This document shows, in pieces, positions 1-64,000 of a stretch of DNA of 64,000 nucleotides. This DNA comes from Candidatus Eisenbacteria bacterium (GTDB taxonomy: Bacteria; Eisenbacteria; RBG-16-71-46; CAIMUX01; JAHJDP01): NCBI GenBank assembly GCA_018831195.1, contig JAHJDP010000099.1, positions 1 to 64,000 of the forward strand, read 5' to 3'. Position 1 is the first letter of the stretch; every line of letters begins with the position of its first letter. A program made the translations under genes and the position numbers. Below the pieces are notes generated by a model. It made no database searches. It saw only the letters and a program-made list of their open reading frames with translations, and had not been told where the DNA came from.

Positions 1-254
1 GCTTTGGTAATCTCGGCGACCTCGAGCAGCCCTGATCCGCCCTCGGGGAAAAGAAAGGTGCCGCCGCTGATCGGATCGGCGATCTCCCCGCCCGGAGCCA
101 GATTGACATCAAGAGGTGTAATCGTGCCGATGGTAAATGAGCTTCCCGAGGGATTGTCGGGATCGGAGAGTTTCTCGCGGCCACAAGAGAAGAAGAAAAT
201 AGATGAAATACAAATAATCATGGCGAGCGATAGAATTGCAAACCGGAGCTTCAT
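1..254 (-). CDS. Lipoprotein, 5' part only (runs off the left edge)
   Basis: The reverse strand opens at ATG 254 behind an AGGAG box and stays open for 84 codons to the window edge. The N-terminus is a lipoprotein signal: MKLR, a hydrophobic stretch, then FFFSCG with the lipobox Cys at about residue 27. The exported part that is visible (DPDNPSGSSF..., then a Gly/Pro-rich stretch) has no recognisable fold. It is probably a secreted or outer-membrane lipoprotein; the function cannot be told because the C-terminal part is missing. It lies downstream of, and on the same strand as, the DUF4416 gene. Confidence 0.7.
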   Translation of the reverse strand, partial: MKLRFAILSLAMIICISSIFFFSCGREKLSDPDNPSGSSFTIGTITPLDVNLAPGGEIADPISGGTFLFPEGGSGLLEVAEITK

Positions 255-338
255 AGTGATCTCCTTCTACAGGGGCCAAGTTCCGAAAGCTCATTCCAGC
301 TTTGCGCTTCCCAAGTTACAGCATCTTCAACCTGCCCA

Positions 339-875
339 TCAAGGGGATAATCCAGTTTTGAGGCTGCGTTTGTAGACACGTCTCGCCTCAATGAAGAAAT
401 CGTTAAACCGCCCGTCGATGAAGTCGGGGAAACTATGATCGGGACCGGAGAATTTGTTGAAACGGTAGCGGAGGCAGGTATGCGCCCAGACGCCTTGACC
501 CATATATATCTTGTCGGCTGCGCCCTTCAATGAAGCAAGAACAAGTTTGCCCATATCAAGGTAACCGGGATCCAAATTAACACGGCGTCGTTTTTCAACG
601 GCGAACTCATCCTCAATCAATCCTGTAAGGGATCGGTATTTGGGCAGTTCTTCAGGATTGAATAATTTGTTGAAACAGAACCATGTTCTGTGCAGATCCG
701 TACCCATCTCAGCTTCATAGTAGTCGGTATCAGCAAAGGGAAAGGGATCGCTCTTTAATCCAATCTGACCAAAATGATGGACAAGGGCGTCCTCTACAAG
801 CGGCAGCAGGCTTGGATAACCGGTGAGACAGCTGCAGATCCGCAGGACCGGCTGTGGCGCGATCATTTCCGACAT
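339..875 (-). CDS. DUF4416 family protein
   Basis: A small cytosolic protein matching DUF4416 by its conserved run of motifs: FADTDYY.EMG, a central R.VNLDPGYL and KLVLAS, and a C-terminal Y.F..F.GPDHSFPDF. Biochemical function is unknown in the family. I place the start at ATG 875 (MSEMIAPQ), preceded by GGGAG; ATG 866 is an alternative that forms an ATGA overlap with the stop of the upstream N-acetyltransferase gene. A longer reading from 905 is possible but has no better ribosome site. The overlap implies co-transcription and coupling with the N-acetyltransferase gene. Confidence 0.82.
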   Translation of the reverse strand: MSEMIAPQPVLRICSCLTGYPSLLPLVEDALVHHFGQIGLKSDPFPFADTDYYEAEMGTDLHRTWFCFNKLFNPEELPKYRSLTGLIEDEFAVEKRRRVNLDPGYLDMGKLVLASLKGAADKIYMGQGVWAHTCLRYRFNKFSGPDHSFPDFIDGRFNDFFIEARRVYKRSLKTGLSP

Positions 876-1711
876 TGCTGCCGCTCCCATTCCTCCACGG
901 CGCACTGAGCGATTTTCTGAGAGATGCCGAAGCGGGCTGCAATCTGTTCCGCATAGCTCCCGCGCAATTTAACATTCTCCTTGTCCCGGCCGGTATCGAC
1001 GCGCAGATTCATTCCATGTGCGGAAAGACGGGCGTCTGAGGTGACGCGGTTTAAATGAAGCTGATTCATTCCTGAGGTCTCAAACGACTGAATCCAGAAT
1101 TGAATGAAATTCTCTTCCGGAATACCCCAAGGGCGGAGCCGGTATCGATAAGTCTCTTCACCCCGATCGTTCACCATATAGAGCCCAATTTCCTTCCCTT
1201 GATTAACCGGCCGGTATTCGAGACGGTATCCGGGGAGCCGGATGGTGGTGGCGCGGGCCGAATTCAGTGAAATCGGTTCGGGAACGAGATAACCCGGATC
1301 CAAGAGAAACCGGCGGTCGCCCAGCTCGACCATTAACGCACAGTGGATATTGGCCCCATGTTTCATATCGGCCATGACGGGGTAGGTTTTGAAACCCAAA
1401 TCGCCGGTGATCCGGCGAAGGGCGTTGGTGAGCGAGAAACAGGTTCCGCCGGTTCCCACCAGCGCATGATCTCCGATGACCTCCTCACTTCGCCGCAGTG
1501 GAGCGGTTTCGGAGGGTGGGAGAATCTGGGCATCAGAACCCGGCCTATGCGGATTCGCCGGCTGATGTTTCTTGATAAACTTGGTAAGATTTTCCCAGGG
1601 GAGATTGGCGAATTGATGGGAGACCTCACCGAGGAGATGCAGGTCAGGGGTTTTCGGCCGGATATTATACAAATCTATAAAAATGGCCGAGGTTTTTGAG
1701 ATCTGGGTCAA
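863..1711 (-). CDS. Arylamine N-acetyltransferase family protein
   Basis: A 282-residue cytosolic enzyme of the NAT family, which moves an acetyl (or other acyl) group from CoA to an arylamine or similar acceptor through a Cys-His-Asp triad. The triad is visible: Cys91 in GTGGTCFSL, His123 in NIHCAL and Asp138 in LLDPGY, in the family's order and roughly its spacing. The N-terminal LPWENL motif also fits. Translation starts at TTG 1711 with an AAAGGA box seven bases upstream; no better ATG is seen. First gene of a two-gene unit with the DUF4416 gene. The true acceptor is unknown; bacterial relatives also act in polyketide cyclisation. Confidence 0.83.
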   Translation of the reverse strand: MTQISKTSAIFIDLYNIRPKTPDLHLLGEVSHQFANLPWENLTKFIKKHQPANPHRPGSDAQILPPSETAPLRRSEEVIGDHALVGTGGTCFSLTNALRRITGDLGFKTYPVMADMKHGANIHCALMVELGDRRFLLDPGYLVPEPISLNSARATTIRLPGYRLEYRPVNQGKEIGLYMVNDRGEETYRYRLRPWGIPEENFIQFWIQSFETSGMNQLHLNRVTSDARLSAHGMNLRVDTGRDKENVKLRGSYAEQIAARFGISQKIAQCAVEEWERQQCRK

Positions 1712-1780
1712 AGCCGTGTCCTTTATTGATCCGCACTAAATCATGAGGATGGCGCTCAGTTAAAGCCGGAATACAAAATT

Positions 1781-2755
1781 ATGATAAAAGTCCTTCCACG
1801 ATATCGCAAGCTCAACACCTTCCTGCGTTCCCTCTTTGGAGAGAGGGTTTACCGAGTGAGCTTGCGGGGGGATTTTACCTGTCCGAACCGGGATGGGCGT
1901 CTTGGTTCTGGAGGGTGCCTTTTCTGCAATCAAGAAAGCACTGAACCGTTGGGATTTGTGCCGGGACAGCCGCTATCGCAGCAATTGAAACAGGGAGCTG
2001 AATATCTGGGCCGACGATATGGAGCGAAGAAATTCATCGCCTTTTTCGAGAACTATACGACGACTTACAAAGACGTCGGCACACTGGAACGCCTCTATTG
2101 TGAGGCATTGTCGTATCCCGGCATCGTAGGGCTTGCGGTCTCGACGCGGCCGGATTGCCTGCCTGACGAGGTTCTCAACCTTCTCAAGCGAATTTCCCGC
2201 GAGACATTTCTATGGGTTGAACTGGGGATCCAAAGCGCTAATGAGTCCTCGCTCGAAATGATGAATCGCTGTCACACCGTGGAATGCTCTGAGCGGGCGA
2301 TCCAAGCTCTGCATGAAGGGAATATAGCTGTTTCGGCTCATGTGATCCTGGATTTGCCCGGCGAATCAATGCAGGAAGTATCAAAGACGGCCGCTTTTTT
2401 GGCGGATACGGGCGTGCAAGGGATAAAGATCCACAATTTGCATGTCATCAAGAACACACGGCTGGCAGAAATGTACAACAATGGCGATTACACGCCCATG
2501 GAATTGACTGATTATGTCGAGCTGGTGATCCGCTTTCTTGAAAAGATCCCTCCCCATGTAATTATACAAAGGCTTAGCGGCGAAGCGCCCCGCCGGCTGA
2601 CGGTGGCGCCGGAATGGTCCGTCAACAAATTGGCGGTGCTGAATGCGATCGAGGACCGGTTCGAGCAAACCGATTCTTGGCAGGGGAAGGGGTTGGGAAT
2701 CTCTCGTGAAGAATTAATGCGCCCCATCAACCTCCCCGGCCGCCCTGCTGACTGA
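1781..2755 (+). CDS. YhcC-type (TIGR01212) radical SAM protein
   Basis: A 324-residue radical SAM protein. The N-terminus carries the subfamily's hallmark: FTCPNRDG followed by GGCLFCN, giving Cys34, Cys46 and Cys49 as 4Fe-4S ligands. Further family features are FFENYTTTY, STRPDCLPDEVL, WVELGIQS and SAHVILDLPGE. Length and motif order fit the YhcC/TIGR01212 group, whose exact reaction is not settled; a role in tRNA or protein modification has been suggested for relatives. The ribosome site is weak (AAAGCCGGAA). It is divergent from the N-acetyltransferase gene, with only about 70 bases between them. Confidence 0.85.
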   Translation: MIKVLPRYRKLNTFLRSLFGERVYRVSLRGDFTCPNRDGRLGSGGCLFCNQESTEPLGFVPGQPLSQQLKQGAEYLGRRYGAKKFIAFFENYTTTYKDVGTLERLYCEALSYPGIVGLAVSTRPDCLPDEVLNLLKRISRETFLWVELGIQSANESSLEMMNRCHTVECSERAIQALHEGNIAVSAHVILDLPGESMQEVSKTAAFLADTGVQGIKIHNLHVIKNTRLAEMYNNGDYTPMELTDYVELVIRFLEKIPPHVIIQRLSGEAPRRLTVAPEWSVNKLAVLNAIEDRFEQTDSWQGKGLGISREELMRPINLPGRPAD

Positions 2756-3007
2756 CCGCATCCCTCCATCCCGGCCGCGCGGTGGCCTCTCTCCGGTATG
2801 AAGGAACAGCTTTCATTACCGATAACTGATACTGAAGTCATAAGATAGAAGACTCCAGCTATGGAGATTCTCCCTGAAGGAGGAGGGATAGGGATTGCCA
2901 AGCACATTCTTCTTGGGGCAGTATTGTAGTGGTTAATCGATTGAAAGATAATGGAATAACGTTCGCGGCCGCTTACGAGCCCTTTCAAATATTTCAAGGC
3001 TGAGGGT

Positions 3008-4108
3008 ATGACGGACAGATCCAAGATCTTATGCGCCATGGCCATCCTCTGCGTTTTGGGCGCTGCGGCGGGGAAGGCCGGCGCCTTTCATGAACAGGGG
3101 ACGGCCAATTGCAGCGGTTGCCACACCATGCACAACAGTTTGGATGGAATTCCGGAATCGCCCTTCAGCCACCCCGGCCTTCTGCGTTTCGAATCCGCCA
3201 CGGATCTCTGCTTATCCTGTCACGCCGTTGAAAACGGAGCGGTGTTTGGTCCCGATCCGCTCAATCCGCCGCCGGAAAAGGGCGCGGGGAATTTCACATT
3301 TCTTCTTGAAAATAACATTAACGACGGCAATAACGGGATTCAAAATCCGATCGAAGGTCATCATGCCGGACACAATGTTTCGACTTCGACTTGGGGTATC
3401 CCCATAGATCCTGCGAACAATGTCGCCCCAGGCGGGTCTTATCCGGCGGACCAGCTGGGTTGTACAAGCTGCCATGATGCCCATGGAAATCAAAATTTCC
3501 GGATGCTGCGGGATACCCAGACAGGCAGCCGTGATGGTTTCGTCTTCATCTATCCCGCGCCAATCGCCTTAGGAATCAATATTCAGCAGGGGCAGGAAAG
3601 TCTGACAAATCATACAGCTTATCAATCCGGATGGGCGGATTGGTGTGCAAATTGCCACGGATACTATCATGAAAATATCGGCCAGGGGCACGGCTTTGAT
3701 CATCCCACGACTGAATTCATGAGTGGCGAGGAGTACATGTCCTACAATGAATACAGTGGGCCCAGTGATCCATCCGGCGGGGATTACATGGTGGCTTATA
3801 TACCTGAAGTTCCCTTTGAGGATGAGGATGTGACCATTTCAAGCTCAATCGGCGCATCCGCATCGAGCAGGGTCATGTGTCTGTCGTGTCATCGCGCGCA
3901 TGCCACCAGCGCGCCGATGAACACCCGCTGGGATCCGAATATTGAATTTTTAGATGAAGACGGTCAGGTATCCAGCTCCTACCCCATTCCCAGTCCCTAT
4001 CCGGAGCCCGGGCAGCGCGCGCTCTGCGTCAAATGTCATTACAGGGGTTTGGAGAGTCATGGTTTGAACCAGCCCTGTATGAGGTGCCACCGGTCCGGCG
4101 GGCCGTAG
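3008..4108 (+). CDS. Exported heptahaem c-type cytochrome
   Basis: A 366-residue protein with a cleavable signal (residues 1 to about 27, hydrophobic, ending GKAGA) and seven CXXCH haem c motifs: CSGCH (35-39), CLSCH (68-72), CTSCH, CANCH, CLSCH, CVKCH and CMRCH. The spacing is irregular and the linkers are long and polar, as in periplasmic multihaem electron carriers with doubled-CXXCH folds. No partner quinol oxidase, NrfH or reductase gene lies beside it, so its redox partner is unknown. Start ATG 3008 follows GGCTGAGGG. It converges on the ygiQ-type gene three bases from its stop. Confidence 0.87.
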   Translation: MTDRSKILCAMAILCVLGAAAGKAGAFHEQGTANCSGCHTMHNSLDGIPESPFSHPGLLRFESATDLCLSCHAVENGAVFGPDPLNPPPEKGAGNFTFLLENNINDGNNGIQNPIEGHHAGHNVSTSTWGIPIDPANNVAPGGSYPADQLGCTSCHDAHGNQNFRMLRDTQTGSRDGFVFIYPAPIALGINIQQGQESLTNHTAYQSGWADWCANCHGYYHENIGQGHGFDHPTTEFMSGEEYMSYNEYSGPSDPSGGDYMVAYIPEVPFEDEDVTISSSIGASASSRVMCLSCHRAHATSAPMNTRWDPNIEFLDEDGQVSSSYPIPSPYPEPGQRALCVKCHYRGLESHGLNQPCMRCHRSGGP

Positions 4109-4111
4109 CTC

Positions 4112-5983
4112 CTATTTCCGCTTCCATTTGGAGCGCCGGGTCTTTTTGCGACCCGGCTTCTTCTCAAACGGCGGTTGTGATGAGATAAGGCAATTAGCCC
4201 CATCGCCCACTAAATCAAGTCGTCCCGCCTTATGGAGGGCGTTCCTTACATCCTGCCAATTCTCCAGTTTGAAGTATTGCATGAGGGCCCGCTGCAGTTT
4301 CCGCTCGCCGAGGTGTTTGGCGATATAGACCTGCTTCATTGTGATCGGATCGTACCCTGTGTGATACATGCAGGTCGCAATGTCAAAGGGTCCAGGGATG
4401 AAATCCTGAACCTGGTCGGGCTCGTAATTATTCTTTTTTAGAAATACGGCGAGATTGATCATTGCATCAAGATCACTACCCGGGTGCCCGGAGATGAAAT
4501 AGGGGATGAGATACTGCTCCTTGCCGGCACGGCATGAGGCTTTGTGGAACTCCTTATGAAATTTCTCAAAATCAGCAATGGCAGGTTTTTTCATAAGGGC
4601 GAGAACCCGGGGATCGGTATGCTCGGGCGCCACCTTCAGGTACCCGCCGACATGGTGCGAGACAAGATCTTTCATATAATCCGGGTCTTTGCGGGCCAGA
4701 TCCATGCGAATTCCGGATGCCACAAAGACCTTTTTAATACCAGGAACCGAGCGGGTTTCACGCATCAAATTTTTTAGGGGATCGTGGCTCGTTCCGAGGA
4801 ATTTGCAAACGGTCGGATGCAAACAACTCAAACGACGGCAAATCTTTTCGATTCCGGGTTCTGTGCAACGCATTTCATACATATTGGCTGTCGGGCCGCC
4901 GATGTCACTGATGACGCCTTTGAAATCACGCTGGGCCGTCTTTTGCAGCACTTCTTTTAAGATTGATTTTTGGGACCGGCTTTGAATGATGCGCCCCTCA
5001 TGCGCTGTAATCGAACAGAATGTACACCCGCCAAAACACCCACGCATGATCTGGATCGAATCACGAATCACTTCAAAGGCCGGAATCTTCGAGTTCCCAT
5101 AAGAAGGATGCGGCTTCCCCGTGTATGGAAGATCATAGGCATGATCCATCTCAGCCTGTCTCATCGGAAAAGCCGGCGGATTAACAACGACGCGGTTGTT
5201 GCCGCATTTCTGAATCAGACCTCTTGCATTGAATGGATTCGTCTCGCGATGGGCGATACGCGTCATGGTACAGAACGAGATCGGATTCGACTTGACCTCT
5301 TCATATGACGGCAATTCGATAAAATCGTCGCCCTGCGGCGGATCGGCGCTGGCGCCCAACGGGTAAGCAACGCCCCGCATATCGCGAAGATCGGTGATGC
5401 TCTCACCGGCGCCCAATCTTTTGGCTGCTTGAACAATGCCGAGCTCGCCCATCCCGTAGATCAGCAGATCGGCCTTGCAATCCATAAGGATGGGACGCCG
5501 GACCGTATCACTCCAGTAATCGTAGTGGGCGATGCGGCGGAGACTGGCCTCCACGCCGCCTGTTATGACAGGTACCCCCTTGTAGGCCTCCCGCGCTCTT
5601 TGACAATAGGCTAATGTGCAACGATCCGGCCTGCGGTTGATTTCGCCATTGGGTGAATAAGCGTCTTCATTCCGGACCTTGCGGCTTGCGGTGTAGTGAT
5701 TGATCATCGAATCCATATTGCCGGCGCTGACCGCGAAGAAAAGACGCGGCCTTCCAAACCGGCGCCAATCATCCGCCGAGTGCCAGTCGGGTTGACTCAA
5801 AATGGCGACACGAAATCCCTCTGCTTCCAAAACACGGCCCAAGATGGCCATGGCAAAACTGGGGTGATCGATATAGGCGTCACCGGTGATAAAAACGATA
5901 TCCACGTCGTTCCATCCGCGCTCCTGGATTTCCTTGCGGGTCATCGGCAGGGGCGGGGACTCAATGGGTGGTTTGTGATTCAT
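4112..5983 (-). CDS. YgiQ family radical SAM protein
   Basis: A 623-residue protein matching the YgiQ (UPF0313) family in order: an N-terminal domain with VDIVFITGDAYIDHPSF and AILSQPDW, the motif TGGVEASLRR, a radical SAM core with GCFGGCTFC (three Cys ligands), GGPTANMYEM, and a C-terminal DUF3362-like region ending in a Lys/Arg-rich tail. Reaction unknown in the family. The open frame extends to 6235, but ATG 5983 (MNHKPP) has an AGAGGAA box at good distance and matches the family's start, so the upstream 84 codons are left out. Confidence 0.87.
   Translation of the reverse strand: MNHKPPIESPPLPMTRKEIQERGWNDVDIVFITGDAYIDHPSFAMAILGRVLEAEGFRVAILSQPDWHSADDWRRFGRPRLFFAVSAGNMDSMINHYTASRKVRNEDAYSPNGEINRRPDRCTLAYCQRAREAYKGVPVITGGVEASLRRIAHYDYWSDTVRRPILMDCKADLLIYGMGELGIVQAAKRLGAGESITDLRDMRGVAYPLGASADPPQGDDFIELPSYEEVKSNPISFCTMTRIAHRETNPFNARGLIQKCGNNRVVVNPPAFPMRQAEMDHAYDLPYTGKPHPSYGNSKIPAFEVIRDSIQIMRGCFGGCTFCSITAHEGRIIQSRSQKSILKEVLQKTAQRDFKGVISDIGGPTANMYEMRCTEPGIEKICRRLSCLHPTVCKFLGTSHDPLKNLMRETRSVPGIKKVFVASGIRMDLARKDPDYMKDLVSHHVGGYLKVAPEHTDPRVLALMKKPAIADFEKFHKEFHKASCRAGKEQYLIPYFISGHPGSDLDAMINLAVFLKKNNYEPDQVQDFIPGPFDIATCMYHTGYDPITMKQVYIAKHLGERKLQRALMQYFKLENWQDVRNALHKAGRLDLVGDGANCLISSQPPFEKKPGRKKTRRSKWKRK
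4135..4165 (+). terminator. Hairpin serving the cytochrome gene, inside the end of the opposing gene
   Basis: A perfect 8-bp stem GCCGGGTC / GACCCGGC with a TTTTTGC loop, followed by a pyrimidine tract TTCTTCTC. It lies 27 bases after the cytochrome stop and within the last codons of the convergent radical SAM gene. A rho-independent terminator reading rightward fits best; the sequence also encodes a basic tail on the other strand, so the symmetry could be partly coincidental. Confidence 0.5.
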
Positions 5984-6259
5984 CGCATTCCTCTCATGGA
6001 TCCTTCCTTGGACAGACTCTACCGTGATTGTATTCATTTTCCCAGGAGGGGATTGAGATTCCCTCCGCACACTCAGGCATGCGAGCACAGATAGGATGGG
6101 TTTTGATTTTGAGTCGGGTACATAAACCCTGTAACACTCACCCTGTAAACAAAATAGGGTATCTGCTCTTGGGTTGTAAAAACCAGCATCGGTGGGTACA
6201 CTAAAACTTTTGAGGATCGGAAGACACTCCATCACCTTGGATAATCGAAGGAGCGACTG

Positions 6260-7528
6260 ATGACAAGTTGCATAAAGGTTCTGGTTTCTGCAGGCGCTAT
6301 TTTTATCTTTTCAGCCATGGTTCCTGCGGCCGCACAAAATATTGATGCCAAAGAGTACTGGCTGGACAATGGCATGCAGGTGCTGATGGTTGAGAGACAT
6401 GAATCACCGACGATAATGGCCTCTATCTTCGCCAGAGTCGGTTCTGCCAATGAGACGACCGGTATCACGGGTATCTCCCACCTCTTTGAACATATGATGT
6501 TCAAGGGAACCGAAAAAATCGGAACCAAAGACATCAAGCGGGATCGTGAAATCATGGCGCAGCTCGATTCGTTGCGAGCATTGATGCGCGATGAAGAGAA
6601 AATCATGCGCGAGCAGCTCCGGCGCGGTGAAATCGAAGACATGTTGGATCCGGAGGCAAAAACACCACGATATCGTGAACTCGACGCAAGATTCGATGCA
6701 TTGATTCTCGAGCAGCGCGATTTGATTATCAAGGATCAGCTTAACGAAATCTACAATAAGAATGGCGGTTTTTTTCTAAATGCCTTCACTGCAGAAGATA
6801 TGACCGGGTATTTTGTCCGTGTTCCCAAGAACAAGATTGAATTGTACATGTGGCTCGAATCCGACCGGTTCAGCAATCCTGTTTTCAGGGAATTTTATTC
6901 CGAGCGAGACGTTGTCCGCGAGGAGCGCCGGCTGGGCGTCGATTCGACGCCAACCGGACTGATCGAGGAAGATTTCAGCGCTATGTTCTGGAAATCATCG
7001 TCATATCATTGGGGTGTTATCGGCTGGTCTTCAGATCTAGGAAGTATCACCCGCGAGCAAGCTCATGATTACTTCGGAACATATTACGCGCCGAACAATC
7101 TGACCATGATTCTGGTGGGTGACCTGGAGCCGGACAAGATGATCAAGCTGGTCAAACAGTACTTTGAACAGATTCCGCGTGGAAGGAAACTGCCACCGGA
7201 TGTTTACACATTGGAAGAGAAGCAGCATGGTGAGAAGCGGTTAATTGCCGAGGCGGAAACAAACCCCAAGGCCGAGATCTGGTATCACACCGTTGCATGG
7301 AAACACAAAGATAGTTATCCCCTTGAGGTTTTGGCCGGCATCATGAGCGGGAAGACCGGGCGGCTCTATAAGGAACTCGTGGAGCAGAGAGGGATCGCAA
7401 AAGGCTCCAGCGCCGGCGGCAGACGCATGTTCGGTGGGGGGGGGCTTGGAGGTCAATGCCAGCCAGCAGTCGATGAAGTATGCCGGCGCCTTCATGATTT
7501 CCGCCGAGGGTCTTTCCGGTGTCCGTAG
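6260..7528 (+). CDS. M16 zinc peptidase, N-terminal part (frameshifted)
   Basis: The reading frame begins at ATG 6260 after AAGGAG with a signal peptide (to about residue 26) and enters an M16 (pitrilysin/MPP-like) domain with the inverted zinc motif HLFEH at 74-78, then NAFTAEDMTGYF, ESDRF and ERDVVREERR, which supplies the distal Glu. Compared with classical M16B proteins there is an insertion of roughly 60-70 charged residues after the zinc motif. The C-terminal M16 domain starts near residue 215, but the frame breaks at a run of nine G (from codon 393) and ends in about 30 unrelated residues. The next frame continues the domain without loss, so the intact product would be about 595 residues. 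Confidence 0.85.
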   Translation: MTSCIKVLVSAGAIFIFSAMVPAAAQNIDAKEYWLDNGMQVLMVERHESPTIMASIFARVGSANETTGITGISHLFEHMMFKGTEKIGTKDIKRDREIMAQLDSLRALMRDEEKIMREQLRRGEIEDMLDPEAKTPRYRELDARFDALILEQRDLIIKDQLNEIYNKNGGFFLNAFTAEDMTGYFVRVPKNKIELYMWLESDRFSNPVFREFYSERDVVREERRLGVDSTPTGLIEEDFSAMFWKSSSYHWGVIGWSSDLGSITREQAHDYFGTYYAPNNLTMILVGDLEPDKMIKLVKQYFEQIPRGRKLPPDVYTLEEKQHGEKRLIAEAETNPKAEIWYHTVAWKHKDSYPLEVLAGIMSGKTGRLYKELVEQRGIAKGSSAGGRRMFGGGGLGGQCQPAVDEVCRRLHDFRRGSFRCP

Positions 7529-8048
7529 CGAGCAGTTGGAGGAAGCGATTTATGATGTTATAGGCGATCTCCAGAATAGCTTGGTTTCGGCAGAGGAGTT
7601 GCAGAAGGTGAAGAACCAGATCCGGGTAAGGAAAATCCGCGCGATGGATATGATGTCCGGGATTGGCATTTTGTTTTACATGGGAGGTGATGCCGCTTAT
7701 GGCGATTGGCAGGAATCCAATAACAACCCCCAGAAGATCGAATTGGTGACGGTTGAAGATGTTCAGCGGGTGGCGAAGAAGTATTTTTCGAAGGATCAGC
7801 GAAATGTCTTGATCATCAACGCCAAAGAGGGTGCCGGCGAGGAAGGACAGGGCGAGAACCCCAGGATTACTCAGGCCATTAACATGATCAAGTCCATTCA
7901 AGATCCAGCGCAATTGGAGCAGATGATAGACATGTTTTCCATGCGGTTGGAGCAAGTTGAAGACCCAGAGGAAAAGGCACAAATGACAAGGGTGCTTGAA
8001 ACTGCGAAAGAGCAGCTCAAAAAGTTGAAAGCCGCTGAGCAAGAATAA
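7434..8048 (+). CDS. M16 zinc peptidase, C-terminal part (continuation after frameshift)
   Basis: This frame, one base ahead of the upstream part, carries the remainder of the M16 C-terminal domain: VNASQQSMKYAG, the helical EEAIYDVIGDL, AEELQKVKNQI, and KKYFSKDQRNVLII. It ends in an acidic, Gln-rich helical tail (from about NPRITQAI onward) not usual in the family, perhaps a coiled coil. A GTG at 7434 opens the frame but has no ribosome site, so independent translation is unlikely; it is best read as the second half of the gene starting at 6260. The downstream M16 gene follows 25 bases later. Confidence 0.8.
   Translation: MGGGLEVNASQQSMKYAGAFMISAEGLSGVRSEQLEEAIYDVIGDLQNSLVSAEELQKVKNQIRVRKIRAMDMMSGIGILFYMGGDAAYGDWQESNNNPQKIELVTVEDVQRVAKKYFSKDQRNVLIINAKEGAGEEGQGENPRITQAINMIKSIQDPAQLEQMIDMFSMRLEQVEDPEEKAQMTRVLETAKEQLKKLKAAEQE
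7436..7444 (+). repeat. Homopolymer of nine G at the M16 frameshift
   Basis: Nine consecutive G follow GGT at 7433-7435. Reading through them in the upstream frame leads to a premature end, while removing one G (or adding two) joins the two halves of the peptidase gene. The tract is the only place where the two homologous frames meet, so it is either a sequencing or assembly error, a phase-variable tract, or a transcriptional-slippage site. Confidence 0.85.
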
Positions 8049-8073
8049 CGGGAAAAGCGAAGGAGAGGCGAAA

Positions 8074-9582
8074 ATGAAAATGTTTGTCATTCTGTCATCT
8101 GCGCGAGTGGTAATGCTGGTATCCATTCTTGTCCTTGGCGTGTTGCCGGTTCTAACATCCGGGTTGTCTGCTGATGGTATTGTTGATCACCCGGATCAAT
8201 TGAGATTTGAAGCGTTGAATTATCAGCCGCCCAAGCCGGGCGATTACCGGCATGAGTTGAAGTGCGGTATCAGGGCCTATATCGCAGAAAACCAGGAGGT
8301 GCCGACATTTCAAGTCACCGTATTGATCCGGACCGGCTCGATTTATGAATCGCTAGAAAAGGCCGGATTAGCTTCAATGACCGCCTATCTTATGCGGAAT
8401 GCCGGTGTCGAGGGGATGACCTCAAAGGAACTTGACGAACGCCTGGCCTACTTGGCGGGGGAAATCACGATCCGCATCAGCGATGCTGAGGGACAGGCTA
8501 CGCTCTTTTGCTTGTCAAAGGATATAGATGAAGGTTTGGCGCTCTTGAAAAATGTTTTAAAATCTCCAGTATTTGATCAGGAAATGGTGGATCGTTATAG
8601 AACCGATGTCCTATCAGAGCTGGAGCAAAGGAACGCCGAAACGTCATCAATCGAGTCCCGCGAATGGAACTTTCTGATGTATGGCGATCATCCGAGCACG
8701 ATAGGGGATCGCAAGACCGAACAGAGTATTAAATCAATTACGCGTGAAGATCTCGGGGCCTTTCACAAAAAATACTTTTTTCCAGAGAATTTCACGCTCG
8801 CTGTCTCCGGCGATTTCAAAACAAGGAATATATTATTGAAATTGGATCAGATGTTTGAGGGGTGGGGCAATCAGCCTCTCGATCTCCCGATCATTCCAGA
8901 TCAAATTCCTGATCCAATACCCGGGGTCTATTTGATCAAGAAAGCGGATGTGAATCAGTCGAGAATCAGAGTGGGCCACCTGGGCGCCAAAAGGGATATT
9001 GAGGACCAGTACGCTTTGATGGTGATGAATGACATTCTTGGAGGAGGCGGATTCACATCGCGGATTACGCGGCGAGTTCGATCCGACGAAGGCCTTGCCT
9101 ACAGTGCCGGCAGCAGATTCGGGCGTCCCATCCTATATCCAGGAACATTCTATGGGTTCTTCCAAACCAAGCATGCGACGGCGGCCTTTGGAACGCGGCT
9201 CATTGTTGACGAGATTAGGCGTATCCGCGAAGAAAAATGTGATGAAGAGACCGTAGAGAATGCCAAGGCCGGTTTCATTAGCAATATTGTGAATCCCTTC
9301 AGCAACAAGAACTCCATTGTCAACACGTTTGCGGAGGATGACTATACGGGGCGGCCGGATGATTATTGGCAAAATTATACAAAAAACATCGAGGCGGTCA
9401 CGGCGGATGATGTGCTTGCAGCTGCACAAAAATATCTGCATCCCGACAAGCTGGTTTTCCTGGTTGTTGGAGATCCAGAGGCGGTGGAAGCCGGTTCAGA
9501 TAAGCATGCAGAGCGCTATTCCGACTTCGGCGATATGACCATCCTCCCCCTAAGAGATCCAATGACCCTCGAAGTGAAGTAG
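8074..9582 (+). CDS. M16 family protein lacking the zinc motif (non-catalytic partner)
   Basis: A 502-residue exported protein (signal to about residue 34) with two M16 domains: the N-terminal one has RTGSIYES followed by ASMTAYLMRN where the catalytic members have HxxEH, and the C-terminal one has GHLGAKRDIEDQYALMVMNDILGGGGFTSRI and EGLAYS. Loss of the zinc ligands is known for the inactive subunit of paired bacterial M16B proteins and the mitochondrial processing peptidase. It follows the catalytic gene by 25 bases with its own AGGAGAGG box, so the two very probably form a heterodimer acting in the periplasm. The C-terminal R..Y element is retained. Confidence 0.87.
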   Translation: MKMFVILSSARVVMLVSILVLGVLPVLTSGLSADGIVDHPDQLRFEALNYQPPKPGDYRHELKCGIRAYIAENQEVPTFQVTVLIRTGSIYESLEKAGLASMTAYLMRNAGVEGMTSKELDERLAYLAGEITIRISDAEGQATLFCLSKDIDEGLALLKNVLKSPVFDQEMVDRYRTDVLSELEQRNAETSSIESREWNFLMYGDHPSTIGDRKTEQSIKSITREDLGAFHKKYFFPENFTLAVSGDFKTRNILLKLDQMFEGWGNQPLDLPIIPDQIPDPIPGVYLIKKADVNQSRIRVGHLGAKRDIEDQYALMVMNDILGGGGFTSRITRRVRSDEGLAYSAGSRFGRPILYPGTFYGFFQTKHATAAFGTRLIVDEIRRIREEKCDEETVENAKAGFISNIVNPFSNKNSIVNTFAEDDYTGRPDDYWQNYTKNIEAVTADDVLAAAQKYLHPDKLVFLVVGDPEAVEAGSDKHAERYSDFGDMTILPLRDPMTLEVK

Positions 9583-9601
9583 ACAATCCAGAACCTGTCG
9601 T

Positions 9602-9633
9602 GGTCCCGGCGATTACCATTGCCGGGGCCCTTC
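9602..9633 (+). terminator. Hairpin after the M16 pair
   Basis: A 9-bp stem GGTCCCGGC / GCCGGGGCC (one G-U pair) around a 10-base loop, 20 bases after the stop codon, followed only by CTTCTG. GC-rich stem but a poor U tract, so a moderate terminator at best. Confidence 0.45.
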
Positions 9634-9827
9634 TGATGCCCTTTAATGTGACGCGAATGAACCAGGTTGATGTAATCCCCTAAAACATAAGGCGTTAGGG
9701 CTTACTTGTAAGTGGCAAAGAAACCCCCGAATGCCGCCGATAATATTGTGGATATGCCATCAAACCAGGCCCGGGCGTTGTGGATTCACGCTGGAGGGAC
9801 ACCAGGAGTTAAAAGGGGGGATGCTTT

Positions 9828-10499
9828 ATGCGGCTAAAAGTAATGACGTTTATTCTTATCGGCATCTGTTTTCTTGCCGTCCAGGCCGCGCCTGCGGCTG
9901 AAGTTCAGTTCGGAATCAAGGGCGGGGCCAACCGCGCGCAGACCAGCCTGGATAATCCTCCATCTGATCAGGACAGAGGCGCCATCACCGGTTTTGGCGG
10001 GGGCGCGGTTCTCACATTCGGCCTGGGGGAAGTCATCAGCTTAGATACGGAAATTCTATATCTCCAAAAAGGTGTCCATACAGAAGCTGTTCTTGATGAT
10101 GGAAACTGGGCTCAGGGGTTCGAAAATGATTTCAAGCTCGACTATGTCACCTTTTCCCCACTATTGAAGATCGGGGGGCAAGGAAAGTCCTTCTCACCAT
10201 ACTTTATCGCCGGTCCGGAGATCAGTTATCTGGTGAAGGCCACCGCCAATGAAACTTATTGGTATGGATCCCCATCGGAAAAACAGAAAAAGGAAACCAC
10301 CTTGGATGAATTTATGGAGGAGCTTACGTGGGGCTGGACCGCGGGTGGTGGCCTCGAGATTCCGACAGAGAGTGTCTCCATTTTCTTCGAGGGACGCTAT
10401 GCTCAAGGCTTGAGTAATATCTGGACGCAGGAAAGCACTTCCGCCTGGGGTGAGGAGAAGCCGAGCGGGATCTACATTTTTGGGGGCATTCGGTTTTAA
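9828..10499 (+). CDS. Outer-membrane beta-barrel protein (PorT/OmpA-barrel-like)
   Basis: A 223-residue protein with a signal peptide (to about residue 23, ending AAPAA) and a mature part made of alternating polar/hydrophobic strands: FGIKGGANRA, AVLTFGLGEVISLDTEILYLQKG, FKLDYVTFSPLLKIGG, SPYFIAGPEISYLV and a C-terminal GIYIFGGIRF ending in Phe. This pattern and the length fit 'outer membrane protein beta-barrel' families. Function unknown. ATG 9828 has a run of six G seven bases upstream; an earlier ATG at 9821 is in another frame. It stands as its own unit, with terminators on either side. Confidence 0.8.
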   Translation: MRLKVMTFILIGICFLAVQAAPAAEVQFGIKGGANRAQTSLDNPPSDQDRGAITGFGGGAVLTFGLGEVISLDTEILYLQKGVHTEAVLDDGNWAQGFENDFKLDYVTFSPLLKIGGQGKSFSPYFIAGPEISYLVKATANETYWYGSPSEKQKKETTLDEFMEELTWGWTAGGGLEIPTESVSIFFEGRYAQGLSNIWTQESTSAWGEEKPSGIYIFGGIRF

Positions 10500-10521
10500 T
10501 TATCTGACGATGCCGCTCTCA

Positions 10522-10556
10522 AAACCCCGGTAGCGCCGGCTGCCGGGGTTTGTTTA
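10522..10556 (+). terminator. Rho-independent terminator after the barrel gene
   Basis: Stem AAACCCCGG / CCGGGGTTT, extended inside by AGC/GCT around a GCCG loop, then TGTTTATT. Strong GC stem and a T-rich tail 22 bases past the stop. Confidence 0.8.
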
Positions 10557-10791
10557 TTCGGGGCTCTTTTCATGAAAGAGACAATATTCTGGCAGACGAA
10601 CAAATGATTAGATGCCTCGACGCCCTCTGGTAGGAGCCATTTCCTGTGTACGACTGTAACGGATATTTGACAGATTTAGCACGGTGAGTCCCAATGTGTA
10701 CGCCATCCTGTTTCATTTGTGGCGCTTAACTTCTATCACCTAACTACTTTATGGAAAGGAAGTTGAGTCTCTATAACCACTGTCACGCCCC

Positions 10792-10820
10792 TTGACAATC
10801 GAGCTAATCGATGCTAATAT
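10792..10820 (+). promoter_or_regulatory. Near-consensus sigma-70 promoter for the 1060-residue surface protein
   Basis: TTGACA at 10792-10797, a 17-base spacer, and TAATAT at 10815-10820 (an overlapping TATAAT lies at 10818-10823). Transcription would start near 10828, leaving a leader of about 105 bases before ATG 10934. The spacer contains an inverted repeat, ATCGA-N5-TCGAT (10798-10812), which could be an operator. The rest of the 10557-10933 gap shows no gene. Confidence 0.72.
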
Positions 10821-10933
10821 AATAGTGCCTTTTGGGTAATGGCGGGGAGTGTGCCTCGTCATCTGGGCAGAGTCATCTGTGCAGATTTTTCTCCGCAGTG
10901 ACATCTGGGGCTGCAAATGAAAGGAATAATAAT

Positions 10934-13900
10934 ATGTACACCGATAACTTCAGAGCGACTGGCCGCCTAGTCGCTCCTTTTGTTCTGGTAGCGCTGCTGA
11001 TGATCTCATCAGCCGTGCTGGCGCCGGTGTTGGGTGATTGGGATTTGCATTCTGTTGATACCAACCTGACTGGTGCGAAGAGTGTATTTGCGGCCGACAT
11101 GAATGATGATGACGTGCCGGATCTGGTCGCAACAGGCTCAACGAATCATGAGGTCTTCTGGTACGAAGCACCTCTCTGGACCAAACATGCTATTGATGAC
11201 AGCTTGGGTGGCGCTCAAGACGTCTTTGTCGCTTTTGTGAATAACGATACCATTCCGGACGTTGTGGCCACCGGCTTAAGTGCCGATGATGTTGTTTGGT
11301 ATGAAGGACCCACATGGATAAAGCATTACATTGATGCTGAATTTGATGGAGCAAAAAACCTCTTTGTCATCGATCTCGATGGCGATCTTGATGTTGATGT
11401 TGTCGCGACCGGCAGAGCGGCGGATGAGCTTGCTTGGTATGAGAATGACAATCTTACCTGGACCAAGCATACAATCGATGCAACTCTGGACTATGCCGAA
11501 GCGGTTTATGTCGCTGATCTCAACGGTGATGATGATCTCGATATCGTTGCTACATCCTATGGTACGGGTAGTGTCTATTGGTATGAAGGACCGAGTTTTA
11601 CAAGGCGCATCGTTGCGTCAGCTCAAGTCGGTCCCATGTCGGTCTTCGTCGCGGATGTAAATGGTGACGACATTCCAGATATCATCGGGACGGAGCAGGA
11701 TATCAGTGATGTTGTTTGGTATGAAGGACCTGGGCCTCTCTGGTACAAGCACACGATCGATAATGATTTGTATTCGGCCCGCGAAGTTGTTGCTGAAGAT
11801 ATGGATGGCGATGAAGATCTCGATATCGTCGCATCCGGATACCTGGCGGATGACGTTGTTTGGTATGAGGCTCCATTCTGGACCAAGCATGCTGTTGATT
11901 CAAACCTTGACGGTGCTTATGGAATCGTCGTCCATGACATGGACGGTGATCTAGGACCTGATGTCGTCGCGGTTGGGCAGCAGGGCGGCGATGTTAACTG
12001 GTATGAGAACCCGAATTCCTCGGTTAACGTTTACATTATCCCTAATCCTGTTCAGATTAGCCTTGCCGATGAGAATGGCGGAGATTATTCCGATTCATTT
12101 GTTTGCTATTATCTCGGTGGCGGCTCCGGTGGCGTCTACGGGTATTCAATCGATGTGGAGTGGGACAATACAGTCGTCTCCGCCTCGAATTTTGATTTCC
12201 AAAGACCGGATACCGGACCCTTCGCCTCAGCTATTCTCTTCCAGGTAACGACAAAGGCGTCTGATGGAAATGGGATTTACAGAGTCCAGATCGATGCCGC
12301 TCTCGGAGGTGGTGGAAGTGGAACATTCGGTGAGGATGAGCTGTTCAAGGGGCTGTTCACTGCTGTCGGCGCACCGGCTTATGCGACGTCGAATCTGAAC
12401 CTCATTCTGAATGAGTTCAGAGACAACCTGAACCAGACGCTGAGCGGATTTACCGCCCTTGATGGCTTGGTACTCGTCGATCTGATCAATCCTTCGGTGG
12501 TTGGGGTAGCAATCGCCAACCAGACCTTGGCGCACACAGATGATTTTATCAAAGACACGGATGATGCTCAGGTTACGGTGACAGTTGTCGATGCCAACCC
12601 TGCCTTCTCGCTCGCGAATATCGAGGCGGATCTTTCTGGCTTGGGAGGCGGCGCAGCGGTGAACCCGGACAGCTATGTAGCTAATGTAGCGACATGGACA
12701 TTGCCGGGAGTCGTTTTAACTCCGTCGGATGGAACGGTGACGGTGACGGTAACGGCCACGGATCCGGAGACGAATCAGACTGTGAATTCCGGAACCATTA
12801 CAGCAGATAACACCAAGCCGACAGCTTTTACCGGAATGACTATCCTGCCGGGTCATCAGACAATCAGCCTCAGCTGGGATGATCCATCAACGTATGATCT
12901 GAACTATGATGGTGTTGTTATTCAATATAACAACTGGGGCAATTACCCGGCCTACGCATATGACGGTGGTCCGGCCGATCCGGGATTCCCACAAGGTGAG
13001 GCAGAGGGAACGAACCTCTATACCGGAACCGATCTACTCGTCGATCATACGTTTGTAACACCTGCTCGCGATATTTACAGTTATGCCGGGTTTGTCTATG
13101 ATATCGCCCGGAACTACAGCGATCCGGAGGTGAGCGGCGACAATGAAGGCCGTGCGACCAACTACTGGCTGGCCGATGTTGTCCCGAACACAGCATGGGA
13201 TGGTTTCGTCAGTACGGCTGATATCAGCGCTTTGGGAGCGACCTATTACCAGTACACTAACAACCAGTGCGACGTGGGGCCTACCAACAATGGTTCGCCG
13301 CGGGGCATCCCGGTGCCCGATGGTACGATCGGTTTCGATGATCTTATGATCTTCGCCCTGAACTATGGTGTGGTTTCTCCTATCCAAGCGCCGCCGGCAT
13401 TCTCTGATGACATGATCGCCGGCGCCGGCGTTGGTATGAATCTTGAGCTTCCGGAGGCGATCAGTACCGGCAGCGAGTTTGTCGCAACCGTCATGTTGGA
13501 AGATGAAGATGCCATCGTTAAAGGTGCCCGTTTTGTTGTAACCTTTGATGCGAGTGTTGTTGAGTATCTCGGCGTTCAGAAGGGCGCGCTTCTTAATTCC
13601 TTGGACACCTTCTTCAAAGAGGTTTCAACAAACGGCTCGCCCGACCTTCATATGGCGGCTTTGGGCGCTGGGATGACCTTCGGCGGTTCCGGCGAATTGG
13701 TTCAACTCCGGTTCCGACTGATCAGCTCCGGTGACATGATGCTGAAGCTGGAGAATCTCATTGCCCGCGACGTGGGTAATAATGACCTGATGCCGATGAC
13801 CACCGATGTCATAACCCCGTCATCGACAGGTATTCCTACGCATGTTTATCTGAAGGCCAATATGCCCAATCCGTTCGGCCGTTCCACGAGCATTGTTTTT

Positions 13901-14116
13901 GGAATGCCTAAAGCGGGTTCGGCGCAGTTGGCTATCTATGATACTTCCGGTCGTCTCGTACGAACCCTGGTTGATGGTTCGTTGCCGGCTGGTGAATACA
14001 ATTACACTTGGGATCGCCGTTCAGCGGCCGGTAATCCGGTTTCCAGTGGTTTGTATTTCTATCAGCTTTCAACGTCAGGACGCACCGTTACCCACAAGAT
14101 GGTGGTTGTAGAATAG
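10934..14116 (+). CDS. Large surface protein: FG-GAP-like propeller, cohesin-like and dockerin-like modules, C-terminal sorting domain
   Basis: A 1060-residue secreted protein. Order: signal peptide (to about 33); roughly seven to eight repeats (35-360) of the form GA..VFVADMDGD..PDVVATG...D.VWYE....W.KH.ID, an FG-GAP/VCBS-type beta-propeller with Asp-rich calcium loops; a cohesin-like domain (about 363-515); an Ig/fibronectin-like stretch; a dockerin-like region (about 744-815) with two DGxVxxxDI/DGTIGFDDL calcium motifs; a second cohesin-like domain (about 829-952); and the FlgD-Ig sorting domain (from about 966; MPNPFG, YDTSGRLVRTL, SGLYFYQL). ATG 10934 has an AAAGGA box; earlier starts fall at the predicted transcription start. 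Likely a surface adhesin or scaffold. Confidence 0.85.
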   Translation: MYTDNFRATGRLVAPFVLVALLMISSAVLAPVLGDWDLHSVDTNLTGAKSVFAADMNDDDVPDLVATGSTNHEVFWYEAPLWTKHAIDDSLGGAQDVFVAFVNNDTIPDVVATGLSADDVVWYEGPTWIKHYIDAEFDGAKNLFVIDLDGDLDVDVVATGRAADELAWYENDNLTWTKHTIDATLDYAEAVYVADLNGDDDLDIVATSYGTGSVYWYEGPSFTRRIVASAQVGPMSVFVADVNGDDIPDIIGTEQDISDVVWYEGPGPLWYKHTIDNDLYSAREVVAEDMDGDEDLDIVASGYLADDVVWYEAPFWTKHAVDSNLDGAYGIVVHDMDGDLGPDVVAVGQQGGDVNWYENPNSSVNVYIIPNPVQISLADENGGDYSDSFVCYYLGGGSGGVYGYSIDVEWDNTVVSASNFDFQRPDTGPFASAILFQVTTKASDGNGIYRVQIDAALGGGGSGTFGEDELFKGLFTAVGAPAYATSNLNLILNEFRDNLNQTLSGFTALDGLVLVDLINPSVVGVAIANQTLAHTDDFIKDTDDAQVTVTVVDANPAFSLANIEADLSGLGGGAAVNPDSYVANVATWTLPGVVLTPSDGTVTVTVTATDPETNQTVNSGTITADNTKPTAFTGMTILPGHQTISLSWDDPSTYDLNYDGVVIQYNNWGNYPAYAYDGGPADPGFPQGEAEGTNLYTGTDLLVDHTFVTPARDIYSYAGFVYDIARNYSDPEVSGDNEGRATNYWLADVVPNTAWDGFVSTADISALGATYYQYTNNQCDVGPTNNGSPRGIPVPDGTIGFDDLMIFALNYGVVSPIQAPPAFSDDMIAGAGVGMNLELPEAISTGSEFVATVMLEDEDAIVKGARFVVTFDASVVEYLGVQKGALLNSLDTFFKEVSTNGSPDLHMAALGAGMTFGGSGELVQLRFRLISSGDMMLKLENLIARDVGNNDLMPMTTDVITPSSTGIPTHVYLKANMPNPFGRSTSIVFGMPKAGSAQLAIYDTSGRLVRTLVDGSLPAGEYNYTWDRRSAAGNPVSSGLYFYQLSTSGRTVTHKMVVVE

Positions 14117-14134
14117 CTGTAATGATCTGATAAA

Positions 14135-14171
14135 CCTCAGGGGGTGGTAATCCACCCCCTGAGGCGCTTTC
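14135..14171 (+). terminator. Terminator between the two cohesin-type genes
   Basis: A perfect 13-bp stem CCTCAGGGGGTGG / CCACCCCCTGAGG with a TAAT loop, then CGCTTTCT. Very stable hairpin 19 bases after the stop; the U tract is short. Confidence 0.75.
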
Positions 14172-14236
14172 TATAGTGATGTGTTCACCTGGGCAGGGAA
14201 ACCCAAGGGAGTAGGAATCTGGGGGGGAGTGTGGGA

Positions 14237-15046
14237 ATGACAACAAGCGAAAAAAAGTATCAGCTCATTAGATTCGCCTCTGCTTTCACTCTTTGTTTAC
14301 TCATTTGGTCAACATCTGTATATGGCGGGATTAGCGTTTCAATTTCCCCCGGCACTACTTCTGTTCAGCCGAATGATGAGTTCACCGTGTATCTCAGCAT
14401 CGATGAAGCGGGTAGCGAATTTGACAGCTATGAGACCGTTATTGAATATGATGAAACCTTGATCGAGTTGCTCTCCGCGAGCCAGGAAGCGCTGATGTTG
14501 GACCCATGTGGCAATACATGGTGGGTTCCACCGACGCCAGGCGCGGATAGTGCTTTCATATCGCACGTTTTGCTTTGCGGCGGCTTGACTGTAACGGGGC
14601 CTGGGAATCTTTCCTCTCTAACATTCCGGGCGCTGCAGAACGCCAATGCAGAGATTACCTTCGATTATATTTATTTTTGGATAGCCGGCGAACTTGTCCC
14701 GGATATTGTGTCGCATGATGGTTTGGTCATTATTGGCGGGGCGGGTGCAGTTAATGATATAGATGGGTTTACTGGTTTGAAACTGGATGTTTCGCCGAAT
14801 CCGGCGCAATCCGGCCTTCGGCTAACAATGGATATGCAGGAGAGAGGAGCGATCGATCTCACCCTATACGATCCGGCCGGCCGCAAGGTCAGCGCCCTGG
14901 CGCAAGGCCGATTTCTGGAGGCGGGTCAGCATGAGCTGGCTTTTCATTCCCGGGATCTGCCGGCGCATATCAGTCAAGGCCTCTATTTTGTGGTCCTTCG
15001 CACCAAAACAGAGCAGATCGTGCGGAAGGTGATGTTGATTCCTTGA
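14237..15046 (+). CDS. Secreted cohesin-like protein with C-terminal sorting domain
   Basis: A 269-residue exported protein: signal peptide (to about residue 30, ending VYG), one cohesin-like beta-sandwich (about 31-175) with VQPNDEFTVYLSIDEAG, SYETVIEYDETLIELLSAS and PGNLSSLTFRALQNANAEITFD, then the sorting module (SPNPAQSG, LYDPAGRKVSAL, SQGLYFVVLRT, basic end). ATG 14237 is chosen over GTG 14231 because the GGGGGAG box is seven bases before it. It sits alone between two strong terminators, directly after the protein with dockerin-like motifs, so a cohesin-dockerin type interaction between the two is an attractive but untested idea. Confidence 0.82.
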   Translation: MTTSEKKYQLIRFASAFTLCLLIWSTSVYGGISVSISPGTTSVQPNDEFTVYLSIDEAGSEFDSYETVIEYDETLIELLSASQEALMLDPCGNTWWVPPTPGADSAFISHVLLCGGLTVTGPGNLSSLTFRALQNANAEITFDYIYFWIAGELVPDIVSHDGLVIIGGAGAVNDIDGFTGLKLDVSPNPAQSGLRLTMDMQERGAIDLTLYDPAGRKVSALAQGRFLEAGQHELAFHSRDLPAHISQGLYFVVLRTKTEQIVRKVMLIP

Positions 15047-15076
15047 TCAGCTGAATTGAAAACTGTACCAGTTATG

Positions 15077-15112
15077 GGTGGACGAAATGCAATTTTCGTC
15101 CACCTTGTTTTA
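15077..15112 (+). terminator. Rho-independent terminator
   Basis: An 11-bp stem GGTGGACGAAA / TTTCGTCCACC, 6-base loop, followed by TTGTTTTAT. Classical form, 30 bases after the stop of the small cohesin-like gene. Confidence 0.85.
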
Positions 15113-15316
15113 TGGTAACCTGATGCGGATTATGGGTTGGCAGCCAATATTTTGCATTGCCCCATGTCGGTGTTGGGGAGTCACCGGTGGCTGAGATTGT
15201 GGGCTACCGGTTGCTCTGGGAAGTCCATTTTAGTTGGATGGTTCCGGTTTCCGATGTAAAAATTCAAATATAAATGAAACAGAGAAGAATCTGAGATATG
15301 GAATACGGGAGGCCGC

Positions 15317-16999
15317 ATGACAAAGACAACCGGAACTTACCTGAAACACCTCGCTAGGATCCAGGGGTTGTATGGCGATGGTCATTCCCGGTGTAAGACG
15401 GATCTCCTCCAGCTTCTCGATCGCCGGCGATTTAAAAAGGCGGGCGAGGTGCTGAGGCTCCACGAAATCCTCTGCTTTCTCAGGGCTTATCCGGATGACC
15501 GTGAATTGCTGGCACATGTTGAGGATCAATTATCCCGCTTTGCTGATCGCTCGGACCTGCGGCGGTTCCGCAAGGCGCTTGCCGACACCGGTGTTGCGGG
15601 GACCGCGATTAATTATCAGTTTTTCTGGTTTACCGCTACATGGCTTGCTCGTCGTTGGCCTCAGCAGATTTCCATCAATTGGACGGATTTTGATCGGAGT
15701 GACAAATTGGCGGACATGCTGCATCTCTTGTTGCTCTACAGCGAAACTCCAGCTACGGATGAATTGGATTTTTCACCACGCGAATGGATTGATCAACTGA
15801 AGCATCCAGATGAAACCGATGCCGCCTTTGTCATCCGCCGTTTTGACGCTCTGCGGGCGACCTCTTTCGGCCGAGAAAAGTTTTATGAAGATCTGGATAT
15901 TCCTATGCAGATTAAGTACAAACCCGGAACGGCTTCACGCACCCATGCAAAGTATAATAATTCCCCGGTCATCTTCCAGAATAGACCTCTTGATTATTCC
16001 CGGCCGGATATGTTTCAGGCCATGAATCAACCAGCAAAAGTGATCCATTCCGTACCGCCTCACGAGGGGCAAAATCTGATCAATATGGCGCGGGAGGCGA
16101 TGATCACCCGCAGCCGTGATCTGGATTCCTTCATGCACGCCGACAAGAATGATGTACGACTGGTGGATTTCGGCGACGGGTATCAGTTTGTGTGCTTTGG
16201 AGCGATACCAGAGCGGCGGCTTATTTTGGAATCGGTCTATGGGTATCTCACACTGAAGAACGGTGTTCCGATCGGCTATGTCTTGACAAGTTCCCTCTTC
16301 AATTCCGCCGCTGTCGGTTATAATGTTTTTGAAACATATAGGGGCGCCGAATCGGCAGCCGTCTATGGCCGGATTCTTGGGATGACGCGGGCGCTCTTCG
16401 GCGTCGATGTTGTCTGTGTGGATCCGTATCAGCTAGGCCACGACAATACGGAGGGTCAAGAGTCGGGAGCTTGGTGGTTCTATCAAAAACTCGGTTTTCA
16501 GTCCCATGATCCGAATATTTTAAAACTTATGCGGAGGGAATTGGCCCGGATAAAACGGAATCGGAAATACAGGTCCAGTAATGATACCCTCCAGGATCTT
16601 ACCGCCGAACACCTGTTTTTGTATCTGGACAAACCCCGCGAGGATGTTATCGGCCGGATTTCACTTGGGAATATCGGCTTGCAGATTGTCCGGTATCTGG
16701 CAAAACACTTCGGTTCCGATCGCGAGACTGCGGCCCGTGTTTGCGCAGACGAGGCGGCGAAATGTCTGGGTGTTCGATCCCGGCGCTCTTTCACGGTCGG
16801 AGAGAAACAGGCGTGGGAGCGGTGGAGCCCCTTGATTTTGGCGCTTCCAGGGATCAAGCGGTGGAGTCTCACAAACAAAAAGGCTCTGGTTCATATTGTA
16901 AAGGCAAAGGGCGGGCGGCGCGAATCGGATTTTGTGAAACTATTCGACAAGCATCATCTTTTGCGCCGGGCATTGTTAAAATTGTCTGAGCGTGACTAG
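15317..16999 (+). CDS. Uncharacterised protein with a GNAT-like central region
   Basis: A 560-residue cytosolic protein; no signal or membrane segment. I do not recognise the family. Residues about 1-150 are helical and charged. Residues about 280-400 resemble an N-acyltransferase (GNAT) fold: a strand pair LESVYGYLTLKNGVPIGYVLT, the motif VFETYRGAESAAVYGRILGMTRALFG where GNATs have their CoA-binding loop and helix, and GAWWFYQKLGFQ, the typical 'FYxKlGF' GNAT ending. The last 120 residues are basic and helical. ATG 15317 follows GGGAGG closely. It is monocistronic, with a terminator upstream and an opposing gene downstream. Acyl-group transfer is inference from fold-like motifs only. Confidence 0.75.
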   Translation: MTKTTGTYLKHLARIQGLYGDGHSRCKTDLLQLLDRRRFKKAGEVLRLHEILCFLRAYPDDRELLAHVEDQLSRFADRSDLRRFRKALADTGVAGTAINYQFFWFTATWLARRWPQQISINWTDFDRSDKLADMLHLLLLYSETPATDELDFSPREWIDQLKHPDETDAAFVIRRFDALRATSFGREKFYEDLDIPMQIKYKPGTASRTHAKYNNSPVIFQNRPLDYSRPDMFQAMNQPAKVIHSVPPHEGQNLINMAREAMITRSRDLDSFMHADKNDVRLVDFGDGYQFVCFGAIPERRLILESVYGYLTLKNGVPIGYVLTSSLFNSAAVGYNVFETYRGAESAAVYGRILGMTRALFGVDVVCVDPYQLGHDNTEGQESGAWWFYQKLGFQSHDPNILKLMRRELARIKRNRKYRSSNDTLQDLTAEHLFLYLDKPREDVIGRISLGNIGLQIVRYLAKHFGSDRETAARVCADEAAKCLGVRSRRSFTVGEKQAWERWSPLILALPGIKRWSLTNKKALVHIVKAKGGRRESDFVKLFDKHHLLRRALLKLSERD

Positions 17000-17040
17000 A
17001 ATCCACCACGTCCGAGGCCGGTTCCTTGCTAACCGGTCGA

Positions 17041-18390
17041 CTATCGCAAAAGTGTTAATTTCTGGGCTTGATATTTCTGTTCAGAATGAAAACCCAAATA
17101 GTAGATGCCGGGCGGCGCCATCCCACAATTTTCATCTTCTCCATACCAAGTGAAGTTATGCCAACCTGTTGATTGTCGGGTCAGGCCGCTTGTCCAAATC
17201 TGCCTGCCTTGGACATCATAGATGCGAACCTCAATCGGGAGCGCTTGGGGAACCAGATACCGTACTGTAGTTGATGAGTAAAATGGATTCGGCCGGCCCG
17301 GTTCCATTATTAGAAGATTCTGCGCAAGCCTGCTCAGGCTCGACCGGCTTGTATCTTCATCGATAATCTCCTCGATGGGGAGCCCCTCCTCAAAAGGGTT
17401 ATCAAATCCCATCAAATATCGGATTGTGGGCGCGATATCCTCGATGGCGTAAGTATTGGAAGACGTTATTCCCCGCAAGATGCCGGGCCCAATAAAAATC
17501 GCCCAGATATCTCTACAGCCGCTACAATTCTGAGCACATTCCAAATGGCCGGGAAGCCATCCATGCCCGTGATCCAAAAAGCCCTGTTCGACATCATCAA
17601 GATGGCGCCCGTGATCGGTGCAGATTACCAGTAATGTTTTGCCGGAATAGTAACAATGCGATTGCAGGAATGGCCAAAGCACATCGATAATCTGATGTTC
17701 CGCCTCTTCATAAACGGTTTTTAGCCTATCCCAGTAACATGCCGTATCAAATTCACAACATTGCATTCCCTGAATGTGGGCAAGAAAATCGTATTCCGAA
17801 AGATTGATGCCCATCCACTTGACATCGTTTTCATTCAAGTGGCTTATGGCGCGAGCCATAATCAGCGAGTCGGGGCCTTCGTAAACCGGTAAGCACAGAC
17901 AGGGTATAGGAGGGGATTTGACATAGAGTGTGCAAGCCTGAAATGCTATCCCATAATCTGGATGCTGTGAGTAAATTGTCGCAGCAAGAAGATGCCATTT
18001 TCCACTGACAATAACGACTGCCGATTCCGGATATCCCCGCTGGTGCCGCAGGAGTTCCGGAAGCATCGGATTAGCCGGATGACCTTCCATATTGTTACAA
18101 AATCCAGGATCTCCACACCCGAACAAAATGGTGTGGTTAGGATCTGTTTTGCCTCGAGTTTCGTTATAAACATAGGGCAAATAGGCTCCGAGAGAATCGG
18201 TCCACTGCAATAATCGCTGATTCCATTGGAGGAATTCGGACATGCGGATACCATCGATGGTAACCATGACCGTTCTCAAGTTTTCTGGTTCGATCGGCGG
18301 GTCCGCTGGAGCGTTGACCGGAAGAGCTACAAGCAACCAGATGGGTAAGAGTCTATGCAATATACCTGACGCTGAACCTTGCCGAATCAT
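17041..18390 (-). CDS. Secreted alkaline-phosphatase-superfamily protein with C-terminal sorting domain
   Basis: A 449-residue exported protein. After a signal peptide, VMVTIDGIR gives a metal-binding Asp (about 46) and KTDPNHT the nucleophile Thr (about 87); NLSEYDFLAH, ICTDHGRH and DHGHGW supply the remaining Asp/His zinc ligands. This is the phosphodiesterase/nucleotide-pyrophosphatase branch of the superfamily. The C-terminus is the sorting module (GRPNPF, YDVQGRQIW, PPGIYYLGF). It is unusually Cys-rich (about 14, in clusters such as CLCLP, MQCCE and ECAQNCSGC), suggesting disulfides. Start at ATG 18390 gives a clean signal peptide after GGGGG; the frame extends to 18429. Substrate unknown. 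Confidence 0.82.
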   Translation of the reverse strand: MIRQGSASGILHRLLPIWLLVALPVNAPADPPIEPENLRTVMVTIDGIRMSEFLQWNQRLLQWTDSLGAYLPYVYNETRGKTDPNHTILFGCGDPGFCNNMEGHPANPMLPELLRHQRGYPESAVVIVSGKWHLLAATIYSQHPDYGIAFQACTLYVKSPPIPCLCLPVYEGPDSLIMARAISHLNENDVKWMGINLSEYDFLAHIQGMQCCEFDTACYWDRLKTVYEEAEHQIIDVLWPFLQSHCYYSGKTLLVICTDHGRHLDDVEQGFLDHGHGWLPGHLECAQNCSGCRDIWAIFIGPGILRGITSSNTYAIEDIAPTIRYLMGFDNPFEEGLPIEEIIDEDTSRSSLSRLAQNLLIMEPGRPNPFYSSTTVRYLVPQALPIEVRIYDVQGRQIWTSGLTRQSTGWHNFTWYGEDENCGMAPPGIYYLGFHSEQKYQAQKLTLLR

Positions 18391-18870
18391 ATGAACCCCC
18401 AGGCACTGGATATCGATCGACAAAGACAACTGTACTCAGCATCCGCGAAGGGCGGCAGATGCAAGCAGTGCTTCCAATTCAAAATAATTTCAAGGAGACA
18501 GCTTCACTGGACAACTCCGCTTTCCTTTGGCCATTATTTTAATACAGCATATTAAGGATAGTCAAGAATATGTTGGTGTCCCGGGATTTTAAAAAGCCCA
18601 TATGGGGACCCTCAGCCCTCTCTCCCCTAAAAAGAAAAACGATTATCTGTTGTCCTGCAACGAGTTGAGAGATCCATCCGATTGGGCTTTTCGACCCACC
18701 TTCTCTCCGGTGGTCATCTTCCTCATAAGCGTCTGTCCTCTCGTCCCCGATAATTACCGGTAGAAAGGCCGGATATACCGGCAAGGGTCTCGGGTTTGGT
18801 TGGATGTTCATTCAAGTGCAAAATTACATTCACCTTCTTGCCGATTGAAGAAGATTCAGAGGGGCGCTTC
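18391..18870. other. Divergent intergenic region
   Basis: About 480 bases between the leftward phosphodiesterase-like gene and the rightward kinase gene. It must hold both promoters, but no hexamer pair stands out. A 10-base palindrome CCCATATGGG lies near 18598. Short frames here have no ribosome site or protein-like composition. Confidence 0.5.
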
Positions 18871-21252
18871 ATGGCGGCTAAAGATGAAAGAACAAAAATA
18901 ATCCGGCGGCGCTTTTTTATCGGCGGGAACCGGCGATCAAGATCGAAAGAAGCTTGGGGTTGGATCTTCCTGCCGATTGGAATCCTCATACTCGGAGCGA
19001 TCGGTCTCATTGTCACCGCAGTCGGTAACGCCTATGTATTGGAGCAAGTTGAGATGCGTGTCCGGGACACAATGCTTCAGTGCCGGGCATTCCATGAGTA
19101 CGTTCAAAATGATCTTCACCCCGCATACTATAAAATGATGGAGGATGAATATCTCCCGGCAGGTTTCTATGCTCCGGAATTACTTTCATCTTCATATATT
19201 ACGAGGAATTTCCAGAAGCATTACACGGAAGAACGGCAAAAGTACGGATTGCCGGAAATCACTTATAAGATGGCGGCTGTGAATCCGCGTAATGAAGTGA
19301 ATGAGGCGACACCTCTGGAAGCCGGTCTTATCGACTTCTTTAATGAGAATCCAAACAAGACTCATTATAGTGAAGTGATCAAAGAAAATGGTGAAAAGTA
19401 CTTTTTATATGCCCAACCCTTTCTTCGCAATGAGGAGAAGTGCTTGAAATGCCATGGTGAACCGGATGAGGCGCCTACTCAACTTCGTATAAAGTACAAC
19501 TGGACTAGTGGTTTTCAGCGAAAGGTCGGAGATATTGTTGCCGTCGAGACCTTCCGTTCGCCCTTAGAAGGAGAGTTTAGCGCTGTATTTTCAATCCTCC
19601 TTGGATTTTTATTCCTTTCCGGTTTGGGTCTTTTCCTTCTATTCATGAATCAACGTCTGAGGTTTAGGGTCAGCAAGGGAACAGAGGCGCTGCAGGAGAG
19701 CGAAGAAAGGCTTAGGGCCATCTTCGATTCCACGCGTGCGTTAGTCTATATGAAAGATCGTGAGCTTCGCTACACTCACTGTAATCCCACCATGGAAGAA
19801 CATTTCGAGCTCTCGCACAAACAGATCCTTGGTAAAACCGACAGGGACCTGTTCCCTGAAGAAAAGGCAAATGAGATAGCCGTAATAGACTATGAGGTTC
19901 TAAAAGGCAAGACTGTTCGGAATACCTATGCCTGGACTATCGGCTGCCGCGTGTTTTTGCTCGACACCACCAATTCCCCTGTGCGGGATTCTTCAGGCCG
20001 TGTCATCGGCTTGTGCGGAGTTTCGCAGGATATTACCGAACAAACAAAGCTTCGAGAGGAGAATGATAAACTCGTAGAGCAATATCATAAATCTCAGAAA
20101 ATGGAAGCGATCGGGTCTTTGGCCGGAGGACTGGCACACGATCTAAATAATCTACTGACGCCGGTTCTTGGTTACGGGGAAACCCTTCTCGGGGATTCCT
20201 CACTAAAGGATTCACAAAGAGCGTCAATGGTTGAAATCCAGAGGGCCGCCCATCGAGCAAAGGATCTGGTACGTCAACTGCTTGCATTTGGCCGCAAGCA
20301 AACTCTTGAAATCAGACCCGTAGATCTCAACAAGGTCATCAAAAATTTTGAGAAGCTTCTCCTCCGGACAATTCGTGAAAATATAAAGATCCAAATGAAA
20401 CTTGATCCAGATCCTCCAGCGACAAAAGCCGACGTGAACCAGATTGAAAGAGTCATCATGAATCTGGTGATTAATGCGCAGGATGCCATGCCGGATGGGG
20501 GCAACTTAATTATCGAAACAAGCGCGGTGGAATTGGCCGAATGCCGTGAAGAGGGGCATCTTGGAGTGCGCCCCGGCGTTTATAGCCTGCTGACAATAAG
20601 TGATGACGGCTGTGGCATGGATTCCGAAACCTGCGAACACATCTTCGATCCATTTTTCACAACAAAAATAATCGGCAAAGGGAACGGGCTCGGACTTGCA
20701 ACTGTATATGGAATTATTAAGCAACATTCCGGAAACGTTATGGTCAATAGCAAGCCGGGAAGGGGTACGGCGTTTAAAGTATATTTACCCGCAACTTACG
20801 ATGCTGAATATAGGGCCGAAGCATCCTCGGAAGTATATTTAGACAACACTGGAACTGAAACGGTCATGGTGGTCGAAGAGTATGATATGGTTCGAAACCT
20901 CGCCGTGAGAATTCTCGAACGCAAGGGGTATAGGGTTCTGTCGGCGGAAAATGGATCGAAATGCCTTGATCTTCTTGAAAATCACCGCGGGCCTTTAGAC
21001 CTTATTCTTATGAATATGAAAATGCCGGATATGAATGGTAAAGATCTCTACAAGGAAATCTTAACACGCTACCCCTTGGCAAAAGTCCTCTATATGTCAG
21101 GGCTTTCGAACCATGAGATCTGCCAACAGGGAAATTTTGTGGTAGATGCTGGTTTTATCAAAAACCCCTTCTCGGTTGAAGACCTTTCCGGGAGAGTGCG
21201 TGAGGTTTTAGATGGAGCGGATAGTTCAGGTCATGAGGAGGCGGCTGGATAA
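18871..21252 (+). CDS. Hybrid sensor histidine kinase with haem-type sensor and degenerate receiver
   Basis: A 793-residue membrane kinase. TM1 (about 30-52) and TM2 (about 237-260) flank a periplasmic Tll0287-like/DUF3365 domain with a CLKCH motif (191-195) that can hold haem c. A PAS domain (about 277-390) follows, then HisKA with LAGGLAHDLNN (His423), and HATPase with N box NLVINAQDAMP, DDGCGM, FDPFFTTK and GKGNGLGLA. The C-terminal receiver-like domain has Asn715 where the phosphate-accepting Asp belongs (LILMNMKMPDMNG), Glu669-Glu670 in place of the Asp pair, and KNPF for the KP motif, so it should not be phosphorylated. ATG 18871 has AGAGGGG upstream. Redox or ligand sensing is inferred. 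Confidence 0.87.
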   Translation: MAAKDERTKIIRRRFFIGGNRRSRSKEAWGWIFLPIGILILGAIGLIVTAVGNAYVLEQVEMRVRDTMLQCRAFHEYVQNDLHPAYYKMMEDEYLPAGFYAPELLSSSYITRNFQKHYTEERQKYGLPEITYKMAAVNPRNEVNEATPLEAGLIDFFNENPNKTHYSEVIKENGEKYFLYAQPFLRNEEKCLKCHGEPDEAPTQLRIKYNWTSGFQRKVGDIVAVETFRSPLEGEFSAVFSILLGFLFLSGLGLFLLFMNQRLRFRVSKGTEALQESEERLRAIFDSTRALVYMKDRELRYTHCNPTMEEHFELSHKQILGKTDRDLFPEEKANEIAVIDYEVLKGKTVRNTYAWTIGCRVFLLDTTNSPVRDSSGRVIGLCGVSQDITEQTKLREENDKLVEQYHKSQKMEAIGSLAGGLAHDLNNLLTPVLGYGETLLGDSSLKDSQRASMVEIQRAAHRAKDLVRQLLAFGRKQTLEIRPVDLNKVIKNFEKLLLRTIRENIKIQMKLDPDPPATKADVNQIERVIMNLVINAQDAMPDGGNLIIETSAVELAECREEGHLGVRPGVYSLLTISDDGCGMDSETCEHIFDPFFTTKIIGKGNGLGLATVYGIIKQHSGNVMVNSKPGRGTAFKVYLPATYDAEYRAEASSEVYLDNTGTETVMVVEEYDMVRNLAVRILERKGYRVLSAENGSKCLDLLENHRGPLDLILMNMKMPDMNGKDLYKEILTRYPLAKVLYMSGLSNHEICQQGNFVVDAGFIKNPFSVEDLSGRVREVLDGADSSGHEEAAG

Positions 21253-21312
21253 AACGTTACCTGCGCACTGAAGGCAAACAAGGTATGCGGGGCAGGCAAA
21301 TAAGGACATATC

Positions 21313-23523
21313 ATGAAAAGTAATGACCATATTGAAAACAATATTCAGAATGAACTGAGTGAGGCAAATGTTTATATTGCAGCGCTTGAGTATTTCGTAG
21401 CTGAACGCTATCAATCAAGGGAAAGAATCAAGGCGTTGAGCAAGTTAAGGGGAGATCTTCTTTCAAAGGGTACATTGAAGGATAAACTCAAACTCATCAG
21501 TGATAGAGTTGTAAGAATATTTGAGGCTGATTTTTGCCGCATCTGGATAACTCAATCGGGGGATCTATGTGAAAAGGGCTGCATCCACGCACAAGTTCTC
21601 GAAGGTCCGCATGTCTGTAAGTACCGGGACCGATGTCTTCATCTCATCGCCAGCTCAGGTCGTTACGCCCACATTGACGGAAAAGTGCATAAGAGAGTTC
21701 CTTTTGGGTGTTATAAAATAGGCCGGGTTGCCGCCGATATCGATCCTAAATTCATCACCAATGATGTAACCCATGACCCGCGGGTTCACGATCGAGCCTG
21801 GGCCGCGGAACTTGGACTGGTTTCTTTTGCCGGGTATCGTTTGCAATCTGATGAGGGCAGGTCGATGGGTGTGTTGGCTCTGTTTAAGAAGCACGAAATA
21901 TCACCCGAAGAAGACTCTCAGCTGGAGGATATTGTTTTCACGGCGGCGCATGTGATTCAGGAAACCGCGGCTATAGAAGCGTTGCGGGAAAGTGAATATA
22001 AGTACAGACGATTGTTTGAAAATGTTACAGATGCTGTGATGATCTTTGAAGCGGAGACACAAAAGGTCGTTGATGCAAACAAAAGCGCCGTTGATTTGTA
22101 TGGATATACAAGGGAAGGATTGTTGGAACTCAAGTATCCTTATATATGCGCCCAAGTAGATGATACAAAGATCTCAGAAGGAGGGATGTCGAAAGATACC
22201 GGAAACACCGGCCAAGTCGGCTATCATCGGAAGAATGATGGAACCATCTTTCCGGTTGAAGTGTCTGAAGCCGTCTTCATGCTGGGCTCAAGTAAAATGA
22301 TCTGCAGGTTGGTGAGAGACATAACGCAACGTCTGGAGAGTGAGCGCCTGAAGGAGCAGCTTCTCCAGTCGCAAAAAATGGAGGCCATCGGTACGCTCGC
22401 AGGCGGAATTGCCCATGATTTCAACAATATTCTTTATGCCTTGATCGGGTACGCAAAACTTGCCATCCTGGAGTCGGATCCAAATTGCAACGTTCATGAT
22501 TACCTCAAGCAAATTGAAATTGCCGGACACCGAGCGGCTGAACTTGTAAGACAAATTCTCGCCTTCAGCCGGCAATCGGAGGGCACCCAAAGACCTGTTA
22601 AATTGCAGGCCATAATATCTGAAACAATCGCTCTTCTTCGCGGCACCCTTCCGGCCACCGTTGAGATTTATCAAAGGGTCTCTGATGATTGTCCTCCGGT
22701 GGAAACGGACGGGGTCCAAATTAATCAGATGCTCATGAATCTTTGTACAAATGCATTCCAGGCCATGCAGGATAGACGAGGTGTCCTGGAAATCGGCCTG
22801 GATGAGGTGATAGTTACCAAAGAGCAAGCCGCTCGTGTTGAAGGACTTAGACCGGGGAAATATGCACGTCTGGTTGTTACTGATAATGGAGTTGGCATGA
22901 GTGAATCCGTCGCCAAGCGGGTATTCGATCCCTATTTCACGACAAAAAGACCTGGGCAGGGATCGGGTCTCGGGCTCTCCATTGTTCACGGGATTATAAA
23001 AAGCCACAAAGGTGCGATCAATATAGTGAGCTCACCAGGGCAAGGCACCAAATGTGAGGTTTATCTACCAATCAAATGTTCAGACGGGAATGATTATGAG
23101 GAACCAGAGAATCAGGAGAGGGGCGAAGCTTGGACTGGAACTGGGCATATTCTATTTGTTGATGATGAGAAAATGATTACAGATATGGCGGATAATATCC
23201 TGTCAGATCATGGATACCGAGTTTCAGCGTTTACTGATAGCACCAAAGCCCTCGCGGCTTTCCGTGAAAGCCCAATGTCTTATGATTTAGTCATTTCTGA
23301 TATTACCATGCCGAAAACGACGGGTATTGAGTTGTCTCAGGAGATTCGAAGACATCGGCCGGACATACCGATTATCCTTTGTACTGGATATTCAGATGTC
23401 TTGGATCTTGAATGGGCCGAAAATTTCGGAATAGAGGCTTGCCTCGAAAAGCCGATTGATCTGGTATACCTAAAACGCGTCATTTGGGAGGCGCTGGAAT
23501 TCCGGCCGGTCAAGGAGGCATGA
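21313..23523 (+). CDS. Cytosolic hybrid histidine kinase (GAF-PAS-HisKA-HATPase-REC)
   Basis: A 736-residue soluble kinase without membrane segments. A short coiled helix (about 10-50) precedes a GAF domain (about 55-225) with an unusual Cys/His set (LCEKGC, HVCKYRDRC, HLIASSGRY, PFGCYKIG), which could bind metal or a cofactor. PAS (about 232-345), HisKA with GGIAHDFNN (His368), HATPase (NLCTNAFQAMQ, DNGVGM, GSGLGLS) and an intact receiver (VDDE, Asp663 in VISDITMP, EKPID) follow. It starts 60 bases after the other kinase gene with AAGGA before ATG 21313, so the two are probably one transcript. The intact receiver here may be the real phosphate acceptor for both. No output gene is adjacent. 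Confidence 0.88.
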   Translation: MKSNDHIENNIQNELSEANVYIAALEYFVAERYQSRERIKALSKLRGDLLSKGTLKDKLKLISDRVVRIFEADFCRIWITQSGDLCEKGCIHAQVLEGPHVCKYRDRCLHLIASSGRYAHIDGKVHKRVPFGCYKIGRVAADIDPKFITNDVTHDPRVHDRAWAAELGLVSFAGYRLQSDEGRSMGVLALFKKHEISPEEDSQLEDIVFTAAHVIQETAAIEALRESEYKYRRLFENVTDAVMIFEAETQKVVDANKSAVDLYGYTREGLLELKYPYICAQVDDTKISEGGMSKDTGNTGQVGYHRKNDGTIFPVEVSEAVFMLGSSKMICRLVRDITQRLESERLKEQLLQSQKMEAIGTLAGGIAHDFNNILYALIGYAKLAILESDPNCNVHDYLKQIEIAGHRAAELVRQILAFSRQSEGTQRPVKLQAIISETIALLRGTLPATVEIYQRVSDDCPPVETDGVQINQMLMNLCTNAFQAMQDRRGVLEIGLDEVIVTKEQAARVEGLRPGKYARLVVTDNGVGMSESVAKRVFDPYFTTKRPGQGSGLGLSIVHGIIKSHKGAINIVSSPGQGTKCEVYLPIKCSDGNDYEEPENQERGEAWTGTGHILFVDDEKMITDMADNILSDHGYRVSAFTDSTKALAAFRESPMSYDLVISDITMPKTTGIELSQEIRRHRPDIPIILCTGYSDVLDLEWAENFGIEACLEKPIDLVYLKRVIWEALEFRPVKEA

Positions 23524-23726
23524 TTGGTTCATCGGGTATTGCAGCACTAACCTCATGACTACCTTACCGGACGCATTTTAGACCCATGCTGTGATGCCCA
23601 TCCTCACAAAAGCCGTCTCCGTTCAGCAAATGATGTTTGCAGCAATGAGTTTGGTGGATAATGATGGTTGGAAGATCAATGGGCCGCCCTGGATAAAGGG
23701 GGGTCGCATATGTGGAAGGTGAAGAT

Positions 23727-25124
23727 ATGACAGCGTATCGTGTAGAAACGGATTCTATGGGCTCAATTAATGTACCGGCCGACCATTATTGGGGTGCTCA
23801 AACACAACGTGCGGTGTTGAATTTCCCGATCGGCGTTGCTCGATTCCGCTGGCAACGGCCTATCATCCGAGCTCTTGGAGTATTGAAGTGGGCCGCCGCT
23901 CAGGCCAATAGTGATCTTGGTGAGCTTTCAGCGAAAATGGCAAGGCTTATTGTGACGGCTGCAGATGAAGTCATTTCCGGCACTCTCGACGATCATTTTC
24001 CCTTGGTTGTCTTTCAAACAGGTTCGGGAACTCAATCTAATATGAATGCTAATGAGGTCATTGCGAACCGGGCCATTGAATTGGCCGGGGGAGTCATGGG
24101 CTCAAAGCATCCAATACATCCAAATGATCATGTCAACAGGGGGCAATCATCCAATGATGTCTTTCCTACAGTCATGCATATTGCTGTTGTCGAAGAATTA
24201 GACAAAAGACTTCTGCCGCCTCTTATACAATTACGGAATACTTTGGCTGGAAAATCCATGGAGTATATGAATATAGTAAAGACAGGCCGCACCCATCTAC
24301 AGGACGCTACACCGATTACACTGGGGCAGGAAATCAGCGCTTGGGCCGCTCAACTTGAATTTTGTATAAAAGCAATCGAAGGATCTCTGGCCGGGCTCTA
24401 CGACCTCGCCATTGGCGGAACGGCGGTGGGGACCGGCTATAATGCCCAACCGCAGTTCGGTGAGCGTGCCGCCCGGTATATTTCGGAATTCACAGGGTAT
24501 CCCTTTCGGGTCGCGTCCAACAGGTTCGCCGCCCTTGCGTCTCATGACGCCATAGTTCAAGTCTCGGCCGATCTCCGAATGTTGGCCGGAGGGTTGATGA
24601 AGCTTGCGAATGATGTCCGGTGGCTTTCCAGCGGGCCCCGCTGCGGAATCGGTGAGATGAGCATTCCGGAAAATGAGCCAGGTTCTTCAATCATGCCTGG
24701 AAAAGTCAATCCGACACAATGTGAGGCATTGACGATGGTCTGTGTTCAGGTATATGGAAATGATGCAGCGGTTGCATTTGCAGGGAGCCAAGGTAATTTT
24801 CAGCTCAATGTCTTTAAGCCGGTCATGGTTCATAATGTTCTCGAGAGCGTCGAATTACTTGGAGATGCCAGCAGGGCTTTTCATGACTTCTGTGCGATCG
24901 GTATTGAGCCGAATATGGTGAGGATACGGGAGAATCTAGAAAAAAATCTGATGTTGGTCACGGCGCTAAACCGCCACATCGGATATGACAAGGCAGCTCA
25001 AATAGCAAAAAGGGCTCATGAGGAGGGTTTGACACTGCGTGAATCGGCTTTGGCCTCCGGATTCGTCACCCTGGAGCAATTCGAACAGTGGGTCTCACCG
25101 ATTGATATGACGCGGCCCGGGTGA
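23727..25124 (+). CDS. fumC: Class II fumarate hydratase
   Basis: A 465-residue cytosolic enzyme interconverting fumarate and (S)-malate in the TCA cycle. Family signatures are all present: [39 protein letters not shown], and the fumarase/aspartase signature [11 protein letters not shown]. The length is that of class II (iron-free, tetrameric) fumarases. ATG 23727 (MTAYRVE) is preferred over GTG 23712 because GGAAGGTGA precedes it. It stands alone between the kinase pair and a convergent dehydrogenase gene. Relatives such as aspartase share the fold, but the fumarase-type motifs favour fumC. Confidence 0.93.
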
Positions 25125-25163
25125 TTTTGTATAGGACATTTCCTGTGGAGACTTTCAACGCGA

Positions 25164-26537
25164 TCACCTATGCTCGTAAATGTTGATACCTTTTATGTTG
25201 ACGAATTCCCGCAAACCATATTTTGATAACTCACGGCCGATTCCACTTCTCTTTATTCCACCAAAGGGCATCCTTGGATCGGATTTTACGATTGAATTGA
25301 TAAAAGTCGTTCCGGCCTCAATCTGTTCAGCCAAGCGGATACCGCGGTCAATATCCCTTGTCCAAACACTGCCACCCAAGCCGAATATTGAATCATTGGC
25401 GACGCGTATCGCTTCCTCTTCATCTTTTACGACAATAATCGGAGCGATAGGGCCGAAGACCTCTTCAGACACGATTCGCATCTCAGGTCGCGTGTCGGTG
25501 ACAACCGTGGGCTCGAGAAAGAAGCCTTTGCGATCTAAACGCTTACCGCCCGTCACGACTTTAGCTCCGGCTTTAACGGATTGATCGAGCTGTGCCAGCA
25601 GTTCATCAAGCGCCTTTTTATCTACAATAGCTCCTACGTCAGTCTTGTCGTCTAGGGGATCACCTATTACCAGGTCATTCATCAACTCGGAAAATCGTGC
25701 GGTGAAATTGTCGGCAATATTTTTCATGACTATGAATCGCTTGGCGGCAATGCAGCTTTGTCCGGTGCTGACCATCCGACCCGTAACCGCATTACGGGCA
25801 ACGACCTCAATATCAGCATCCTCCAGAATAATGAAGGGATCTGATCCGCCCAATTCGAGAACGACCTTTTTTAGATTGCGGCCGGCCGTTTCCGCAATCC
25901 GGGCGCCGGCGCCGGTGCTGCCGGTCAATGATATCCCTTGAATCGCAACATCTGCCATAAGGCCGGAAACAGCTTCATGAGTGGCGAGAATTGTCCGGAA
26001 TATGTTTGGTGGAAACCCGGCCTCTCTGAAAAGCTCTTCAAGTCCGAAGGCACACTGCGGCACATTGCTGGCGTGTTTGAGAAGGCTCGTATTGCCCGCG
26101 ATCACACCAGGAACGGCGAAACGCATGGCCTGCCAGTAGGGGAAATTCCAGGGCATAATGGATAGGATCACGCCAAGGGGTTGAAAGATGACACGATGCT
26201 CTTTCCCGTCGGCTTCCACCCGTTCCGGTGCCAACCATTCTTCAGCCTTCTGAACATAGACATCGCAGAGTAGAGCGCATTTTTCAACCTCGGCCCTGGA
26301 TTGGGTGATGGGTTTCCCCATCTCAATCGACATAAATCTTGAGTGTTTCTCCAGGTTGGCTCTGATGACCCCCGCCAGGTTTGACACCAGATCCAATCGT
26401 TCCTGCAACGGACAATCCCGCCATTCAAGATAAGCGGCATGGGATTGCCGGGCGATCCCCAAGACCTCGTTCTGAGACATCGTCTCATAACTATCTATAA
26501 TTTCTTCAGTTGCCGGATTGATCGTCTCGTAGCGCAT
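25164..26537 (-). CDS. NAD(P)-dependent aldehyde dehydrogenase (succinate-semialdehyde type)
   Basis: A 457-residue cytosolic dehydrogenase with the full ALDH set: MPWNFP (Asn131), LELGGSDPF (Glu228), STGQSC (Cys262, the nucleophile), and EVFGP with the C-terminal PFGGIKRSGIGRELSKYG. The compact length and the NSIVKSDPRMPFGG end resemble the YneI/Sad branch of succinate-semialdehyde dehydrogenases, but substrate cannot be fixed by eye. ATG 26537 follows GGGAGG. No gene for GABA or succinate-semialdehyde metabolism is beside it. The 120 bases between it and the upstream lipoprotein gene contain tandem repeats. Confidence 0.9.
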   Translation of the reverse strand: MRYETINPATEEIIDSYETMSQNEVLGIARQSHAAYLEWRDCPLQERLDLVSNLAGVIRANLEKHSRFMSIEMGKPITQSRAEVEKCALLCDVYVQKAEEWLAPERVEADGKEHRVIFQPLGVILSIMPWNFPYWQAMRFAVPGVIAGNTSLLKHASNVPQCAFGLEELFREAGFPPNIFRTILATHEAVSGLMADVAIQGISLTGSTGAGARIAETAGRNLKKVVLELGGSDPFIILEDADIEVVARNAVTGRMVSTGQSCIAAKRFIVMKNIADNFTARFSELMNDLVIGDPLDDKTDVGAIVDKKALDELLAQLDQSVKAGAKVVTGGKRLDRKGFFLEPTVVTDTRPEMRIVSEEVFGPIAPIIVVKDEEEAIRVANDSIFGLGGSVWTRDIDRGIRLAEQIEAGTTFINSIVKSDPRMPFGGIKRSGIGRELSKYGLREFVNIKGINIYEHR

Positions 26538-26610
26538 GAGGAATCCTCCCTGATGAGGTGGCTGATCGATATAGGATGGATCCTATCAGGTTTCTGGAAT
26601 TCGATGAAGC

Positions 26611-26686
26611 TCGATGGGAGAGGCCCATTACCGATACGACTCGATGGAAGCGGCCACTTACCGATACGACTCAATGGGCGCGCCCG
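26611..26686. repeat. 30-bp tandem repeat spanning a gene end
   Basis: Two full 30-base units (26611-26640, 26641-26670) share TCGATGGRAGMGGCC and ACCGATACGAC with few mismatches, and a partial third (from 26671) overlaps the last codons of the arylsulfotransferase gene. On the minus strand each unit carries codons for I-E-S-Y-R followed by TAA, so the gene's own 3' end, including its stop, is repeated beyond the stop. Confidence 0.85.
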
Positions 26687-28583
26687 GCGTTAAATCCCTG
26701 CCGCGCAGGCCCGGGAAATTAGAGTCATATCTATAGGTCCTGAACACGGCGTTCAGATTGGCAATGGCCGTACTGGGGATGAGGTCGCCCTGCTGAAGCG
26801 GTCCCGAATCGGCAACCGGATTGACATATTTCCATAGCATGACGCTTGAGGCGGTGACCTCATAGAATGTCCCGTGCGCTCCCTGGCAAATCAGTGTGTT
26901 GCCGTTGGGCAGCCGTTGGGCGCCGGAAATAAAACTCGAATAAAAATCGGCCGGATTCCCGGCCATATAGCTCCAGTGGGGGCCGGATGGTCCATATGTT
27001 TGGCCGGTCAATGTATATTGTCCCATCGCGTCTACCGGAACTATAATTTCGTCAACAGATGAATAATCACCCCCCGGTCTTCCATCGCCGTTGTTGAATA
27101 CCAGAACATTCCCTTCCCCCGGCAATCCTTCCGCAATCCATTGGGCATCATGTTGTACAAATAGTCTTTGATCGTTTCTGTCGCCGGCCCCATAGGCGGC
27201 GGGATTGCCCCAACGATAGAGCAGGTCGCCGCCCTTGCCGCTGTTTCCACCGGAATGCCCGGCCGCCTCTTCAGTGGTCGTGCTGTGATCGATGATCCAA
27301 AACTCGCTGAATTGACGAACACTGACGATTATCTGATCGAATGTCTCGTTATAATCGATTCCGTTTGTGTGATTCCAGTCGGCCCGGCCGAATCCGTCTT
27401 GATCGTAGTTGATGTCAATAAGTTCCAGGTGTTCGGCGACAACCCCATAGTTGGATTTTTCCGGGTATTCCTCTTGTATCAAGTGATCCCAAACATGCCA
27501 TTCCCAGACAATGCTCCCGCCGGATGATTCGCCCGGGTGGATCTCGATTATATGATCCGGCCAGAGCGTTCCTTCACTCAGGGTGCCCAGCCGGCGTCCG
27601 GCCGCGTAGGCTTCTATTGCATTTTTGTATTCCCAAGCGAGCATCAGAAGGTTTCCATCGGGAAGGAACTCAATGTCATGATGAGAGAGATGGGTGTCGC
27701 TTACATATTCAAAATACCAAACAATCGAACCATTCCAATCGATCTCTTCCACGCGCCCGCCGGCGCCCCCTCCCATGAAGGGCGGCACGCCGGATGGATC
27801 GAAGGCCGCTGTTCGAAGCAGATGGCCGTTTTCGAGAAGATAGGCCGAGTTTCCCGGAACATATTCACTGGGCCAAGAATGTACAAGATTACCCTCCATA
27901 TCGATAAGGTAAGTGGCGCCGTATTGCAAGGGCGCGAAGAGAGTATATCCGGGGTATGTCCCTTCTCCATTGATGAAGAGTCCGATGGTCCGCGGCGCCG
28001 TCAAACTGGAAGCTTCCACAACAAATCCGGAAAGTGCTTGTACACGGCCCAAATCATTCCAGGTCGGAATCATTGTTCCTTGGGATTCTCCGTAGTGAAT
28101 CCGATCCTGATTCGAGTTGTTCCGTTCATCAGGCTGGTCGGCGGTCCAGTTTGTGAAGGAGAACTCCTCCCCAGTGATCCAAAACCAACTCCCAAGAGGT
28201 TCCACCGATCCTTCAGGCTGATAGGCGCCGATCCAGGGTCCGGCCAAAACCCCATTGGGTCGCATTAGCCAATATTCAGAGCTGTCGATTAAATCGAAGA
28301 TAAATTCGTTTTCGGTCTCTGAAGTTATGGTCGCTAAATATCCACCCAGAACGTTCGCAGAATCAAGAGCGGCATCCCAGCTGATACCGGCGGGGGCCGA
28401 TACCGGAAGATAATGATGCGTTGTGCCGTCCGGATGATCCCAGGAGATCCAGCCATTTGCCGGGTCGTCTCCTTCTCCGGGATCGGTGATGGTTGAATTC
28501 TCATCGGAGCAGGCGAACAAGATGATTGGAATGATAAAGAGTATGTTGAAACAAATATATTGAAGCGGCCGAGTGCGGTTCAT
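26658..28583 (-). CDS. Lipoprotein with C-type-lectin-like domain fused to an arylsulfotransferase-like propeller
   Basis: A 641-residue lipoprotein (lipobox LFAC, Cys25). Residues about 45-190 form a C-type-lectin-like domain: HHYLPVSAPAGISWDAALDSA, GGYLATITSETEN, WIGAYQPEG, WFWITGE.F.FTNW and QPDE. The rest (about 195-640) resembles arylsulfotransferases (ASST/Arylsulfotran_2): GYTLFAPL, YLIDMEGNLVHSWPS, HHDIEFLPDGNLLMLAW, DWNHTNGIDYN and the HDAQW/ GNVLVFNNGDGR blocks. ASSTs move sulfate between phenolic compounds in the periplasm; whether this one is active is unknown. ATG 28583 has TGAGG six bases upstream. Lectin plus sulfotransferase on one outer lipoprotein suggests action on a bound glycan or surface polymer. 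Confidence 0.83.
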   Translation of the reverse strand: MNRTRPLQYICFNILFIIPIILFACSDENSTITDPGEGDDPANGWISWDHPDGTTHHYLPVSAPAGISWDAALDSANVLGGYLATITSETENEFIFDLIDSSEYWLMRPNGVLAGPWIGAYQPEGSVEPLGSWFWITGEEFSFTNWTADQPDERNNSNQDRIHYGESQGTMIPTWNDLGRVQALSGFVVEASSLTAPRTIGLFINGEGTYPGYTLFAPLQYGATYLIDMEGNLVHSWPSEYVPGNSAYLLENGHLLRTAAFDPSGVPPFMGGGAGGRVEEIDWNGSIVWYFEYVSDTHLSHHDIEFLPDGNLLMLAWEYKNAIEAYAAGRRLGTLSEGTLWPDHIIEIHPGESSGGSIVWEWHVWDHLIQEEYPEKSNYGVVAEHLELIDINYDQDGFGRADWNHTNGIDYNETFDQIIVSVRQFSEFWIIDHSTTTEEAAGHSGGNSGKGGDLLYRWGNPAAYGAGDRNDQRLFVQHDAQWIAEGLPGEGNVLVFNNGDGRPGGDYSSVDEIIVPVDAMGQYTLTGQTYGPSGPHWSYMAGNPADFYSSFISGAQRLPNGNTLICQGAHGTFYEVTASSVMLWKYVNPVADSGPLQQGDLIPSTAIANLNAVFRTYRYDSNFPGLRGRDLTPGAPIESYR

Positions 28584-28711
28584 TTATACCTCAGAGCCTG
28601 CTCATCGTGATCCGGATCAATATCAAGGGTGTGATCCGGCTAATATGCTGTCACTGGTATAGTTCGACCGCTTCAAGCTTTGACTGAACTCTTATTTTAA
28701 AGTGCAGATCT

Positions 28712-30820
28712 TCATTCCCTTAGAAGTACCAGCTTCCTGGATTTTTGCTCATCACCGGCGCTGATACGGCAAAAATAAACCCCTGATTGGATATCGCGCC
28801 CCTGGTCGTCCCGCCCGTCCCATACGAGAGAATGGGGTCCGGAGGACCTGTAGGCCGAGGGCGCCAAAGTTCGGATGGTACGTCCTGTAAGATCATAAAT
28901 AGATATGGTGACGCTGGTCGATATTGACAGGTCAAATCGCAGAGTCGTCAGATCCCGGAAGGGATTTGGGGAAGCATTGTAAAACTGGAAATGACTCACT
29001 GCGATCGGACGGTTTATTCCGGCGGTCGGTTCAGCCCCTTCCGGGCCGTAGCCGGGGATGGGATATCCCTCTTCATAGGCTCCCAAATCAGCTGTCAGAC
29101 CGGACACATTGTCGTGAATGTTGTCCAGAATGATACCGCCATCAACCGCAGTGCAACCGGGAGCCAAACGCAGGTCCTGGCTGCCGGGGTCATAAGGTTC
29201 AAAGAACCCGCCTTCACCGAGATAGGGGCCCAGAATGGGTTCTTCCGCATCAAGGAAAATACTGATGTCGATTAGTTTGGCGTTTAGCTCCATGCCGGTG
29301 GCCGATTGAAAGTCTTCGAGAGTAGGATAAAGCGGGCCATTGAAATCAGCGAAACGTCCCTCATAGGCCTGGTACCATCCATTCCAATCCAGGTCGGCCC
29401 GAACACCCTCGGTATAGAGGCAGATCGGATTGCCGGAATACCCCGGATTGCTGCCGCCCAGGAATAGGTTATTCCGAGCAATGGTGTTTCGCCATTGCCC
29501 GCCGCCCCAGCCGCGGGGATCAGCGCCCACGAAGGTATTGTTATAGACGATGATTCCAGTGGGCCAAAGGTGGAATTTCAACGGCTTCAGCTGCCAATTA
29601 TAGACAACATTGTGATGGATATAAACGGGGCCGCCATAGATCGGCTGGCAACTGATGCCAGTCAGGACATTTGTAAAACGATTTTTATAGACTCGGATAT
29701 TGTGCCTGGATCCGTCTGTTTCAATTCCGTCATCGGTGCAGTTATAAATTTCATTTCCATAGACGTCACAACTGGATGTTTCGATGGAACCGTCTCCAGC
29801 GCCGATGTGAATGGCATCATACCAGTCGTATATTTCATTGAAGCTGATGACATGTCCCTTGCCCAGAACATTGATGGCGTACGCATCCTCATCCCTTCCA
29901 TCTTCCCAATTGAGATGCCCCTGGATGATATTTTCTGAGATAAGCGCATCCCGATGCCCCGCGCCCAAAAGATAGATGCCCCCCATTTCATAAGTTGTTG
30001 GAACAGTTACATCGATCATACATTTTCTTATAACGACGCCGGTTGTCGTATAACCTCGGATTGCCATGTGTTTGGGCCGAATCACGGAAACCTGCTCCAA
30101 GTGCACATACTCACTTGATGTCAGATCGACGACAGGTTTTGTTATACTCTCGCCGTCAAAAATAACTTGGGAAACATCAGTCCCTCGCCAGACGATCGGA
30201 TTCTCCGGAGTGCCACAGGTCGTCAGGGCCGCGACGCCGGTATAAACACCGGGTTCCAAAATAAAGATATCGCCGGGTTCCGCGGCGGCATTAGCGGTGC
30301 TGATGCCTTGGAACGGGTCCGCCTCGGTCCCCGATCCGCCGCCGCCGCCCGGTATGACATAGCGAATGCGGGGATTTGCCGGGTCTTGTGGAACATGACG
30401 CGTTCTAACCGTTCTTGTTTCCACCGCAGTACCGCCGTCGGGGTCGGATAATGTCAGACGAAAATCGTATTCTGTGTCCGGATTCAAATTGAAAATGGAT
30501 CCCGCCAATAGATTCCCTGGATCGATATTGTCATCATTGTAACTGCCCGGCTCCACCCGTAGCAGGGGTTGCGCTGGAGTCCATTCGGTGAGAGAACCTT
30601 TGCGATATTCCACTTGGACGCTGCAATCGAGGTTGTCATCGCCTTCGATGAACCATTTAAAATCAACATTTTCTATGGTCGCATTCTCTTCAATTTCCCC
30701 TGGCATGACCGAGTCGGCCGCTAATACCGGGGTTAAAGAGAGGCACGTCAAGAGCATCATACGAAAGATGAGTATGGATGCCTTCGAAATGGAGAGGGGT
30801 TGAGGCAAAGGTTGATGCAT
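28712..30820 (-). CDS. Secreted right-handed beta-helix protein with C-terminal sorting domain
   Basis: A 702-residue exported protein: signal peptide to about residue 35 (LSLTPVLAADS), a fibronectin-like domain (about 45-145; NPDTEYDFRLTLSDPDGG), then a long beta-helix (about 155-580) with repeated N-x-I/F and D-rich turns such as ISENIIQGH, SFNEIYDWYDAIHIG, YGNEIYNCTDDGIETDG and YNNTFVG, as in polysaccharide lyases and surface repeat proteins, and finally the sorting module (ASPNPFRD, IYDLTGRTIRTL, SGVYFCRI). ATG 30820 follows AAAGGA; an upstream ATG at 30898 would spoil the signal. Polysaccharide binding or cleavage is possible; no catalytic set can be assigned. Confidence 0.82.
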   Translation of the reverse strand: MHQPLPQPLSISKASILIFRMMLLTCLSLTPVLAADSVMPGEIEENATIENVDFKWFIEGDDNLDCSVQVEYRKGSLTEWTPAQPLLRVEPGSYNDDNIDPGNLLAGSIFNLNPDTEYDFRLTLSDPDGGTAVETRTVRTRHVPQDPANPRIRYVIPGGGGGSGTEADPFQGISTANAAAEPGDIFILEPGVYTGVAALTTCGTPENPIVWRGTDVSQVIFDGESITKPVVDLTSSEYVHLEQVSVIRPKHMAIRGYTTTGVVIRKCMIDVTVPTTYEMGGIYLLGAGHRDALISENIIQGHLNWEDGRDEDAYAINVLGKGHVISFNEIYDWYDAIHIGAGDGSIETSSCDVYGNEIYNCTDDGIETDGSRHNIRVYKNRFTNVLTGISCQPIYGGPVYIHHNVVYNWQLKPLKFHLWPTGIIVYNNTFVGADPRGWGGGQWRNTIARNNLFLGGSNPGYSGNPICLYTEGVRADLDWNGWYQAYEGRFADFNGPLYPTLEDFQSATGMELNAKLIDISIFLDAEEPILGPYLGEGGFFEPYDPGSQDLRLAPGCTAVDGGIILDNIHDNVSGLTADLGAYEEGYPIPGYGPEGAEPTAGINRPIAVSHFQFYNASPNPFRDLTTLRFDLSISTSVTISIYDLTGRTIRTLAPSAYRSSGPHSLVWDGRDDQGRDIQSGVYFCRISAGDEQKSRKLVLLRE

Positions 30821-31351
30821 GGCAGCGTCCTTTCCTGGGTGTTGAGCAAAATGAAGACGGACAGCCACGGTATGGCACCGGAGCATGGTGTGCAACATTC
30901 ATCCGAACGATTCTCCCCGTTCGCCCGGGTGCGGGACATCAATCCGGGCCGATGATCATGACGATCAGATTTGATATCGGCCGATTGATAAAAATCCCAC
31001 ACAAGCTGAATGTGCCTGACACGGTTGAGGTATTCTAGGTGCGGCATGTGTGCGGTGCAATGAATATTAAGTATAGAGATCGACGCTCGCGCGCGGGAAA
31101 GCCCTGAAAAGACAGGCTATATCTATCTTTTTATATTCCATATGGTTAGGCGTTCTGCTTTTCCCAGGAGCCTATCCCTCGGTGACCTATACTCCGTAAA
31201 CTCTAATCGAACCATGGACCGGAAGGAATTCGATCAAGCCGCATCTATCTTCTTCCGATACAATGAGATGAGGTCCATGTCCTTTTGGAAGGGGATCCGG
31301 CGCGGACTGCGTGATTCCTTTACCTAAGGTGAACCGGATCGTGGAGATAGT
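30821..31351. other. Divergent intergenic region
   Basis: About 530 bases between the leftward beta-helix gene and the rightward response regulator. A small open frame at 31142-31327 lacks a ribosome site and protein-like composition. A GC-alternating stretch (CGCTCGCGCGCGGG near 31084) stands out. No confident promoter, riboswitch or RNA gene was seen. Confidence 0.45.
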
Positions 31352-32002
31352 ATGCGAATTCTTATAGCCGAAGACGACTTGACCTCCAGAAGGATACTGG
31401 AAACTGTCTTGAAGAAATGGGGTCATGAGGTCATTTCAACCAGTGATGGTGAGATGGCCTGGGTCGAGATTCAGAAGGCTGACGCCCCGAGTTTGATCAT
31501 TCTGGATTGGATGATGCCGGGGATGGATGGGGTCGAGATTTGCTACAAAATCCGAAAGGCCGATGATCACAAGCCCAGATATATCATTTTACTGACCGCA
31601 AAAACTGAAAAGAAGGATATTGTTCAGGGTCTCGATGCCGGAGCCAACGATTTTGTTTCGAAACCATTCAACAGGGATGAGTTGGAGGCCAGGATCAATG
31701 TGGGCCGGCGCGTCGTTGAGCTCGAAGATAAACTGGCGAAAAAGGTGACCGAATTACAGGAAGCATTGAATCAGGTTAAAACGCTGCAGGGGATTATTCC
31801 CATCTGCATGCATTGTCATAAAATCAGAGATGACCAGGAAGCCTGGCAGAAAATGGAAGAGTATGTGGAGGATCATTCCGGTGCGGAATTCAGCCACAGT
31901 CTGTGCCCGGAATGCTTGGATAAATACTACCCTGCCGATCCCGACGATGATGAGAAGGACGAGGATAAGGACCAGGATAAGAAAGGCCTGGCGTTTGGTT
32001 GA
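31352..32002 (+). CDS. Response regulator with Cys-rich C-terminal module
   Basis: A 216-residue cytosolic protein. The receiver domain (1 to about 120) is intact: EDD near residue 7, Asp52 in LILDWMMPGMDG, LLTA, and Lys104 in FVSKPF. A coiled helix (about 120-145) leads to a compact module PICMHCHKIRDDQ...EEYVEDHSGAEFSHSLCPECL, found at the end of many response regulators and kinases, where the paired CxxC motifs probably bind zinc. The tail is strongly acidic (DPDDDEKDEDKDQDK). There is no DNA-binding domain, so output is through protein contact. ATG 31352 follows GGAG. A kinase partner is not adjacent; the hybrid kinases 8 kb away are possible. Confidence 0.87.
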   Translation: MRILIAEDDLTSRRILETVLKKWGHEVISTSDGEMAWVEIQKADAPSLIILDWMMPGMDGVEICYKIRKADDHKPRYIILLTAKTEKKDIVQGLDAGANDFVSKPFNRDELEARINVGRRVVELEDKLAKKVTELQEALNQVKTLQGIIPICMHCHKIRDDQEAWQKMEEYVEDHSGAEFSHSLCPECLDKYYPADPDDDEKDEDKDQDKKGLAFG

Positions 32003-32025
32003 TTGCGGTTATTGAGCTGCCCCCC

Positions 32026-33219
32026 CTATTTGCTTTGATCTCTGGTACTCATACCCATGAGTGTATAAGCTGCGGTAGACAATCCGTATGAGCCCGCCTT
32101 AAAATCGGATGCCGCCAATTCAAGTATCCTGCCCGAAGGATCCCATCTTACAAGACATCCTTGCCCCCAAATCCTGGGTTGAGTTGAGCCGCTTCCATCG
32201 ATGCGCAAAGACATTCCGGAAGGGGCATCCCGGCCGGATCGGCGGAAAACGACATCTCGAAAAGTCCGCATAAATTTGAGCATAATCTCTGGATCTGCGA
32301 GACCATTTAGGTTCTCAAAGTACATCTCATAGACGACCCTCATAAAGTACTGGGCATACTGTATTTTCTGCCATCCTTCATCATGCCCTGAGATCTGATG
32401 CTTCCACCGTAAAGTCGGAGCATCTTCGCCGACGACATCCAAGTGCTCCCGCAATTGACCGGCGATTTCTTCGACGCGATCGAGATAAAATGATTTGCCT
32501 GTGATCTTCCAGAGATAAAAGGCCAGACGGAGTTGATTGGCTCGGGGATGAACGAATCGCTTGTAGAAACCCGATTGATGATTCCAGGCGGCAAGAGAAT
32601 CATTCCGACAACGCGCATACCACTTGGCCAGAAAGTGATTTTCAAGATAGTCCAACCAGTCATCCGCTTGCTCCGCATATTCAGGTTTAAGATCACGATT
32701 AACATGCAGGGCATATGTGATGAGTGCGATATTCCCATGGGTCATCGCTTCGTCCATGGAATGGGCGTCGGTTCCGTAGTAAGGCGATTTCGGATCTCCC
32801 TGCCACCACCATCCGAGGTTTCCATCCGTGGATCCATCCTGAAGGGAGTCTCTTAACTGGGCTTTTGCAATGTTGCACAATTGCAGAACCCGGTCGAGAA
32901 ATGACAGGTCGCCGGTCGCCCGAAGGACCATAAGTAAAGCGGCATTATAATCGCCGAAATACCTTCCATATATATAAGTATCATTGGAATCAGCTCTGGA
33001 GGTTGCTGTATCCCAGCTCCTTTCGATGGAGGCAGAGACCTTGTCGTACCACGCCCGTTCAAGGACGGTCAGCGAATCACGGTGGAAGTCGGGATTCCCC
33101 CGGAGGGAAATCATGGGCTTTTGAGCCTTACCTGCGCATAAGGAACCGCAGAGCAGGATGATGATAAGGCTCATCTTAACCAATGAATGTGCAACTCTAT
33201 TTGCGAAGGGTATTTTCAC
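32026..33219 (-). CDS. Exported alpha/alpha-barrel (six-hairpin glycosidase-like) protein
   Basis: A 397-residue protein with a signal peptide (to about residue 32; IIILLCGSLCAGKA) and a helix-rich mature part with repeated motifs typical of (alpha/alpha) toroids: YNAALLMVLRATGDLSFLDRV, DEAMTHGNIALITYALH, ANQLRLAFYLWKITGKSFYLDRVEEIAGQ and GWQKIQYAQYF. The fold suggests a glycoside hydrolase or lyase relative, but no catalytic pair can be named. It begins with GTG (33219) after GGGAG and lies 18 bases downstream of the methyltransferase gene, so it is probably co-transcribed with it and may act on a surface polysaccharide. Confidence 0.75.
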   Translation of the reverse strand: MKIPFANRVAHSLVKMSLIIILLCGSLCAGKAQKPMISLRGNPDFHRDSLTVLERAWYDKVSASIERSWDTATSRADSNDTYIYGRYFGDYNAALLMVLRATGDLSFLDRVLQLCNIAKAQLRDSLQDGSTDGNLGWWWQGDPKSPYYGTDAHSMDEAMTHGNIALITYALHVNRDLKPEYAEQADDWLDYLENHFLAKWYARCRNDSLAAWNHQSGFYKRFVHPRANQLRLAFYLWKITGKSFYLDRVEEIAGQLREHLDVVGEDAPTLRWKHQISGHDEGWQKIQYAQYFMRVVYEMYFENLNGLADPEIMLKFMRTFRDVVFRRSGRDAPSGMSLRIDGSGSTQPRIWGQGCLVRWDPSGRILELAASDFKAGSYGLSTAAYTLMGMSTRDQSK

Positions 33220-33237
33220 AAGACTCCCATGAATCGG

Positions 33238-34041
33238 TTAACCCTCTTTTATAAAGGCTGCGTAGCCGGAGGGGAGAGACGCCGGGATTTCCACCTTTCT
33301 TGAAGTAAAGATAAATCCAGAGGTATATCGAAGATCGAGGAGCCGCCTGTATTGTGCTGCGGCATGCCGATCCCCGGCCTCCGGCCTGCGGGCCACGCGA
33401 AGCATAATAGCTCGGGCAAACCGGTTCATTAGGAGCAAGAAGGTGCAAAAATGCTGAGAGAGCCAGCGAAATGCCGGTTGGATGAACGGTATATGCCGCG
33501 GAAACAGAAGATTCTCAATTTGGAAAGCCGGTCCGATCAGCGATGGGAAGATGCGAATCGGCTGAAATCCATATTTCAACAACAGGTACTCGAGACCCAT
33601 ATGGGACATATGGAAGTATGACATTCCATGAAATGGTTCGAGAAAGGCGGTGTAGCCGAAGAGGATCCCGCCGTCTGAGAGAACCCTTCGGATTTCGGAA
33701 AGCGTCCGGTCGGGTTCCGGCATGTGCTCAAAAACAGCAACACAGAGCACGCCGTCAAAAACCCCGTCGGCAAAGGGCAATTGATCCCCATCACCATGAA
33801 CACTGGGTGCGTCTCCTTGAAGATCTAATCCAATCCATTTCCCGCCCTTTTCTTCAACATGTTTGCGGTAGATACCTAATCCGCAACCGAGATCGAGAAT
33901 CAGCTTGCCTGAAAGATCCCCGACAATATTGAAGAGATCCTTTCCCCCATGTGGAGGGCGGTCATAATCGACATCGGAGCGCAGCAGATCATTTGTCCCG
34001 ACCTGACGGTCCAATACACCAGTGCCCAAACGATCCGCCAT
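33238..34041 (-). CDS. SAM-dependent methyltransferase (class I)
   Basis: A 267-residue cytosolic methyltransferase. Motif I is LILDLGCGLGIY, the acidic end of strand 2 is WIGLDLQG, and motif IV/V is DGVLCVAVFEHMPEPDRTLSEIRRVLSDGGILF, the Methyltransf_11 pattern. A C-terminal hydrophobic helix pair (RWLSQHFCTFLLLM) may touch the membrane. The frame is open to 34095, but ATG 34041 has a strong AAGGAG five bases before it and is preferred. It is divergent from a glycosyltransferase/flippase operon, pointing to modification of a surface glycan or its lipid carrier. Confidence 0.84.
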   Translation of the reverse strand: MADRLGTGVLDRQVGTNDLLRSDVDYDRPPHGGKDLFNIVGDLSGKLILDLGCGLGIYRKHVEEKGGKWIGLDLQGDAPSVHGDGDQLPFADGVFDGVLCVAVFEHMPEPDRTLSEIRRVLSDGGILFGYTAFLEPFHGMSYFHMSHMGLEYLLLKYGFQPIRIFPSLIGPAFQIENLLFPRHIPFIQPAFRWLSQHFCTFLLLMNRFARAIMLRVARRPEAGDRHAAAQYRRLLDLRYTSGFIFTSRKVEIPASLPSGYAAFIKEG

Positions 34042-34345
34042 AAAAACTCCTTGAGATTCTGTGAGGTGCGAGAGATATCCTTTCATGCTGCCCAAAGTAT
34101 AGAATAGATATTCGGAGGATTCATCACAACGGCGCCGGGTCTTCCAGTGACTGATTCTTATGCCGTGGCGGAGTTTTCATTTGCCGCCATGATCCCGTGA
34201 CTCCACTATCATCAAAGTGCGCAAAGGGCTACACGAGCCTGTATCAATGGACGGTGGCCGTTCAGCCTCTGTTCAGACGGATTGATCTCCTCGCCGCCGG
34301 GACGAGGTGCTGGTGTAATGCATTAACTGGTAATAAGATAACAAA

Positions 34346-35572
34346 ATGACAGCTGAACTCAAGGACCGGGATATCATCTGCATCGCCCCCAGTTTCTGGA
34401 AGACGGATGCGCCTCTGAATGTGCATCATGTCATGCGCCGCTTGGCCGCGCAGAACCGGATCCTCTTTGTGGAATCGCTGGGACTCAGAGCCCCCAAACA
34501 CAACCGGCGGGATTGGGGCAAGGTCCGCGATCGCATCAAGGGATGCCTCATGGGTCTGCGCCGGACACCCGAGGGCCTTTGGCTTTTCTCTCCTTTGGTG
34601 TTGCCTTTTCCCGGTGTGGGATTCATCCGGCGGATCAATCGTTTCTATCTCATCCAGGCGTTAAAGTGGATCATGTGGAGACTAGATATACAAAAACCGA
34701 TTCTCTGGATATTTCTGCCGACAGGGGCCGACTTGGTGGGGAATCTCGGAGAGTGCCTGGTTATTTATCATTGTGTCGATGCCTATGGCGAGAATCCCGG
34801 CGTTAATAGGGGGGCGATCAACGCTCTTGAAGAGAAGCTTCTTCTACATTGCGATCTTCTTTTCACGACATCAAGACCCCTGTTTGCCGAGAAGATCCCA
34901 CAAAAAGGCCGCTCGTTTTTCCTGCAGAACGTCGCCGACATATCTCATTTTGAAAATCCAGGGATGCCTCCAAAGGAACTTTCTTCCTTAGAGGGACCAA
35001 TTCTGGGCTATGTCGGGAATTTGGCGGATTATAAATTGGATTTGGAACTCCTTCTACAGATGGCGGGGGAAAGGCCGGATTGGAATATCTGTTTGGTCGG
35101 TCCCCACGGCGCCGGCGATCCGGGGACCGACCTAGGTCAACTTGAGGAACAGCCGAATATCCACCTGATGGGGTCAAAGGATTATTCGGTCATACCGAGT
35201 TACATCGCCGGATTTGATGTCTGTCTTATTCCATTCCGCTTGAATAGTTCAACGCGATCTTCATTTCCATTGAAGTTCTTTGAGTACATGGCGGCCGGTA
35301 AGGAGATCGTCACAACCCCCTTGGAGGCCCTGAAGGAATACAGATCACGCCCGGATCTTTGTCATTTCGCTGAAAATGCCGTGGAATTCATTAGAGCGGT
35401 TGAAGTCGCTTTGGCCCGGTCTCAGGTCGAGGAGCTGGTAGAAGCCAGACGGATGGAAGCAAGAAAGAACTCGTGGGAGCTGAGGATCAAGGAGATTCAT
35501 GAAATTATTCTTCAAGCGCTGGAGGAGTTTGGGGGAAAGCCGGGGGAAGATCCAAGGGGAGGCCGGGAGTGA
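34346..35572 (+). CDS. Glycosyltransferase, GT4/GT1-like
   Basis: A 408-residue cytosolic or membrane-associated glycosyltransferase with the two-Rossmann GT-B layout: N-terminal part with LNVHHVMRRLAAQNRILFVES, and a C-terminal part with GPILGYVGNLADYKLDLELL, WNICLVGP, IHLMGSKDYSVIPSYIAGFDVCLIPF and FPLKFFEYMAAGKEIVTTPL, where the Glu of the EX7E-like motif lies. It resembles TuaH-type transferases. No clear ribosome box precedes ATG 34346. Its stop overlaps the flippase start (GTGA), the first of two such couplings in a three-gene polysaccharide unit. Confidence 0.84.
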   Translation: MTAELKDRDIICIAPSFWKTDAPLNVHHVMRRLAAQNRILFVESLGLRAPKHNRRDWGKVRDRIKGCLMGLRRTPEGLWLFSPLVLPFPGVGFIRRINRFYLIQALKWIMWRLDIQKPILWIFLPTGADLVGNLGECLVIYHCVDAYGENPGVNRGAINALEEKLLLHCDLLFTTSRPLFAEKIPQKGRSFFLQNVADISHFENPGMPPKELSSLEGPILGYVGNLADYKLDLELLLQMAGERPDWNICLVGPHGAGDPGTDLGQLEEQPNIHLMGSKDYSVIPSYIAGFDVCLIPFRLNSSTRSSFPLKFFEYMAAGKEIVTTPLEALKEYRSRPDLCHFAENAVEFIRAVEVALARSQVEELVEARRMEARKNSWELRIKEIHEIILQALEEFGGKPGEDPRGGRE

Positions 35573-37050
35573 GACGTTGGTATCTCAGCGTTAGTGGCGG
35601 CGGGTTCGCCAGCAAATTGCTGGGTGTGATAAGAGAGGCGCTCCTGGCCCGATATTTCGGCACCGGTCCGGTTGCCGACGCCTTCCGCGCTTCTCTTGGC
35701 GCCACGCTTTCACCGGCGCATCTCCTGACGAGCCGTATTGTACAATCCTGTTTCATCCCTCTGTACGCCACCTATAGAAAAGAGAGACCGGAGCGGGCGC
35801 GATCGCTGTTCCTCCTCATGCTGGTATTTTATCCATCGCTGGGTCTTCTTCTCGGCTTTCTTTTGTTTCTCTTTGCCGGCCCCGTTATTCATCTCCTTCT
35901 GCCGGGATTCGACCTGGATAGATTTGCTCTGGCGGTCGCCATGCTGCGAATCATGTCGATCGGAATTCCCTTCTATACGTACACTTCTCTTTTGGATTCG
36001 CTGGGTGTGGCCCAGGAAGATTTTACCATTCCGAGTTTGAGACCGGCTGTGCAGAATGTTGGGATGCTCGCGACAATTATCTTGGCGGCTTCCATCTCAC
36101 GGCCGGAAGTGATCGCCTATGGATTTACCGGCAGCTACATCCTCATGTCCGTTGCGGCGACATGGTTATTGTGCCGGCGAAATGAAATTCCCCACAGAAT
36201 TCCTCTGGATTCAACCTTGGTTAAGGAGACCGCCTATGCGCTCTGGGTCCTGGCCCGGCCGTTGATCTTTGTCTCACTTTTGGCCGAGACCTATGTCCTA
36301 GGTGAGAGATATTTGGCCTCTCTGGTTGGAGGGGGCTCAATTGCATCGATTGAGTATGCCCGCTTTCTTACGGAGACGCTCCATACCTTGCTCATCGTTC
36401 CGCTGGGGCTGATCGGTTTGGGTTATTTTAGCACCCTCGCCATTCAGGATCTCCAGGAAAAGACGGATCGCAATCTAGCGCGTATCTATATTGTCCTCAT
36501 CCCTGTCTCCGCATTTTTCTTCATGAATGGGGAAATCATGCTGCGACTTCTCTATATGCGGGGCCAATTTGATGAAAACTCTCTCAGTATGACATTCGGA
36601 GCCCTGCGGGGTCTGAGCTTGGGATTGTGGGCTTATAGCGCACGGTACTTCCTTCATCGCATTTTCAATGCGCGTTTGATGAATGGTATTGTTCTCCGGG
36701 GTGAGGCTCTCCTTTTTCTCTCCAGTCTTCTTGTGATGTTTCTTTCATACAAAAAACTGGGCGTCTTTGGACTTGGATTGGGAACATCCGTAGGTTCCGT
36801 TCTCTCATTGTTTTACTTTTCCCGAAAGGTTGAATATGAGATGCCGCTGGCAAGACGGTGTTTCTCGGTCTTCCTGCCCGCCGCCGTCATCTATATTATT
36901 ATTTCGTGGTTTTTCGGACGTTTTGTGGACGCCGGTCTCCGCCCGGTCCTCCAGGTTCTTTTCTCGATGGTATTCTGGGGGAGTGTCATGGGAGCTAATG
37001 CGGATGCCAGGGGGCTTGTGCTGAGTTGGTTCAGGATGAAGCGGCGGTGA
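35569..37050 (+). CDS. MOP-superfamily lipid flippase (MurJ/Wzx-like)
   Basis: A 493-residue inner-membrane protein with about 12-14 hydrophobic segments. The N-terminal KLLGVIREALLARYFGTGPVADAFRAS matches the MurJ/MVF signature, and RFLTETLHTLLIVPLGLIGLGYFSTLA and LYMRGQFDENSLSMTFGALRGLSLGLWAYSARYFLHRIFNA match later MurJ motifs. Because it is sandwiched between two glycosyltransferase genes it more likely flips a surface-polysaccharide lipid intermediate than lipid II. The start is GTG 35569, overlapping the previous stop by four bases, with GGGGAGG upstream. Confidence 0.86.
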   Translation: MRRWYLSVSGGGFASKLLGVIREALLARYFGTGPVADAFRASLGATLSPAHLLTSRIVQSCFIPLYATYRKERPERARSLFLLMLVFYPSLGLLLGFLLFLFAGPVIHLLLPGFDLDRFALAVAMLRIMSIGIPFYTYTSLLDSLGVAQEDFTIPSLRPAVQNVGMLATIILAASISRPEVIAYGFTGSYILMSVAATWLLCRRNEIPHRIPLDSTLVKETAYALWVLARPLIFVSLLAETYVLGERYLASLVGGGSIASIEYARFLTETLHTLLIVPLGLIGLGYFSTLAIQDLQEKTDRNLARIYIVLIPVSAFFFMNGEIMLRLLYMRGQFDENSLSMTFGALRGLSLGLWAYSARYFLHRIFNARLMNGIVLRGEALLFLSSLLVMFLSYKKLGVFGLGLGTSVGSVLSLFYFSRKVEYEMPLARRCFSVFLPAAVIYIIISWFFGRFVDAGLRPVLQVLFSMVFWGSVMGANADARGLVLSWFRMKRR

Positions 37051-38135
37051 GAAGGCCGATAAAAATAGACTTCCTTGCCTGGCGGCCCATCAGCAATGCC
37101 AGCGCACGCTGCCGTGGGGCCGCCTACAAGCAGGCTTTCGGTGAGATGGGATATGAGCTGAATTTCCGCCCACCGGCGCCCGATGGGATTTACCGCTTTC
37201 TTAACAGCAGGCGGGGGTTGATGCGCATCCCCGCAAAAATCCTCTATTTTGTTATCGTCCTGATTATGCGAAAGATACAGATTCTGCGGGCTTCACGCGC
37301 CGACGCTGTCGTGGTTCAGAGAGAACTTTTCACCTTTGGACCTCCCTTTTTGGAGCGGATCCTCGCCTATCTCCAGCCGAATCTGATTTACGATATTGAT
37401 GATGCGGTGGATATGACGCCTCCACATATACGCAGTTCCGGCCGTCGATTTCACGACCAGCGGAAGCCGGAAAAGATTCTTTCCCTGTGCCGGCACCTTG
37501 TCGCGAGCACACACTTTCTTGCAGAGCGATTTCAAAGAGAGCGCATCCCAACGACGATCATTCCCACACCGGTTGACACGGAATTGTTTCAGCCGTCCGG
37601 ACCGTCTGCACGGGGGAATCCAGCCCTGGGTTGGATTGGCACCGGCGGAAACTTGTACTATTTAAAACAGATCTCAGATGCTTTGGTCAGCGTACAAAGG
37701 GAGTACGGATGTGAGGTTGTTGTTGTCTCCGAGTGGGACTTCCAGGCGCCGGGCTTGGAAGTTAGGAACCTCCGCTGGAGAATGGAGGACGAAGTTGAAC
37801 TGATGAGCCGCTTCGATATCGGCCTCATGCCTCTCGTGGATAATCCTTATACCCGGGCGAAGGCCGGCTACAAAATTCTGCAATATTGGGCTACAGGCAA
37901 GGCGGTAATTGCGTCTCCCGTTGGATTCAACCGAATATTGGTACATCACGACATTAATGGCCTTCTTGCCAATACGATGGATGAATGGACCTTTCAATTG
38001 GGCCGATTGATCCGCGATCGGGATTTGCGGGCCCGATTGTCGGCGGCGGGGCGCCAGCGTGTTGAAGATGAATATTCAATCGAGAGATGTGCCGTGAAGT
38101 GGGATGAAGTGTTCAAGAGGCTATTGAAAAGCTGA
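37047..38135 (+). CDS. Glycosyltransferase family 4 protein
   Basis: A 362-residue GT-B glycosyltransferase: N-terminal FLAWRPISNASARCRGAAYKQAF and PNLIYDIDDAVD; C-terminal PALGWIGTGGNLYYLKQI, VELMSRFDIGLMPLVDNPYTRAKAGYKILQYWATGKAVIASPVG, which holds the donor-binding E/K-containing motif, and the end DEYSIERCAVKWDEVF. The GTG at 37047 overlaps the flippase stop as GTGA and has AGGA upstream; a GTG at 37026 is less likely. Third gene of the polysaccharide unit; it ends seven bases from the convergent nikR gene. Confidence 0.86.
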   Translation: MRRPIKIDFLAWRPISNASARCRGAAYKQAFGEMGYELNFRPPAPDGIYRFLNSRRGLMRIPAKILYFVIVLIMRKIQILRASRADAVVVQRELFTFGPPFLERILAYLQPNLIYDIDDAVDMTPPHIRSSGRRFHDQRKPEKILSLCRHLVASTHFLAERFQRERIPTTIIPTPVDTELFQPSGPSARGNPALGWIGTGGNLYYLKQISDALVSVQREYGCEVVVVSEWDFQAPGLEVRNLRWRMEDEVELMSRFDIGLMPLVDNPYTRAKAGYKILQYWATGKAVIASPVGFNRILVHHDINGLLANTMDEWTFQLGRLIRDRDLRARLSAAGRQRVEDEYSIERCAVKWDEVFKRLLKS

Positions 38136-38142
38136 AATCCGG

Positions 38143-38559
38143 CTACGCATCACATCCAGCGGTTCGTGTCAGTTTTGAAAATTTGACGCCCTTGAGACCG
38201 CCGAGTTCCAGGCTCAATTTCTCGATTTCAGACGGCCGTCCGCGGATGATAATGACTTCGAGGCAATTGTTGTGATTCAGATGAACGTGCGTATTGCAAA
38301 GGATATGTACCAATCGGGAATGCTGCAGATCAATAATGTTCTGAACCAGCCCTTGCTGGTGATGGTCGTAGCTGATCGTAAGGACGCCGACGACTTCTTC
38401 GCTCTCGGAAGCCCATTTATCCAGGATGAGTTGTTCCCTAATCAAATCGCGGACAAACTCAGACCGGGATGCATATCCTTTGGAAATGATTCGGTCATCG
38501 AGTTCTCCCAGAAGATTGACCGGCAGAGAAACCGTGAAACGGATAATATCAGTCGACAC
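38143..38559 (-). CDS. nikR: Nickel-responsive regulator NikR
   Basis: A 138-residue ribbon-helix-helix/ACT regulator. The N-terminal [18 protein letters not shown]...[11 protein letters not shown] is the DNA-binding strand-helix-helix, and the C-terminal domain keeps the four square-planar nickel ligands with the E. coli spacing: His80, His91, His93 and Cys99 ([12 protein letters not shown]). With Ni(II) bound, NikR represses nickel uptake. It is the last gene of the nickel operon, starting at GTG 38559 behind AGGGGG, nine bases after nikO, so it probably controls its own operon through the palindrome at 42685-42711. Confidence 0.93.
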
Positions 38560-38568
38560 TAACGCCCC

Positions 38569-39345
38569 CTAATCCCAATCATGTTTATGAAAGTGTCTGT
38601 GTGAGACATCGCCATGGCGATGCTTATGCGTGTGGATCAAATTCGCATCCATCAGCTTCGTTTGATCCTCCAGCAGTTCCGAGATCTCCCCATCGAAGAT
38701 CAGCTCATGATCCTCTGACAGCACCATGGTGCGATCACCCAGCTCCCCGGCGAGACTCAAGTTATGGGTCGTTACAACCGTCGTCACATCCAAATCCTGG
38801 AGAAAGTCCACCAGCCACCCTGTGCTCCTCGGATCAAGATTTGATGTCGGCTCGTCCAAAAGGAGAACTTTGGGTTCCAATGATAGGAGCGCCGCCAAAC
38901 AAACCTTCTGTTTTTCGCCGCTGCTTATCTGGAAAGGGGGGTGTTTCAGATATTTCTCAAGGCCCAGAAGGCGCGCCCAATATTGCACCTTTTCATCAAT
39001 ATGAGGAAGTGCCAACTGTCTGAGACCGAAGGCGATCTCGTCATAAACGGTCGGATTGAACAACATTGTATCGGGATTCTGAAAAAGAAGAACGTTTTCT
39101 CTGCGGAATTTTTGATGAAGTGTCTTGTCATTCAGTGAAGATCTGGTGATTGGATGGAGATCGTACTGGTAGGCCCCCTCGGCGGGGAAGAGCAGGCCGT
39201 TTAATATCTTGAGAAGGGTTGTCTTACCGCTGCCATTGGTTCCCAGCATGACGACCTTTTGCCCTGATGGGATCTCAAAGGAAAGGTCGCTGAGGATGCA
39301 GGCGCCGTTCCCATAGGCGAAACTGAGATGTTCGACCCTAATCAT
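38569..39345 (-). CDS. nikO: ECF nickel transporter ATPase (NikO/CbiO) with His-rich tail
   Basis: A 258-residue ABC ATPase of the energy-coupling-factor class: Walker A GTNGSGKT (35-42), Q-loop LLFQNPDTMLF, a signature ISSGEKQKV in place of the usual LSGGQ, Walker B VLLLDEPTSNLD and the switch His in VTTHN. The C-terminus (from about 236) is an eight-His stretch (HTHKHRHGDVSHRHFHKHD), probably a nickel-binding or sensing tail. The gene overlaps nikQ by eight bases. Context (nikK, nikL, nikM, nikQ, nikR) fixes nickel over cobalt. Confidence 0.9.
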   Translation of the reverse strand: MIRVEHLSFAYGNGACILSDLSFEIPSGQKVVMLGTNGSGKTTLLKILNGLLFPAEGAYQYDLHPITRSSLNDKTLHQKFRRENVLLFQNPDTMLFNPTVYDEIAFGLRQLALPHIDEKVQYWARLLGLEKYLKHPPFQISSGEKQKVCLAALLSLEPKVLLLDEPTSNLDPRSTGWLVDFLQDLDVTTVVTTHNLSLAGELGDRTMVLSEDHELIFDGEISELLEDQTKLMDANLIHTHKHRHGDVSHRHFHKHDWD

Positions 39346-39889
39346 TGATGAATCCTCTCGATCGCATTGCTTGGGAAACTTCCGAAGCCTGGGTCACGGC
39401 CTTTTGCAAAAAGAATCCCCCCAATGTCGCCGCATGTCTATAGAGATCACGAATAGCGAGCCGCCGGATGCTCCGGCTTTTTAAAGCCAGATGAAAATCC
39501 ACGGCCAGCTTTTTAAAGGTGTTGATCTGACTGTAGGAAAGGGTCAGGAGAAATAGAAGAGTCTGAGAAAATGCGAATGCTCTAAAGGGGCTGAAACGCT
39601 CATGCAGTAGAAATGTCATCGAAGTAATCAAAAAAACACGCAGGTTAATGAGGCAAATGTAATAAAGGGAAATTTTGTTGTTCAATAACGAGATACCAAT
39701 ATATGAAAGTGTGACAACGCTGTTAAATATAATTATGGAGAGCGCGGCTTTTCTTGCGATCATTATCGATCGGCGGAATGCCAGCATATAAACACAGGCA
39801 AGCATTGCCGCAAGATAGAATAAATCATGTATGGCTGTCGCCAGAACGACAAGACAAAAATACGCGGCCAATGTTATTCTATCTTTCAT
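39338..39889 (-). CDS. nikQ: ECF nickel transporter transmembrane subunit (NikQ/CbiQ)
   Basis: A 183-residue T component, shorter than most CbiQ proteins (about 220-270). About four to five hydrophobic segments are visible, and the coupling-helix motifs that contact the ATPases are present: LALKSRSIRRL and the C-terminal QAMRSRGF. It overlaps nikM by ATGA and nikO by eight bases, so translation is coupled along the core transporter genes. Confidence 0.88.
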   Translation of the reverse strand: MKDRITLAAYFCLVVLATAIHDLFYLAAMLACVYMLAFRRSIMIARKAALSIIIFNSVVTLSYIGISLLNNKISLYYICLINLRVFLITSMTFLLHERFSPFRAFAFSQTLLFLLTLSYSQINTFKKLAVDFHLALKSRSIRRLAIRDLYRHAATLGGFFLQKAVTQASEVSQAMRSRGFIND

Positions 39890-40533
39890 GGAGCCGCCGG
39901 CGGTTTTAGTTTTTCATAAAAACGGCATATCAATACCGTGAGAAATCCCTCTCCAATACCTATCAGACAATGCGGTAAAATGATCGCCGGAAGAGTGATC
40001 GAGAGGCCGAAGGGGAAGAATAGCGGAGTTCCATCCGATGAGTGTGCGATAACGGGTTGAAGCCCCAATATAACGGCTGTGAAGACGGCGGGAACGACGA
40101 CGGATGTCCAACCAGCGGCGAAGAGGGCGATGGTATTGTTAAATCGAGAGAGGGCTTTATAAAGAGACCAAGCGGTCATTCCCCCCAACAAACCCATGGC
40201 GATCGCATTTACCGGAAGGGTTGTTATGCCCCCGCTTCCAAAGAGCAAAGCCTGTAGAAGAAGAACCAGTGATGTGGCGAGGAAGGCGGTCCAAAATCCG
40301 AAAAGAACCGCCAAAACTGCGATTCCCGATGCATGTGCGGAGGTGCCGCCGGGGAGAGGAACGGCGATCATCATTAAAACAAAAGCAAGGGCGGTCATCA
40401 CTGAAAGATGAGGGAGGATATCACTGCGGAGTCGGGATCTTAAATATCGCGCGCCGGTGGACCAGAGGCCGGCGCAAATGGCGTAGGCCGGCAAATATAT
40501 TTTAGGCGTAATAAAGCCATCGGGGATATGCAT
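39886..40533 (-). CDS. nikM: ECF nickel transporter substrate-binding membrane subunit (NikM/CbiM)
   Basis: A 215-residue S component with the invariant N-terminus MHIPDGF, whose backbone amine and His2 coordinate the metal in this family, the second metal-binding His in GGTSAHASGI, the core GSGGITTLPVNAIAMGLLGG, and GIGEGFLT near the end. Six membrane helices are apparent. The start ATG 40533 has GAGGAAAG upstream. Cobalt-specific CbiM proteins share these residues, but the flanking nikK, nikL and nikR favour nickel. Confidence 0.92.
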   Translation of the reverse strand: MHIPDGFITPKIYLPAYAICAGLWSTGARYLRSRLRSDILPHLSVMTALAFVLMMIAVPLPGGTSAHASGIAVLAVLFGFWTAFLATSLVLLLQALLFGSGGITTLPVNAIAMGLLGGMTAWSLYKALSRFNNTIALFAAGWTSVVVPAVFTAVILGLQPVIAHSSDGTPLFFPFGLSITLPAIILPHCLIGIGEGFLTVLICRFYEKLKPPAAP

Positions 40534-40544
40534 CGCTGCTTTCC

Positions 40545-41528
40545 TCAGAGGAGTGTTGAGAAGGTCATGATAAGTCTGTATTTCTCCCCGCCCTCGGCTC
40601 CTTGCTGCTCTGATTCTTCATTGAGGTCCACCCAGGAGGGTATTTTAATTCCAAACCCCAGACTCGTCGATTTGACATAGAGGCGGAATCCTGGGACCCA
40701 ATAGACCACCTTCCCGCCGGTCGCCTCTTCACCGATCCCGTCAAGTTCATCGCGGCTCAATTCCAGGAAATTCAATTCTAAATTGGCGTCAAGTCTCAGT
40801 TTGCCGGGCGAATAAGTGAGGATGCGGTTTGATAGTGCGGCGTTAAAGCGCAGCTCATTGCCAAAGCGCATTGAGGTGCCATCGCAATACTCATATTCAT
40901 TGAAGCCGATAAATGAAGACTCGAGGACCACAGTCAGTGGACTGAATATTTGTTTTGTTATCGTTCCTCCGATCGTATAAGAGGGCTTTCCAAAGCCCAG
41001 GGACATCCCCGGGTCGATTTCCCCTGCTGTGTTCTTCAGATTCGGATTTCCGGTCGGCAATGAAAGACCGCCGTAAACGCCGAAATGCCAGTCCTCGAGG
41101 TCGTCAAGGCTTTCATTCCTTGGGACGAGACGGGGACCGCCGTCCCATTTAAACCCGCAAACACCCATAATCGATATATCGGCAAAGCCGGATGTGTTGT
41201 AGGAGTTGTCTTCTACAACCTTGCTGTAGAAAGGGAAGAAGGCATACAGAGAGAGATACGATGTCACGCCGTGTCCGATGCCGTACATCCAAAAGGCGCT
41301 GACCTTTCCTTCATCATCCCGTTCGGCCGTATTTGTCTTGAATTGAGCCCAATCCAGTTTTACATAACCCAAAAAACTGGATTCCGGCAGGGTCGCGGAG
41401 CTGGAAGTTTCTATGGGCGCTCCGGGCCCTTCCAATCCCGCAACGCCCAGTGAGGCGACACCGTGATGGGCATGTCCGCAGAAAGGGAAGAGGATCAAAA
41501 AAATGATGCACGCCGCCGTTAGTCTCAT
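40545..41528 (-). CDS. Outer-membrane beta-barrel protein embedded in the nickel operon
   Basis: A 327-residue exported protein: signal peptide (to about residue 21, FPFCGHA), then a His-containing start (HHGVASLGV) and many amphipathic strands (FLGYVKLDWAQF, FGVYGGLSLPTGNP, SYTIGGTITKQI, FRLYVKSTSLGFGIK, YRLIMTFSTLL), like the 'transporter/porin' barrels seen next to metal systems. ATG 41528 forms an ATGA overlap with nikL, and the gene lies 11 bases before nikM, so it is firmly part of the operon. The frame extends to 41609 but without a better start. A role as nickel pore or receptor in the outer membrane is inference from position. Confidence 0.82.
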   Translation of the reverse strand: MRLTAACIIFLILFPFCGHAHHGVASLGVAGLEGPGAPIETSSSATLPESSFLGYVKLDWAQFKTNTAERDDEGKVSAFWMYGIGHGVTSYLSLYAFFPFYSKVVEDNSYNTSGFADISIMGVCGFKWDGGPRLVPRNESLDDLEDWHFGVYGGLSLPTGNPNLKNTAGEIDPGMSLGFGKPSYTIGGTITKQIFSPLTVVLESSFIGFNEYEYCDGTSMRFGNELRFNAALSNRILTYSPGKLRLDANLELNFLELSRDELDGIGEEATGGKVVYWVPGFRLYVKSTSLGFGIKIPSWVDLNEESEQQGAEGGEKYRLIMTFSTLL

Positions 41529-41959
41529 TTTGATTTTTTCCTGTAAAACAAGCTGATAACTCCGAAAATACCGAAGAGGATCCCCAAACCCGACAAGATG
41601 CGGATCCAACGATTTGGAATGGATGAACCGGTTTCAGAGACCAGCCCACCTTCGTCGATCGGCAGTGTTATATCCAAGCCGTGACCATCTTCTGAGAAGG
41701 CGCGAATTCGCCAGTCCCCGGCCCGGTCCGCCATAAAAATGATTCTTCCTTTTTTGTCGGTCCGGCCGACCTGAAAGGGCGTACTCTCACCTGGTGGGTA
41801 TATCTCAAAACTCTCATATGAAAAAGGGGAGTCATCACCGAATGTTAAATGTAGAATATTTGCTTTTCCATAGTTTATGGAGTGGTTTAACTCATGCGCC
41901 TGCGATGAACTCGAAAATGTCAGTATCAAGAGAAATAATGGCAGGTGTGCCGATTTCAT
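41525..41959 (-). CDS. nikL: Nickel transport accessory protein NikL
   Basis: A 144-residue protein with a signal peptide (to about residue 21, SSSSQA, mature start HELNHSI), a periplasmic beta-domain (about 30-90) with FEIYPPGESTPFQVGRTDKKGRIIFMADRAGDWRIRA, and one C-terminal membrane helix (RILSGLGILFGIFGVISLFY) with a basic end. This layout matches NikL, which works with NikK and the NikMQO transporter. The mature N-terminal His may bind nickel. ATGA overlaps join it to nikK upstream and to the barrel gene downstream. Confidence 0.82.
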   Translation of the reverse strand: MKSAHLPLFLLILTFSSSSQAHELNHSINYGKANILHLTFGDDSPFSYESFEIYPPGESTPFQVGRTDKKGRIIFMADRAGDWRIRAFSEDGHGLDITLPIDEGGLVSETGSSIPNRWIRILSGLGILFGIFGVISLFYRKKSK

Positions 41960-42669
41960 GGTTTCTCTCCCATGCGGAAGCAGAGTGCGGCCGTGTGGAT
42001 TTCAGTGTCGGCTTCTATGGAGTCCAGCGGCCAGCTAATTGTGGTTTGAATCAGCTGAAGGTCCGGATGACGGAGGCGGATATTGATCTGTCCATCTGCT
42101 CCTGTCAGTCCCCGGGGTTTACCGTCATAAGTCACCACGGCGCCATTCACGGGGACCTTATTCTTCGTGACGAGCAGCCGAAGTTTATCGCCCACCCCGA
42201 GAAGCAGGGGATTGCTGAGAGGCGCCAGTTCCAGGTGTCCGGTCAGCGGTCTGATAAAATCCTCATTCCAGCTATCTATATATTTAACGCTTTCATAAGA
42301 GAGCCAGCTTTCCAACGGATGTTCCACTTGTGTTTTGGGGATGTTCTTGGTGCCATAGGGTGTTTTTGTCCAATACCCGGAAGAAAAAAGCACATGGATC
42401 AGCCGGCACCCGGTGCCAATGCGCATTGGAAAAACCACTTCCGGTTCAATCGGCGATAACGGCCCCTGTTCATCGGAACAGAGGACTTCGAGTATGGAAT
42501 GCGGGTCGTACTCGATGGTCGCTTCGCCGGGGTGGGACGATGACCGGTGTCCCCTGTAGAGCGAGAAACCCTCGGGGGTCTTTTCTATCCAGAAATCATG
42601 GGCGACAGCCTGGGATCCCAGAAGAGCGAAAATGAGGATGAGGAGCGCCCTTTGTTTCCATAATCCCAT
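41956..42669 (-). CDS. nikK: Periplasmic nickel-binding accessory protein NikK (DUF4198)
   Basis: A 237-residue exported protein. The signal peptide ends SQAVA and the mature chain starts HDFWIEKT, the mark of DUF4198/NikK proteins, whose exposed N-terminal His can ligate nickel. Beta-strand-rich middle and a C-terminal DUF4198-like block (NKVPVNGAVVTYDGKPRGLTGADGQI). It is first in the operon, with ATG 42669 after GGGGG and the NikR-type palindrome 16 bases upstream of the start codon. Confidence 0.88.
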   Translation of the reverse strand: MGLWKQRALLILIFALLGSQAVAHDFWIEKTPEGFSLYRGHRSSSHPGEATIEYDPHSILEVLCSDEQGPLSPIEPEVVFPMRIGTGCRLIHVLFSSGYWTKTPYGTKNIPKTQVEHPLESWLSYESVKYIDSWNEDFIRPLTGHLELAPLSNPLLLGVGDKLRLLVTKNKVPVNGAVVTYDGKPRGLTGADGQINIRLRHPDLQLIQTTISWPLDSIEADTEIHTAALCFRMGEKP

Positions 42670-42684
42670 ACTCGACCCCCTTCA

Positions 42685-42711
42685 GTATTACGAAAATATA
42701 ATTCGTAATAC
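42685..42711. promoter_or_regulatory. Probable NikR operator of the nik operon
   Basis: A perfect inverted repeat with 10-base arms GTATTACGAA and TTCGTAATAC around AATATAA. The outer six bases give GTATTA-N15-TAATAC, the form known for NikR sites outside the enterics (E. coli has GTATGA-N16-TCATAC). It lies 16 bases upstream of the nikK start, where it would cover the transcription start or -10 region. With nikR in the same operon, nickel-dependent autoregulation follows. Confidence 0.85.
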
Positions 42712-42901
42712 CGAATCTAGCAGAAATTCCACGATCCGATCAAGGGACATCGGTTGCGTGGAATTCAGCGCAAGGGGAGCTCTATCTATATGAGAAATTT
42801 AAAGATAGCAAAAGTAACCAGGAATTTTTCGTTAAATTTGTTGGGATAGAAGAATTGGACCATCTGGCTCTAACTTCAAGAGTGGTAATATGTTATGCCA
42901 C

Positions 42902-42930
42902 TTGACGAATGCCCGTTGACAGTGTAGAAT
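42902..42930 (+). promoter_or_regulatory. Sigma-70-like promoter for the protease gene
   Basis: TTGACG (42902-42907), exactly 17 bases, then TAGAAT (42925-42930). The leader to ATG 43088 would be about 150 bases. The remaining 42712-43087 gap between the divergent nik operon and this gene shows no gene. Confidence 0.6.
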
Positions 42931-43087
42931 TAACGCAGGTCATTCATGAGATTTCTGAAGGCGCCGGCTCGGGTCCTCTGGTATGATCATGAGTTCCTAT
43001 TGAGTTCTTAGGTCTCCATCCTGCCACGCCTTTGGGATGGAAGTCGTCCTGTGTACGTCGCAATACAAGGACCGATTGGAGGGATTT

Positions 43088-44788
43088 ATGAGGATGGATC
43101 ACCTGCCTCGGTTGGCAGCCGGACTCCTTGTCTCCGCAAGCGTCCTGGTTCTTCTGGGATTGGGAGCCGACAGCGCTCTCGCGCGGATGGGAGATGCTCC
43201 CTTAAGTTTATTGTACAATGTTAGTAATGAAGCATCAATTGAAACGATCGTGATGCCGCCCGTCGACGCCGATCGGCTGCTTCAGGAAGACATAGACCGG
43301 GCGGCGGCCGGCATTGATGGACCGCTGCGTTTTGCGCAACCCCATGATGTCTATTTAAACCTGATTGAAGCCGGGACACTTGATGAGCTGGAGAACGGCG
43401 GCCGTATTTGGCGTCTTCGTTTCATCTCCGGTGGTGCCTATAGTCTCAACTTCGGGGTCACATCCTATCTCATTCCTCCGGGCGGAACGCTTCATCTGTA
43501 CCCAGCCGGTCAGGTATCCGCGGATTTGATATGGGAAGGCCCCTTTGATCCAGATGAAAAGGTCGAAGGGGAATTCTGGTCGCCCGTCATTCCGGGTGAT
43601 GATGTTATTGTCGAGCTGTATGTTCCCGCGGATGCCGCCTTTGAGCCGGAGGTCATCATTTCCCAGGTGAATCATGATTATCGCGGATTCGGAAAAGCCC
43701 GGGATGACGCTCAGCAGGGTTGGTGCAATATAGATGTGATTTGCCCCGAAGGCGATCCATGGCGGGATGAAATAAGATCCGAAGGCGTTTACACGATCAA
43801 TGGATCTTGGATGTGCTCGGGCCAGCTGGTGAACAGCTTGACTTCAAGTCCGACTCCATTCTTTCTGACGGCGTATCATTGCGGGATCTCGACGAGCAAT
43901 GATCACACGGTGAGGGTTTATTGGAATTATGAGTCTCCCACCTGCGGGCAGCTCGGCGGTGGCAGTCTATCGGATAGCCAGCAAGGTTGCACGGAGGTGG
44001 CCGACTATTCCGCCTCGGATTTCTCTTTGGTGGAAATGACCAGCACGCCTGCGGAAGCTTCGAATGTCTATTATGCCGGTTGGGATGCCCGTACGAATTG
44101 GAATCCGAGTCAATGCACGGCTATTCATCATCCCGGCACCGACGAGAAATCGATCAGTTTCAACTTTGACGCGCTCATGATCACATCGTATATCGGGACA
44201 TCGGTGCCCGGTGACGGGACGCATTGGCGCGTGGATGATTGGGAGGTGGCGACGACAGAGGGCGGTTCTTCCGGTTCCGCTATTTGGGATGAGAACCACC
44301 ATATTGTCGGACAGCTTCACGGCGGGTATGCCTCCTGTTCATCGATTACGAGTGATTGGTACGGACGCCTCGCCATCTCCTGGAGCGGCGGGGGATCCTC
44401 CGCCACCAATCTGCGGTCCTGGCTCGATCCGGAAAACACGGGAACTCTGGTATTGAACGGCCGGGATTCAAACGCATCCGCTATCGAAAATGTTGAAGTT
44501 CTAATCCATAAGGGCGCGTTGCGTCCCATTTCCCCGAACCCTGCAGCCACCCGAATGGGGATTGGATTTGATCTGCATCAAGCCGGCGCCATCCAATTGG
44601 ATGTTGTGGATGTCACCGGCAGGGTCGTCACCACATTAGCAGCCAAGAATTATCAAGCCGGCAGCTGGCAATTGGGGTGGGACGGCACGTCGTCCAGTGG
44701 CGAGCGGCTTTCGTCGGGGGTTTACTATGTCCGCATGTTGATAGATGGTCAAGCGGCGGATACAAAGAAGGCCGTATTGGTTCGCTAG
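43088..44788 (+). CDS. Secreted lysyl-endopeptidase-like serine protease with C-terminal sorting domain
   Basis: A 566-residue exported S1-type protease. Signal peptide to about 32 (GADSALA), a pro-region (about 33-205) with the SLNFGVTSYLIPPGGTLHLY element, and the catalytic domain with CSGQLVNS, His264 (TAYHCG), Asp311 (SDFSLVEM) and Ser395 (GGSSGSAIW). The layout is that of Achromobacter lysyl endopeptidase relatives. Several Cys suggest disulfides. The C-terminal sorting module (SPNPAATR, VVDVTGRVVTTL, SSGVYYVRML) marks surface delivery. ATG 43088 follows TTGGAGGG. Cleavage specificity for Lys is not certain from sequence alone. Confidence 0.88.
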   Translation: MRMDHLPRLAAGLLVSASVLVLLGLGADSALARMGDAPLSLLYNVSNEASIETIVMPPVDADRLLQEDIDRAAAGIDGPLRFAQPHDVYLNLIEAGTLDELENGGRIWRLRFISGGAYSLNFGVTSYLIPPGGTLHLYPAGQVSADLIWEGPFDPDEKVEGEFWSPVIPGDDVIVELYVPADAAFEPEVIISQVNHDYRGFGKARDDAQQGWCNIDVICPEGDPWRDEIRSEGVYTINGSWMCSGQLVNSLTSSPTPFFLTAYHCGISTSNDHTVRVYWNYESPTCGQLGGGSLSDSQQGCTEVADYSASDFSLVEMTSTPAEASNVYYAGWDARTNWNPSQCTAIHHPGTDEKSISFNFDALMITSYIGTSVPGDGTHWRVDDWEVATTEGGSSGSAIWDENHHIVGQLHGGYASCSSITSDWYGRLAISWSGGGSSATNLRSWLDPENTGTLVLNGRDSNASAIENVEVLIHKGALRPISPNPAATRMGIGFDLHQAGAIQLDVVDVTGRVVTTLAAKNYQAGSWQLGWDGTSSSGERLSSGVYYVRMLIDGQAADTKKAVLVR

Positions 44789-44834
44789 TCAACTCTTCCG
44801 GGTAAACATGGATGTTTTTAACAAGGGGTGAAAA

Positions 44835-47354
44835 ATGAATAGGAAGTGGGTTCAGATCATCATTGCCGTTGTTGGATGTCTCGCTTTTACACTAGGGACG
44901 ATATCGGCGGACTCCCGCATGACGACAAGGGAGTATTTTGAAAAGTGGGATAACCATTTCAAAGACCTTACCGAGATGAGGGCGGGAACAGCCAACACCT
45001 CGGGTACCGGTTTCAAGCCGTACCAGAGGTTCAAATGGTTTTTTGAGAGAAGGCTCTCACCCGATGGGAACATGATTCCCGGAGTTCGTTGGAAGGCCTA
45101 TGATCAGTTGCAGGAGATGGTCAACGAAAAAGGACGGGACGGTGAAACCTGGTTCACACTCGGACCCATTAATGTCGCGGGCCGTTGCCTCGCGATAGAG
45201 GTTCATCCCACAAACTCCGATATTGTCTATGCCGGATTCGCCAGCGGCGGAATCTGGATGACAACGGATAGCGGCAGCAATTGGGCGCCTCTTGGTGATG
45301 ATCTGCCAACGATGGCCGTCAGCGCGATTGAGATCGACTCGAATAATCCTGATCGTATCTGGATCGGAACCGGGGAGGGCTGGGGCAATACCGACGCGGT
45401 GCATGGCGCCGGGCTGTTGCGATCCCTCGATGGCGGTCTGACCTGGGGAACGACGGGATTCAATTATTCAGTGAGTTCCGGTCTGGATGTTTTCGAGCTG
45501 GAGTATAACCCAGCCACGGGCACGCTCCTCCTCGCCGCGGAGAACGGACTCTGGCGATCCACAGACGGCGGCGATTCCTTTGATGAGGTTATGCCCTCCG
45601 GAAAGTGGATGGATGTGCAGTTGAAGAAGGGTTCCACTGACACTATATTCGCCTGCTCCTACTACTGGGCGGAAATGGGATTCTGGCGTTCCACCGATGA
45701 TGGATTAACCTGGACCCGGTGTACGACGGGCGTTCCGACCGCTGGGTTGAGTAATATGCGTCTTGCCCTCTGCGACGCCTATCCCGATATCATCTATTGG
45801 GCGATTGCGAATGGCAGCGGTGGCATGCTGGGGATTTGGCGATCGGTCGATGGCGGAGACAGTTTCGCGCAAGAATATAGCGGCTCGCCGAATCATTATG
45901 GTACTCAGGGCTGGTACAACCTCACAATCGCTGTTGATCCGACCAACCCGAACAGAGTGATGTCGGGCGGTGTTGAATTTTACAGATCGACAAACGGCGG
46001 AACCTCCTTCAGCCAAATCGCATCGAATGTCCATGTCGATCATCATGCAACGGCATGGGATCCGTCTAATCCGGCAATATTCTGGGTTGGAAGCGATGGC
46101 GGTGTTTACCGAAGTGCAAACTCCGGGGTGTCATACTCGAATAAGAATCTCGGCCTCGTCACGATGCAGTTCTATGCGATGAATCATTCCAAAACCCTGC
46201 CGACCCGGGCGCTTGGTGGAACCCAGGATAATGGGACTTATATATTCAATGACAATCCAAACTGGGGTTCGATTCTCGGCGGCGATGGGTTCTTCTGCGA
46301 GGTCGATTATGCCGATCCGAATTATGTCTACGCTGAGTTGTATTTCGGCGATCACCGAAGGAGCAGCACGGGCGGAACGGGAATGGTTTCGATCAACAGC
46401 GGGATTACCGAAAACGGTCCCTGGTCGACACCGACGCATATGGATTTCGCAAATCCCGCCGTCCTCTACACCGCTCATAACACGACGGTATTCCGAACCA
46501 CTAACAGGGGGAACTCCTGGTCGCCGATCACATCCGTACCAATCTCGGGATACGGCACCTCGATCCACCAGTCCCTGAATAATCCCGATTATTTTGTTGT
46601 CACCTCGAACCAAAAAATCTGGGTATCGACCGATCATGGGAATACTTGGAATGACCGAACCAGCGGCGTCATTACAGCGGGTACTCTGAGTGACAGTCAT
46701 TACCATCCGGATGATCCCAACACGATACTTATAACCCTCGCGACCTATTCGAGCACGCAGCCTCAGGTTCAAAAGACAACAGACCAGGGTTTATCATGGT
46801 TCCCGATTGAATATGGTCTTCCGGAAGAGCCGGTCAACACCATCGAAATCGATCCGTCGCATCCGGATTGGTATTTCATCGGCACCGATCTGGGCGTCTA
46901 CATCTCCTACAACGCCGGAGCGACGTGGACCCCCTTCAACGTTGGATTGCCCCATGTTGTTTGCTCCGATCTGCGGCTTCACAACGATGAACGGTTTCTG
47001 CGGGTTGCCACCCACGGCCGTGGGATGTGGGAGGTTGATATCAGCAATCTGACGGCCCCGGCCGCGGATGTTCAACCTGTCGAGCCGCAGATTCAGCCGC
47101 TCACCCTACGTGTTCTCGGAACCCCGGCCACCAACAGCGTCGTTCTGCACTATGGTTTGCGGCGAGCGGGCGCTGTGAAGTTGGCTCTCTATGATGTCAC
47201 CGGGCGGATGGTTAAGGGCGTGGTCGATGATTTCGCGCAGGCGAAAATCGACAACGCCACTGTCGACGTCTCAGATCTTCCGTCAGGTGTCTACTTCGCC
47301 CGACTGGAAGCTAATGGGGCATCGATTTCCCGGAAGGTTGTCGTGGAAAAATAA
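44835..47354 (+). CDS. Secreted BNR/sortilin-type propeller protein with C-terminal sorting domain
   Basis: An 839-residue exported protein (signal to about residue 25). From about 100 to 750 it carries many BNR/Asp-box repeats (S-x-D-x-G-x-T-W: TTDSGSNW, SLDGGLTW, STDGGDSF, STDDGLTW, SVDGGDSF, STDHGNTW, TTDQGLSW, SYNAGATW), making one or two large beta-propellers of the VPS10/xyloglucanase kind. The C-terminus is the sorting module (YDVTGRMVKGV, SGVYFARL, RKVVVEK). It follows the protease gene by 46 bases with AAGGGGTG upstream, so they may be co-transcribed. Glycan or protein binding is likely; no catalytic residue is identifiable. Confidence 0.85.
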   Translation: MNRKWVQIIIAVVGCLAFTLGTISADSRMTTREYFEKWDNHFKDLTEMRAGTANTSGTGFKPYQRFKWFFERRLSPDGNMIPGVRWKAYDQLQEMVNEKGRDGETWFTLGPINVAGRCLAIEVHPTNSDIVYAGFASGGIWMTTDSGSNWAPLGDDLPTMAVSAIEIDSNNPDRIWIGTGEGWGNTDAVHGAGLLRSLDGGLTWGTTGFNYSVSSGLDVFELEYNPATGTLLLAAENGLWRSTDGGDSFDEVMPSGKWMDVQLKKGSTDTIFACSYYWAEMGFWRSTDDGLTWTRCTTGVPTAGLSNMRLALCDAYPDIIYWAIANGSGGMLGIWRSVDGGDSFAQEYSGSPNHYGTQGWYNLTIAVDPTNPNRVMSGGVEFYRSTNGGTSFSQIASNVHVDHHATAWDPSNPAIFWVGSDGGVYRSANSGVSYSNKNLGLVTMQFYAMNHSKTLPTRALGGTQDNGTYIFNDNPNWGSILGGDGFFCEVDYADPNYVYAELYFGDHRRSSTGGTGMVSINSGITENGPWSTPTHMDFANPAVLYTAHNTTVFRTTNRGNSWSPITSVPISGYGTSIHQSLNNPDYFVVTSNQKIWVSTDHGNTWNDRTSGVITAGTLSDSHYHPDDPNTILITLATYSSTQPQVQKTTDQGLSWFPIEYGLPEEPVNTIEIDPSHPDWYFIGTDLGVYISYNAGATWTPFNVGLPHVVCSDLRLHNDERFLRVATHGRGMWEVDISNLTAPAADVQPVEPQIQPLTLRVLGTPATNSVVLHYGLRRAGAVKLALYDVTGRMVKGVVDDFAQAKIDNATVDVSDLPSGVYFARLEANGASISRKVVVEK

Positions 47355-47390
47355 TCTCTCATAGTTCATGAGACGGATGTCGCCGGCACC

Positions 47391-47421
47391 GCCCCCACAA
47401 ACAAGTGGGGGCGATGCTTTT
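47391..47421 (+). terminator. Rho-independent terminator after the propeller gene
   Basis: 8-bp stem GCCCCCAC / GTGGGGGC with a 6-base loop, followed by GATGCTTTTTCCC, 36 bases after the stop. Confidence 0.8.
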
Positions 47422-47433
47422 TCCCTCTGAAAT

Positions 47434-47459
47434 AATACTTGAATTTCATGTATAGTATT
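47434..47459. promoter_or_regulatory. Imperfect palindrome upstream of the Rrf2 gene (possible Fe-S regulator site)
   Basis: AATACT-N14-AGTATT. The left half ATACTTGA matches the ATASYYGA half of the E. coli IscR type 1 site; the right half is degenerate and the overall length is one base short. It lies about 130 bases before the regulator start, where autoregulation of an IscR-like operon would act. Suggestive only. Confidence 0.4.
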
Positions 47460-47590
47460 TGTACTCTAGGAGTGGAGTCGATACAGGAGTGGACGATTTG
47501 CCGCGCGGCGAACCAATCTCCATTCCCAAAGACTGAAAAGCGGGGACTGAAAACGGGGACTGAAAATGTGAAACTGTGTGGGGTGAAGTG

Positions 47591-48085
47591 TTGAAGATTA
47601 CTTCATTGGAAGAATATGGACTCCGCTGTATGGTTCAACTGGCCCGTCATTCAGACAGGGAGCCTCTTACCATTGCGGAGATAGCGCAGGAAGAAGGATT
47701 ATCGCTTCCCTATGTTGGGAAGCTGATGAATCTTCTCAGGCAGGAGGGTCTTGTCATGAGTGTCCGCGGCAGGGCAGGGGGTTATATTTTACCACGCCCC
47801 GCCGATCAGATCACTCTGGATACCGTCATTACGGCCTTGGGCGGAGACCTGTTTGATAAGGATCATTGCGGCCGTCATCCGGCTGGACATGATGTGTGCG
47901 TTCACTCCGGGGACTGCTCGATTCGGTCCGTTTGGTCCACAATGCATCGCATTATCAATGACACGCTGAAGAAAACCAGTCTATCCGATTTAGTGGGAAC
48001 GGAGAATCAGGTCTCGCAGACTCTAGAAATGCCGGCATCAGCAGCCGATGGGGAAAGAGAGGCCGGTGGTATCGAGCTGCCGTGA
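47591..48085 (+). CDS. Rrf2-family Fe-S-responsive transcriptional regulator (IscR-like)
   Basis: A 164-residue winged-helix regulator: KITSLEEYGLRCMVQLA at the start, LTIAEIAQEEGLSLPYVGKLMNLLRQEGLV with the recognition helix, and RGRAGGYIL in the wing. Three Cys (CGRHPAGHDVCVHSGDC) match the Fe-S ligand cluster of IscR/RsrR-type members. TTG 47591 gives the canonical Rrf2 N-terminus and has GGGGTGA at the right distance; GTG 47576 and 47588 are alternatives. It heads a unit with sufS and sufU, so it probably senses Fe-S status and controls these genes. Confidence 0.87.
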   Translation: MKITSLEEYGLRCMVQLARHSDREPLTIAEIAQEEGLSLPYVGKLMNLLRQEGLVMSVRGRAGGYILPRPADQITLDTVITALGGDLFDKDHCGRHPAGHDVCVHSGDCSIRSVWSTMHRIINDTLKKTSLSDLVGTENQVSQTLEMPASAADGEREAGGIELP

Positions 48086-48101
48086 TCGGCGGCGGGGCCT
48101 G

Positions 48102-49370
48102 ATGGTTCAAAAGGCGGAGGTTAAAGATTCCCATATGGGCGGATCACTCGATATCGCGCAAATCCGCAAAGAATTTCCTATCTTTGACCGCTCCTTTCAT
48201 GGACACCGGCTTGTTTATCTAGACAACTCCGCCACATCCCAAAAACCGATGTGTGTGCTGGATGCCCTGACGGGATTTTACAAGACCTCTAATGCTAATG
48301 TTCACAGGGGTATCTCGACCCTTTCCCGGGAAGCAACGGAAGCCTATGAGGAGACGCGGCGGAGGGTCGCCGGCTTTTTAGGGAATGTCCCCTCGAAGAG
48401 CATCGTCTTCACAAGGGGAACGACCGAATCGATCAATCTCATCGCTTGGGCTTGGGCCCGGCGCCGTCTGAAAGCCGGAGATGAGATTCTTCTCACCGAG
48501 ATGGAACACCACAGCAACCTCATCCCTTGGATGCTCATCGCCCGCGAATCAAACCTTGTGCTGCGGCACATCCCCGTCACTGATGATGGACGACTTCAGC
48601 TGGAGGCGCTTGATGATCTGCTGACGGAGAAAACGAAAATCGTTTCGGTGACCCGCCAATCAAATGTCACAGGTACAATGAATCCGGTGGCCGAGATCGC
48701 CCGGCGGGCAAAGGCTTTCGGTGCGAAGGTCCTTATCGATGGTGCGCAGTCCGTTCCACATGAATCCACCCGGATCGAGGATTTTCAGTGCGATGCCCTA
48801 GCCTTCTCCGCGCATAAGATGCTGGGACCCACCGGCGTCGGCGTATTGTACGCCGATCCGGCCTTTCTCGAAGAGATGGAGCCGTATCAAGGCGGGGGGG
48901 AGATGATACAGGAGGTCACTCGCGACCATGCCACATGGCGCGCGATCCCCTGGAAATTCGAAGCGGGGACCCCCAATATAGCCGGTGTGGTGGCGTTCAA
49001 GACGGCGTTGGATTTTCTTGAGGCGGCCGGATTGGAGAAGATTGCGGCGCACGAGAACCGGTTGAGGCGGTATGCCCTCGATCGCCTGCTCGCAATCGAG
49101 GGGCTCCGGATCCTGGGCGGTGATACCCATGAAGATCGGGGCGGGGTCCTTTCATTTGTTCTCGAGAACCTCCATCCGCACGATCTTGCAACCGTGTTGA
49201 ATGAGAGGGGGATTGTTATTCGCGCCGGCCACCATTGCGCTCAACCCCTTATGCGGCGATTTAATGTCGCCGCCGCGGCGCGGATCTCCTTTTACATTTA
49301 CAATGATACAGATGATGTCGACGCCCTCGCCGAAGGGATTGATGAAGCTGTAAGGTACTTTGCCCCATGA
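48102..49370 (+). CDS. sufS: SufS-type cysteine desulfurase
   Basis: A 422-residue PLP enzyme that takes sulfur from cysteine for Fe-S assembly. Seen: VYLDNSATSQKP, HRGISTLSREAT, MEHHSNLIPW, SVTRQSNVTGT, the PLP Lys in FSAHKMLGPTGVGVLY and the active Cys in RAGHHCAQPLM, with the SufS-type spacing. Start ATG 48102 is 16 bases after the regulator stop; an ATG at 48135 is possible but its GGAGG lies 14 bases away. Overlaps sufU by ATGA, the usual pairing of SufS with its sulfur-accepting partner. Confidence 0.93.
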   Translation: MVQKAEVKDSHMGGSLDIAQIRKEFPIFDRSFHGHRLVYLDNSATSQKPMCVLDALTGFYKTSNANVHRGISTLSREATEAYEETRRRVAGFLGNVPSKSIVFTRGTTESINLIAWAWARRRLKAGDEILLTEMEHHSNLIPWMLIARESNLVLRHIPVTDDGRLQLEALDDLLTEKTKIVSVTRQSNVTGTMNPVAEIARRAKAFGAKVLIDGAQSVPHESTRIEDFQCDALAFSAHKMLGPTGVGVLYADPAFLEEMEPYQGGGEMIQEVTRDHATWRAIPWKFEAGTPNIAGVVAFKTALDFLEAAGLEKIAAHENRLRRYALDRLLAIEGLRILGGDTHEDRGGVLSFVLENLHPHDLATVLNERGIVIRAGHHCAQPLMRRFNVAAAARISFYIYNDTDDVDALAEGIDEAVRYFAP

Positions 49371-49840
49371 AATCAACGGAGCTGGACGCCCTCTACCGTA
49401 AAGTATTGCTGGATCATTACCGAGATCCCCGTTGCCGGGATCCGATATCCTCTCCCACTCACCGGCAAAAAGCCAGCAATCCCCTCTGTGGCGATGAAAC
49501 GAGCCTCGCCGTGGAGCTGGTGGATGGCCGGTTCCTGAAGATCCAGGTGCGAAGCGGCGGATGCTCGATTTGTGTCGCTTCGGGCAGCATGATGGGAGAA
49601 ATTGTACAGGGGCGCACGGAAAAGGAAACGAGGCGCATCGCCGATGCTTTCCAGCTTTTGATGAAGGGTTCTCCTATTCCTGATAATGTGGATCTGGGGG
49701 ATCTCCGGGTGTTGGAGGGTGTTTTGCGTTTTCCAGAAAGAGTCAAATGTGCAACACTTCCTTGGGTTGCGCTGGAGGGAATTCTGCTGGAGCGGGAAAG
49801 GGAGTTGGAAGGGGATCAGAAAAAGGATCGGGAAAAATAA
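49367..49840 (+). CDS. sufU: SufU zinc-dependent sulfurtransferase / Fe-S assembly partner
   Basis: A 157-residue cytosolic protein. SufU/IscU-type ligands are present: Cys in NPLCGDE, Cys in RSGGCSICVASGSMM, and the C-terminal VKCATLPW. The insertion between the second and third Cys and the KCATLPW ending favour SufU over IscU. It accepts persulfide from SufS. Overlaps sufS by ATGA; the desaturase gene starts one base past the stop. sufB, sufC and sufD are not in the window. Confidence 0.92.
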   Translation: MKSTELDALYRKVLLDHYRDPRCRDPISSPTHRQKASNPLCGDETSLAVELVDGRFLKIQVRSGGCSICVASGSMMGEIVQGRTEKETRRIADAFQLLMKGSPIPDNVDLGDLRVLEGVLRFPERVKCATLPWVALEGILLERERELEGDQKKDREK

Positions 49841-49841
49841 A

Positions 49842-50852
49842 ATGAAGCCCCGCAGCTACAGCCAAGTCGCGCCGCTCGTAAAAAAAGCTCTAAAAGATTA
49901 TTTCACGATCGAAGAAATGCGTGATTTACACCGTGTGGAGACATCGCGGCATTTTGGCCTCGCGATCCGCCATATTTTATTGTCGATGATTGCCCTGGCC
50001 ATTTTGTTTTGGTTTAAGCAGCCCATCATCTGGATTCCCGTCGCGCTCTTTCAGGGCTTTCAGATTCTCGGTTTTACAATCCTTCTTCACGAACAAGTCC
50101 ACGAGATCATCTTTCGCGGCCGCCGCCCGCGACTTAACCGCCTTATGGGTTTGATTTATGCGTTTCCCAGCTCGATATCGGCGACGCAATTCCGAATCTG
50201 GCATCTGGATCATCATAAAGAACTGGGTTCCTCGGTGCACGATCCCAAGCGGGCCTATCTCACACCCAAGATTGTAAAACGGTGGTACAAGCTCCTCTAT
50301 CTCACTCCATTTCTATTCGTTATCTATTCGATTGCGTCGAAGAAAGAGGCTGCGACCTATACACAGGCCGAACGCCGGCTCATCAATATCGAGAGAACGG
50401 TCGGGATTTTTCTGCATCTCATCTTCGCCGCCCTTTTGGTCCTCGGCGGCGGATGGAATGCAATGCTGCGGGTTTGGTTTATCCCATTGTTCCTTGCCTT
50501 CCCGATCGCCTTTACATTAAATCGACTGGGCCAGCACTATGACATCAACCCTGATGATCCGATCAACTGGGCCACATTGATCAACAGCCACCCGTTCTGG
50601 GATTTCATCTTCCTTTATTCGAATTTCCACCTTGAGCACCATTACTTCCCAAGGGTGCCTTTTTACCGCCTGAAGGAGCTTAATGAGCGCTTGCAGGGCT
50701 TTTACACAAAGCACGGTGTGAAACCCAAAACCTATGGCGGGATCCTCCGGGGATGGTTTATTGAGAATAAAACTCCCCACACCGACTGGTATCCGCCACG
50801 GAAGGCGGCGGCTCTATCGGATGGGCGGCCCGCCGGGAGGCCATCCGCATGA
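49842..50852 (+). CDS. Membrane fatty-acid desaturase / di-iron hydroxylase-type protein
   Basis: A 336-residue integral membrane protein with four main hydrophobic segments and the three His boxes of the FA_desaturase family: HEQVHE, HLDHHKE and HLEHHYFP, which hold a di-iron site. These enzymes use O2 to put double bonds or hydroxyls into acyl chains. The frame is open upstream to 49686, but ATG 49842, one base past the sufU stop, fits the family start; its AAGGATCGGG box is a little distant. Its place in a Fe-S/iron unit may be incidental. An O2-using enzyme implies at least microaerobic life. Confidence 0.87.
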   Translation: MKPRSYSQVAPLVKKALKDYFTIEEMRDLHRVETSRHFGLAIRHILLSMIALAILFWFKQPIIWIPVALFQGFQILGFTILLHEQVHEIIFRGRRPRLNRLMGLIYAFPSSISATQFRIWHLDHHKELGSSVHDPKRAYLTPKIVKRWYKLLYLTPFLFVIYSIASKKEAATYTQAERRLINIERTVGIFLHLIFAALLVLGGGWNAMLRVWFIPLFLAFPIAFTLNRLGQHYDINPDDPINWATLINSHPFWDFIFLYSNFHLEHHYFPRVPFYRLKELNERLQGFYTKHGVKPKTYGGILRGWFIENKTPHTDWYPPRKAAALSDGRPAGRPSA

Positions 50853-51874
50853 AAGCCTGTATCCTTTGCCATGGAGGCGTGGGCGCCTCAGCCTCCGCCG
50901 TTGACGGGACGGCCGCCGCCGCTGCGGCCGGCGCAGCCTATCTCCGGCAAAACGCGCTCGACGCCGTCGTTGAAGCGACCAAGGTCCTGGAAGATGACCC
51001 GCGCTTCAATGCCGGGACAGGAGCCAACTTCCGGCTCGACGGCAGGACAATTGAGTATGATGCCGGGGTGATGGATTCACGCGGACGCGTCGGCGCTATC
51101 GCCGCCGCATCCGGGATGCGCTATCCGATCCTGCTGGCCCGCGCCGTTCTCGATTCCCCGCACCACCTGCTGGCGGGTGAGGGCGCCAACCGTCTGGCAC
51201 AGCGTTTGAAGTTGGAGAGAAGACAACAGACGCCGGAGCGAACGCATGAAAAATACCGCCGAGCACTGGAACAATTGCTGAGCCGGCAGCCGCACTCCTT
51301 TGCTCAAGCCGCCTGGCATCGCGAAAACTGGCGTGACTTCTGGAATTTTGACGGAAGACCACCGCGCCGCCGCACAACCGATCCCACAAGGGGTGGCGCA
51401 TGGGGTGGCGCAAAGGGTGGCGCAAGAGGTGGCGCAAGGGGTGGCGCAGGGAGAGGTGCCGGTGAATTCAGTTGCGATACGGTCGGCGCCGTCGCGCGCG
51501 ATTCCCGCGGCCGTTTCGCCGTCTCCAACTCAACCGGTGGGACGACCCTTATGCTCTACGGACGGGTCGGCGACTCACCTCTGGTCGGCTGTGGTTTCTT
51601 TGCCGGGCCGGCGGGAGCGGTAACGACAACCGGCGTCGGTGAAGAAATTATCAACCGGCTGCTCGCCTTCCGGGTATACCAATGGATGGAAGAGGGTGCG
51701 ACGCCGCAGGAAGCCTGCGCCCAGGGCGCCGGGCTCTTTCCTCGCCGGATCCCCGTTGGTATTCTCGCCGTCAATCGTGAAAGCGAAGGGGTCGCCGCCA
51801 GCCGTGAGATGCCATGGGCCGGTGTGATAATGGATAAACCGGGGAGCATGAAATCGATCATCCTGCCATCCTGA
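50849..51874 (+). CDS. Isoaspartyl peptidase / type 2 L-asparaginase (Ntn hydrolase) with repeat linker
   Basis: A 341-residue precursor of the plant-type asparaginase family: CILCHGGVGAS, LEDDPRFNAGTGANFRLDG, EYDAGVMDSRGRVGAIAA, and the self-cleavage site with nucleophile Thr211 in CDTVGAVARDSRGRFAVSNSTGG, then TTTGVGEEII. Autocleavage makes alpha and beta chains; the enzyme removes isoaspartyl residues or hydrolyses asparagine. The linker before the cleavage site is expanded by a 12-bp tandem repeat encoding GGA-rich tetrapeptides. ATGA overlap with the desaturase gene; last gene of the unit. Confidence 0.9.
   Translation: MKACILCHGGVGASASAVDGTAAAAAAGAAYLRQNALDAVVEATKVLEDDPRFNAGTGANFRLDGRTIEYDAGVMDSRGRVGAIAAASGMRYPILLARAVLDSPHHLLAGEGANRLAQRLKLERRQQTPERTHEKYRRALEQLLSRQPHSFAQAAWHRENWRDFWNFDGRPPRRRTTDPTRGGAWGGAKGGARGGARGGAGRGAGEFSCDTVGAVARDSRGRFAVSNSTGGTTLMLYGRVGDSPLVGCGFFAGPAGAVTTTGVGEEIINRLLAFRVYQWMEEGATPQEACAQGAGLFPRRIPVGILAVNRESEGVAASREMPWAGVIMDKPGSMKSIILPS
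51389..51460 (+). repeat. 12-bp tandem repeat inside the asparaginase linker
   Basis: Five near-identical 12-base units (consensus AGGGGTGGCGCA; 51389, 51401, 51413, 51425, 51437) and a degenerate sixth. In frame they encode x-G-G-A (x = R, W, K, R, R), just before the autocleavage Thr. Because the unit is a multiple of three, copy-number change keeps the frame. Confidence 0.92.
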
Positions 51875-51935
51875 AACCGCCGGGATCGGGATCCAAATGC
51901 AATTAACGCGATTGTTCCCTGATGGTACGCGAAGA

Positions 51936-53429
51936 TTATTTTAAAAGTCTCTTCGCCTCCGCCTCGAGTATCTCACAGGTTCTTCGTAGATAACGTTCAT
52001 CCGTCCTGATATTCCCGATCGCCAATCGTAAAATCGTCCGCCCCCTCAACCGGGTAGATGAGATAAAAATCTCCCCGCTGGCATTAACATTTCGAAGCAA
52101 TGTCTCGTTGAGCTTGTCCAGAGTTGCCGGGGTCATCTTATGGGGTGTTGCTTTTAATGACCTGGGTTCCAAACGGAAGCAAACGGTGCTAAACGGTGTG
52201 GGCGCCATTCTTCGGAAGAGGGTGGACCGGCCTACCCAGCGGGAGAATTGCTGAGCCAAACGGATATGCTCCTGCAAGCGCGTCTGAAGTCCCTCACGGC
52301 CGAAGGTGCGAAGAACAAACCAAAGCTTCAACGATCGAAAACGCCGCCCCAAGGCGACACCATAATCCATAAAATTGACAACCTCATCCGCCTCGGGCGT
52401 CTCGAGATAGGCCGGCACGAGCGAGAGGGCTTCGCGAATCACCTGCGGTTTCCGGCAATAAAGCACACTCAGATCGATAGGACAGAAAAGCCACTTGTGC
52501 GGATTAACCACAATCGAATCGGCCCGCTCCCATCCTTTGAAAAGCTCTCTTTTCTCGGGAAGCAACGCGGCCGCGCCGGCATAGGCGGCATCGACGTGGA
52601 ACCATAATTTATAGCGCCTGCAGATCTCCGCGATCCGATCCAGCGGATCGACACTGGTTGTCGAGGTTGTCCCGGCCGTGGCAACCACGGCGAAGGGGCG
52701 GATCCCTTGATCCAGATCAGCTCTAATGGATTTCTCCAGGAGACGGGTATCCATCCGGAAGTTTTTATCGGAGGGAATACTGCAGACCCCTTTGCGTCCG
52801 ATACCCAAAACAATGCCCGCCTTTTCAATTGAGGAGTGCGCTTCTTGAGAAATGTAATAGCGCAGCGGTGGAAGATCGCTCCGGCCGCACAAACCCTCGT
52901 CACGAACACCGGGGATTGTTTGGCGGGCCGCTATCATGGCGACGAGACTTGATAGGGATGCGGTATCTTGTATAACCCCCCAGAAGCGGGAGGGGAGGCC
53001 CAGCAGTTGACGAAGCCAGTCGAGGGTCACTTCCTCCAGCTCGGTCGCCGCAGGTGATGCCTTCCAGAGCATCCCATTGACATTGAGCGCGGCCGATAGG
53101 GTTTCAGCCAGGATTCCCGGTTGTGAACCCGTGATGCCGAAATAGGCCATAAAACCGGGGTGATTCCAATGAGTGATCCCGGGCAGGATGACCGATTGGA
53201 AATCGCTCCAAACATTTTCCATCGGTTCGGACCGGTTCGGCGGGTGCTGGGGCAATCGCTTGCGGATCTCTCCCGGCTGGACCTTGGCCAGGACCGGATA
53301 TTCCTGCGGATTGGAGAAGTAATGTGAAATCCAGTTCAATATCCAGTCGCCGTACTCCTGAAACTCATCGGAGGACCAGATGTCGCCCGTGGAAGAAACA
53401 GCGGAATCCCGGCTCCTCTTCTCAGTCAT
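51936..53429 (-). CDS. PLP-dependent aromatic/glutamate-type amino-acid decarboxylase (group II)
   Basis: A 497-residue cytosolic decarboxylase of the DDC/TDC family: WNHPGFMAYFG, ELEEVTLDWLRQLLGLP, YYISQEAHSSIEKAGIVLGIG, ATAGTTSTTSVDPLD, WFHVDAAYAGAAALLPE with the PLP-contacting Asp, and VVNPHKWLF with the Schiff-base Lys. These match aromatic-L-amino-acid decarboxylases more than glutamate or ornithine enzymes; substrate (Tyr, Trp, Phe, Dopa) cannot be settled. ATG 53429 has AAGGTGGG upstream. It follows ferritin by 11 bases and is likely co-transcribed with it. Confidence 0.9.
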   Translation of the reverse strand: MTEKRSRDSAVSSTGDIWSSDEFQEYGDWILNWISHYFSNPQEYPVLAKVQPGEIRKRLPQHPPNRSEPMENVWSDFQSVILPGITHWNHPGFMAYFGITGSQPGILAETLSAALNVNGMLWKASPAATELEEVTLDWLRQLLGLPSRFWGVIQDTASLSSLVAMIAARQTIPGVRDEGLCGRSDLPPLRYYISQEAHSSIEKAGIVLGIGRKGVCSIPSDKNFRMDTRLLEKSIRADLDQGIRPFAVVATAGTTSTTSVDPLDRIAEICRRYKLWFHVDAAYAGAAALLPEKRELFKGWERADSIVVNPHKWLFCPIDLSVLYCRKPQVIREALSLVPAYLETPEADEVVNFMDYGVALGRRFRSLKLWFVLRTFGREGLQTRLQEHIRLAQQFSRWVGRSTLFRRMAPTPFSTVCFRLEPRSLKATPHKMTPATLDKLNETLLRNVNASGEIFISSTRLRGRTILRLAIGNIRTDERYLRRTCEILEAEAKRLLK

Positions 53430-53440
53430 CTTTTCCCACC

Positions 53441-53965
53441 TTACTCGGCGGGAGTGGGAGCGGTTCCATGGTGCTCGGCATCCATCCTTGCCAATTCCTT
53501 ATCGAATAAATAGAGACCTTTTTCGGGAACACCGATGATTTTGATCTTGTCGAGAATCGAACCGAAGATGGATTCTTCCTCGAGCTGCTCGGCGATAAAA
53601 TACTGCAGGAAATTGAAAGTTGTGAAATCCTTCAAACCAAAGGCGAGAGCGGCCAAATCGTTGATCTTTGAGGTGACAAGCTGTTCATGCTCAAGGATCT
53701 GCTCAAACATATCCTTCACAGAATCAAAAGCTGTCGGTGGCGCGGCCAGAGTCCCAAGAATCGCCATACCGCCGGTCTCATTGATAAACGAGAAAAACTT
53801 ATCCATATGCGACATCTCTTCACCCGCGTGGCTCTTTAAAAACCGAGCGGCGCCTTCCAGACCCTTTGATTGGGCCCAAGCACTCATTTGAAGGTATAAG
53901 TTGGAAGAGTAAAACTCGAGATTGATCTGAGCATTCAGCGCGTCGAGCATTTCTTTTTTCAACAT
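53441..53965 (-). CDS. ftnA: Ferritin (iron storage)
   Basis: A 174-residue four-helix ferritin. Ferroxidase ligands are in place: Glu17 (INLEFYSSNLYLQ), Glu50 and His53 (AGEEMSHMDKF), a Glu in EHEQLV and EEESIFG in helix 4. No haem Met of bacterioferritin type. Stores iron as ferric oxide in a 24-mer in the cytosol. ATG 53965 has AAAGGATGAG upstream. A 14-bp tandem array starts 15 bases upstream of the start codon, in what should be the leader or promoter. Sits with a Fe-S operon nearby, suggesting an iron-themed neighbourhood. Confidence 0.93.
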   Translation of the reverse strand: MLKKEMLDALNAQINLEFYSSNLYLQMSAWAQSKGLEGAARFLKSHAGEEMSHMDKFFSFINETGGMAILGTLAAPPTAFDSVKDMFEQILEHEQLVTSKINDLAALAFGLKDFTTFNFLQYFIAEQLEEESIFGSILDKIKIIGVPEKGLYLFDKELARMDAEHHGTAPTPAE

Positions 53966-53980
53966 GGCTCATCCTTTCTT

Positions 53981-54050
53981 ACATATCCACACCGACATAT
54001 CCACACCTACGAATCCATTCTGATGAATCCACTGTTACGAATCCGCGAAT
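53981..54050. repeat. 14-bp x 5 tandem array upstream of ferritin
   Basis: Five consecutive 14-base units (53981, 53995, 54009, 54023, 54037). The first two differ only in the last base (ACATATCCACACCG/T); the other three share A-Y-G-A-A-T-C-C at the start. ATCC stays at the same place in every unit. The array begins 15 bases upstream of the ferritin start codon, in the divergent gap to the DUF1028 gene; the rest of that gap (54051-54314) shows no gene. Confidence 0.85.
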
Positions 54051-54314
54051 CGATGGACTCCAGGAAATTCCTGGAAACACTTGAATTTCCCATGGGTGGA
54101 GGTGGGTGTCAAGCTGACGCTGGGAAGGCGTTTCTACAGAAGGGATTGCCGTATCGTAAGAATCGGCAAACAAAAAGGCTCCCCAGTTGCATCGGCCGGG
54201 TCGATCGACGATGCTTGTTTCCAGAATCCATGCAGGAATTTTTGGCCGCCCGGCGGGCGGCCCTGAAGAAGGGACTGATTGAACGGGGATCAGCAGAAGA
54301 ATCAGGGGGGCATT

Positions 54315-55466
54315 ATGAAAAGGAAAAGAATCTGGCAAGGAAGTGATAGGCGGGGCGGGCATCTGATCGGCGGGATTCTGCTTCTCCTCACAACCTTGAT
54401 CACGATATTCATCACAACCTCCATTTCGAACGTATGGGCCGACGAATCTTTCGGCACTTTCTCCATCGCCGCCTATGATGCGCAAACCGGCGAGGTTGGG
54501 GTCGCCGTTCAATCGCGCGTCTTCAGCGTGGGGCCGCGCGTGGCGTGGGTTAAGGGGGGTGTCGGCGCCATTGCGACGCAGGCGCAGTCGAATGAGACTT
54601 TCGGCCCGCGTGGATTGCTCCTCATGGAAACCGGTCTCTCCGCGGAAGAGACACTCGAATGGCTTCTGGCGCAGGATCCCGGCCGGGAGAATCGCCAGGT
54701 CGGCATTGTCGATATCAACGGCGGCGTCGCCAACTGGACCGGGTCGGGATGCGCCGATTGGGCCGGCGATTCCTCGGGCACCGGTTTCACCTGCCAGGGG
54801 AATATATTGGCCAATGCCGAAGTGGTCGCGGGCATGATCAAGGCCTTCCAGGAAACGGAGGGTCAGGAACTGGCCCGACGGATGATTGCGGCGCTGCACG
54901 CAGCCCAGGCGGCCGGTGGTGACAAACGGGGGCAGCAATCGGCGGCGATCCTCATCGGCCGGACACATCCCGATTTCCCGGAGTATGCTTATCGCTATAT
55001 CGATATCCGCGTGGAGGATCATACGGAGCCGATCGCCGAGCTGGATCGTCTTTATCAGATGTATGAGGCGCAGGGTCTTGTACAAGCGCATCTGAATTTC
55101 TCCGATTGGATGGAGGCCAACGGCGACATGGACGGCGCGCGGTATGAGCGGGAACGCGTCGCGCAAGTACTGACACGGGCTTTGAAAGAGGATGTTCGTG
55201 ACGCCGAGATGTTGAACTCACTCGCCTGGTTCGCCGCCACCCACGATTTTCATCTGCCCGAGGCGCTGGAAGCGGCGCAGCGGGCTGTCGGCCTGGAGCC
55301 GAAGAACTCGAATATTCTTGATACTCTGGGGGAGACCCATTATCGGATGGGACACTACGATAAGGCGATCGAGGTGCAGAACGAGGCGATTGCCATTGCT
55401 CCGGACGATGAATATTTGAAGGAGCAGTTGAAGAAGTTTGAAAAGGCGAAGGCGGAAGGGAAGTAG
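54315..55466 (+). CDS. Exported DUF1028 (Ntn-hydrolase-fold) protein with C-terminal TPR-like repeats
   Basis: A 383-residue protein. A basic N-terminus and hydrophobic segment (about 18-38) form a signal or anchor; DUF1028 follows (about 43-250) with GTFSIAAYDAQTGEVGVAVQSR, VGAIATQAQSNETFGPRGLLLM, WTGSGCADWAG and FTCQGNILA, and VRVEDH-type ending. Then helical repeats (about 290-380) with AEMLNSLAWFAATHDFHLPEALEAAQ and NILDTLGETHYRMGHYDKAIEVQNEAI are TPRs. DUF1028 proteins have an Ntn-hydrolase-like fold of unknown substrate. ATG 54315 with GGGGGG upstream is preferred over 54279, which lacks one. Confidence 0.86.
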   Translation: MKRKRIWQGSDRRGGHLIGGILLLLTTLITIFITTSISNVWADESFGTFSIAAYDAQTGEVGVAVQSRVFSVGPRVAWVKGGVGAIATQAQSNETFGPRGLLLMETGLSAEETLEWLLAQDPGRENRQVGIVDINGGVANWTGSGCADWAGDSSGTGFTCQGNILANAEVVAGMIKAFQETEGQELARRMIAALHAAQAAGGDKRGQQSAAILIGRTHPDFPEYAYRYIDIRVEDHTEPIAELDRLYQMYEAQGLVQAHLNFSDWMEANGDMDGARYERERVAQVLTRALKEDVRDAEMLNSLAWFAATHDFHLPEALEAAQRAVGLEPKNSNILDTLGETHYRMGHYDKAIEVQNEAIAIAPDDEYLKEQLKKFEKAKAEGK

Positions 55467-55555
55467 CGCGGATTTCGATCCCGGGATCAACGACCTGAAC
55501 GAGGCTTGTTCAGTCCCCTCCGCCGTCTATCGGCATCGCAGGATTGGAGAACCGC

Positions 55556-56380
55556 ATGTCACAATTGAGAATGCCGGTTGTCATATATGGGTTCGGATGG
55601 ATTCTGCGGATCCTCATGCTTACTTTAACAATATCCTGTCACGGCCAAAATGAAAATCAAGCCGAGGTAGGGGGGCACTGGGAGGTTTGGACGCCGTCCG
55701 ATTCGATCCTCTTGGAAAGGCCGAGGGACTTCATCGAATACGAGAGTGTGCCGATCTCGGGAATCTGTCCCATTTCCGATACGGCAAAGACCGGCGCCCC
55801 CCGTTGCGGATACCGGTGGAATCGCGATGCGTGGGAACTTCTGGGCGCAGGTCTCAACGGAGAGATCGATGTTTTTCTCATCTACCAGAATGATTTGATC
55901 GCCGGCGGCGCTTTCACGGAAGAGAAGGGCGACAACCTTGATCATATGGGGCGATGGGACGGCGAGAGCTGGAAACCTTTTCACAAGGGTATTAATGGAC
56001 GTGTCCGCGCCTTAGCCGAGTTCGACAGTGCCCTGATCGCTGGAGGTGATTTTACGACGGCCGGCGATGGGACGGTCTTTCATCTGGCCCGCTGGGATGG
56101 GAACCTTTGGCGCCACATCGGCGGTGGGGTCAATGGTCCCGTTCGAGCCCTGGCCGTCTATGGCGGCGACCTTATCGCGGCGGGCCAATTCGATCACGCC
56201 GGAAGGGTCCCCGCTCAAAATATCGCCCGGTGGAGTGGGGATGAGTGGCACTCGATGGGCGCCGGCTTCAATGGCCCAGTTCACGACTTGATTGTTCATG
56301 AGGGGCGCCTGATGGCCACGGGCGCCTTCTCGAAGTCAGGTGATGTTGATTTAGAGGGCGTCGCCAGATACGTCGAATGA
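55556..56380 (+). CDS. Lipoprotein with kelch/delta-60-like propeller repeats
   Basis: A 274-residue exported protein with a lipobox-like TISC at about residue 28, then about four repeats of the form W..LG.GLNG.V.AL...G.LIAGG.FT.AG.....ARWDG..W, seen in many secreted FCB proteins that fold as beta-propellers. The number of repeats is low for a full propeller, so it may be a partial or short form. Starts at ATG 55556 (MSQLRM) after GGAG; ATG 55544 is weaker. It ends before a 10-bp inverted repeat. Function unknown. Confidence 0.75.
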   Translation: MSQLRMPVVIYGFGWILRILMLTLTISCHGQNENQAEVGGHWEVWTPSDSILLERPRDFIEYESVPISGICPISDTAKTGAPRCGYRWNRDAWELLGAGLNGEIDVFLIYQNDLIAGGAFTEEKGDNLDHMGRWDGESWKPFHKGINGRVRALAEFDSALIAGGDFTTAGDGTVFHLARWDGNLWRHIGGGVNGPVRALAVYGGDLIAAGQFDHAGRVPAQNIARWSGDEWHSMGAGFNGPVHDLIVHEGRLMATGAFSKSGDVDLEGVARYVE

Positions 56381-56428
56381 CCGGCGGCGGGACAGGTCTG
56401 TTCTTACAACTCATTTGGTGGCAATAAA

Positions 56429-56458
56429 TTACAGAGTCCAGCCGGCGAGACTCTGTAA
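56429..56458. terminator. Inverted repeat after the propeller lipoprotein gene
   Basis: 10-bp stem TTACAGAGTC / GACTCTGTAA with a 10-base loop, 48 bases after the stop. No clear T tract follows (CCGGTTGATTTATTT), so termination is likely but not certain. The rest of 56381-56671 shows no gene. Confidence 0.5.
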
Positions 56459-56671
56459 CCGGTTGATTTATTTATGGTTATGCGGCCGGGCCTGTCCCGG
56501 ATGATAAGATCTCTCCGATTTCAACCAACCTTCTCCAATCCGGCGGTCGATAGTATACTGAGAACTGTTGTTTGTTCCGGCCGCGCGGTCCTGTTGTTCA
56601 TCGGGAGACCCCGAGGTTCTGTTATAAGCTCGGATAGATCCGAAGTCCTGTCGTAAAACCCGGAGAAATCA

Positions 56672-58084
56672 ATGAAGGTACTGCTCATCAACCCGCCCAG
56701 CGATAACGAGCTGGTGGGAAACAATCCGCCCATTATCGAAGAGGAGCGCGGCTACAACCCTCCTCTGGGATTGCTCTATATCGCCGCCCACCTCGAGAAA
56801 TTCAGCAGCCATGAGGTCTCGGTCATCGATGCGCAGGTGGATGAGTTGGATTACCCGAAGCTTAAAAAAATAATCGCAACAGAGAGCCCCGATGTCGTCG
56901 GAATCACGGCAATGACCTTCACATTGATCGATGTGATCAAGACGGCGGAGCTCGTGAAAGAGGTGAATCCCGAAATCCGCGTCGTCCTGGGCGGCCCGCA
57001 TGTGCATCTTTATCCTGATGAGACGATTGCCCTGCCCTCGGTCGACTATCTGGTCCTGGGCGAGGGGGAGATTCCCTTTCACGATTTGATGGAGCATATC
57101 GATCAGCAGGATAAGCTCACCGGCATCACAGGATTGGTATTCCGGCATAATGGGAATGTGGTCAACACCGGTGTCCGAGGCCTTCGGGACAACCTCGATG
57201 AAATTCCCTTTCCGGCGCGCCATCTGACGCCCTACAAGAAGTACACCTCCCTCATGGCGAAACGAAATCCGATCACGACGATGTTTACCAGCCGGGGATG
57301 CCCCTACAAATGTATCTTTTGCGACCGTCCGCATCTGGGGAAGCTCTTCCGCGCCCGATCGGCCGGCAATGTCGTCGATGAGCTGGAAGAGTGCGTCGAT
57401 CTTGGGATCCGCGAATTTCTGATCTATGACGACACGTTCACCATACAGCGGAAACGGGTTGTCGCGATTTGCGAGGAGATCCTGAAACGCGGTTTGGATA
57501 TCGGATGGGATGTCCGCGCGCGCGTCAACACGGTCGACGAGGACCTGGCCCGGTTGATGAAGAAGGCCGGATGCGAGCGGATCCACTACGGAGTGGAAGC
57601 CGGCACCAACCGAATGTTAAAGGTTCTGCAAAAAGGGATCACGGTCGAAGAGGCCCACCACGCCTTTCGTTTTACAAAGAAGGCCGGGATCGCCACACTC
57701 GCCTATTTTATCATCGGTTCCCCCACCGAAACCTACGAAGATATCAAGGCGACGATGAAGCTGGCGCGGGACCTGAACCCCGATTATGTCCATATCACGA
57801 TCATGACGCCCTTCCCCGGAACAGCGCTTTACATTCAGGGGCTGGAAGAGGGTGTGATTGAGCGCGATTTCTGGCGAGAGTTTGCGGCGAACCCGGCACC
57901 TGATTTCAAGCCCCCTTATTGGGAAGAGAATTTCACCCGTGATGAATTACTGAAAATGATCGATGAAGCCTACCACAACTTTTATATCCGCCCGATCTAC
58001 ATTATGAAAAGGGTGATGCAGGTGCGCTCATGGGGGCAATTCAAACGGCATGCGCGGGCCGGCTTGAAGGTGCTCAAGCTGTAG
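56672..58084 (+). CDS. B12-binding-domain radical SAM protein (BchE/YvdC-type layout)
   Basis: A 470-residue cytosolic protein. The N-terminal cobalamin-binding-like Rossmann domain (1 to about 150) starts KVLLINPPS and contains NPPLGLLYIAAHLE, DVVGITAMTFT and VVLGGPHVHLYPDE; it lacks a clear DxHxxG base-off motif. The radical SAM core has FTSRGCPYKCIFC (Cys210, Cys214, Cys217) followed by YDDTFT, IHYGVEAGT and FIIGSPTETYEDI. The C-terminal helices end in a basic tail. The family includes methyltransferases and cyclases acting on lipids, hopanoids and tetrapyrroles; no substrate can be named. ATG 56672 follows CCGGAG. Confidence 0.85.
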   Translation: MKVLLINPPSDNELVGNNPPIIEEERGYNPPLGLLYIAAHLEKFSSHEVSVIDAQVDELDYPKLKKIIATESPDVVGITAMTFTLIDVIKTAELVKEVNPEIRVVLGGPHVHLYPDETIALPSVDYLVLGEGEIPFHDLMEHIDQQDKLTGITGLVFRHNGNVVNTGVRGLRDNLDEIPFPARHLTPYKKYTSLMAKRNPITTMFTSRGCPYKCIFCDRPHLGKLFRARSAGNVVDELEECVDLGIREFLIYDDTFTIQRKRVVAICEEILKRGLDIGWDVRARVNTVDEDLARLMKKAGCERIHYGVEAGTNRMLKVLQKGITVEEAHHAFRFTKKAGIATLAYFIIGSPTETYEDIKATMKLARDLNPDYVHITIMTPFPGTALYIQGLEEGVIERDFWREFAANPAPDFKPPYWEENFTRDELLKMIDEAYHNFYIRPIYIMKRVMQVRSWGQFKRHARAGLKVLKL

Positions 58085-58243
58085 CTTGTCCTGTAACCCT
58101 CAGGCATTCAACATGTTGCGAGCGCGGCGCTCGGCCGCACCTCACAGAAACCTCTGTATTTTTGCCTCAAGGTGTTATATAATTAGGTGTTAGGTGGATT
58201 TGAGCTTCAACATGGGTCGGCATGACGCCTTGGGAGACAGATA

Positions 58244-59851
58244 ATGCCACAACCTGTTGCTGTACAGCACGCCAAAGGTCTTTTCCCAACGCGATATTCT
58301 GGCAGTCGATTGATAATGCAGCTCTTGCTCTCCCTCGTGATCCTCCTTGCCGGTTCCCTCGCGGTCGAGGCCGATCCCGACACGCTTTGGGTTAATACGA
58401 CCTGGGTGGCCCACAGCGATGTTGAGCTTATCAATTCACTCGTCGTCGCACCAAACGCCACCCTGACGATTGAACGGGGCAGCACGATTCGTTTGGGAAA
58501 CAGCACCGAAATCCTTGTCCTGGGGGGCCTGATGGCCCTGGGCACGGCCGGTGAGCCGATCGAGTTTACACGGCTCTACTCTCATTTACCCTGGCAGACC
58601 ATTGCGGCGGACGATCCGACCGGCGACTTTGTTTTTGATCACTGCATCATCCACGGCGGGCAGGGAATTGATTGGGGCTGGGTCGATCGGGGGATGCTCG
58701 GTATTCGTTATGGATCTATAACAATAATAAATTGTGAAATATATGACGGCTTGCAGTGCGCTCTTCTCGCGGTGGGCGCAGGTTTATCACTGCAGAATAA
58801 TCATATTCATAACATCGGGGATGTCGGCTGCAGCATCCGGTATTGGTGCTACGGCTACATCGTGGGAAATACGATCCATGATATGATCGATGACGGCCTC
58901 AATATCGACGGATCGGACATCCACGTTCTCGATAATCGCGTCTACAACACCTATGATGACGGCATCGATTGCGACGGATCGACCGGGCTTGTCGCCCGGA
59001 ATATTGTAAGCGGGGCGGGGGATTGCGGCATGACCTTTGCCGGGGATGAATCGGGTCTGCGTCTTGAGAACAACCTGATCTACGATTCCACCAAGGGCAT
59101 GGAAATCAAACAGAGCTCCAACATCACTATTATCAACACGACGATCGCCGACAATGGCATCGGCATCAGGCTTTATGAAAACGCCCCCGGCAACGGCGGA
59201 GGCATCGGTGTTCTGCGGAACACGATTCTCTGGGGCAATACGACAAGTTATACATTAGATGAATATAGCGATTTATTCGCGGTCTTTTGCGACATTCAAG
59301 GGGATACCCTGCAGGCCGGAGCGGGCAATATCAACGCCGACCCGCTCTTTGCCAACCCCGAGTCGGGGGTGTTTAAACTGCTGAATTATTCGCCTTGCAT
59401 TGATGCCGGTGTGTCGGGTGATTCACCCGTGACCGATATCGAAGGGCATGCCCGCTGGGATAATCCCAATGTCCCGAACACCGGCTCCGGAACCTATACA
59501 TACTATGACATCGGGTGTCATGAGTTCCAGCCCGGCTCATCGGATGCGCCGGCGCCGGAAGGGCGGCAGACGCGCCTGCATTTAGGACATCCGTCACCGA
59601 ATCCGTTCCATCGCCAGGCGCTTGTATCCCTGGACCTGCCGGTCGGTATGCGCCTCGACGCCTTCATCGTCGACCCCTCGGGGCGGAGAATCCGTTCGTT
59701 GGGATCAGAATTGTATCCCGCCGGGTCGGTGCGCTGGGTTTGGGATGGGCGCAACGCATCCGGCGCCCGCGTCTCTTCAGGGCGGTATCATCTCGTCGTC
59801 AGAACGGAAGATGGGATTTCCTTATCCAGGTCTTTGCTCTATCTGCGCTGA
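58244..59851 (+). CDS. Secreted right-handed beta-helix protein with C-terminal sorting domain
   Basis: A 535-residue exported protein. A hydrophobic signal (about 25-43) is preceded by a 24-residue basic/polar lead; ATG 58316 would give a shorter signal but ATG 58244 has GGGAG. The body (about 45-420) has beta-helix rungs: LTIERGSTIRLGNSTEILVLGG, FDHCIIHGGQG, IINCEIYDGLQ, SLQNNHIHNIGD, IVGNTIHDMIDDGLNIDGS and IGCHEFQ at the end. The C-terminal sorting module follows (PSPNPFHR, VDPSGRRIRSL, SSGRYHLVVR). It resembles the beta-helix protein at 28.7-30.8 kb in layout. Polysaccharide interaction is inferred. Confidence 0.83.
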   Translation: MPQPVAVQHAKGLFPTRYSGSRLIMQLLLSLVILLAGSLAVEADPDTLWVNTTWVAHSDVELINSLVVAPNATLTIERGSTIRLGNSTEILVLGGLMALGTAGEPIEFTRLYSHLPWQTIAADDPTGDFVFDHCIIHGGQGIDWGWVDRGMLGIRYGSITIINCEIYDGLQCALLAVGAGLSLQNNHIHNIGDVGCSIRYWCYGYIVGNTIHDMIDDGLNIDGSDIHVLDNRVYNTYDDGIDCDGSTGLVARNIVSGAGDCGMTFAGDESGLRLENNLIYDSTKGMEIKQSSNITIINTTIADNGIGIRLYENAPGNGGGIGVLRNTILWGNTTSYTLDEYSDLFAVFCDIQGDTLQAGAGNINADPLFANPESGVFKLLNYSPCIDAGVSGDSPVTDIEGHARWDNPNVPNTGSGTYTYYDIGCHEFQPGSSDAPAPEGRQTRLHLGHPSPNPFHRQALVSLDLPVGMRLDAFIVDPSGRRIRSLGSELYPAGSVRWVWDGRNASGARVSSGRYHLVVRTEDGISLSRSLLYLR

Positions 59852-59923
59852 TCAGGATAACCGGTTAGCGAACCTTTTTTACTTCGGCGATCTTCCCTGT
59901 CATCTCCGGCATTCCCGTCATGC

Positions 59924-60817
59924 CTACCAGGGGATGATGCTTGTCTCCAAGGCGAATTGTATATATCCGACGGGTGGGAATAGATCGTTGTCGAATCCTT
60001 CCTGTGTTACGCCGTTACCCAGACGGAAGCCTCCGGTGATATTGGCGCCGAGATGTATAAATCTGGTCTGCAGGAAAGTCGCGCCCATTCCCGCGCAGAG
60101 GGTATAAATTTGAAGCCGGTCGCCCTTGATTTTTCTGGAGTCTCCGCCTTCGATAACCGTAATCGGGTTGGTGAAGGAAAATGTCATCAATCCCCACCGA
60201 AAACCGACGAGACAGTACAACCCCATAAAGGTATGATCCTCAGTTAAATAGAAGCGCCCGGTCGCATCCAAACCGAATTCGCTTGGGGAGCTGATCCCAT
60301 CCGCATGCCCCAACATCGTTCCCTTTGTATGATCCCCGTAGTAAAAACCGCCGGCCGCCCTGATTCGGGGCTGGGGGCGGGCGCTGTAGCGGATATAAAG
60401 ACCGTGAAATCCATCACTCTGGTGGCCTGAGGGATTTGTATAGAAGAATCCGAAGTCGATGCCATTCCGATCCGGACCTGAGTTTCTATGGAGTTCGCCC
60501 GAGAGGCTGAGATCACCACGCATCATTGCGGCTGAATCACCGCCGGCTGCGGACTCCCCGGCGCTTATGGACTCGGCGCCGGCGTCTGCACCCAAGAAAT
60601 CGCCGAGGATCGCCTCGTCCTCATCTTCATCCTCATCGGATTCATCGGCCGTGATTTGACGGATAGCTCTTTGCTTCTCCGGTTTCTTCGCAGCCTGATC
60701 CGCAGCGTCGGATAAGCTTCCTCCACGCCGCTGTGGACCCGCACATCCGCCGGCGAAAATCAGAATAAGGATAGCGAAAAGAATGAGAAATAGGGCAGAG
60801 CTTGCTTTGTGCAACAT
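59924..60817 (-). CDS. Outer-membrane lipoprotein with predicted beta-barrel
   Basis: A 297-residue exported protein: signal with lipobox IFAGGC (Cys about 25), an acidic low-complexity linker (DESDEDEDEDE), then strands FGFFYTNPSG, GLYIRYSARPQPRIRAAGGFYYGD, FGLDATGRFYLTEDHTFMGLYCLVGFRWGLMTFSF, RLQIYTLCAGMGATFL and IHLGANITGGFRLG, ending QFALETSIIPW. It looks like a 'porin-family' barrel carried by a lipidated linker. ATG 60817 has GAGGAAG upstream; the frame extends to 60868 without a better start. Function unknown. Confidence 0.8.
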   Translation of the reverse strand: MLHKASSALFLILFAILILIFAGGCAGPQRRGGSLSDAADQAAKKPEKQRAIRQITADESDEDEDEDEAILGDFLGADAGAESISAGESAAGGDSAAMMRGDLSLSGELHRNSGPDRNGIDFGFFYTNPSGHQSDGFHGLYIRYSARPQPRIRAAGGFYYGDHTKGTMLGHADGISSPSEFGLDATGRFYLTEDHTFMGLYCLVGFRWGLMTFSFTNPITVIEGGDSRKIKGDRLQIYTLCAGMGATFLQTRFIHLGANITGGFRLGNGVTQEGFDNDLFPPVGYIQFALETSIIPW

Positions 60818-60876
60818 GTCCACGTCTTCCTCATACCAAATCGTGGTTCCGCTGCCCCTCTGCGTCACTGTCTCTT

Positions 60877-60982
60877 GCCGGCCGGTCCGGGGAGCCCTCT
60901 AAGCTCCTGCGTCAGGCCTCCTTGCTCACATCAGTGGAAGGAGGGACCCCTTCGCTGCGCCACCCACCCGGACCCGACCGGC
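60877..60982. other. Nested inverted repeats between two minus-strand genes
   Basis: Outer arms at 60877-60892 and 60967-60982 (GCCGGCCGG-TCCGGG against its complement with one gap/mismatch) enclose an inner hairpin with arms CCTCCTT (60917-60923) and AAGGAGG (60938-60944). The whole 106-base element could fold into a branched structure. It may be a terminator/antiterminator, an intergenic repeat or a structured RNA; no family is recognised. Confidence 0.45.
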
Positions 60983-61081
60983 TTAGATATAAGAACGGAT
61001 CCAGGCGTTCATTTCAACGATTGACTTCATGCCGGATGGCATTTCTTCCAAAGACCGGCTAACGAGTCTTCCTAAAAACAG

Positions 61082-62854
61082 CTAACGAATCCTCCAAAGA
61101 AAGGCGCCCTCGAGAATGGCGGGATCGACCCATTCGACCTGTCCGCTCCGCGTCATCAGGGGCAGCGATCTATTTGGCGTCGCATCACCGGTGAGGAACC
61201 CGGCCGCTATTTTCAGCAGCGCAGGAACAGCACCTGCAGCCATATCGCCTTCCTCGAGGATCCTTTCGATGAACGATTTTGGTTTTGGAAAATGCTCGAT
61301 CTTGACCTCTTCGTTGACCGGTATACCGGCCTTTTCTTTAACGAGGGCCAGGGCGACATCCAATCCGCCAAGATGGTCAACCAGCTTGCGATCGAGCGCT
61401 TGCTTTCCAGTCCAGACGCGTCCTTTGCAAAGGGTGTCCATCACGGCGAAATCAAGATTCCGGGCCGCGGCGATCCGCCGGACCCAATCCTCATATGATT
61501 TGTAGTGGTGTGACCGGATGATCTCCCATTCTTCCTCAGAAAAATCACGGTAATCGGAAAAGAGATCGGCCATGGGCCCGATCGTCAAAAAATCTTTTGT
61601 GATGCCGAGCTTGTTATACAGACCACGGACATTGAATTTTCCGGTGATGGAGCCGATGGAACCGGTGATCGTGTGCGGCATCGCAACGACGGTGCTGCAC
61701 TGGTAAGCAATCATATAGCCGCCGGATGCGGCGACATCGACCATCGAGACGACCGAGGGCTTCTTCTCATCCAGACGAAAGAGGGCATGGCCGATATCAT
61801 CGCTGGCGATTGATTCCCCGCCGCCGCTGTCGATGCGGAGAATGACGCCGGCGATTCCCCTGTCTTCCTGGATGCTCTTGAGGACCTTTGTTACCGATGC
61901 GGCGCCCATTTTCAGACCGAACGGAAGGACATACCCATCCTCCCCACCGGCGATCACGCCCTGGGCGTGGACGACGGCGATGCGCTTCTTGCCGGTGAGG
62001 CCCAGTTCGGAGCGCTTTACGGTTGCGTAGTCGTCGCCTGAGATGGTTTTCCATTTGCCGTCATCGCCCAGGATCTCCTCCAGATCGTCCCAATAAACGA
62101 CCGCGTCGAGCAGCCCATCTTCATAGGCCTGAGGCGCGTTAAACAATGCTGTACTCATGAGCTCCAGAACGCGGTTCCTGGTGACGCCGCGGTTATCGGC
62201 GATCGTGCCGACCATGTCATTGAACAATGCCTCGAGCAGCCAGGTGAGATTCTCGCGGTAGGCATCCGACATCTTATCCATGAGGAAAGGTTCCGCCGCG
62301 GCCTTATACTCCGCTATCCGATCCAGATTGGCCTTAACGCCGATGGCATCGAGGGTGCCCTTGAAATGCATCGCTTCGGCGGCCAGGCCCTTGATCTCCA
62401 ACACACCTTCCGGGGGTAAGAGGATCGAATCGCAACCGGAGATCATATAGTAGTTCCCTGATGTGAGGAACCGGGAATAGGCATAGACCGGCTTTCCCGC
62501 CTCCTGAAGCTGTTTGATGCGCAGTCTTATTTCGTCTTTCTTGGCGAATCCGAGATCCGATCCGCCCACCTGCAGAATGACGCCCCGGATTCGATCATCA
62601 ACCCGCGCTTTTTCGAGGTTCTCCAGAATCGCGGTCAGATGATTGTGCTTGTCTCCAATAATCGGCAGCGCCGTCGATGGGTAATATTCGGGAATCTCAC
62701 CGGAAAGAGTCTGGATCAGATAGGTGTTTTTGTGCACCTGCACCGTTTCCGATGTGATCATCGCCGCAAAGATGAAGAGGAGGACGATGCCCCAAAAGGT
62801 GAGAAACAACGATGCAAGGATAACCGCAAAGAACGTGCGGAAGAATGACTTCAT
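61082..62854 (-). CDS. sppA: Signal peptide peptidase SppA, long (67-kDa) type
   Basis: A 590-residue inner-membrane serine protease with a single N-terminal membrane helix (about 10-33) and two tandem ClpP-like domains, as in E. coli SppA. It degrades cleaved signal peptides in the periplasm. The Ser-Lys dyad is visible: Lys184 (RIAEYKAAAEPF) in the N-terminal domain and Ser377 (DVAASGGYM) in the C-terminal one, preceded by LRIDSGGGES. ATG 62854 follows GGGGG, 13 bases after the symporter stop, so they may be co-transcribed. Two near-copies of the gene's end (GGARGAYTCGTTAG) lie 23 bases apart at 61058 and 61081. Confidence 0.92.
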   Translation of the reverse strand: MKSFFRTFFAVILASLFLTFWGIVLLFIFAAMITSETVQVHKNTYLIQTLSGEIPEYYPSTALPIIGDKHNHLTAILENLEKARVDDRIRGVILQVGGSDLGFAKKDEIRLRIKQLQEAGKPVYAYSRFLTSGNYYMISGCDSILLPPEGVLEIKGLAAEAMHFKGTLDAIGVKANLDRIAEYKAAAEPFLMDKMSDAYRENLTWLLEALFNDMVGTIADNRGVTRNRVLELMSTALFNAPQAYEDGLLDAVVYWDDLEEILGDDGKWKTISGDDYATVKRSELGLTGKKRIAVVHAQGVIAGGEDGYVLPFGLKMGAASVTKVLKSIQEDRGIAGVILRIDSGGGESIASDDIGHALFRLDEKKPSVVSMVDVAASGGYMIAYQCSTVVAMPHTITGSIGSITGKFNVRGLYNKLGITKDFLTIGPMADLFSDYRDFSEEEWEIIRSHHYKSYEDWVRRIAAARNLDFAVMDTLCKGRVWTGKQALDRKLVDHLGGLDVALALVKEKAGIPVNEEVKIEHFPKPKSFIERILEEGDMAAGAVPALLKIAAGFLTGDATPNRSLPLMTRSGQVEWVDPAILEGAFLWRIR

Positions 62855-62867
62855 GAGAACCCCCTTC

Positions 62868-64000
62868 TCAATTCCCAGAATGTTGGCCGTTGCCGGAAAG
62901 CGCTGGAATCTTCCTTATTCTAAGAAACGATGCGACTCCCAATAGACAGAGAAGCCCTCCCCGAAGGAAATGTCCATAGAGGATATGCCCCAAGCCGAAC
63001 AGCGCGCCATAGATGAGAATCAGGGCCAATAAGACCCCTTCCCATCTCTGTCGGGTCGGGAAATGGCGTACATTGGTATACGAATCCGATGAATCGTCTG
63101 TTTCAGCTTTCCTAAAACGCCCTCTCACAGGTCGCCAGAGCCCGGGCGGCCGGGTCCGCTTGTAGAAAGCCTCCAGCACAGGCCATGGGGTCGGTTTGGT
63201 CAGATACGAGACAGTCAGCCAAACAAGCCCCGAGAGAAAGACGTTGATCGCCATGATTTCGTGCGAAGCGAAGGTGTGGCCGATCCATCCCCAGCGATTG
63301 GATAGATTCAGCAACGTGGCGACGGTGAGACTCGAGATCATCGCCGACAGCTCACTCCAGGCATTCAGACGCCACCAGAACCATCTGAAGAGAAAGACCG
63401 CCCCGGCGCCCGAGACGAGCTGGAGCAGAAACTCAAAGAGACCGCGGATCGAGGTGTTAAAAAGAGCGATCAGCGATCCAATGATAAGAAATCCCAAACC
63501 GGATGCCCTGCTGATCCAGAGGTAATGGCGTTCCGAGGCGTTTCGCTTCATGAAACGGCGGTAGATGTCGTTCACGAAATAGGACGAGGCCAGATTCATA
63601 TGGGTGTCGATCGTCGACATGAAGGCGGCCAGCATCGCGGCGAACATCAGCCCCAGCCAACCCGGACCGAGGAAGGTTGACATCATCTTGGGGTAAGCCG
63701 CCTTGTGATCGGTCAGATCGGGAAAGACGGCGATGGAAACGAGCGCGACGACAAACCAGGGCCATGGTCGCACCGCATAATTGAGGAATGAGAACCAGAG
63801 CATGGATAGGGTTGCGTGGCGCTCATTTTTGGAGGCCGACATCCTCTGAATCAGCACGCCACCTCCATCGGAATACTTCCAGGACCACCACTGGATTGAT
63901 ATCGCCACGATAAATCCCCAAAAAACGCCTTTCGCCGCGCCGGGGCCGCGGAAGACCGGGGGCATCATCCGCATAGCCGGTTCGCCCGATGAATCCATCA
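62868..64000 (-). CDS. Sodium:solute symporter (SSS family), 3' part
   Basis: The gene enters from the right edge and its start lies outside the window; 376+ residues are visible. About ten hydrophobic segments with SSS hallmarks: WGFIVAISIQWWSWKYSDGGGVLIQRMSASKNERHA, GLMFAAMLAAFMSTIDTHMNLASSYFVNDIYRRFM (the conserved A..A...S..D...N..S....D.Y pattern with the Na2-site Ser) and VSGAGAVFLFRWFWWRLNAWSE. The cargo (sugar, amino acid, myo-inositol) cannot be told. A cytosolic polar stretch with SDSYTNV precedes the last two helices. Confidence 0.87.
   Translation of the reverse strand, partial: MDSSGEPAMRMMPPVFRGPGAAKGVFWGFIVAISIQWWSWKYSDGGGVLIQRMSASKNERHATLSMLWFSFLNYAVRPWPWFVVALVSIAVFPDLTDHKAAYPKMMSTFLGPGWLGLMFAAMLAAFMSTIDTHMNLASSYFVNDIYRRFMKRNASERHYLWISRASGLGFLIIGSLIALFNTSIRGLFEFLLQLVSGAGAVFLFRWFWWRLNAWSELSAMISSLTVATLLNLSNRWGWIGHTFASHEIMAINVFLSGLVWLTVSYLTKPTPWPVLEAFYKRTRPPGLWRPVRGRFRKAETDDSSDSYTNVRHFPTRQRWEGVLLALILIYGALFGLGHILYGHFLRGGLLCLLGVASFLRIRKIPALSGNGQHSGN

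Follow-up and report, generated by a model that had tools for sequence, protein, structure and literature searches.

A predicted nickel-uptake operon in the genome of a Candidatus Eisenbacteria bacterium is very probably controlled by the product of its own last gene: a perfect palindrome upstream of nikK appears to be the operator of the nickel regulator NikR encoded there, and nickel-dependent repression of all genes from nikK to nikR is predicted. Operators and operons of this type are already known, and what is new, and well supported, is their occurrence in the Eisenbacteria lineage, which extends Helicobacter pylori-type nickel control to an uncultured, little-studied phylum.

A unique palindrome upstream of nikK

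Within the 64,000-nucleotide stretch of DNA that was analysed (the window), the palindrome lies as follows.

42685–42711, no strand: predicted NikR operator; half-sites GTATTAC and GTAATAC separated by N13, centres 20 bp apart, arms GTATTACGAA and TTCGTAATAC

The site reads GTATTACGAAAATATAATTCGTAATAC, 27 bp of the form GTATTAC-N13-GTAATAC, with outer arms of 10 bp each in perfect complementarity around a non-palindromic centre of N7. This confirms the perfect GTATTA-N15-TAATAC palindrome that the preliminary description had reported before the first gene of the operon, and places it 15 bp from the nikK ATG (42669).

Palindromy alone carries little weight, because the window holds 13 generic inverted repeats of 10 bp (gaps 0–30); the weight therefore falls on the exact sequence of the site and its place. 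Perfect 10-bp inverted repeats around N7 occur once in the window, at 42685–42711. Across the 5.24 Mb genome, GTATTAC-N13-GTAATAC was found in one exact copy and two matches with two mismatches, against a chance expectation (arithmetic) of ~0.02 for an exact 14-base match; with weaker matches included the total was 58, fewer than the 144 of a reversed-pattern control, so that there is no excess. The broader pattern GTRNYAC-N13-GTRNYAC, with half-sites in any orientation, likewise had 42685–42711 as its sole exact match. The preliminary description had said that many such palindromes at unrelated places would speak against its reading; no further exact copy was found. Its expectation of further sites at nickel enzyme or transporter genes fared less well: neither scan of the 5.24 Mb found a second exact operator, and among the near matches listed from the genome scans none fell at the hydrogenase loci (see below). 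The predicted NikR regulon is therefore the nikK operon alone.

The nikK operon

Seven genes on the minus strand follow the palindrome in the order nikK-nikL-barrel-nikM-nikQ-nikO-nikR.

41956–42669, minus strand: nikK, periplasmic component (DUF4198-like); PF10670 31.4 bits, cut-off 34; 45–49% identity to nikK of loci L056 and L046
41525–41959, minus strand: nikL; NikL family NF058648 52 bits, E 8e-14, cut-off 100; synteny
40545–41528, minus strand: outer-membrane beta-barrel protein; PF13557; 12 strands predicted; mature N-terminus HHGVASLG
39886–40533, minus strand: nikM, CbiM/NikM S component, beginning MHIPDG; PF01891 191 bits
39338–39889, minus strand: nikQ, transmembrane T component; PF02361 17.9 bits, cut-off 25; synteny; 36–46% identity to nikQ of relatives
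38569–39345, minus strand: nikO, ATPase; ABC_tran 102.7 bits; ECF ATPase models
38143–38559, minus strand: nikR, H. pylori-type nickel regulator; PF08753 95.4 bits, RHH_1 30.8 bits; GTG start

Gaps between these genes, in operon order, are −4, −4, 11, −4, −8 and 9 bp, and because they run only from −8 to +11 bp a single transcript is very likely. The operon had been described earlier with the same genes in the same order, which stands; the start of the barrel gene is revised, most likely to the ATG at 41528, which overlaps the stop codon of nikL. NikM, NikO and NikR are firmly identified by Pfam and NCBIfam, while NikK, NikL and NikQ fall below single-model cut-offs and owe their names to synteny and to 36–49% pairwise identity with relatives. 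The only NikM/CbiM of the genome is the one in this operon. A nikM, nikQ and nikO core accompanied by nikK and nikL, without nikN, constitutes the NikKLMQO arrangement, from which we infer a nickel-specific ECF transporter.

NikR is of the H. pylori type

The claim that the last gene is a nikR with all four nickel ligands is borne out at 38559–38143 by H80, H91, H93 and C99, which align to H. pylori H88, H99, H101 and C107 and are invariant in 11 NikRs. The protein has the two-domain NikR architecture, with RHH_1 and NikR_C both over cut-off, and it exceeds the curated models PRK00630 (NF001884; 199 bits, cut-off 119), PRK04460 (145, cut-off 105), PRK01002 (130, cut-off 111) and PRK02967 (99, cut-off 83). 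TIGR02793, the E. coli-centred model, gives 84.7 bits, short of its cut-off of 175.5. The closest PDB entry is 2ca9 (H. pylori; E 7e-47), followed by 2bj1 (E 2e-31) and 1q5v (E 3e-16), which we take to be the Pyrococcus and E. coli NikRs, respectively. The DNA-contacting strand reads IIRFTVSL, compared with IIRFSVSL in H. pylori NikR. This is the only NikR gene in the genome. In a tree of 39 NikRs its product falls among 16 that group together with full support (100/98). They come from Gemmatimonadota, Krumholzibacteriota, Latescibacterota, Aquificota, Pseudomonadota and members of the order to which the window belongs, and almost all are encoded at the end of a nikK-type operon. The simplest reading would be that the cassette has moved between phyla.

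Operator type covaries with NikR type

In H. pylori, footprints yielded the consensus TRTTA-N15-TAWTA with a distance of 20 nt between centres, read by its authors as one tetramer bound to a pair of hemi-operators that are separated by two helical turns (PMC5385501). The window operator, written as TATTA-N15-TAATA, matches this consensus in full and consists of two TRWYA-type half-sites within the range of 20–21 nt between centres. It shares with the H. pylori system (PMC5385501; 2ca9) the PRK00630 subfamily, the four ligands, the half-site core and the 20-nt centre spacing. Whereas H. pylori has a multi-gene regulon with AT-rich, poorly conserved operators, the window has one perfect site, with G/C at the half-site ends, and one operon. 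The window operator also comes close to the delta-proteobacterial consensus GTGTTAC-N13/14-GTAACAC, for which a GTaTTAC variant is listed: those sites precede nikMQO or nikKMLQO (PMC545781) and agree in geometry, in their place before a nikKL-MQO operon and in including reversed half-sites, which were already noted in 2004 in Desulfotalea (PMC545781). The differences are A rather than G at the third half-site base, the barrel gene in the operon and the lineage. The E. coli operator, GTATGA-N16-TCATAC, is similar in logic and overall length and differs by one base per half-site; as a type for the window site it was rejected because it mismatches at two bases and goes with a different type of NikR.

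We compared nikK operons reached via the barrel gene, together with the window's relatives, a set covering six or more phyla, and searched about 360 bp upstream for operators with at most one mismatch. One same-order relative, contig L048, is identical to L058 (WJJG01000348, Candidatus Eisenbacteria). GTRNYAC-N13/14 sites, a pattern partly generalised from these same loci whose core was published in 2004, were present at 11 of the 12 loci with an H. pylori-type NikR and at 0 of the 19 with an E. coli-type NikR. GTATGA-N15/16-TCATAC sites showed the reverse (0 of 12 and 16 of 19), the E. coli-type operator preceding nikK homologues of Rhodocyclales and of some Gammaproteobacteria that have an E. 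coli-type NikR. Fisher p-values for the association are 1e-7 for the GTRNYAC type and 3e-6 for the GTATGA type, and they overstate the case because the loci in both sets share ancestry and are not independent observations. Spacing is also specific: N13 was found in 9 of the 12 H. pylori-type loci (at most one mismatch), and other spacings from 8 to 21 gave 0 or 1. The L046 operator has two mismatches in its distal half-site. A switch of operator with NikR type before homologous genes would be hard to explain unless the sites belong to NikR. The proposal that the palindrome is a NikR operator is thereby supported, with NikR, operon and operator conserved together in relatives, and its site type is refined to H. 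pylori/delta-proteobacterial. Because operator and NikR type change together before the same genes, these loci also offer a clean test set for the evolution of ribbon-helix-helix specificity.

Half-site orientation varies while spacing does not. Half-sites are inverted in the window, L056, L059 and L060; everted in L049 (5465–5491, GTAATAC-N13-GTATTAC); and direct, with N13 kept, in L083 and L085 (4779–4805). Near-palindromic half-sites, each read by a symmetric ribbon-helix-helix dimer, would account for this, in agreement with the published TRWYA motif.

Among the Campylobacterales, nikKL-barrel-MQO operons occur without an adjacent nikR (L063, L066, L069, L070, L073, L091, L101, L102, L111). 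At loci of this group with upstream sequence, no GTRNYAC-pattern operator was found before nikK.

A putative promoter abutting the operator

42738–42743, minus strand: putative −35 hexamer TTGATC; hexamer match, same arrangement in relatives
42714–42719, minus strand: putative −10 hexamer TAGATT; ends 2 bp before the operator

These hexamers (TTGATC-18 bp-TAGATT) are weak, matching at 8 of 12 positions over the −35 and −10, and lay below the threshold of the promoter scanner, which did not call them. The arrangement recurs clearly in relatives, where a TTGAC-like −35 and a −10 ending 1–7 bp before the operator accompany about eight operators of loci with an H. pylori-type NikR. With the −10 ending where it does, the start of transcription would fall within the operator, and repression by exclusion of RNA polymerase is therefore predicted. 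In two relatives a Shine-Dalgarno-like GGAGG lies inside the operator (L046, 13877–13903; L051, 3249–3275), such that NikR binding would overlap the translation start region.

Alternative readings

The operator could be real and the operon import cobalt, or both metals. In favour are the membership of NikM in the CbiM family and the five proteobacteria in which NikK1ML1QO neighbours B12 genes or cobalamin riboswitches (PMC2667541). However, no cobalamin riboswitch or other Rfam RNA was found in 37000–48000, NikK and NikL stand in place of CbiN, nikR lies within the operon and the genome encodes [NiFe]-hydrogenases; we regard cobalt import as improbable. Binding by another metal regulator of the Fur/Zur type, with nikR incidental, is more improbable still. 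While the Geobacter Zur consensus, TAAATCGTAATnATTACGATTTA, has CGTAAT/ATTACG in common with the site (PMC545781), its elements are ordered and spaced differently; moreover, the operators of relatives are specific for N13, and site type tracks NikR type across phyla.

The least credible reading, and one we scarcely entertain, takes the palindrome for a chance inverted repeat or a leader RNA structure. The abundance of generic inverted repeats in the window would favour it, but the genome has no second exact copy of the site, and relatives carry it at the equivalent place. The hairpin version was rejected because relatives carry everted (L049) or direct (L083, L085) half-sites, which cannot form the same hairpin.

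Proposed regulation and nickel demand

Under the favoured reading of the palindrome as a NikR operator, sufficient cytoplasmic Ni(II) would place a nickel-loaded NikR tetramer on the site, its two ribbon-helix-helix dimers each bound to a TRWYA half-site at a distance of two helical turns. Bound NikR would occupy the region where transcription from the nikK promoter starts and so turn off both the import of nickel and the synthesis of NikR itself; under nickel scarcity it would be released and the nikK-L-barrel-M-Q-O-R transcript made. Nickel-dependent binding and repression, the position of the promoter in this genome and the specificity of the transporter for nickel are all predictions from sequence.

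The imported nickel would most likely go to the two [NiFe]-hydrogenases of this genome. Their large subunits lie on contigs C18 and C84, apart from the contig of the nikK operon, and have intact RxCxxC and DPCxxC motifs (RICGVC...DPCLSC and RICGIC...DPCISC), which implies a demand for nickel in the cell. Urease, as another nickel user, was not found in the genome search.

A conserved, predicted outer-membrane barrel

The third gene of the operon encodes a PF13557 protein (COG4313/Phenol_MetA_deg; 31 bits, cut-off 22) with a predicted 12-stranded barrel. AlphaFold with 55 homologues gave 12 long strands (pLDDT 83, pTM 0.81), and the best Foldseek matches are FapF (5o68) and a COG4313 outer-membrane channel (4rl8), with TM of 0.59–0.65 by query and 0.74–0.78 by target. 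The predicted fold is like these two; identity is only 12–14%, and the window barrel differs in being tied to nickel genes. The barrel profile had no match among PDB sequences.

nikK directly precedes the barrel in 50 of 50 loci with >1 kb upstream, and nikM directly follows it in 46 of the 52 with downstream sequence (in L069, nikM is about 1.9 kb further). Four loci (L072, L075, L076, L077) have no nikLMQO and instead carry HupE/UreJ permease genes after nikK-barrel (PF04955 at 168 bits in L076); three of the four have a divergent E. coli-type nikR beside nikK with a GTATGA operator between. The HupE loci thus suggest that nikK and the barrel may act as an envelope module that does not depend on the ECF transporter.

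With nikK immediately before it at every locus whose sequence extends far enough, the barrel is a candidate outer-membrane route for nickel. We tentatively propose, with rather less than even confidence, that with NikK it forms a dedicated, TonB-independent outer-membrane nickel channel, a portable module feeding NikLMQO or HupE under the local NikR. A 2009 survey reported orphan NikK proteins and left their gene neighbours unexplained (PMC2667541); our literature search, most subscription journals lying outside its coverage, found no description of a nikK-linked barrel. If the channel role that we infer holds, the conserved barrel could explain the passage of nickel across the outer membrane where no TonB receptor is involved, and it is the part of this work that could become news.

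The exported proteins of the operon begin with histidine after likely signal-peptide cleavage at alanine (HDFW in NikK, HELNH in NikL, HHGVA in the barrel), and the N-terminal HH of the barrel is >90% conserved. Together with the MHIPDG start of NikM, these histidines may possibly form a relay of nickel sites.

Neighbouring genes

Beyond the operator, 43037–44788 (trypsin-like) and 44835–47354 (sortilin/BNR repeats) encode secreted proteins whose C-termini are of the Por_Secre_tail/FlgD_ig kind, as is usual for cargo of type IX secretion. Further on, 47576–49840 holds an iron-sulfur assembly cluster of consecutive genes for an Rrf2-type regulator, a cysteine desulfurase and a NifU-like scaffold; Pfam identifies Rrf2 and NifU_N, and the desulfurase was recognised by eye.
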